Source: a virus. From it: 26,715 bases of DNA. Below are positions 1 to 26,715 of this stretch, piece by piece. Positions within the stretch are counted from its first letter, which is position 1. Each line of letters starts with the position of its first letter. The notes under the pieces were generated by a model, which saw only the letters and a program-made list of their open reading frames with translations, made no database searches and had not been told where the DNA came from. The stretch spans positions 1 to 26,715 of IMG/VR virus record IMGVR_UViG_3300042691_030820. The stretch is one strand, 5' to 3'. Both the position numbers and the translations under genes were made by a program.

Positions 1-311
1 ATAGAGACGGCGTCGCTAACCTGTCGCTTAGAAGCGGCGACGTTGCCGCGTTATCAGCAACGTTCGTGCAACTGAACGGCGGAACTATAGAATTAGGCGG
101 TGGAGTCATACCGCCTATACACCCGTACCTTCTGTCGCTGACGTTTTTGGCCGATTTGAGTCTGTTGTGCACGGAAATAGCAGCTATAGGAACGGCCATA
201 CCAACAATGATGCCGTACACGGCGACTAACGCCTTGGCTATGGTATCTAGTATCGCAACGTCATTGAGCGCTGGCGCTCCGTATCTATCGGCGCGCGTAT
301 ATGGAGATTAG
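1..311 (+). CDS. C-terminal end of a baseplate spike-like protein (gpV/gp5-type), cut by the window start
   Basis: The reading frame is open from base 3 to the stop at 309-311, so this is the 3' end of a gene that begins outside the window. A GTG at 66 is an internal codon, not a convincing start, because the frame continues upstream without a break. The visible ~100 residues begin with short alternating strands (LSLRSGDV, FVQLNGGTIELGGG) like the last rungs of a phage spike beta-helix. An Ala/Ser-rich helical part follows, and the end is PYLSARVYGD. Known gpV/Mu gp45-type spike proteins often end in this way, with beta rungs followed by a helix and a 'LS-K/R-V' tail. The position just upstream of baseplate genes agrees. 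The assignment is inferred from pattern and order; another baseplate protein is possible. Confidence 0.5.
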   Translation, partial: RDGVANLSLRSGDVAALSATFVQLNGGTIELGGGVIPPIHPYLLSLTFLADLSLLCTEIAAIGTAIPTMMPYTATNALAMVSSIATSLSAGAPYLSARVYGD

Positions 312-313
312 CG

Positions 314-655
314 ATGTCAAACTGCGCTATTCCGCCATTTCCGCTGCCGGCACTTCCAGGGTTTGGCCTGCCGCCAATTCCCGCACTTCCAGTGTTCGAT
401 CTGTCGCTAAGTTGCCCGCTGGAAAATGACGACGATTGCGCTATTCCACCGTTTCCACTGCCCGCACTTCCAGGGTTTGGTTTACCGCCGATTCCCGCAC
501 TTCCAGTGTTCGATCTGTCGTTGAGCTGCCCACTGGAAAATGATGACGATTGTGCTATTCCACCATTTCCGCTGCCGGCGCTTCCAGGATTTGGTCTGCC
601 GCCAATTCCTGCGCTTCCAGTGTTCGATCTGTCGTTGAGCTGTCCGCTAGACTAG
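314..655 (+). CDS. Proline-rich protein of three 38-residue repeats, function unknown
   Basis: This 113-residue protein is M-S-N followed by two complete 38-residue units and a third cut after 33 residues plus a final Asp. Each unit opens with CAIPP, runs through short proline-leucine phrases (PLPALPGFG, LPPIPALP), then a non-proline strand (VFDLSLSC), and complete units close with an acidic ENDDD linker. There are two cysteines per unit (first residue and residue 31), so disulphide or metal cross-links are possible. No signal peptide or membrane helix is evident. It starts 2 nt after the spike-like gene, so it is probably translated from the same transcript. I do not recognise a family. The place between spike and gp25-like genes suggests a virion tail-tip or baseplate accessory, which is inference only. 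Confidence 0.8.
   Translation: MSNCAIPPFPLPALPGFGLPPIPALPVFDLSLSCPLENDDDCAIPPFPLPALPGFGLPPIPALPVFDLSLSCPLENDDDCAIPPFPLPALPGFGLPPIPALPVFDLSLSCPLD
323..652 (+). repeat. Three tandem 114-bp coding repeats, third one shortened
   Basis: The units are 323-436, 437-550 and 551-652. Units 1 and 2 encode the same 38 residues but differ at 13 nucleotides by eye, all synonymous. The first 33 codons of unit 3 again encode the same residues with about 12 synonymous changes from unit 1. This is protein-level repetition kept while DNA diverged. It is not a recent duplication and not a CRISPR array, since there are no spacers. Confidence 0.9.
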
Positions 656-664
656 GAGGATCAA

Positions 665-994
665 GTGGCTAGAACCATGAAATGGCCGCCTGTGCCTGAA
701 AACGGGCGCCTCCCGATGGTTGAAGGCGCTAGGGCTACAGCAACTGTAGTTATGCTAACGCTAAGCGATCTGCAAACTAATCCGTTCAATGACAGCAGGC
801 TGAGTCTTGGTGATGTGACGTTCAGACCTGGATCTGCAACTAGAACCAGGATTGATGCAGCACTGCAGAGACTTAAGCGAACACTCTCGGTTGAAGCTAT
901 CATCGAGAAAGTGGACACCGATGGATCGGCGGAGTACACTGTATTGTTTAATGATCGCGAGACTAAGACGAAAGCAGAGGTGACAGTTGGCTAG
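665..994 (+). CDS. Putative baseplate protein, possibly gp25/gpW-like
   Basis: GTG start at 665 with a strong AGGAGG site (655-660) just upstream. The 109-residue protein contains LTLSDLQTNPFND near residue 31 and a FRPGSATRTRIDAAL segment around residues 53-67, followed by a long helix and a closing beta hairpin. The gp25/gpW family (a ~110-130-residue wedge protein that nucleates sheath assembly) has a similar size and a 'RP-fG' phrase followed by a helix, and it normally sits directly before the J gene, as here. The EPR motif of true gp25 proteins is not visible, so the call rests mainly on size and gene order. The end overlaps the next gene by 8 nt. Confidence 0.4.
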   Translation: MARTMKWPPVPENGRLPMVEGARATATVVMLTLSDLQTNPFNDSRLSLGDVTFRPGSATRTRIDAALQRLKRTLSVEAIIEKVDTDGSAEYTVLFNDRETKTKAEVTVG

Positions 995-3206
995 TCGTCC
1001 AAGCGATATCAGATGGCCGCCGGGTAACAACGTCGACTTCAATTCGATTATGGAACGGCTGCTCGAGCTCAAGACTCTGCACTTCCCTGAACACACGTCT
1101 CGCGATCCGGCCGATCCTGTATCTCAAATTCTTGGACTCATAGCGGCCATGGGCCAACACGGGCTCGGTCGTGTAAATCACGCGCTTTTGCAGCTCAGTC
1201 CAAAAACGGCGACGTCTAGGCGCGCGCTAATCGCTCTGCTTGAAGTAGTAAATAGACCGCTTAGGCCTATTCAACCGTCGCGCGGTCCTATATACGCTCG
1301 ATTGAAGTCTACTCCTGTCGCCAACGAAACCCTCGTAACTACTGATCAGCGCGTAGCCCCTCAGGGCGTAATTGACCCGGTGTTTACGTTTGATGAAACG
1401 ATTACGGCACCTTCGTCTGTCGCTCATACTGTATACGAATACGACTCTGGCACTGGAGTGTCCACACTTGTCGCAGGACCTCCGTGGACTATGTCCATAG
1501 ATGTCGGTGATGCAATAGTTTTTTGCTTTGAAACTCTAGCGTTCAACGGGCTCAGCATGAGCTTCACGACGCCTGGGTCTGACGGTACGGCGGTTTTTTC
1601 GTGGGAGTACTACAACGAAGAAGGTGGCACTCCAGACTCGGTTACTAATCTGGGAGTTCAACTCGAGTTCAATCTTAACACGTACCTATTTAGAAGCTCA
1701 TCGACTCCTGCAGACGGGCTGTCTGTTACGATAAGATACAAACCGACTGATGTTGCTGAAGTGGTAGATGTTGTTGATTCCGGCGGAGTTCTTACAGCAA
1801 CGACTACGTTCCTTGGTCAGACGTCGCCATCGCTGTCAACTAGTGACTACGAAGTACTCGCCGAGTGGCGCCCGATACAGAACGTGACCGACGGTACGTC
1901 TGAGTTTTCTGTTGACGGTGACGTCGTTATCCCGCTAGAGTCTCTATTCTCAGAGACGACATTGTGGGCTAAAGACGCGTCTGGTAACTTTGCCATTAGG
2001 GCGCGTCTAATCGACGCCGGAGTGCTGGTTACTCCGCTTGCTCCGGTATTCTCGCTTGGCGATAATCCAGAGAACTACTGGGTAGTCTCCCAAGTGACGC
2101 AAGGGTACAGACAGACGTTGACCGTTGGACAAACTGAAGACTCTACGTTCCAATTCTTGCCCGTTGGCAGCGCTCCAATAGAAGAACCAGTTGCCGTACC
2201 AAAAGTCGGTATCGTAGTCGGCACGGATACAGATTGGTACATTGCCGCCGACTTTTCAAATTCAGACTCTACGTCTAAACACGCCGTATTTCGCGAGGAC
2301 CCAGACCTGGGATGGGGCGTGATGTTCGGTGATGGTAGCGTCGGTAAACTGGCGCCGTCTGGAGAATCGGTCAAAGTCACGCTTAGAACCGGATCGGTTG
2401 AACCTGGCGACCTAGACCCGATGGCTAACATTCGCTCAATCGGCGGGCTAGGGAAGCTTGACACATGGAGCATATTCAGAGGCACAAACGATTATCAACC
2501 GCCTGAAGCCAGTGATAGAGCTTCGGCGTTGAGATTTCGAGCGTCTGTGCTGCCACAGCTAGCGCTTAGAGCAGAAAGCGCTATCACTAGAGACGAAATC
2601 ATCGCTGCTATGACTGGTGGCGCCCCGTATAGAGCGACGTTTACCACTAGCGACGGTAGAACACCGTTTTCTAGAGCACTATTTTCGCTTGAAGGAGCTG
2701 GAAGCCGACAATATCGTGTAGTTGTCGTTGGACCAGAAAGTAGCGCCGATGGAGCGGTACAAACTACCGACCTGACCGAAGCCGCAACGTGGCTTAACGG
2801 CGAGCAGATAGGCGTGGAAATAATCGGTGGACATGGTCCAAACAACACAGAGGCGATAGTTGACGCATTTGTTCCGCGGGCATTGCTGCCGACAGTAACA
2901 GTAACAATCACTAACCCGGCCGGCGTTAAAGATCAGGTGAACCAGGTTATTAAACAGTTCTTCAAGCCACACGCGAGAGACGCAGACGAGAATTTCCGCT
3001 GGGAATTTGGCGGCAGAGTACCAATTGCAGTGCTATTCGCGCTATTGTGGGAGTCGCTACCTGGTAGAATATTCATCGAGATTTCAGTAACCGACGGCGT
3101 TACCACGTACGACGCCGGTGACGCAGTAGAACTGGCATCGTTTGAGTTGCCTGTACTCGACTCAACGTACGACCCAATAGTGAACATCATCGTACAGGAG
3201 CCGTAA
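987..3206 (+). CDS. Baseplate J-like protein (gp6-type wedge)
   Basis: A TTG start at 987 is supported by AGAGGTGA just upstream and by overlap with the previous stop; the protein is 739 residues. The N-terminal ~100 residues are helical (DPADPVSQILGLIAAMGQHG region). The middle is a set of beta-rich inserts. Around residues 442-465 lies GVMFGDGSVGKLAPSGESVKV followed by LRTGSVEPGDL, which matches the 'fGdG--G--p--G--v-v-yr-G--~GN' signature of baseplate J proteins. Residues ~512-538 (ALRFRASVLPQLALRAESAITRD, in part) match the 'r-r-P--lr---RaVT--D' helix that follows in the family. J-like proteins build the baseplate wedge or rim that links hub to fibres. It is longer than P2 gpJ (~300), as in larger myoviruses. 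The stop and the next start share a base (TAATG), implying coupled translation. Confidence 0.75.
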   Translation: MASRPSDIRWPPGNNVDFNSIMERLLELKTLHFPEHTSRDPADPVSQILGLIAAMGQHGLGRVNHALLQLSPKTATSRRALIALLEVVNRPLRPIQPSRGPIYARLKSTPVANETLVTTDQRVAPQGVIDPVFTFDETITAPSSVAHTVYEYDSGTGVSTLVAGPPWTMSIDVGDAIVFCFETLAFNGLSMSFTTPGSDGTAVFSWEYYNEEGGTPDSVTNLGVQLEFNLNTYLFRSSSTPADGLSVTIRYKPTDVAEVVDVVDSGGVLTATTTFLGQTSPSLSTSDYEVLAEWRPIQNVTDGTSEFSVDGDVVIPLESLFSETTLWAKDASGNFAIRARLIDAGVLVTPLAPVFSLGDNPENYWVVSQVTQGYRQTLTVGQTEDSTFQFLPVGSAPIEEPVAVPKVGIVVGTDTDWYIAADFSNSDSTSKHAVFREDPDLGWGVMFGDGSVGKLAPSGESVKVTLRTGSVEPGDLDPMANIRSIGGLGKLDTWSIFRGTNDYQPPEASDRASALRFRASVLPQLALRAESAITRDEIIAAMTGGAPYRATFTTSDGRTPFSRALFSLEGAGSRQYRVVVVGPESSADGAVQTTDLTEAATWLNGEQIGVEIIGGHGPNNTEAIVDAFVPRALLPTVTVTITNPAGVKDQVNQVIKQFFKPHARDADENFRWEFGGRVPIAVLFALLWESLPGRIFIEISVTDGVTTYDAGDAVELASFELPVLDSTYDPIVNIIVQEP

Positions 3207-4411
3207 TGCCTGAACCGCTGCGTAACGTCGACGTACACGGGTTGTCCACTCTTGCGCGTGCGTGGACTCCAAAGGGCATGCTCAAGGACGCTCACGCAAG
3301 ACGGCTCATGGAGGCCATCGCAGACTGTCTTGCAGACGTTCTCAATCCGCTGATAGACTTCGAGCAATACGCGCCTATTCTGCTCAATCCCAATCGATGC
3401 GGCAACGATGAACTGCCGCGAGTGCTGGATCTCAATGGTATATCGAGCCGACGCGGCGCGATATCCGTTAGTAAGCTGCGGCGTCTTGCGATCATCGGGC
3501 CTGATATGCGAGCCTGGCGCGGATCGTTTAGATCTCACAGAACAGTTGCGTCAGCATTGACTGGTGGGCCAGTCGTTATGCAGACTTGGGTCAGCATGCG
3601 TATGGTGCTAGACGAATCTAGCATGGACATGATTCTGCTCGATGATTCGTACGCTGATTACACAATGATGTTTGTACTCGGTCAAGGCCCTAGTTCAGAC
3701 TATCTAGAAGCCGAGTTGAACGAGCGCCTCGATTCGCTAGCGAAACCGGTGCTGGATTCAATTCAATTGGTGCCGTGCTTCGCGCTGACATCCTGGAGAA
3801 ACGGCATAGGTGACTGGCAGCCTAACTCCATAACGTCTGGTGGATTGGTTCTAGTTTCGTCTAGTGTTCAGGACGAGTATGAAGCCGTTGACATGGGACC
3901 GGATGTCGACGCGTTTAACAGTATCCAGGCGATGCGGACTCCGTATCAGAGCCCTACCAATGACGATACATCTAGCGTATGGATGACAGCGTGGTTTAAG
4001 ACCGGTAACGCAACCGCGTTGACATACTGGGAAGCTCACGTTTTTGCTACAAGTGACGTGGCCGCCGGTACAGGGTCATCTTACGTCGTTAGAGTGCCAG
4101 TTGGCAATGGCAACGTAACTTTTCACCGTCTAGATGCCGGTGTGTACGGCGCTGCGCTAGGCACTGAAGCATTTAACATTTCTGACGGAATTGATGGCGA
4201 TTATCATCGCCTTGATTTCGTTGTGAAGCGAACCGCAGCGGTTACTAGGCTTAGAGTGTATGTGGACGGAAACCCATCCGCAATATACGATGATCCGGTA
4301 GTAGCTGGAAGACCTGATGGTAAATTCGGTTTTAGTCTTCTAGACACTTCTGTGTTTACGACCGGCACGCTGCGTACAGCGGCGCTGACTTTTCGTCGCA
4401 ACGACCTCTGA
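3206..4411 (+). CDS. Tail protein I-like baseplate/fibre connector with C-terminal LamG-like domain
   Basis: The ATG overlaps the J-like stop in TAATG. The first ~120 residues are helical with the phrase LPRVLDLNGISS, resembling gpI tail proteins that join the J-like wedge to the fibre. Residues ~120-200 carry an alternating acidic strand region ending in DYLEAELNERLDSLAKPVLD. Residues ~205-400 are beta-rich: HRLDFVVKRTAAVTRLRVYVDGNP is typical of a concanavalin/LamG-type jelly roll, a fold used for glycan contact. Order (J, then this, then the long fibre) supports the role. Similarity to P2 gpI is weak by eye, so the family name is tentative; the baseplate-to-fibre role is more secure than the domain names. 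Confidence 0.55.
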   Translation: MPEPLRNVDVHGLSTLARAWTPKGMLKDAHARRLMEAIADCLADVLNPLIDFEQYAPILLNPNRCGNDELPRVLDLNGISSRRGAISVSKLRRLAIIGPDMRAWRGSFRSHRTVASALTGGPVVMQTWVSMRMVLDESSMDMILLDDSYADYTMMFVLGQGPSSDYLEAELNERLDSLAKPVLDSIQLVPCFALTSWRNGIGDWQPNSITSGGLVLVSSSVQDEYEAVDMGPDVDAFNSIQAMRTPYQSPTNDDTSSVWMTAWFKTGNATALTYWEAHVFATSDVAAGTGSSYVVRVPVGNGNVTFHRLDAGVYGAALGTEAFNISDGIDGDYHRLDFVVKRTAAVTRLRVYVDGNPSAIYDDPVVAGRPDGKFGFSLLDTSVFTTGTLRTAALTFRRNDL

Positions 4412-4424
4412 TTCGGAGAATACA

Positions 4425-7400
4425 ATGGCAACTGGACGTACTTACGCCGGCTTTTTCCCGAAGCGCATTATTGGCTCTAGCGTAATCGAGGATGACATCT
4501 TCGGCGCAGTTCGTCAGTCTGTTGCTGATCTTGGCGGGCAGGCAATTGGTGAAGGAGTTTTTGATCCCAATGCTGCAGGGCTTGTAGTAACTGACGACGC
4601 CGCTGCGATCAACGAACGCAAGTTGAGTGTAAGCGGCGACTTGAGCGCGATAAACGATTCCGGTAACGTGTTTTCTAACGCCGGTTCGTCTTCTGCTCTA
4701 GTGCAAGTTACTGAAGGTGCAAGAACGTATACGATTCATGATCCGGATTGGTACGTTGATCTTCCATACGAGAACGCAAATGGGACTACGTATTACGTCT
4801 ATTTGCATAATACTAGGTTTCCGGTAGACGTAGGTATTGCCAGAGATGGGTCGAGAGGGTATTCTAAATGGGTCGATGCCCCTGGAGTCAGTGTCGCAGC
4901 GACTTCGGTGACAGACACAGGTACAAGTCTTCGTTTGCTTCTCGACGGCACGAATGAGTTACTGACCACTTACGGTGTTCAGAAATGGTTGACGGCTAAC
5001 ACCGTGAACAACAGCTGGTCGTATGACTGCGTTGTTTACTTGGATACAGACGTTACAGGTGTCGAAATTGGAACTGATGACCCTGATACAGCTATTGCAT
5101 TTACGGCAAAACTAGTCAAGCACACGGCTTCGAATAATTGGCGCGTAGACCTGTCAGGAATTGGTGACGGGTATCTCGGTCAGTCAGTTCCGTCTCTGAC
5201 CGCAGCGCACTATCGTATAGTGATTCTGGGTCCGGTAATCACGACTACAAATTTCGATTCTGACCCGGATTTTACCCACGTAGCAACGGTAGTATCGTCT
5301 AACGCATCAGAGGCTATTGATCATTCTGATCAAGTGGTCGTGAGACAGTTGTCTGACTTTTTGAACGAGTTTGACGACTTTCAAGATAATTTCTTTCAGA
5401 AGGGCATAATCACTAGACCAACAGTAACCGGTTCCGGGCCAGTAAATATCGCATCGGGCGGGTACGCGATCGTCAATGGCGCCATTTTGCCTATACCGGC
5501 AGCCAGCATTACTGTGTCTGAAGTATCGCAAACTGTGTATCTGTACTTCGACTCGGCCAACAACGTTACGTCTAAAACGACGTCGTGGGCTACTGCTAAT
5601 GGAGCGAATAACGTTCCGTTTTTCAGATACGAGGTTGACGGCGCGTCGGCAATCGTTTCAAGAACGTATCAGCATATCGGCAGGAGCTTTTACAAGTTTC
5701 CAAATTCTATGCGAGTAACAGTTGCCACCGATTCGTCGCACAATGCTATGTTCACGACGTTGAAGCAGGCGCTGTCGTATTTCGTCGCTCTCAAAGAAGG
5801 CGGCGTTGATAGCCCGACCCGTGAAATTGTTCTGGTAGGCGACGTCACTGAGACCGAAGTCATTGATGTTGCATCAATGCTGGAACTCGAAAACGTGATT
5901 ATACGCGCGGCGTCCCCCGGTAACGCCGTACCAGCTGATGGTGGGTCTCCTACGACTAGCGTTGGAACGTCTGGAGCGCGGATAAAGTGGTCGTTTACAG
6001 GTGAGTCGCTGTTCAAGCTGACGTCTGGTACGGCTAAAGCAATGCGTGGGTGGCGATTTGAATCTGTAGGGTTCAGATTCGAAGGCACTACTAGTAACTC
6101 AACTAGAGCTGTGGTGTGCATTCCGTCTGGTTCGTCGTTTATCATTAACGGGCTCTCTTTTCACGGATGCACTTTCGATCTCAGCGATACTTACGCGTCG
6201 CAAGGTGGTGCCAGCGGTCGTATGGCGCACGTTGTGTTCGGTGGTGACGGTCAAATTCGCAATTTGTCTATAACAAAGTGCGTCATGGCGCCGTATGAAG
6301 CCGCGGTGTACAACGCGTCGGCTAATGGTATTCAAGGATTGGTCGTTACTGATAATGTGGTTGTCGGTCAAGGTACCGGAAGCGGTGGCACGACGAACGG
6401 ATTCATTGTCGATCTCGGAACAAATTCTGGCGCTACAACGATCTCGAGAGATTGGATGATAGCCAGAAATAGAGCCACGCTGATCGACGGGCCGTGCGTT
6501 TCCGTGAATCTCGGCGTAAACATCATGGTGCTGGATAACTACTTCAATTCCGATGGCAATAGCACCGTCGTATTGATTGGAAACACTACGACACCAACCG
6601 CCTGCGAAAACGTGATGATTTCTGGAAACATCATCACGCAATCCAGTGGAGGATCTGCAGCGCTGCTTCGAGTAGCTACTCAAGATGGGTCAAGCCCAGC
6701 AGGCATCATCGTGAGTAACAACATCATCGATGGCCTAACATCGCCCGCTAGCGGTATTGGTGTTCAGTTGTCTAGCACCACGACTGGTACAAGATCTGGG
6801 TGGATGTTTACAGGAAATATCATAAAAAACGTGATAACTGGTCTGTCTGTCGTTGAGATTACGGAATCAGTTGTTGCTAACAACGTCATACACGCGACTA
6901 CTAATGGCGTCGATGCTCAAAACATCGTCGCAAGCGGGTCGTTTATCCTAAACGCCAATATCGTTTATGGTGGAGCTTCCGCAATCAGTGTTCTCGACGC
7001 CGATATGTCTGTCATTAGCGCTAACGTGGCTAAGCTTACCGGAGTCAGCGCCGGTGCAGTGTTGACGCTTGGTAGCATGGAGACTGCTGCAATAGTCGGC
7101 AACGCGCTAGTTGTCGGATCGTCTAACACTGGCGGCGGTACACTATTCGACGCCGGGTCATCCACTGTGTGGAGTTCTGTTTCCGGAAACGTTGGGCAAA
7201 ACCTGGGTTCTGGAAACGTGACGTTTGTCATCGATTCTGATAAGTCGGTCTATTCGTCTAATGTCTTGAAAGGCGTTAAAGTAACTAGCACGGCGTCTGG
7301 GACCGGCGCCACTAAGAACGCGTTCATTGGAATGCTCGTCGACGATACTGGTACAGTGTGGTCAGCAGGCGATGTCGAAGGCGTAATGGTTGGCTGCATC

Positions 7401-8195
7401 CTGAACGGCGGAGACGCCACGCTATCGTTGGCCAGCGGTGCTCAGTACACGCTGATCGGTAGCGCTATATACGCCGGCGGCACTGGGTTTGATGCCATAG
7501 ACCGGGCATCTGGTTCTGGCAATACAACTCTAATCGGTTGTGTATTCGATGGCGACATCGACTACGATGGAACGGGCGCGCTGTACAGCATTGGATCGTT
7601 TGGCACTGGGTTTGTAAACCACGGGTCGTCTGGCGGGCTAGTGATGATTGGCTCGCTGTTTACCGGTGACGTTGCTACAGGAGCTAGTACTGTATCGCTA
7701 ACCATGATTGGGTCTGGAGTTAACGACATAACGCATAACGGATCTGGGTCTGCCATCGGCATCGGACTCGTAGCTAACAATTACGCCAATGCTGCGGCGT
7801 CTGGATCAAGTACGCTTCTGGCTAGCGTATTTACCGGTAATGTCGACAATAACGCTACTGGCGGGTCTGGGAATCTTACTATGGTCGGATGCGCCGGTGA
7901 TGCCGTCAAGATGGGCGTTGGACCCGATGATAACGTTCTTGTTGGAAACAGAATTGAAACCGTTACGGATGATTCTGGCGGCACCGGTACGGCCGGTCTT
8001 GTGATCGTCGGTAACCTGATTACAAGCGCTATGGCGATCAGCTTGTATACCGACAACACCGTAGTCGTTGGCAACAGAATAGCGGCCGCTGTTACACTCG
8101 CGGCTGCTATGTCTAACGGTTGCGTCGTCGGTAACCGCTTCTCTACGTCGCTTACCGATTCATCTACCGGCAGCACAGTCGCGAATAACGAGTAA
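4425..8195 (+). CDS. Tail fibre or tailspike with long right-handed beta-helix
   Basis: ATG at 4425 after CGGAG; 1256 residues. Residues 1-~320 are the likely virion-attachment part (MATGRTYAGFFPKRIIG...). Residues ~320-430 form a small beta domain (GYAIVNGAILPIPAA). From about residue 425 a pectate-lyase-like opening appears, and from ~545 to the end the sequence is a ladder of short strands and Asn turns: NVMISGNIIT, GIIVSNNIID, WMFTGNIIKN, VLVGNRIE, VIVGNLIT, VVVGNRIA, TVANNE. This is the rung pattern of parallel beta-helix tailspikes, which bind and sometimes cleave surface polysaccharide. No catalytic residues can be named from sequence alone, and no C-terminal intramolecular chaperone is recognisable: the helix simply runs out. 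The low-complexity G/S/T/N region agrees with a fast-evolving receptor-binding protein. Confidence 0.8.
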   Translation: MATGRTYAGFFPKRIIGSSVIEDDIFGAVRQSVADLGGQAIGEGVFDPNAAGLVVTDDAAAINERKLSVSGDLSAINDSGNVFSNAGSSSALVQVTEGARTYTIHDPDWYVDLPYENANGTTYYVYLHNTRFPVDVGIARDGSRGYSKWVDAPGVSVAATSVTDTGTSLRLLLDGTNELLTTYGVQKWLTANTVNNSWSYDCVVYLDTDVTGVEIGTDDPDTAIAFTAKLVKHTASNNWRVDLSGIGDGYLGQSVPSLTAAHYRIVILGPVITTTNFDSDPDFTHVATVVSSNASEAIDHSDQVVVRQLSDFLNEFDDFQDNFFQKGIITRPTVTGSGPVNIASGGYAIVNGAILPIPAASITVSEVSQTVYLYFDSANNVTSKTTSWATANGANNVPFFRYEVDGASAIVSRTYQHIGRSFYKFPNSMRVTVATDSSHNAMFTTLKQALSYFVALKEGGVDSPTREIVLVGDVTETEVIDVASMLELENVIIRAASPGNAVPADGGSPTTSVGTSGARIKWSFTGESLFKLTSGTAKAMRGWRFESVGFRFEGTTSNSTRAVVCIPSGSSFIINGLSFHGCTFDLSDTYASQGGASGRMAHVVFGGDGQIRNLSITKCVMAPYEAAVYNASANGIQGLVVTDNVVVGQGTGSGGTTNGFIVDLGTNSGATTISRDWMIARNRATLIDGPCVSVNLGVNIMVLDNYFNSDGNSTVVLIGNTTTPTACENVMISGNIITQSSGGSAALLRVATQDGSSPAGIIVSNNIIDGLTSPASGIGVQLSSTTTGTRSGWMFTGNIIKNVITGLSVVEITESVVANNVIHATTNGVDAQNIVASGSFILNANIVYGGASAISVLDADMSVISANVAKLTGVSAGAVLTLGSMETAAIVGNALVVGSSNTGGGTLFDAGSSTVWSSVSGNVGQNLGSGNVTFVIDSDKSVYSSNVLKGVKVTSTASGTGATKNAFIGMLVDDTGTVWSAGDVEGVMVGCILNGGDATLSLASGAQYTLIGSAIYAGGTGFDAIDRASGSGNTTLIGCVFDGDIDYDGTGALYSIGSFGTGFVNHGSSGGLVMIGSLFTGDVATGASTVSLTMIGSGVNDITHNGSGSAIGIGLVANNYANAAASGSSTLLASVFTGNVDNNATGGSGNLTMVGCAGDAVKMGVGPDDNVLVGNRIETVTDDSGGTGTAGLVIVGNLITSAMAISLYTDNTVVVGNRIAAAVTLAAAMSNGCVVGNRFSTSLTDSSTGSTVANNE

Positions 8196-8205
8196 GGAGA
8201 CGGAA

Positions 8206-8442
8206 ATGACACAGGTTACGCAAGAAGAGCTGGCTCGAGCAGAAGCGTATATATCTGCGCATAAAGGCGATGCACTTGTTGCGGCGTTCGTTGAAGCCAG
8301 AACTCAACGAGAAGTCGCAGAACTCGAACTCAGACGAATTGAGCGCGAACTTGACATCGCAAAAATTAATGCGCACAGATCAGCGGGGGCTGAAGGTTTC
8401 CTGTTGGAGCGCATCATACTAAGCCGTAGAAATGCATCGTGA
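8206..8442 (+). CDS. Small coiled-coil protein upstream of terminase, possible small terminase subunit
   Basis: 78 residues, ATG at 8206 with AAGGAG at 8193-8198. The sequence is charged and helical, with a heptad-like stretch (EARTQREVAELELRRIEREL, residues 28-47) consistent with a coiled coil, and a basic C-terminus. There are no cysteines or membrane segments. It ends 9 nt before the terminase large subunit start. Phage small terminase subunits usually sit in that place and use a helical DNA-binding part plus an oligomerising coiled coil, but they are usually 100-180 residues and no helix-turn-helix is obvious here. It is real by ribosome site, spacing and lack of overlap; the function is unknown. 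Confidence 0.7.
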   Translation: MTQVTQEELARAEAYISAHKGDALVAAFVEARTQREVAELELRRIERELDIAKINAHRSAGAEGFLLERIILSRRNAS

Positions 8443-8451
8443 GCATAAACT

Positions 8452-10467
8452 ATGAATATGGACGGCTTCAACCGAGCGGGCGATAGTTCAGTCAGGGCTA
8501 GAGCAATAGCGGCGCTAGCAGACGCACTAAACGTATCTAACGTCAGCGACATTAATACCGCAATTCAAGAGAAACTCGATGAAGCTAGACGAGGACATCT
8601 CACAGACGGTCAACTAGAAGCGTTAGACACGGCGACAGATCTAGTTCAGCGCGTAGAAGCGTTTGATAGACCGTGGGTGTTCGGTCAACGCTATATGCGA
8701 CACAAGTTTGTGTCAACCGATCCGATCTGTCGCAACTGCCGCAATGAAGTACCGCATCGTACTCTGCTGATGTGCCCAACTTGCGGGTTTCCTGGCCCGT
8801 GGTCAATGGAAGAGCACAAGGTGCAGAGCTCCTACGTGCACTATTTTCTGACTGAGCAGGTTACTAGGCTGCTAGAAGCTAGACTACTGCTAAACGGTGG
8901 GACTAGTTACGCAGATGGCATGGTCACGGCCATACCACGCGGTGGCGCTAAATCTACGTGGTTGTGCGAGATAACTGGAGCGTGGCTTATCTTAACAGGT
9001 AGGTCAAGATGTCTGCTGCTGCTAAGCAACACAGTCGATCAGGTCACAGAACGCGTCAATGAGATCAAGACGGAGTTTGAAGAAAACGAACTAATCATAG
9101 CAGACTTTGGGAGATTGGCCGCTAAACGCCAAGATACTCGAACTTGGACTAAAGACGAATTCATCCTGCCTAATGGTGGACGAGTCGTCGGCAAAGGTGC
9201 TATGCAATCCATGCGTGGCGTAAAGAACAGACAGTACAGGCCTGACGCGGTAATCGGCGATGACGCCGATGACGAAAAGTTCCTGACAACGTCTGAACAA
9301 GCGACGAAGATGTGGGAGTGGTGGGATTCACGCGTAGTACCGGCGTGTCATCCGAACGCGGTTTACATGTTGAACGGCACCGTGATCGGTGAAATGGCTC
9401 TGCTGTGGCAGACGATGAAAGGTCATCGCGGCATTACGTTTGCTAAACGCACGTTTAAGGCGATTCAAGATCGACCGGGTTGCTCTAAGTGCGGAATGCT
9501 CGCAGATGCGCCGGGACCGTTTGTATGCCCAGTCTGCAGTAACGATAGGGCAATTCAACCGTGTTCGTACTGGGGAGCGCGATTTACCGTAGAAGCGCTA
9601 TCTAGCATACGACAGCGTATTGGCCATTGGGCGTGGCAAACTGAGTTCGATCAAACCCCTCATGACGATAGCACGTCGTGGTTTCAAAGTGAATGGATTG
9701 ATCACGCGCTACGACCTGACCTAGCTCCACTACAGCGTAACGCTAGACGCGTGCTGCCGTGGCGAGCCATATCGTGTTCCTTGACTGGAGAAGAGGCGGT
9801 CAAAATAGCGACTTTGGCTGATCAACGCTATAGACAGGTTCCTGGAGATCTTGGTCCGTATCAGTGCATAGTGCAGTCGTGGGACCCGGCGTGGGCTAGA
9901 AAAACCGGTAAAGAGCAGATGACCGCATGGATGGCTGGAGTCGCTGTAGGTCTGACGTGGGATGATAAGTTCGATGTGTTTTGGGCAGATCGGAATCGTG
10001 CTCTGCCAGGTAACGCAGCATACCGAGAATGGATGTACAGAACGTGGAAAGACGACGTGTTGCCGATTGGGTCTGTGGAACGGCCAGGACAGGTCGGTAT
10101 GATCATTGAGCGTAACTCTGGAGGAGTTCTGTTTCAGTACGGAGTCGAAGAGCACTGGGGCAGCGTTCCGATTATCGATCACCAAACTGGCACTGAAAAG
10201 CATGATCTTGTAGAAGGCATTCCGGGTTTAGCTTCGTCATTTGAAAAACGCAGAGTGATAATACGGTCAGGTGGCTCAGAAGCGCATCAAAAGGCTGTCG
10301 ACGAATTGATCTACGAATTGAAAAATAGCGGTAGATCACAGTACACTGACGTGCTTATGGCTCTATGGTTTGCGTGGGCGTACTTAAATCGATGGATGCG
10401 AGACGTTCGCGATCCAGAGAGATATAACGAATTGGCTCGGCGCCATGGAGTACCGGCAGCTCGCTGA
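8452..10467 (+). CDS. terL: Terminase large subunit with two Cys4 zinc-binding insertions
   Basis: A 671-residue DNA-packaging motor. Walker A-like AIPRGGAKST is at residues 160-169 and Walker B PDAVIGDDADDE at 264-275. The RuvC-like nuclease acids are recognisable as D478 (QSWDPA), E553 (MIIERNSGG) and D633 (YTDVLMALWF). Two putative zinc sites are inserted: C93/C96/C108/C111 before the ATPase core and C344/C347/C359/C362 between ATPase and nuclease domains. The protein couples ATP hydrolysis to DNA translocation into the prohead and cuts the concatemer. The start lacks a strong ribosome site; ATG at 8452 or 8458 differ by two residues only. It follows the small coiled-coil gene and ends the structural half of the plus block. 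Confidence 0.92.
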   Translation: MNMDGFNRAGDSSVRARAIAALADALNVSNVSDINTAIQEKLDEARRGHLTDGQLEALDTATDLVQRVEAFDRPWVFGQRYMRHKFVSTDPICRNCRNEVPHRTLLMCPTCGFPGPWSMEEHKVQSSYVHYFLTEQVTRLLEARLLLNGGTSYADGMVTAIPRGGAKSTWLCEITGAWLILTGRSRCLLLLSNTVDQVTERVNEIKTEFEENELIIADFGRLAAKRQDTRTWTKDEFILPNGGRVVGKGAMQSMRGVKNRQYRPDAVIGDDADDEKFLTTSEQATKMWEWWDSRVVPACHPNAVYMLNGTVIGEMALLWQTMKGHRGITFAKRTFKAIQDRPGCSKCGMLADAPGPFVCPVCSNDRAIQPCSYWGARFTVEALSSIRQRIGHWAWQTEFDQTPHDDSTSWFQSEWIDHALRPDLAPLQRNARRVLPWRAISCSLTGEEAVKIATLADQRYRQVPGDLGPYQCIVQSWDPAWARKTGKEQMTAWMAGVAVGLTWDDKFDVFWADRNRALPGNAAYREWMYRTWKDDVLPIGSVERPGQVGMIIERNSGGVLFQYGVEEHWGSVPIIDHQTGTEKHDLVEGIPGLASSFEKRRVIIRSGGSEAHQKAVDELIYELKNSGRSQYTDVLMALWFAWAYLNRWMRDVRDPERYNELARRHGVPAAR

Positions 10468-10540
10468 ACACCGTCGAACCTACGAACAGTACCATCGTAT
10501 ACCCTAAGGTGTTATAGTATGGTACCACATGGGGGCATAA
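10468..10540 (+). promoter_or_regulatory. Spacer with imperfect inverted repeat before the ligase gene
   Basis: A 73-bp non-coding spacer. Arms 10489-10501 (GTACCATCGTATA) and 10513-10525 (TATAGTATGGTAC) pair at 11 of 13 positions around an 11-nt loop, CCCTAAGGTGT. TATAGT at 10513-10518 resembles a -10 box, but no good -35 box lies 17 nt upstream. There is no U-run, so it is not a classical terminator. It marks the switch from structural to DNA-metabolism genes and may hold a promoter or operator for the ligase operon. Confidence 0.4.
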
Positions 10541-12493
10541 GTGACTTCTGAAGAGATGCTGGAAAAGGTTGAATCTGCTCGACGTCAGTACTACGAAACC
10601 GGTGAATCGGATCTAACCGATGATGAATACGACGCGCTGAGAGATGAACTATTGGCGCGCGGCATACATACGTCAACGTTCCAACCTACAGCTGTCGCGA
10701 ATTGGTCTATAGTTAAGCATAAGCGTCCTATGCTCGGAATGCCGCTCTGCCCTAAGTCAAGAGATGAATTTGCAAAAATGATCGACGCGGTTGGTGATAC
10801 CGGCGACATTAGCCTAAAGTACGATGGAATGGCGCTAGAATTGCAATACAGCGGAGGGTATCTAACTGCTGCTGTATTACGAGGTGATGGGGACGCTGGC
10901 GAAGATATCATTCATAACGCTACTACGCTACACGGCGTACCAAAGCTTATACCGCTTGGCGAGGAATTCGCATCACAAGATGGTATCGATTTGGCCGTGT
11001 ACGGCGAAGTCGTAATTTCGTTCAACAACCTAATCGAGTTGAATAGACTCAGAGCAATCGACGGCTTGAAACCGTACGCCAACCCGCGTAACGCGGTTGC
11101 AATGATTCGCTCAAGAAGCGCTTCAAAACACCACTTAGGGTTGTTTACGTTCAGACCATACGACGTCTATCCAAGGCCATTTTCCAATCAAGCCGAAAAC
11201 ATGGACTGGCTTGCGCGACTAACGCAAGACGCCCCTAACAAAAGGTTTAACGCCGTTACCGTCGATAACCTGTCATGGGCAGACGCATGGCGCAGGCTGG
11301 AGCGCGCAACTGAAGTCAAGCAAAACAAATTGTTTGCGTACCAACTCGACGGAATAGTGTATCGCGGAAGTAAAGGGCACTCAGTCAAACTGAAGTTTCC
11401 TGCCGAAGCCGCGATCACTACCGTTACATCCATAGTTGAACGAGTCGGTAGAACTGGAGTGATAGCGCCTGTTGTGCTGTTTGAGCCGGTGAGTTTAGGC
11501 GGCGTAACGATCACAAGGGCGTCTGCGCATAATTCAACTCTGATCGCAGAGCGTCTATCGGGCATCGGCGTTGGAGCTAAAATTTTGGTGTCTAGAAGAG
11601 GTGATGTGATACCTCATGTCGAGATGGTGATTACCGCCGCAGAGGTTCAATGGGCACCTACTGGACCGTGTCCGTCGTGCGGCGCACCTATCGAACAGGA
11701 TGGGTCAGTTCGGCGCTGTTCAGCTGATCCGTCTGATTGTCCAAGTACTACGCTAGGATTGCTATTGAAATTTACGCGTGAAGTAGGTATCGACGGTGTC
11801 GGGCCGGGAGTAATGTCTGGCATTGTAGGATCGCGATTGGCAGAAACGCCAGCCGAACTATTCATTCTAACGGAAGAACATCTGGCGGCTGCTGTTTTGC
11901 CGGACGGGCGTAAACTAGGAGAAACCACCGCTAGCAAGATCGTGGCGTCCATTTTCAAGGCGTCGCACATGACGTGGGGAACGCTACTGTCTTCTGTAGG
12001 CATCAGAGGATGCGCTCGTTCGGTAATGGAGGCCGTAGCCGCAGAGTTTCCCGATGCTGAGTCGCTGCAATCAGCGACTGTGAGTGAGTTGTCCAAAATC
12101 CATGGAGTAGGTATCGAACGCGCAGAGGCCATACGCACTTTTATCGATACCAGATGGACGATCGTCGAAGACCTGTTGACAGTCGTTAGGCTTAAAAAGG
12201 AGAACAAAGGCGGTGCTCTAGCCGGCATGGTCATTTGCATCACACTTGGACTGAACTCAGGATCACGTCCTGAAGTAGAGGCCAAAATAAAAGCGCACGG
12301 CGGTATCGTAAAGTCTAGCGTCACTAAGCAGGTTACGCACCTTGTCTGCAACTACCCGAATGAATCTACAGAAAAGTTGCAAAAAGCGCGGGAACTCGGA
12401 ATTACCATAATCGACGAGTCTGTACTCCTGTCGTTGATGCCACCTTCGGCTATGGAGGACGACGATGTCATCGATCAATCCATGGAGTTCTGA
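10541..12493 (+). CDS. ligA: NAD-dependent DNA ligase (LigA type)
   Basis: 650 residues; GTG start at 10541 after GGGGG (10531-10535). An ATG at 10529 in the same frame is closed by TAA at once. Domain Ia keeps the NMN-contact pattern: Y17 and DDEYD at 27-31, equivalent to Y22, D32, Y35 and D36 of the E. coli enzyme. The adenylated lysine is K93 in KYDG, followed by LRGDGDAGED (113-122), LDGIV (269-273), KFPAEA and VGRTG (302-306). The OB fold continues to ~370. The zinc finger is C377/C380/C393/C400, helix-hairpin-helix repeats span ~405-545 and a BRCT domain ~557-632. All parts of a bacterial LigA are present, so it should seal nicks using NAD+. It is slightly shorter than the ~670-residue bacterial enzymes. 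It overlaps the next gene by 29 nt. Confidence 0.95.
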   Translation: MTSEEMLEKVESARRQYYETGESDLTDDEYDALRDELLARGIHTSTFQPTAVANWSIVKHKRPMLGMPLCPKSRDEFAKMIDAVGDTGDISLKYDGMALELQYSGGYLTAAVLRGDGDAGEDIIHNATTLHGVPKLIPLGEEFASQDGIDLAVYGEVVISFNNLIELNRLRAIDGLKPYANPRNAVAMIRSRSASKHHLGLFTFRPYDVYPRPFSNQAENMDWLARLTQDAPNKRFNAVTVDNLSWADAWRRLERATEVKQNKLFAYQLDGIVYRGSKGHSVKLKFPAEAAITTVTSIVERVGRTGVIAPVVLFEPVSLGGVTITRASAHNSTLIAERLSGIGVGAKILVSRRGDVIPHVEMVITAAEVQWAPTGPCPSCGAPIEQDGSVRRCSADPSDCPSTTLGLLLKFTREVGIDGVGPGVMSGIVGSRLAETPAELFILTEEHLAAAVLPDGRKLGETTASKIVASIFKASHMTWGTLLSSVGIRGCARSVMEAVAAEFPDAESLQSATVSELSKIHGVGIERAEAIRTFIDTRWTIVEDLLTVVRLKKENKGGALAGMVICITLGLNSGSRPEVEAKIKAHGGIVKSSVTKQVTHLVCNYPNESTEKLQKARELGITIIDESVLLSLMPPSAMEDDDVIDQSMEF

Positions 12494-12719
12494 ACCATAC
12501 GAACTGGTAAGCAGCAAGGCAGTCGTTCAACAAGTGTACGCTAGAGCGTATCTTGTTACTTGGCCCAATAGCCCAGGTCTTGATAACAACAAAGGAGTAC
12601 TGGTGCCGAAGGCTTTAGTTAAGCCAGGTACGCTGATACAGGAGGGCGTAGAGTTCGAATTGTGGGTACTCAGGCGGTTTCTGATCGAGAACAAAATCAA
12701 AAAAGAGGCGGCAACATGA
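12465..12719 (+). CDS. Small protein of unknown function between ligase and FEN
   Basis: 84 residues. ATG at 12465 has a clear GGAGG about 6 nt upstream, inside the ligase 3' end, so the gene overlaps ligase by 29 nt and then overlaps the next gene in ATGA (12716-12719). That double overlap and good ribosome site support a real, translationally coupled gene. The protein reads as a compact beta-rich fold (VYARAYLVTWPN, GVLVPKALVKPGT, VEFELWVLRRFLIE) with a basic C-terminal helix (ENKIKKEAAT). There are no cysteines and no membrane segment. I do not recognise a family. Its place suggests a partner in nick or flap processing, but that is only context. Confidence 0.75.
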   Translation: MSSINPWSSEPYELVSSKAVVQQVYARAYLVTWPNSPGLDNNKGVLVPKALVKPGTLIQEGVEFELWVLRRFLIENKIKKEAAT

Positions 12720-13885
12720 ACGTGGACAATCTCTTCGATCCTGATAGCAGCAAACCGTCGGCCGGAGCTCCAGTTGAGCCGTATAAGTGGCTTATCATTG
12801 ACGGAGGCGGTCTGGCAGTTACGGCTTGGGCCACTCACAAGAATCTAGATCGACCTGAGGATCGAGTCAAGGCGGCAGTGTACGTATTTGTGACATGCAT
12901 CGCCAGTCTGTCACGATTGATCTCCAATGAAGCCAAGATCATTGTGGTATGGGATGGAGCCGATAACCGTAAATGGAGGCGTGGACGGCACCCGTGGTAT
13001 AAGCATGGTCGTGGTAGCGTTATCAATAGAAATGAAGTTAGAGCTGCTATCACCAAACTGCACGAGTTGATGATGTGCATTGGAGTTGCAGAAGTTAAAG
13101 TCGACGGCAGAGAGGCCGATGACCTAGTGGCGACGATCGCTAACGAAATCGATTCTGCGATCAACGCACCAGTCTTGATTTTCTCTGACGACAAAGACTA
13201 TATCCAGTTGATCGATGCTAACATCCATCTGTGTCGCCGGTCGCTACAAGGTATAATCATGACGCCTGAGCAGTGCGAATTGATGGGAATTCCATTTGGA
13301 ATCGACTATCTACACATCAAAGCGTTGATGGGTGACCCAGGCGACAACATCCGTGGTCTTGACGGCATCGGTGAGAAAAAGGCTACCGATCTAATCAACG
13401 CACTACCTGATTTCATGGAGACCGCTCTTATGGACCCAGAATTGATCGACTGGTCGTCTGTCGGCGATAAGTTGAAGCGGGCATTTTATAGAGCAGGCCG
13501 AAATCTTGTGTGGCCTCCCGTTATGGATGACCCGGCATTTGGAGCCAAAATTGCCGCGAAACGTGGCATTAAAAAGCCTGAAGAAGTTGACGTAGACGAA
13601 GCTGCGGCGCTAAAAGCCGCGGCGCAGGTAGCTGTTAAGTGTCTGGATCTCGTGGAACTTGATCGTGCTGCAGAGCATCCATCGATAGTATTTCCTGAGA
13701 TTAACGTAGAGCGAATTCCAGTCGTTCTGCGCAGCTTGGATATGCAAGACGAAACCGATCTACTGTCGTCGCTCTATTCCATCGCTCGAATGCGGAGTAG
13801 AAATGGTGCAACACCACGTACGTCGGCTGTTAGAGCTGGTATGTCCATTCGCGAAGGAAGCATCGACGGCAGCGAGGACTTTTAA
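12716..13885 (+). CDS. 5'-3' exonuclease / flap endonuclease (FEN, Pol I N-terminal type)
   Basis: The ATG at 12716 is chosen over a longer TTG frame from 12662 because it makes a 4-nt ATGA overlap with the preceding gene and follows GAGGCGG. The 389-residue protein keeps the metal-binding acids of the T5 D15/Taq 5' nuclease family: D29 (IIDGGG), D80 (VVWDG), the DGREADDL group at 130-137, SDDKDY at 157-162, and GDPGDN at 206-211 followed by a helix-hairpin-helix (GLDGIGEKKA, 214-223). Basic residues after WDG (KWRRGRHPWYKHGR) match the helical arch that threads 5' flaps. The C-terminal ~100 residues are an extra tail with no clear motif. It likely removes RNA primers or 5' flaps, with ligase sealing the nick; no DNA polymerase lies in this window. 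Confidence 0.9.
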   Translation: MNVDNLFDPDSSKPSAGAPVEPYKWLIIDGGGLAVTAWATHKNLDRPEDRVKAAVYVFVTCIASLSRLISNEAKIIVVWDGADNRKWRRGRHPWYKHGRGSVINRNEVRAAITKLHELMMCIGVAEVKVDGREADDLVATIANEIDSAINAPVLIFSDDKDYIQLIDANIHLCRRSLQGIIMTPEQCELMGIPFGIDYLHIKALMGDPGDNIRGLDGIGEKKATDLINALPDFMETALMDPELIDWSSVGDKLKRAFYRAGRNLVWPPVMDDPAFGAKIAAKRGIKKPEEVDVDEAAALKAAAQVAVKCLDLVELDRAAEHPSIVFPEINVERIPVVLRSLDMQDETDLLSSLYSIARMRSRNGATPRTSAVRAGMSIREGSIDGSEDF

Positions 13886-13886
13886 C

Positions 13887-15362
13887 ATGCGCCCATCTGA
13901 CAACCACATCACCCGCTGCGGTTCTGCTCTAGTCATTCACGGACTTGAAGAAGAAACAATTGCGATGCTGTTCGGTCGGTACAGTCGCAGCGTAGAATCT
14001 ATCGCTGATTCTATTGACGCGATGTACACTGAAGGGCATATCAACGGAAGTGCTGTAGCGAAATCGACAGTCGATGGTAAAACCCGTCAATTCCACGAAC
14101 GAATAACTATTGGTTATGGGCACAAGTCAGTAGCCGATCACGCGTCAGTCCATTGGGCGCTGGAAGGAGTATCAGCGCTAGTAGAACGCGATTACACGTC
14201 GTCGCGACTTATTGCCGCGACCTCCAAATCTACACGATTTGTTTCGTTTAGAGATGCTGGATTCGTTACGCCTGAAAACTGGCCCGTCAATCTTCGGTCT
14301 GAGTTTGAGGCGCACTGTGAGGAGCTGCTGACGGCTTACGAAACTCTGGTACCAGTGGCAACCGAGGCCGTGCGGCAAAAAGTCCCGTATGATCCTGATT
14401 TTGGCTGGAAGTCAGAAGCCGGATGGGAATCGGCTACTAGTAAAAGGGCGCTAGACATAGTCAGAGACCTGCTACCGTGTTCAATCCGTACGTCGTTTGG
14501 CGTAACGTGTAGCGCTACGGCGTTGCGCGAAATTTTGGACAAACGTCACATTCATTCTGACGGTCAGACTCTAGAAGTTGCGCAAACGGCAAACTACATC
14601 AGAACGGCGGCGTCAAACTCTGTAGTCCCTACTCTGTTGCCGACTGCTCCACGCGAATCGCCAAGAGGTAAACGCCTCGCCGTCGCACCTTGGATAAGCG
14701 GTGGAATTTGCGCTAATGAGTACGCGGCGCATTACAACACGCTTGTTCCACCGTCTGTGAGTCTAATCAGCAAGCCGGACTGGTCGCTTGTTCAGGAAGC
14801 GTCGGGAATTCCTACTCATGAATTGGTGCATTCATGGGTTTTCGAACGCGGGCATCACATGCCGCCTAACCGATGGGCAGAGTTGCCTGACTATTGGCTC
14901 AAGCTCAAGATACCGTTCGCGATTCAGCGCGATCTTGGGCGGCATAGAATGATGACCCAATTCGAAGGATTGGTGATCCCGACAATGGGATACGGCGCGG
15001 ACCCGCTGATCAGTGACAAACGGCATCTCAGTAAAGATGCTCGATTGATACTGCTATCTAGAGCGTTTCAAGATACGCTAGCTAAGGCTGACGCGCGCAT
15101 TAGAGCTTGGTCGCATAAAGTTCCGCAAGACGCGTTGCAGTACGCTAGCCCACTCGCTGCGCATGTTCCGGTGCTGTGGAAAGTGAACGTCAGGGAGCTA
15201 GTTCACATTCTAGGTTTGCGTACTACGCCTCAAGGACACCCGACGTATAGATTTGTCGTGGCCGCCGCTGCTCGCTTGATCGGAGATGCTGATAAGACGA
15301 TTAAGCCGCTTATCGATGAAGTCACAAACTACAGTGAAGTTATAGTCGGTAGACCGGGTTAA
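13887..15362 (+). CDS. thyX: FAD-dependent thymidylate synthase (ThyX) homologue, double-domain
   Basis: ATG at 13887 lies one base after the exonuclease stop; an in-frame ATG at 13803 would overlap the exonuclease by 83 nt and has no better ribosome site. The 491-residue protein is about twice a normal ThyX (~220-250) and contains two ThyX-like halves. Half 1 has HKSVADHASVHWALEGVSA (79-97), then SSR-x7-STRF (105-118) and DLLPCSIRTSFGVTC with R220. Half 2 has RDLGRHR (348-354), SPLAAHVPVLWKVNVREL (421-438) and LRTTPQGHPTYR (444-455). ThyX makes dTMP from dUMP using FAD, NADPH and methylene-folate. Its hallmark RHR-x7-S is split here: half 1 keeps S but not RHR, half 2 keeps RHR but has L362 for S. 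The gene lies directly before the ribonucleotide reductase, so it belongs to a nucleotide-supply cassette. Confidence 0.82.
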   Translation: MRPSDNHITRCGSALVIHGLEEETIAMLFGRYSRSVESIADSIDAMYTEGHINGSAVAKSTVDGKTRQFHERITIGYGHKSVADHASVHWALEGVSALVERDYTSSRLIAATSKSTRFVSFRDAGFVTPENWPVNLRSEFEAHCEELLTAYETLVPVATEAVRQKVPYDPDFGWKSEAGWESATSKRALDIVRDLLPCSIRTSFGVTCSATALREILDKRHIHSDGQTLEVAQTANYIRTAASNSVVPTLLPTAPRESPRGKRLAVAPWISGGICANEYAAHYNTLVPPSVSLISKPDWSLVQEASGIPTHELVHSWVFERGHHMPPNRWAELPDYWLKLKIPFAIQRDLGRHRMMTQFEGLVIPTMGYGADPLISDKRHLSKDARLILLSRAFQDTLAKADARIRAWSHKVPQDALQYASPLAAHVPVLWKVNVRELVHILGLRTTPQGHPTYRFVVAAAARLIGDADKTIKPLIDEVTNYSEVIVGRPG

Positions 15363-15470
15363 TCGACAGCGTCTGACTTGTGGCTAGATGACGCCACTGG
15401 CATGCCAATGGGCAGTTGTGGTAGATTAACCTAGATTATTCACCATTGAACCGCACCTTCGGAGGCAGCA
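15363..15470 (+). promoter_or_regulatory. Spacer before ribonucleotide reductase with an 18-bp near-palindrome
   Basis: A 108-bp non-coding spacer. CCACTGGCATGCCAATGG at 15394-15411 is a palindrome with one mismatched pair (8 of 9), the size of a dimeric repressor operator. Downstream, TTGTGG at 15416-15421 and the AT-rich TAGATTAACC region could be promoter parts, but spacing to a -10 box is poor. GGAGG at 15460-15464 sets the reductase start. The spacer is too short for a cobalamin riboswitch. Confidence 0.35.
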
Positions 15471-17954
15471 GTGGCACGCAGTTTTTACTTCGTTTCGAGC
15501 TATGAAAAGAGTCTTTTTAACGGCAGGTACAAGAATCCCAGTGACGAAGTAGAACAAACGTGGGAAGATGTTTTCAAACGAGTCGCTGGTGCAGTCTCGA
15601 AACATCAAGCGGTTAACGGCGTAGATAGCGATACCATCAGCGCTCTCGAAGCTGATTTTTACGATTTGATGGCATCTGGAAATGGTGTTCCAAGTTCGCC
15701 TCAGCTGTGGAACTACGGAACAACGCGTCGATTTCCTTTCAATGGGTCATCGTGCTTTACTGGGCGCATGGGTGATACGCTAGAGGACTTTAGACAGGCC
15801 GATGCTGACGCTGAAGCCGTATACGTTTCTAGCGGAGGATTCGGAGTTCTGCTTGATACGGTGCGCCCGCGTGGATGCAAGATTCACCACTGCTCTGAAG
15901 GGTCGATGGGATCAATGTGTTTTGGTGGACCCGCTCGTCGTATAGAGGGTACTACTGGGTATATCACTGGATCCGGTAGGGCTAGAGGGGCTCTGATGAA
16001 ACAAATGGGCATCAGGCATCCAGACTGCGTCGAATTTATCGTCGCTAAACGGCCACGAGCGCTTGGTTGGCTGGATGATTGGCCGGCAAACGTCAAGGCA
16101 GTGGTCAACGGTGATTACGACAGCCTGCTCAGTTTAATTCACGCGTACTCATCTACATACGTATTTATCAAGGACTGGCCTAATCGAGCTGAAGTCGAGC
16201 TTAACGTTGGCCACGACACTCTAGAAATGGCGATTAACCACGGTATCATAGCCATAGATCACTTGGGACGCGCCGTACCTCAAGTGTATGACTGGAATAC
16301 ACTGTCGTTTAGGGCTGCCAACAGAGACTGGGATTTGCCGCTACAAAATTGTAACATGTCGATTCGTATCCCTGACGAATTCATGGTCGCGGTTGAAAAC
16401 AACTCTCCATGGGTTTTGCAGTGGTTTAGTCCAATGGCGTCAAAATTGGGTAGTAACCCGTGGACTAAGACCGATCTGCAAGGTAAAGGCCTTGTCGAAA
16501 TCGAAGACGGTCGCACTGTTAAAGTGACGGCAAGCGGTTCATACGCTGAACTAGTCGATAAGCTTGAAGCTCCGAACTACAGGTACGGTGTTGTAATAAC
16601 TACGTGGGAAGGGCTCAGGGCTAACATGAGTCCGAACAAAAATCATTGGCGAGATACTGACTACGCGCGGTTTTATCGTACCGTAGTCGAGCCGGCTATC
16701 GCTAAGTTCCACGGTCCGATTATGGCTCGACAGCTGTGGAGCCTTGTCAACGAAAACGCGTGGAACCACGCCGATCCTGGCGTCGTGTTCGAATCGACGT
16801 ACGAAAGATTTCAGCCGGTAGACTCAAGTTTGTATGGGCCGCGGCTGTCTAACCCATGTTCTGAGTACGTCAACAGCGCCGGTGGAAGCTGTAATCTCAT
16901 CAGCGTCAATTTGCGCAAGATAGCCGATAGCGTAGACACATCGGATCTTTACAAAGTTGATGGTTGGATCTCTCAAGGACTGTCAACCGTCGACGACTGG
17001 AATTCTCTTGAGCAGTCGGCTGAATTTAGGCGCTATATCGCCGACGTGGGTGTGATTGCCAAACGCTGCTTGAAGTACATCAACCACGCAATGGACTACA
17101 ACATAGCTCCAGTTGAGTACATTCACGAAATGACTAGAAACCATTTCAGAACTGTCGGCGTAGGCATCATGGGGCTCGCAGAAGCCATGATGCGATTTCA
17201 CGTTATGTACGGATCTGAGTGCGGGCGGCGGTTTGCCGCGTGTACGATGTCTGAAGTCGCCACTGCGTGCTGGGAAGAGTCGTTCAGCATGGCTAAGGCC
17301 GGTTGGGTCAAGCCGATCGGCTGGGAACAGAAGCGCATGGAGCGCATTTTTGGTGAGCGCCATAGCTTTGCCACCGACATGGGCATTGGGCAGCGCCAAG
17401 TGTCTAAATGGAAATCTATTCTAGACCGCGTGATGAAAGGCGAGTACGCGACTAATACGTGCGTGACTAGTGTCGCACCAACTGGAACGATTTCAATGAT
17501 TGCCGGGTGGGTAATGACGCGCGCGGCTAGCAACGGAACTATTGAGCATAGAAGCGTTACCAGCGGAATCGAGCCGCCGTTTTCGTGGGGCGTCAAACGC
17601 CAGGATAACTCCGGTGAAGACGCTACGTACCATGATCTGTGGTGGACTAAAGAGCACCATGGTCGACCCTGGATGGTGACGGCTATGGGAGGCGTTACGC
17701 TGGAGGGTCATGTCACCGCTCAGGCAGCCGTATGCGCGTTTACGTGCATGAGTGTGTCTAAGACGATAAACGTCCCTGAGCATGCCACTGTGGACGACGT
17801 CAAGAAGGGCTACGAATTGGCGTGGCGTCTCGGCATCCCAGGAACGAGTCTCTACCGCGATAACAGCAAGCCTATGCAAGTACTTAGCGCGCTCGAGTGC
17901 CCAAGCGGTGAGTGCGCCATCGACAAAAACGCCGACATTACGGCCGTTCCGTAA
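15471..17954 (+). CDS. nrdJ: Class II (adenosylcobalamin-dependent) ribonucleotide reductase
   Basis: GTG start at 15471 with GGAGG 6 nt upstream; 827 residues. It reduces ribonucleotides to deoxyribonucleotides using a thiyl radical made from adenosylcobalamin, with no separate radical subunit. Visible landmarks are SSPQLWN (75-81), C95 in NGSSCF (first redox cysteine), NPCSE at 461-465 (N461, thiyl C463, E465), C474 in SCNLISVNL (redox partner) and PTGTIS at 670-675. VSKTINVP (762-769) and the C-terminal shuttle pair C810/C815 in CPSGEC complete the set. All catalytic residues are present. No nrdB-like or activase gene lies nearby, as expected for class II. An N-terminal ATP cone is not evident. 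The combination with ThyX indicates a phage that makes its own DNA precursors in a host that has or imports cobalamin. Confidence 0.93.
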   Translation: MARSFYFVSSYEKSLFNGRYKNPSDEVEQTWEDVFKRVAGAVSKHQAVNGVDSDTISALEADFYDLMASGNGVPSSPQLWNYGTTRRFPFNGSSCFTGRMGDTLEDFRQADADAEAVYVSSGGFGVLLDTVRPRGCKIHHCSEGSMGSMCFGGPARRIEGTTGYITGSGRARGALMKQMGIRHPDCVEFIVAKRPRALGWLDDWPANVKAVVNGDYDSLLSLIHAYSSTYVFIKDWPNRAEVELNVGHDTLEMAINHGIIAIDHLGRAVPQVYDWNTLSFRAANRDWDLPLQNCNMSIRIPDEFMVAVENNSPWVLQWFSPMASKLGSNPWTKTDLQGKGLVEIEDGRTVKVTASGSYAELVDKLEAPNYRYGVVITTWEGLRANMSPNKNHWRDTDYARFYRTVVEPAIAKFHGPIMARQLWSLVNENAWNHADPGVVFESTYERFQPVDSSLYGPRLSNPCSEYVNSAGGSCNLISVNLRKIADSVDTSDLYKVDGWISQGLSTVDDWNSLEQSAEFRRYIADVGVIAKRCLKYINHAMDYNIAPVEYIHEMTRNHFRTVGVGIMGLAEAMMRFHVMYGSECGRRFAACTMSEVATACWEESFSMAKAGWVKPIGWEQKRMERIFGERHSFATDMGIGQRQVSKWKSILDRVMKGEYATNTCVTSVAPTGTISMIAGWVMTRAASNGTIEHRSVTSGIEPPFSWGVKRQDNSGEDATYHDLWWTKEHHGRPWMVTAMGGVTLEGHVTAQAAVCAFTCMSVSKTINVPEHATVDDVKKGYELAWRLGIPGTSLYRDNSKPMQVLSALECPSGECAIDKNADITAVP

Positions 17955-17966
17955 AAGGAGAGCGCC

Positions 17967-18626
17967 ATGACATTCGTATTTCCAGGTCGAGCTAAGTTGG
18001 TGGAAGTCCCTAGCATGCTCAAATTTGGGCTGCGTACTGATCAAGCTAGAGTTCAGGAAGACGTTCTACAGCCGTTGATTCAGGCCCATAACGCCGTGCA
18101 TCAACTAGGCGGTAAGTTTATTCTGAATCAACTGTTCAGAACGCGTAAAGATCAAGAGTACTTTTACGCTAAATACAAATCTGGCAGCGGAGCGCCAGCT
18201 CAGCGTCCAGGGTACTCTGTGCATGAATCCGGAAGAGCAATGGACGTGTCTACGTCGCAACTCAACTTTCCGGTTCCTGCAGACAAACAGATCGACGTTC
18301 TATGGGACGCGGTCAGGCAGTTCGGGTGGCGACCCGTTATCGATCGAGCCGACGAGACTCGCGTAGAACGCTGGCATTTTGACTACTGGGGGCCGTGGGA
18401 CGCTCTTAGGGCAGAGTACGGCTATAACCAAGCGGCTAGAGCGGCGGTCTTGGACGTCACAGGCGGCCAAGGCCCTGAAGAAGCGGCTCAAGCCATACAA
18501 GCTCAGTTGTGGCGTCGCGGATTTCCGTGCGGAGCTATCGATGGCGTGCTTGGCGATAAAACCAAGCGCGCTCTTGTCGCTGCTGGATTTAGCGCGGATC
18601 TAACTGATCCGACTAAACTGTACTAG
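17967..18626 (+). CDS. Endolysin: M15/VanY-type peptidase with peptidoglycan-binding domain
   Basis: ATG at 17967 with AAGGAG at 17956-17961; 219 residues. Residues ~25-145 are a D-Ala-D-Ala carboxypeptidase/L-Ala-D-Glu endopeptidase fold. LFRTRKDQEYFYAKY (56-70) leads to the zinc motif SVHESGRAMD (84-93; ligands H86 and D93) and then ERWHF (134-138; E134 catalytic, H137 third ligand). Residues ~172-208 are a PG_binding_1 domain (AIQAQLWRRGFPCGAIDGVL, GDKTKRAL). There is no signal peptide or membrane anchor, so a holin is needed for export. It cleaves peptide bridges of the cell wall at the end of infection. It is the last gene of the plus block, and its stop overlaps the stop of the convergent gene. 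Confidence 0.9.
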   Translation: MTFVFPGRAKLVEVPSMLKFGLRTDQARVQEDVLQPLIQAHNAVHQLGGKFILNQLFRTRKDQEYFYAKYKSGSGAPAQRPGYSVHESGRAMDVSTSQLNFPVPADKQIDVLWDAVRQFGWRPVIDRADETRVERWHFDYWGPWDALRAEYGYNQAARAAVLDVTGGQGPEEAAQAIQAQLWRRGFPCGAIDGVLGDKTKRALVAAGFSADLTDPTKLY

Positions 18627-18883
18627 ACTTCTCCAGCTTCGTACAGAGAGTCGTAGACTTCCTGTACCAAGGTTCCGACCAGTAGTCTAATGACAACATC
18701 GCTGGCGGCCTCTGCTATAGGCGCCAGCGGCCCTCTGAACGACACTTCGCGATCGAGCCAATCGACCACAGCGGCGACGACGAGGCTATGCTTCTCTTCG
18801 CCGCTTTTGTTTTCACCAGACGCCCACAAAACCTTGTCAGCGACAAAATCTCTGATATCAGATACGTTCAGTTTCGTTCTCAC
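18623..18883 (-). CDS. Small protein of unknown function between holin and endolysin
   Basis: 86 residues. GTG start with a good GGAGGTG about 5 nt upstream on the minus strand. The first half is charged (DIRDFVADKVLWASGENKSG). The second half has a moderately hydrophobic amphipathic stretch (PLAPIAEAASDVVIRLLVGT) that is too polar for a confident membrane helix. It is the last gene of the minus block, 19 nt after the putative holin, and its TAG overlaps the endolysin TAG by two bases. The place suggests a lysis accessory (regulator of holin or spanin-like), but it lacks a signal peptide or lipobox, so the function is unknown. Confidence 0.7.
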   Translation of the reverse strand: MRTKLNVSDIRDFVADKVLWASGENKSGEEKHSLVVAAVVDWLDREVSFRGPLAPIAEAASDVVIRLLVGTLVQEVYDSLYEAGEV

Positions 18884-18902
18884 TGGACACCTCCAATCGT
18901 GG

Positions 18903-19217
18903 TTAAGAATCAGTTTTGTTAACGCGTCTACCGGCCCACGCTTTGATGGCCGGCGATATAGCTGAATACGCAGATCCAGAGATTAGTCCGGCGACGACAC
19001 CGAGTGCCCATGGGTCGGCTGCTCCGCCTTCTGGGATTATACCAGTTCCGAGTGCAGCGCCCAATGGTATTGGGGCCAACGCCAGCACCGTCTTGGATAA
19101 TACGCCGCTGCCGGTGTACTTGAACGCGCGCTTAAACGCTTCAGTAACACCGCCTACGCAAAACGCAACAATCATGACTTGCGGAACCATGAGCTGCTCG
19201 AACAGCTGATCGACCAC
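18903..19217 (-). CDS. Putative holin (small membrane protein with three predicted helices)
   Basis: 104 residues; GTG start preceded by AAGGGGGG. Three hydrophobic segments are visible: residues ~11-28 (VPQVMIVAFCVGGVTEAF), ~39-60 (VLSKTVLALAPIPLGAALG) and ~69-90 (PWALGVVAGLISGSAYSAIS). A short polar N-terminus and a basic tail (AGRRVNK) follow the inside-positive rule. Three helices, small size and nearness to an endolysin fit a class I holin, which forms lesions that let endolysin reach the wall. No family can be named from the sequence. Unusually, the endolysin is on the other strand. An unrelated small membrane protein is the main alternative. Confidence 0.6.
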   Translation of the reverse strand: MVDQLFEQLMVPQVMIVAFCVGGVTEAFKRAFKYTGSGVLSKTVLALAPIPLGAALGTGIIPEGGAADPWALGVVAGLISGSAYSAISPAIKAWAGRRVNKTDS

Positions 19218-19375
19218 TAGACCCCCCTTAACTAACTAGCTTAGGTGGTAAAAATATATGAATTGCGCTGGGCTAACTGCCACTATAGACCCATCGACAC
19301 ACCCACCTAGGGGTATGGCACAGGTATAGCTATTCGATGGCCTATAGTGGCAGCTAGAATACACGTTACTGGCCT
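19218..19375 (-). promoter_or_regulatory. 158-bp spacer with long inverted repeat upstream of the putative holin gene
   Basis: Arms 19273-19297 and 19334-19357 match at 22 base pairs, with one mismatch near the outer end and one mismatch plus a 1-nt bulge inside. Both arms contain CTGCCACTATAG as a perfect 12-bp match. The loop is 36 nt (19298-19333). On the minus strand it lies between the gpD-like stop and the holin start. There is no U-run directly after the stem, so it is not a standard intrinsic terminator. It may be a promoter/operator pair controlling lysis genes or a transcript-processing hairpin. TATAGT occurs in both arms. Confidence 0.5.
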
Positions 19376-20548
19376 TTAAGTAGGCGTAACGACTGGTTCC
19401 TCGACGACGCGCACTGACCGCATCGACACTGTCCAGCCATTAACACTAAAGTTGTGATCGACTACGATAGGCAGCCACGTACCTCTATCGACTGTAGCCA
19501 TGTTTCCGTCAAGTTCGAATGACGTGTACGGTACTAGATCTATCACGCCGTCTACAACAACATCAGCCCAACGACTTAGTTTTTCACGCAACTCAAACCA
19601 TCTGCGCACGAGGTCAATGGCGCTAGTTTCATCTAGAAATCGACCAGACGCTAGAACATCAGTTCGTTCTTTTTTGTCTTGACCTCTATGCTCGACAACG
19701 GCTAGCATCAAACCTTGAGTTGTAGAATCTTTCGGTAGTTCCTCTATAGACGGCGCCCCTTCATACGTAATCTTAGGGTCGCCACCAAACTCATCGGCTT
19801 GATACTCTACCTGTACGAATTCTTTCTTGACAGGATCGAATGATATGACGGCTACGGTGGTTGGGTTTGGACCGCCATCCCGATTCATGCTTAGCGAGTG
19901 CAACCGTCTAAAGTCGCTGCCAGATTTAAGCGGCGTACCTCTGGAGAACTTCAATTCTCCAATGGTAGGCTCCGGCATTACCAACGTGTTATCTGGCATC
20001 AATCTCGGCGCGCCTAGTTTTGCTTCACGAGCGATCAACTTGAGAAATTCTAGATCGCTAGTGCCATTTTCTTTAAGACGCTCCTTTGGGTTAGTCAACG
20101 AAGCACTGACACCGTTTTTCCACCCGTACTCGCCGCAAATTTCGGTAATGATTGCAGCGTCATCGCCGCTATCAAAGGTGCGCGGATTTCTATTACGCGC
20201 AGCTCTAGCCAAATCTGACACGGCTCTAACTATCATCGTTTCGCCGCTGTCATCTTCGCCGTAATTAACAGTAGTAGATACAACCTCAAATCCTTGCATG
20301 AATTCAAGGACGCCATTGTATCCGACATGAAACTTGAAATACGAACCGATTTGCCACACCGGCATATCGCTGCGCCACGGTCCATCTACGGTCTGAGCCG
20401 GTAGAGTCATCGTGAATTCGTCAGCGGCGCCTAGCTGCAATTTTATGTTGATGCTCTCGAATCCAGAAATGTCTACTTCGTCACCGCCGGCCGTGGTGAT
20501 CTGAACCTGTGGAGCGAGTTCATCGACAGGATCTACAAACGTAGCCAT
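19376..20548 (-). CDS. Late control gene D-like tail hub protein (gp27-type)
   Basis: 390 residues; ATG overlaps the upstream stop in TAATG. The opening (QVQITTAGGDEVDISGFESI... LQLGAADEFTMTLPA) is the first tube-like beta barrel of P2 gpD-type hub proteins. The middle contains NGTSDLEFLKLIAREAKLG (residues ~161-179), the 'D--FL--LA---G' signature of the family, followed by DNTLVMPEP. The C-terminus (TWLPIVVDHNFSVNGWTVSM) is typical of the last barrel. The protein forms the trimeric hub that joins tail tube to spike. Order tape measure, LysM protein, gpD matches many myoviruses; the spike and wedge genes that usually follow are on the opposite strand at the window start. Confidence 0.82.
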   Translation of the reverse strand: MATFVDPVDELAPQVQITTAGGDEVDISGFESINIKLQLGAADEFTMTLPAQTVDGPWRSDMPVWQIGSYFKFHVGYNGVLEFMQGFEVVSTTVNYGEDDSGETMIVRAVSDLARAARNRNPRTFDSGDDAAIITEICGEYGWKNGVSASLTNPKERLKENGTSDLEFLKLIAREAKLGAPRLMPDNTLVMPEPTIGELKFSRGTPLKSGSDFRRLHSLSMNRDGGPNPTTVAVISFDPVKKEFVQVEYQADEFGGDPKITYEGAPSIEELPKDSTTQGLMLAVVEHRGQDKKERTDVLASGRFLDETSAIDLVRRWFELREKLSRWADVVVDGVIDLVPYTSFELDGNMATVDRGTWLPIVVDHNFSVNGWTVSMRSVRVVEEPVVTPT

Positions 20549-21252
20549 TACAGACCTTCAATCGAATCGTCTAGATAAGGCGCGATCAACGGAGTCTTGG
20601 GAACAAGTCCGCTTTTCTTACGAGGAATCTCGATTTTACCTTCGTTTTTGACGCCTTGATTGTACACGGCCAGCATTTGACCGTACCGCGCATCACCATA
20701 CTGAAGTAGCGCCAAATCCTCGAATCTGGTTTCTTCAGTCTTTGTAACGTAATTAGTGGTAAGCGATATTTCAGTACTTTCTTTTGGGACCCTGGTAATG
20801 GTAATTCTTACCGGCCCTATTTGACGAACAATTCTAGACCTGATTTGATTGTTACCACCCCAGTATTCAAACGGAGCTTCTGGTATCTCCGTTATGAAAC
20901 CCTCTACGATCATAGGCCCATGGGTAAAGAGAACCATAGGTGGGCGACCGAGCGACGAGTCAAAAGCCGCCAGTTCGTTTAGGCGCTCCCACGCCGCCAA
21001 TGGATAAGCGTCTAGAATTGTAGTCGCGATGCCAATGAACTCAAAAGACACCGTGCTCAAGTCTTGACCGACAAACTTGAGCCACGCCATGGCACCCAAA
21101 ATACCGGGTTTGCGCTGCCACATTGGCGCACCCTTACTTTCCATTATCTTAGGATCGTACTGACCAGTAACGGGAAGGCTAAGCGGGTTATCGGCGTTAA
21201 CTAGAACCCATGTCGGTCCAGGCGGAAACGTGGTAGGCGTCGGTAGTCCCAT
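20548..21252 (-). CDS. LysM-type baseplate hub protein (gp53/gpX-like)
   Basis: 234 residues; start and stop are both shared in TAATG overlaps with its neighbours, so the tape measure, this gene and the gpD-like gene are translationally coupled. Residues ~44-155 form a beta-rich domain (LAAWERLNELAAFDSSLGRP, then MVLFTHGPMIVEGFITEIP) like the 'rw--L--l---~--g-~~~l~f--g~' layer of LysM-associated phage tail proteins. Residues ~168-210 are LysM-like (YVTKTEETRFEDLALLQYGD then LAVYNQ). In contractile tails this protein seals the tube-hub junction, between tape measure and gpD-like hub. The sub-family is inferred from order and the LysM motif. Confidence 0.7.
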   Translation of the reverse strand: MGLPTPTTFPPGPTWVLVNADNPLSLPVTGQYDPKIMESKGAPMWQRKPGILGAMAWLKFVGQDLSTVSFEFIGIATTILDAYPLAAWERLNELAAFDSSLGRPPMVLFTHGPMIVEGFITEIPEAPFEYWGGNNQIRSRIVRQIGPVRITITRVPKESTEISLTTNYVTKTEETRFEDLALLQYGDARYGQMLAVYNQGVKNEGKIEIPRKKSGLVPKTPLIAPYLDDSIEGL

Positions 21253-23600
21253 TAGCTTCTCCCGGCAACTTCTGCCATGTCAACGGTTCTAATACGCGTT
21301 CCGCCTTCCATGACAAACCCCATTTCTTCTGGAGTTACTGGATCGCCACCTCTACCTGAATTTCGCGCGCGCACTTCTGTTTTCGCCAAAGTATCGGCAA
21401 CCTTCTCGCCGTCTATATTCAACTGCACAGGCGTCGTAATAGTAGACGCCATGTTCACGTTCATCTCGCTATTGAAACGTTCGGTAGTAGCTAGAAATCC
21501 TTCACGAATTGTTTCTGCTGATTTCCTGGCTTTATCTGCGCCTTCACCTATCTTTGACGCCAGCAGCGAACTGAACGGCTGAATCTGCGCCGCGAAACCA
21601 TCCATAGTATCGGCAATCATTTTCATGAGTTCAACGAGTATAGCCCTGAACGGTATCGTTATCATGTCGAACATACCTGTCATGATAACTTTCAAACTGG
21701 CTACGGCCGACCCGGTACCGGTTATAAGCGCGACAAATGCCCTAGCCATTCGCATAATGTCACTAACTACGTGCTTAAACCACGGCCGCATGTACTCTAA
21801 CAAGCCAGCAAGCTTTGTAAGAACAGTGAACGCTATCTCAGCGCCCGCTCCAATCGCCGTTGCCAGTATATCGCCAACTTTGGCGCCTATCGTGGCAAAC
21901 TGCTCAAATGCAAAAATCACGCCACCGGCCGCGAATAGCGAGAAAAATTCGTTAAGCGGCCTTTTAAGCACTTCGAGAGCAAAGCTTATTTTTTGAAACG
22001 CTACGCTAAGCGCCGGACCTACACGCTCTATGATTGGCGTAAAGAACGACTTGAGAATTTGAAACCCGATAGCTATGAGAGATTTGATCATTTTGCCGAT
22101 GCGGCCAAAGGTCTCGGTTATACCTTCTCCTTTCTTTCTGAATAGCATGAACGCTACTGTTCCTGCCGCTACGCCTATAGCAATTGGAGCCAAAATTCCG
22201 GCTACGACTGATAGCCCGGTAATAAGCGTTGGTACAGTAAACTCAGCCAACGGGGCCAAAAACATGGCAAGAGTAGCGATGGTAGTTACAACTGTAGCTA
22301 TAGCCGGCGCGACTATTCCTAGAACTGTTGACATGCCGACAAACGCGGCTGCAGACCCGAAAAACACAGACTGCGCCGTCGACCCCATATTTCTGAACAT
22401 GTTAATTATTGGCTTGCCGATACTTATGGCTGTATCTTTAAGCCAAACCAAAGCGTTAATGGCGTCGTTAACGTAATTGGCCATATTTACGATAATCGGC
22501 TCCATTCCGTCTAGTTTCTCTAGCCCGACGCCGGTTGTGACAGCTCTCAGCGCCGATCCAAACTGATCGATTAGAGGCGTTATGGCGCCTAGCATGTCTT
22601 TTATGTCTAGCTTGTTCAGCATGGCAGACCCGGCCGCTTCCATAGACATTTCTACAACGTCTTGAAGCGTTGATATACGGCCGAACATAGTCTCGCCAAG
22701 AGCCGCAACCAGGTCTCTTCCTCCAGTTTTCGCTTGTAGCTGCTTCTCGATTTCTGCCATTACGGCAGCCGTATACTCTTTTCCGCCGGCCTGACCGGCA
22801 TTCTTAAACATGTCAGCTCGTAGGATTAGTCCATACGAACTTTTCAAACTGTCGAACTCGCCTACAGCGCCGCTAACCATAGCCTCAGCGACGCCTTCAA
22901 CACTGCTACCAGGCTTCAACGCAGCGATCTGTGACGCCAATTTGAACAGGCGTTCGTTCTCGTCGATGTTTTTTCCGGTTATCGTTAGAAGACGTTTTGA
23001 ACCTTCAACTATATCGCTTCTAGTGAACGGCGTTTTTGCAGAATAGTCAGTTATTCTGCCAAGCAGTTTCTCACTCTCAGCGGCGCTACCGAGAAGCGAA
23101 TCGAATGTAACTCGCGCGTTTTCTGCGTTTCCGGCTAACGTCAGTGACTCTTTTACGATATTACCGCCGAATATATTACTACCACCTCCTAGCGATTGAA
23201 GTCCTAGCATCATGACACTGGATGCAGCTAGGAAAGAAGACTGAGTCTCTTTAACAGCTCCAGTCAACTGCTTTACTTGCTTTACTGCACTACGAGTGTT
23301 TACTCGCACGGTCTTCTGCTTACCGAAGATATCACGGTACAGCAGTCGCCCTTCTTTTATAGCGTTGGTGACCGACCGCATCGACGTGCTAGCAAGCGCC
23401 ATGTTTCGCTGAAATTCAGATGGCGCTCGCTTCTCTTTCATCAGCTGCAACATTTGCGTTACGGAAACGTTACTGCTGTTAGCAGAGCTTTTGAGAATTT
23501 TCATCTCTTCAGATGTCTGCTTCATTTGAGCGCGAAATCTAGCAACGCCGACAGTAGCATCCTTGGTTCCGAAGATGAATTTGCCGATTATGCTAAACAT
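21252..23600 (-). CDS. Tail tape measure protein
   Basis: 782 residues; ATG at 23600 with GAGGCG upstream. The N-terminal ~130 residues are charged and helical, followed by SAKTPFTRSDIVEGSKRLL (187-205), the characteristic 'tPF---~l--a---L' phrase of tape measure proteins. Residues ~412-487 are strongly hydrophobic and Ala/Gly/Val-rich with several potential membrane segments, as expected for a protein that helps DNA cross the inner membrane. The rest is helical and amphipathic. It sets tail length: at roughly 0.15 nm per residue the tail would be near 115 nm, which is inference. It is directly downstream of the frameshifted assembly chaperone, the invariant phage order. Confidence 0.92.
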   Translation of the reverse strand: MFSIIGKFIFGTKDATVGVARFRAQMKQTSEEMKILKSSANSSNVSVTQMLQLMKEKRAPSEFQRNMALASTSMRSVTNAIKEGRLLYRDIFGKQKTVRVNTRSAVKQVKQLTGAVKETQSSFLAASSVMMLGLQSLGGGSNIFGGNIVKESLTLAGNAENARVTFDSLLGSAAESEKLLGRITDYSAKTPFTRSDIVEGSKRLLTITGKNIDENERLFKLASQIAALKPGSSVEGVAEAMVSGAVGEFDSLKSSYGLILRADMFKNAGQAGGKEYTAAVMAEIEKQLQAKTGGRDLVAALGETMFGRISTLQDVVEMSMEAAGSAMLNKLDIKDMLGAITPLIDQFGSALRAVTTGVGLEKLDGMEPIIVNMANYVNDAINALVWLKDTAISIGKPIINMFRNMGSTAQSVFFGSAAAFVGMSTVLGIVAPAIATVVTTIATLAMFLAPLAEFTVPTLITGLSVVAGILAPIAIGVAAGTVAFMLFRKKGEGITETFGRIGKMIKSLIAIGFQILKSFFTPIIERVGPALSVAFQKISFALEVLKRPLNEFFSLFAAGGVIFAFEQFATIGAKVGDILATAIGAGAEIAFTVLTKLAGLLEYMRPWFKHVVSDIMRMARAFVALITGTGSAVASLKVIMTGMFDMITIPFRAILVELMKMIADTMDGFAAQIQPFSSLLASKIGEGADKARKSAETIREGFLATTERFNSEMNVNMASTITTPVQLNIDGEKVADTLAKTEVRARNSGRGGDPVTPEEMGFVMEGGTRIRTVDMAEVAGRS

Positions 23601-23612
23601 CGCGGGCTCGCC

Positions 23613-24625
23613 TCACTTCTTATTAAACGCCGCTATTACATGTTTAACGTCGTTTATTAGTTTGTTGCGCCAATACTTAACGTACGTCCAGCGCTGTTTT
23701 CGTAGAGTCTCTGGGTCCATTAGGCAAAACCCAGACGACCCGAAGCCAGGGATACCGGTCATAAACATGTATGCCAGTTCCGCAAAGTCCTCCAGGTCAA
23801 TCGAAAAGAAATTGGGGCTCAGCGTAATGTCTAGAGCCCCTGCTCGAAAGGGACCACAGACACTTGCTCGCACTCCTTACAGACCAAGTCCAGGGTCGGG
23901 TGAAAGTGCGGAACAAACTCATCCAATTTGCGCACGAACCCTGCCACTACGGCCGTGGATAGCTTCATGCCTTCAGCCTTAAAGGACACGGCTCTAGGCG
24001 CCCCTTTATTTCCGTTAGATGAAAAACGCAGACAGCTGAGAGCGCGATGAATCGCCACAACTTCAGGTATGCTCCACGACTTTTCTGAAACATTTTGTCT
24101 TGCTGCGCGCCACGTAGGATCGGTAAGGAAAAACGTGCCGTTTTTCAACGATGGCGGCAGTACAGCGTCATCTACTTTATCAAGTCGAAATGTAGCATCT
24201 GGGCCAGACACCGGGGCTGGTCTAGAAAAAATGACAATGTTGCCGAACGGAACTTCTCTAAATGGAGCGTTGCAGCCTGGACATGGAACTCCCTCGCTAA
24301 GCTTTAGCGCCATACCATTGAGCTGCGCCGTCCATGCCAGCGACAGAAAAATCACATCGATATCGAGCATGCCGTGAATGAATTCTGCGCCGAGACCCTC
24401 GTCGTGAAGTTCATGACCGCCGATATTCTTAGCGACGATGTACGCTTGGAGCGCTTTCTTGCTCCACGGCAACGCGTCGCCGACTTCAGAAACACGCAAC
24501 GCGATATCTACCGTGTCAGGCATCAATTCGAAAGTATGCCCACTCGGCAGTACGCCGGCGTCGAACAGCTGCTTGAACGTCGTCTGCTGCAGTCTACCCG
24601 TCTCAACTTCAGTTTCGTCAGACAT
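23613..24625 (-). CDS. Tail assembly chaperone, -1 frameshift fusion product
   Basis: Slippage by one base at 23846-23852 joins residues 1-260 of the zero-frame protein (…VVPF) to 77 residues of the overlapping frame (RAGALDITLSPNFFSIDLED at the joint), giving a 337-residue fusion. The extension is acidic then basic (DLEDFAELAYMFMTG, later RKQRWTYVKYWRNKL) and has no good start of its own: a GTG at 23873 lacks a ribosome site. Lambda gpGT and P2 gpE' are made in the same way, and the short and long forms are needed in a set ratio. It ends 12 nt before the tape measure start. The event is predicted from the signal and gene order, not observed. Confidence 0.78.
23814..23852 (-). promoter_or_regulatory. 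Programmed -1 ribosomal frameshift signal
   Basis: On the minus strand the heptamer C CCT TTC (23846-23852) is in the correct zero frame (X XXY YYZ). A 5-nt spacer GAGCA follows, then a stem of GGGGCTC (23834-23840) pairing perfectly with GAGCCCC (23814-23820), with a 13-nt loop that carries the zero-frame TAG. Heptamer, spacing and GC-rich stem are all canonical. Confidence 0.82.
23831..24625 (-). CDS. Tail assembly chaperone, zero-frame product (T4-baseplate-like, two CxxC)
   Basis: ATG at 24625 (a TTG one codon earlier is possible) is set by GGGAGGG about 6 nt upstream; 264 residues. The protein is acidic at the N-terminus, with CPGC (C115, C118) mid-way and CKEC (C249, C252) near the end, together a possible zinc site. 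Its stop comes 12 nt after a slippery heptamer, and the usual 'fF' helix segment that follows the last CxxC in related proteins is found in the -1 frame instead. It plays the part of lambda gpG or P2 gpE: coating the tape measure before the tube polymerises. Position between tube and tape measure supports this. Similarity to the T4-baseplate (gp26-like) family is judged by eye only. Confidence 0.75.
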   Translation of the reverse strand: MSDETEVETGRLQQTTFKQLFDAGVLPSGHTFELMPDTVDIALRVSEVGDALPWSKKALQAYIVAKNIGGHELHDEGLGAEFIHGMLDIDVIFLSLAWTAQLNGMALKLSEGVPCPGCNAPFREVPFGNIVIFSRPAPVSGPDATFRLDKVDDAVLPPSLKNGTFFLTDPTWRAARQNVSEKSWSIPEVVAIHRALSCLRFSSNGNKGAPRAVSFKAEGMKLSTAVVAGFVRKLDEFVPHFHPTLDLVCKECEQVSVVPFEQGL

Positions 24626-24661
24626 CAAAGCCCTCCCTTCTCAATAGCGGTGGTGTCTAGT

Positions 24662-24696
24662 ATTATATCAGTGGCGGCTCTCACCCCGCCACTGAT
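24662..24696 (-). promoter_or_regulatory. Perfect 11-bp hairpin plus TATAAT between tube and chaperone genes
   Basis: ATCAGTGGCGG (24667-24677) and CCGCCACTGAT (24686-24696) pair perfectly around an 8-nt loop, beginning 10 nt after the tail tube stop. In the transcribed (minus) direction the stem runs straight into TATAAT (24662-24667), then ACTAG, with no U-run. It could be a partial terminator or RNA-stability hairpin that lets tube and sheath be made in excess over the chaperone. Alternatively, the TATAAT may be a weak promoter -10 box, although no -35 box is seen. Confidence 0.55.
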
Positions 24697-24705
24697 CGAT
24701 GGTCG

Positions 24706-25146
24706 CTACGGTCCGATGTGCTTGGCTCGCGCGTACGAAATGGTCCACTTGTTGATGGCCACTTCGGCGCTATCAAGCGACATACCTGGGGCTTCAACCA
24801 TCTTGAGAATGCAGTTCTCTAGCTCCCAAATTTCGACAGCCGTATCAGCCGCCGTCATGATGGTGATCACGCCAGTTGCCTGATGCCCGATTCCGCCGTT
24901 TTCACATAGTTCTTTCCAAGCGTGAAAATCTGCGTTTGCGGGATCATGAGCCGGCAGCGATACGACAAGATCTTGACGGCTAGCCTTACCGGTAGCGTAT
25001 CCTCTACCATCGGGGCCGTCGATGACCTCAACTTCGTCTTTGATCCCATCGACGCCGGTAGCGTTGGCTTCGACGACATGCGGTGCGAACGACACTGAAA
25101 AGTGATTCGTAACGCCGGCGCCGTCCGGAATAGTTCGAGCTCCCAT
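24706..25146 (-). CDS. Tail tube protein (gp19-like)
   Basis: 146 residues; ATG with AAAGGAGA upstream. The pattern HFSVSFAPH near the N-terminus, a central ADFHAWKELCENGG (73-86), and the C-terminal EIWELENCILKMVEAPGMSLDS then AVAINKWTISYAR-like strands are the layout of the T4 gp19/phage tail tube fold: beta barrel with a 'W-l-na-p----~~ld' loop and a closing antiparallel pair. Size fits (140-170). Hexamer rings of this protein stack to form the inner tube. It sits 31 nt after the sheath gene, in the usual order sheath, tube, chaperone. Confidence 0.85.
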   Translation of the reverse strand: MGARTIPDGAGVTNHFSVSFAPHVVEANATGVDGIKDEVEVIDGPDGRGYATGKASRQDLVVSLPAHDPANADFHAWKELCENGGIGHQATGVITIMTAADTAVEIWELENCILKMVEAPGMSLDSAEVAINKWTISYARAKHIGP

Positions 25147-25177
25147 GTCAATTCTCCTTTAACGGGTTGTGACTATA

Positions 25178-26715
25178 TCAGCCTTCGCTGGTGAGTTGCG
25201 TCGGCGAGATGATGATCTTGAGATCTTCCAAGGCCGGCCGAGGACGGAATTCGATGCTAGCGGTAACGCGTCCCTCGAGCAAATCCTCTGGAGGATTAAG
25301 GCTTGGGGGCACCTGCACGTTTACCTGCTGCTCGAATCCAGGCTTAGTGCCGCCGAAGTCGCTGAACCAACCGTCGCGGTAGTAAACCTTCATCTTCTCA
25401 CGAAGCGACAGCTGAACGTCAGACAACCGACGAGCAGATATGCTCTTGAAGATGAACGGTCTAGTCGTGACGAACAGGTCTCTGGCAACGTGGTAGAACA
25501 CCGCGCGTTCAGTAATCGTGTACCGCTTTCCGGCTTGAGTGCGTCCGCGCGAATACATTCTGTTACCGAAGGCGTAGATCGACGATCCTTCCCACATCAA
25601 CGGCACGATTCCGTGGTCGTTGAGCAGCTTAACGGGCGGGGTCCACCGACCAATCGTGTCTGGAAGAGCCTGAACTCGCGGGCTAAACGACCCCTGCGCG
25701 TTGTTGTTAGCCGCAGCAATATGCATGCCGCGCTCAGAATCAACACCGACGTTGGCCAACCACGAGTGCAATCCAAGCGCTACACCTGAGACAGATCGAG
25801 TGACCAGCTTAGTCTTTGCAACGTTGAGAATCTTGCCGCGGCTCGGAAAGATATGCTGTACGTTGTCAGACTCTGCCTCGTTAGCGAGCATGTCTGCGAT
25901 GGCGTTTTCGCCGGGGGTGGCGGAATCTTCGATGGATGCTGCAAACTCGGCAAAGTACATCCAACCGTAGCGCTCGACAAGAGCAGCAGCGGCGCTCTTG
26001 ACAGCACTGTCAGTCACTCCGGGAGTGATGAGACGGACAAGGCCAAGATTGACGCTATTATAGCGCTTGAAGATGTGGTCAGAGAGGTCAAGCGCGATCA
26101 AATAGCGCGCCGCCGCAGGAGTCACGCCATCGTAACCTCCCCACATTGGCATGCGAGCTTCTATACGGAACGGTACACCATCAACGCCGGTATGGGTAGT
26201 AGTGTTAGTCAGTCCGATATCGGTGTTCATCGTACCGGCGCCGACAAGAAGCGTGCTCTTGGAACCGACAGAATCACGGACGCGGATGTTCAACCTACCT
26301 GGGCTCGTCGTGCTTTCAGAAAACTCGAACGCGCTAGTGGTATCGAGCGCCGTAAGAGCTGCAATGATTGCCGCAAGGCCGACGGCGTTTCCACCAAGCG
26401 TCAAAGTTATAGCCGACATGCCGTCTGGAGTAAGCGTAAGCGCTTGTCCAGCCAAAATAGTCGCAGCGGTAAGATCAGCGGTACCGTCAACGTTAGCCGG
26501 CTCAGACTCTGCAGCACCATAGTCCGTCAAGTCGAGATCAGACCTGACGGTTACGGTGTTGTAGGTGTTAGACACGATCCGCAGTCGCTGATTCGTGTTA
26601 CCGTCGTCGGACAGCGCGACAGGGTACAGAAACGCTTCGCGCCGGTACAGATCATGCGGAAGCGGATTCACTCTGATCGTTATAGTGTCACCGGCAACAC
26701 CGTAACCGTCAGGTC
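25178..26715 (-). CDS. Tail sheath protein, N-terminus cut by the window end
   Basis: A GTG at 26671 could be read as a start, but the frame stays open to the last base (PDGYGVAGDTITIRV precedes it without a stop), so the gene almost certainly continues beyond the window. About 510 residues are visible. The C-terminal ~280 residues carry the conserved sheath core: YGWMYFAEF, IFPSRGKILN, GLHSWLANVGVDSERG with HIAAANNNAQG, VPLMWEGSSIYAFGNRMYSR, and the closing VNVQVPPSLNPPEDLLEGR with ASIEFRPRPALE. The N-terminal half has beta-rich inserted domains (TVTVRSDLDL, NIRVRDSVGS). Sheath subunits contract to drive the tube through the envelope. It establishes the contractile-tail morphotype. Confidence 0.9.
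   Translation of the reverse strand, partial: PDGYGVAGDTITIRVNPLPHDLYRREAFLYPVALSDDGNTNQRLRIVSNTYNTVTVRSDLDLTDYGAAESEPANVDGTADLTAATILAGQALTLTPDGMSAITLTLGGNAVGLAAIIAALTALDTTSAFEFSESTTSPGRLNIRVRDSVGSKSTLLVGAGTMNTDIGLTNTTTHTGVDGVPFRIEARMPMWGGYDGVTPAAARYLIALDLSDHIFKRYNSVNLGLVRLITPGVTDSAVKSAAAALVERYGWMYFAEFAASIEDSATPGENAIADMLANEAESDNVQHIFPSRGKILNVAKTKLVTRSVSGVALGLHSWLANVGVDSERGMHIAAANNNAQGSFSPRVQALPDTIGRWTPPVKLLNDHGIVPLMWEGSSIYAFGNRMYSRGRTQAGKRYTITERAVFYHVARDLFVTTRPFIFKSISARRLSDVQLSLREKMKVYYRDGWFSDFGGTKPGFEQQVNVQVPPSLNPPEDLLEGRVTASIEFRPRPALEDLKIIISPTQLTSEG

Follow-up and report, generated by a model that had tools for sequence, protein, structure and literature searches.

The tail operon and the end of the chaperone gene

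The window, i.e. the whole stretch of DNA analysed here (26,715 nucleotides), is a linear IMG/VR virus fragment whose minus strand carries, in this order, the genes for the tail sheath, the tail tube, the signal-bearing chaperone and the tape measure protein. The sheath gene (25178..26671; phrog_23, 2.2e-16) is truncated by the contig end (the protein has ~920 aa in relatives). The tail tube gene (24706..25146; Phage_T4_gp19, E 2.8e-10) comes next, and the tape measure gene (21252..23600) was recognized by phrog_23574 (tail length tape measure, 8e-9) and, under the curated cut-off, by TMP_3. The chaperone frames are two overlapping ORFs placed between the tube and tape measure genes, an order which makes this the classical location of tail assembly chaperones. 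On the plus strand, the region 10541-18626 encodes an NAD-dependent DNA ligase, a 5'-3' exonuclease, a ThyX-domain protein, the large subunit of ribonucleotide reductase and a VanY-type endolysin; this block and the minus-strand tail operon converge near 19.3 kb. The ThyX protein (13803-15362; 519 aa) is about twice the usual length, with the ThyX domain in its first half and no family match for residues ~255-519.

The zero-frame ORF (23831..24625, minus strand, ATG at 24625) encodes a 264-aa protein, the putative short form of the chaperone (TAC-N, T4 gp26-like), with the motifs CPGC (residues 115-118) and CKEC (249-252). The -1 extension (23613..23852, minus strand; PFRAGALDIT...AAFNKK) ends at a TGA stop, 12 nt before the start of the tape measure gene, and constitutes the candidate TAC-C domain. 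Slippage would join the two into a fusion of 337 aa. Both lengths, as well as the two CxxC motifs, agree with those proposed in the initial annotation.

The minus-strand codons at the end of the zero frame read GTC CCT TTC GAG CAG GGG CTC TAG. They contain the slippery heptamer CCCTTTC (C_CCT_TTC, 23852-23846) in the zero-frame phase X XXY YYZ, followed by a 5-nt spacer (GAGCA, 23845-23841) and a stem-loop (23814..23840), whose arms GGGGCTC (23840-23834) and GAGCCCC (23820-23814) form seven perfect pairs around a 13-nt loop. The zero-frame stop codon TAG (23831-23833) lies within this loop. All elements of the canonical signal that had been described for the tail assembly chaperone gene (a stop inside the loop of a perfect 7-bp GC-rich hairpin, and an in-phase heptamer 5 nt upstream of the stem) were thus recovered on the minus strand.

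Such an arrangement is rarely expected by chance. In-frame XXXYYYZ heptamers (Y = A/T) occur at 8 of the 8,176 codon junctions in the main genes of the window, and 0.65% of positions have a perfect 7-bp stem 4-9 nt past them. Taken as the product of these separate rates, heptamer and stem would coincide with a probability of ~6e-6 per codon, or ~1e-4 over the ~14 codons where a shift could work. The 43-nt signal folds with -15.5 kcal/mol (z = -2.9), a value equalled by 1 of 200 shuffled sequences. When 86 nt are folded, a rival upstream pairing in which the slip site takes part is preferred over the hairpin; a ribosome sitting on the slip site would melt this competing structure.

Conservation of both reading frames in two relatives

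Searches with the sheath and chaperone proteins identified two independent relatives (L003 and L008), giving three independent loci of the lineage, including the window. The L003 sequence recurs with 100% identity in contigs of two further metagenomes (three metagenomes in total); L002, L004, L005, L006 and L007 represent the same sequence and were left out of the independent count. Comparison of the chaperone and the sheath with annotated phages (megablast and tblastn), single-protein viral scans with the chaperone and the tube, and a search of GTDB genomes with the sheath alignment produced no match.

The zero-frame proteins of the two relatives are 40% and 48% identical to that of the window (protein identities of 40-49% overall). 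In both, the heptamer occupies the same alignment column and is in phase (ATC CCT TTC in L003, ATC CCT TTT in L008), the zero-frame stop is placed 4-6 codons past it, and a homologous -1 ORF with the block KQRWTYVKYW follows. The retention of the slip site is what the initial annotation had proposed to look for in homologues. In contrast, the 'PNFF' segment which it expected after the last CxxC is not conserved, the relatives carrying PPVF and DTWK instead.

In the comparisons of the window with its relatives, pN/pS was 0.50-0.60 for the -1 ORF and 0.43-0.55 for the zero-frame ORF, and substitutions clustered at the third positions of the -1 frame (22/20/38 and 27/24/48). As judged from these substitution patterns, both ORFs are under purifying selection; the -1 ORF shows coding selection, and it does so without a conserved start of its own.

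This last feature bears on the possibility that the -1 ORF stands as a gene of its own, expressed by reinitiation or from an internal start, so that two proteins and no fusion would be made. Many annotators list such ORFs apart, and L003 has an ATG (8823) close to where the conserved part begins. However, this codon is ATT in the window and ATC in L008, all three loci have a -1 frame that runs through the heptamer without a stop, and the heptamer has kept its phase even though the residues P-F are the only constraint on it. We therefore regard a separate gene as highly improbable. In L003 a TAG 6 nt upstream of the heptamer marks the point past which the -1 frame becomes open, so that the shift must fall within ~31 nt.

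Candidate stimulators and the proposed mechanism

A counterpart of the stem is present in L003 at the same 5-nt distance from the heptamer (GGGTCTG with TAGACCC). It differs from that of the window by two two-sided changes, in pair 4 (G-C in the window, U-A in L003) and pair 7 (C-G in the window, G-U in L003). L008 has no comparable stem downstream of its slip site. The stem, whose conservation in homologues had also been put forward as a check, is thus maintained through paired changes in one relative and is missing from the other.

A GC-rich stem with a T-rich stretch after it (here the hairpin with AATTTCTTTT behind it) might also be read as a signal for transcription termination or attenuation, and not as a stimulator of frameshifting. 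Nevertheless, the 13-nt loop and the broken T run do not favour such a role, the hairpin is absent from the list produced by the terminator scan, and it is situated inside the -1 ORF, just ahead of the tape measure gene, which belongs to the same operon. Moreover, the T run after the L003 stem is weaker, and L008 lacks such a stem. This explanation is slightly less probable still than that of a separate gene. Finally, an error of sequencing or assembly, or gene decay, conceivable for any gene break and here for a contig known from one copy, can be discarded, because both relatives share the heptamer, the stop placement and the selected -1 ORF and break at the same place and in the same phase (a single continuous frame in homologues was what the initial annotation expected of an error or mutation), L003 is identical in three separately assembled contigs, and both parts are under purifying selection.

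The slip site, the stop, the conserved -1 ORF, the gene order and the selection on both frames support the originally proposed frameshift in the chaperone gene. Based on these sequence features, we consider it highly probable (roughly 94%) that a single gene gives rise to two tail assembly chaperones by programmed -1 ribosomal frameshifting. The majority of ribosomes would stop at the TAG and release the 264-residue short form. In a minority, the stem-loop 5 nt further on would impose a pause while CCT occupies the P site and TTC the A site, and the ribosome would slip back by one base (CCT to CCC, TTC to TTT); the shifted ribosomes would read on to yield the long form of 337 residues, whose C-terminal domain has ~77 residues. 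By analogy with gpG/gpGT of lambda, one would expect the short form to coat the product of the next gene, the tape measure protein, and the long form to recruit that of the preceding gene, the tail tube protein.

Besides the stem, the relatives carry upstream sequences, AAGGAGG in L003 and GGGAGG in L008, which are able to pair with the anti-Shine-Dalgarno sequence and both end exactly 10 nt before the heptamer. The same spacing is that of the stimulator of Escherichia coli dnaX. These elements may be treated as a lead concerning stimulation. In the window there is no Shine-Dalgarno-like element 10 nt upstream of the heptamer; its sole candidate, AAGGAG, is placed 20 nt upstream and was rejected as too far. 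We tentatively suggest, as a rather doubtful proposal, that the lineage slips on C_CCU_UUY, and not on the U_UUU_UUY usual in T4-like chaperones, with interchangeable stimulators: a stem with the stop in its loop in the window, a stem plus AAGGAGG in L003, and GGGAGG only in L008. If true, these loci would form a natural series showing how stimulators replace one another while the ratio of the two proteins is kept.

Relationship to the chaperones of T4-like phages

Neither the zero frame, the -1 frame nor the fusion matched any Pfam or PHROG family, including PF12322 and phrog_150. Modelled with AlphaFold2 from three sequences (pLDDT 67, pTM 0.65), the zero-frame protein found its best Foldseek match in a protein of Bacillus phage BCD7 (E 3.5e-6) and also matched a 'T4-like baseplate hub assembly protein' (E 1.5e-5), and in the PDB fold search the HK97 tail assembly chaperone appeared only at a weak, insignificant E of 4.4. 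Alignment with hhalign against 20 gp26 sequences gave a probability of 43% (pairwise E 2.4e-4) with both CxxC sites aligned. The predicted structure thus supports the view that the zero-frame protein shares its fold and two CxxC motifs with T4-like gp26 proteins, and the earlier description of the core as T4-baseplate-like holds at the level of structure, but not at that of sequence families. The -1 domain, predicted as two helices, gave no significant match in the fold search; since neither its sequence nor its fold detectably matches the gp51-type C-terminus, its putative homology to the latter is based on position.

We surveyed 19 loci of the gp26 family, all found through the zero-frame protein only. 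In 15 of them, an in-phase T_TTT_TTN heptamer is located 0-1 codons before the gp26 stop and a gp51-like -1 ORF follows (SRB7757, S-RIM8, Aeromonas 65.2, HTVC008M, Ochrobactrum OC, Stenotrophomonas YB07, Rhizobium N34, Vibrio D527, Cronobacter S13, phiM9, Aeh1, P-SSM3, C48C1, S-CAM4 and Melnitz-1). Three further loci (Vi01, BX-1 and K351) have kept the -1 ORF without a canonical heptamer, and one (50AhydR13PP) carries gp26 and gp51 as separate genes with no extension, like T4. The gp26 and gp51 proteins of T4 are paralogues (BLASTP 2e-6; both PF12322), and the end of T4 gene 26 (GAG TTC TTT GAG TTA CTA TAA) contains no slip site and is not followed by a gp51-like -1 extension.

The overlapping -1 ORFs of Vi01, BX-1 and K351 (2211-2417 in L018, 2142-2348 in L019 and 2313-2486 in L020) accompany gp26 ends with no canonical XXXYYYZ; the candidate sites there are A_ATT_TTC, C_GTT_TTT and A_CTT_TTC. 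In four records the -1 extension is listed as a gene in its own right, 'baseplate hub assembly catalyst' (gp51) (L011 4732-4869, L013 2253-2390, L016 2193-2372 and L022 2193-2372), and in the records L012, L021, L023 and L027 it has no annotation. Most such extensions could be re-annotated as frameshift products.

In 2022, Vladimirov and colleagues reportedly found that frameshifting is conserved in several T4-like groups and that T4 uses genes 26 and 51. Their paper (Vladimirov, Gautam and Davidson, Virology 2022), which deals with the tail assembly chaperones of T4-like phages, is in the reference list of the PRFect article (PMC10885494), and because the T4 gp26/gp51 connection appears to be its subject already, we considered and abandoned presenting this link as new. 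According to the PRFect article, the short and the long form are also encoded by separate genes in some T4-like phages (PMC10885494). An earlier review (2016) described tail chaperone frameshifting as widely conserved and named T4 as the exception (PMC5009743), and the role of T4 gp51 has been described as unknown (PMC3004832). The locus analysed here is the T4-like tail assembly chaperone of a diverged, so far undescribed lineage, with a different heptamer and a stem. A phage lineage without a family-level sequence match is thereby placed among the probable users of tail-chaperone frameshifting, the two halves of the chaperone can be treated in annotation as a single gene with two products, and a link to T4 gp26/gp51 is added at the level of fold. 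The survey of 19 loci fits the view that T4 swapped the frameshift for two genes.

The gpG protein of lambda is smaller and its slip site is different. The lambda gpG/gpGT system resembles that of the window in the position of the site before the tape measure gene, the -1 direction, and the presence of a short and a long chaperone (PMC5009743). In T4, the counterpart of the short form is gp26 and that of the long one gp51 (a gp26 paralogue with a C-terminal extension), but genes 26 and 51 are separate. Another close parallel is provided by the -1 chaperones of T4-like phages (e.g. S-RIM8, Aeh1, HTVC008M and phiM9), which have ~200-285 aa, two motifs that are mostly CxxC, a heptamer in the last codons, a gene adjoining that of the tape measure protein and a similar predicted fold. 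The large core with two CxxC motifs, at first considered unusual, is therefore not unusual for this group, most of whose surveyed members also have a -1 shift site at the same place. Their -1 ORFs (~55-65 aa) have the same position as, and a length similar to, that of the window. The TAC-C domain of the window has no detectable sequence relation to theirs (and no sequence-level family match), and the C_CCU_UUC of the window with a GC-rich stem differs from the U_UUU_UUN, mostly without a strong stem, of the T4-like loci surveyed.
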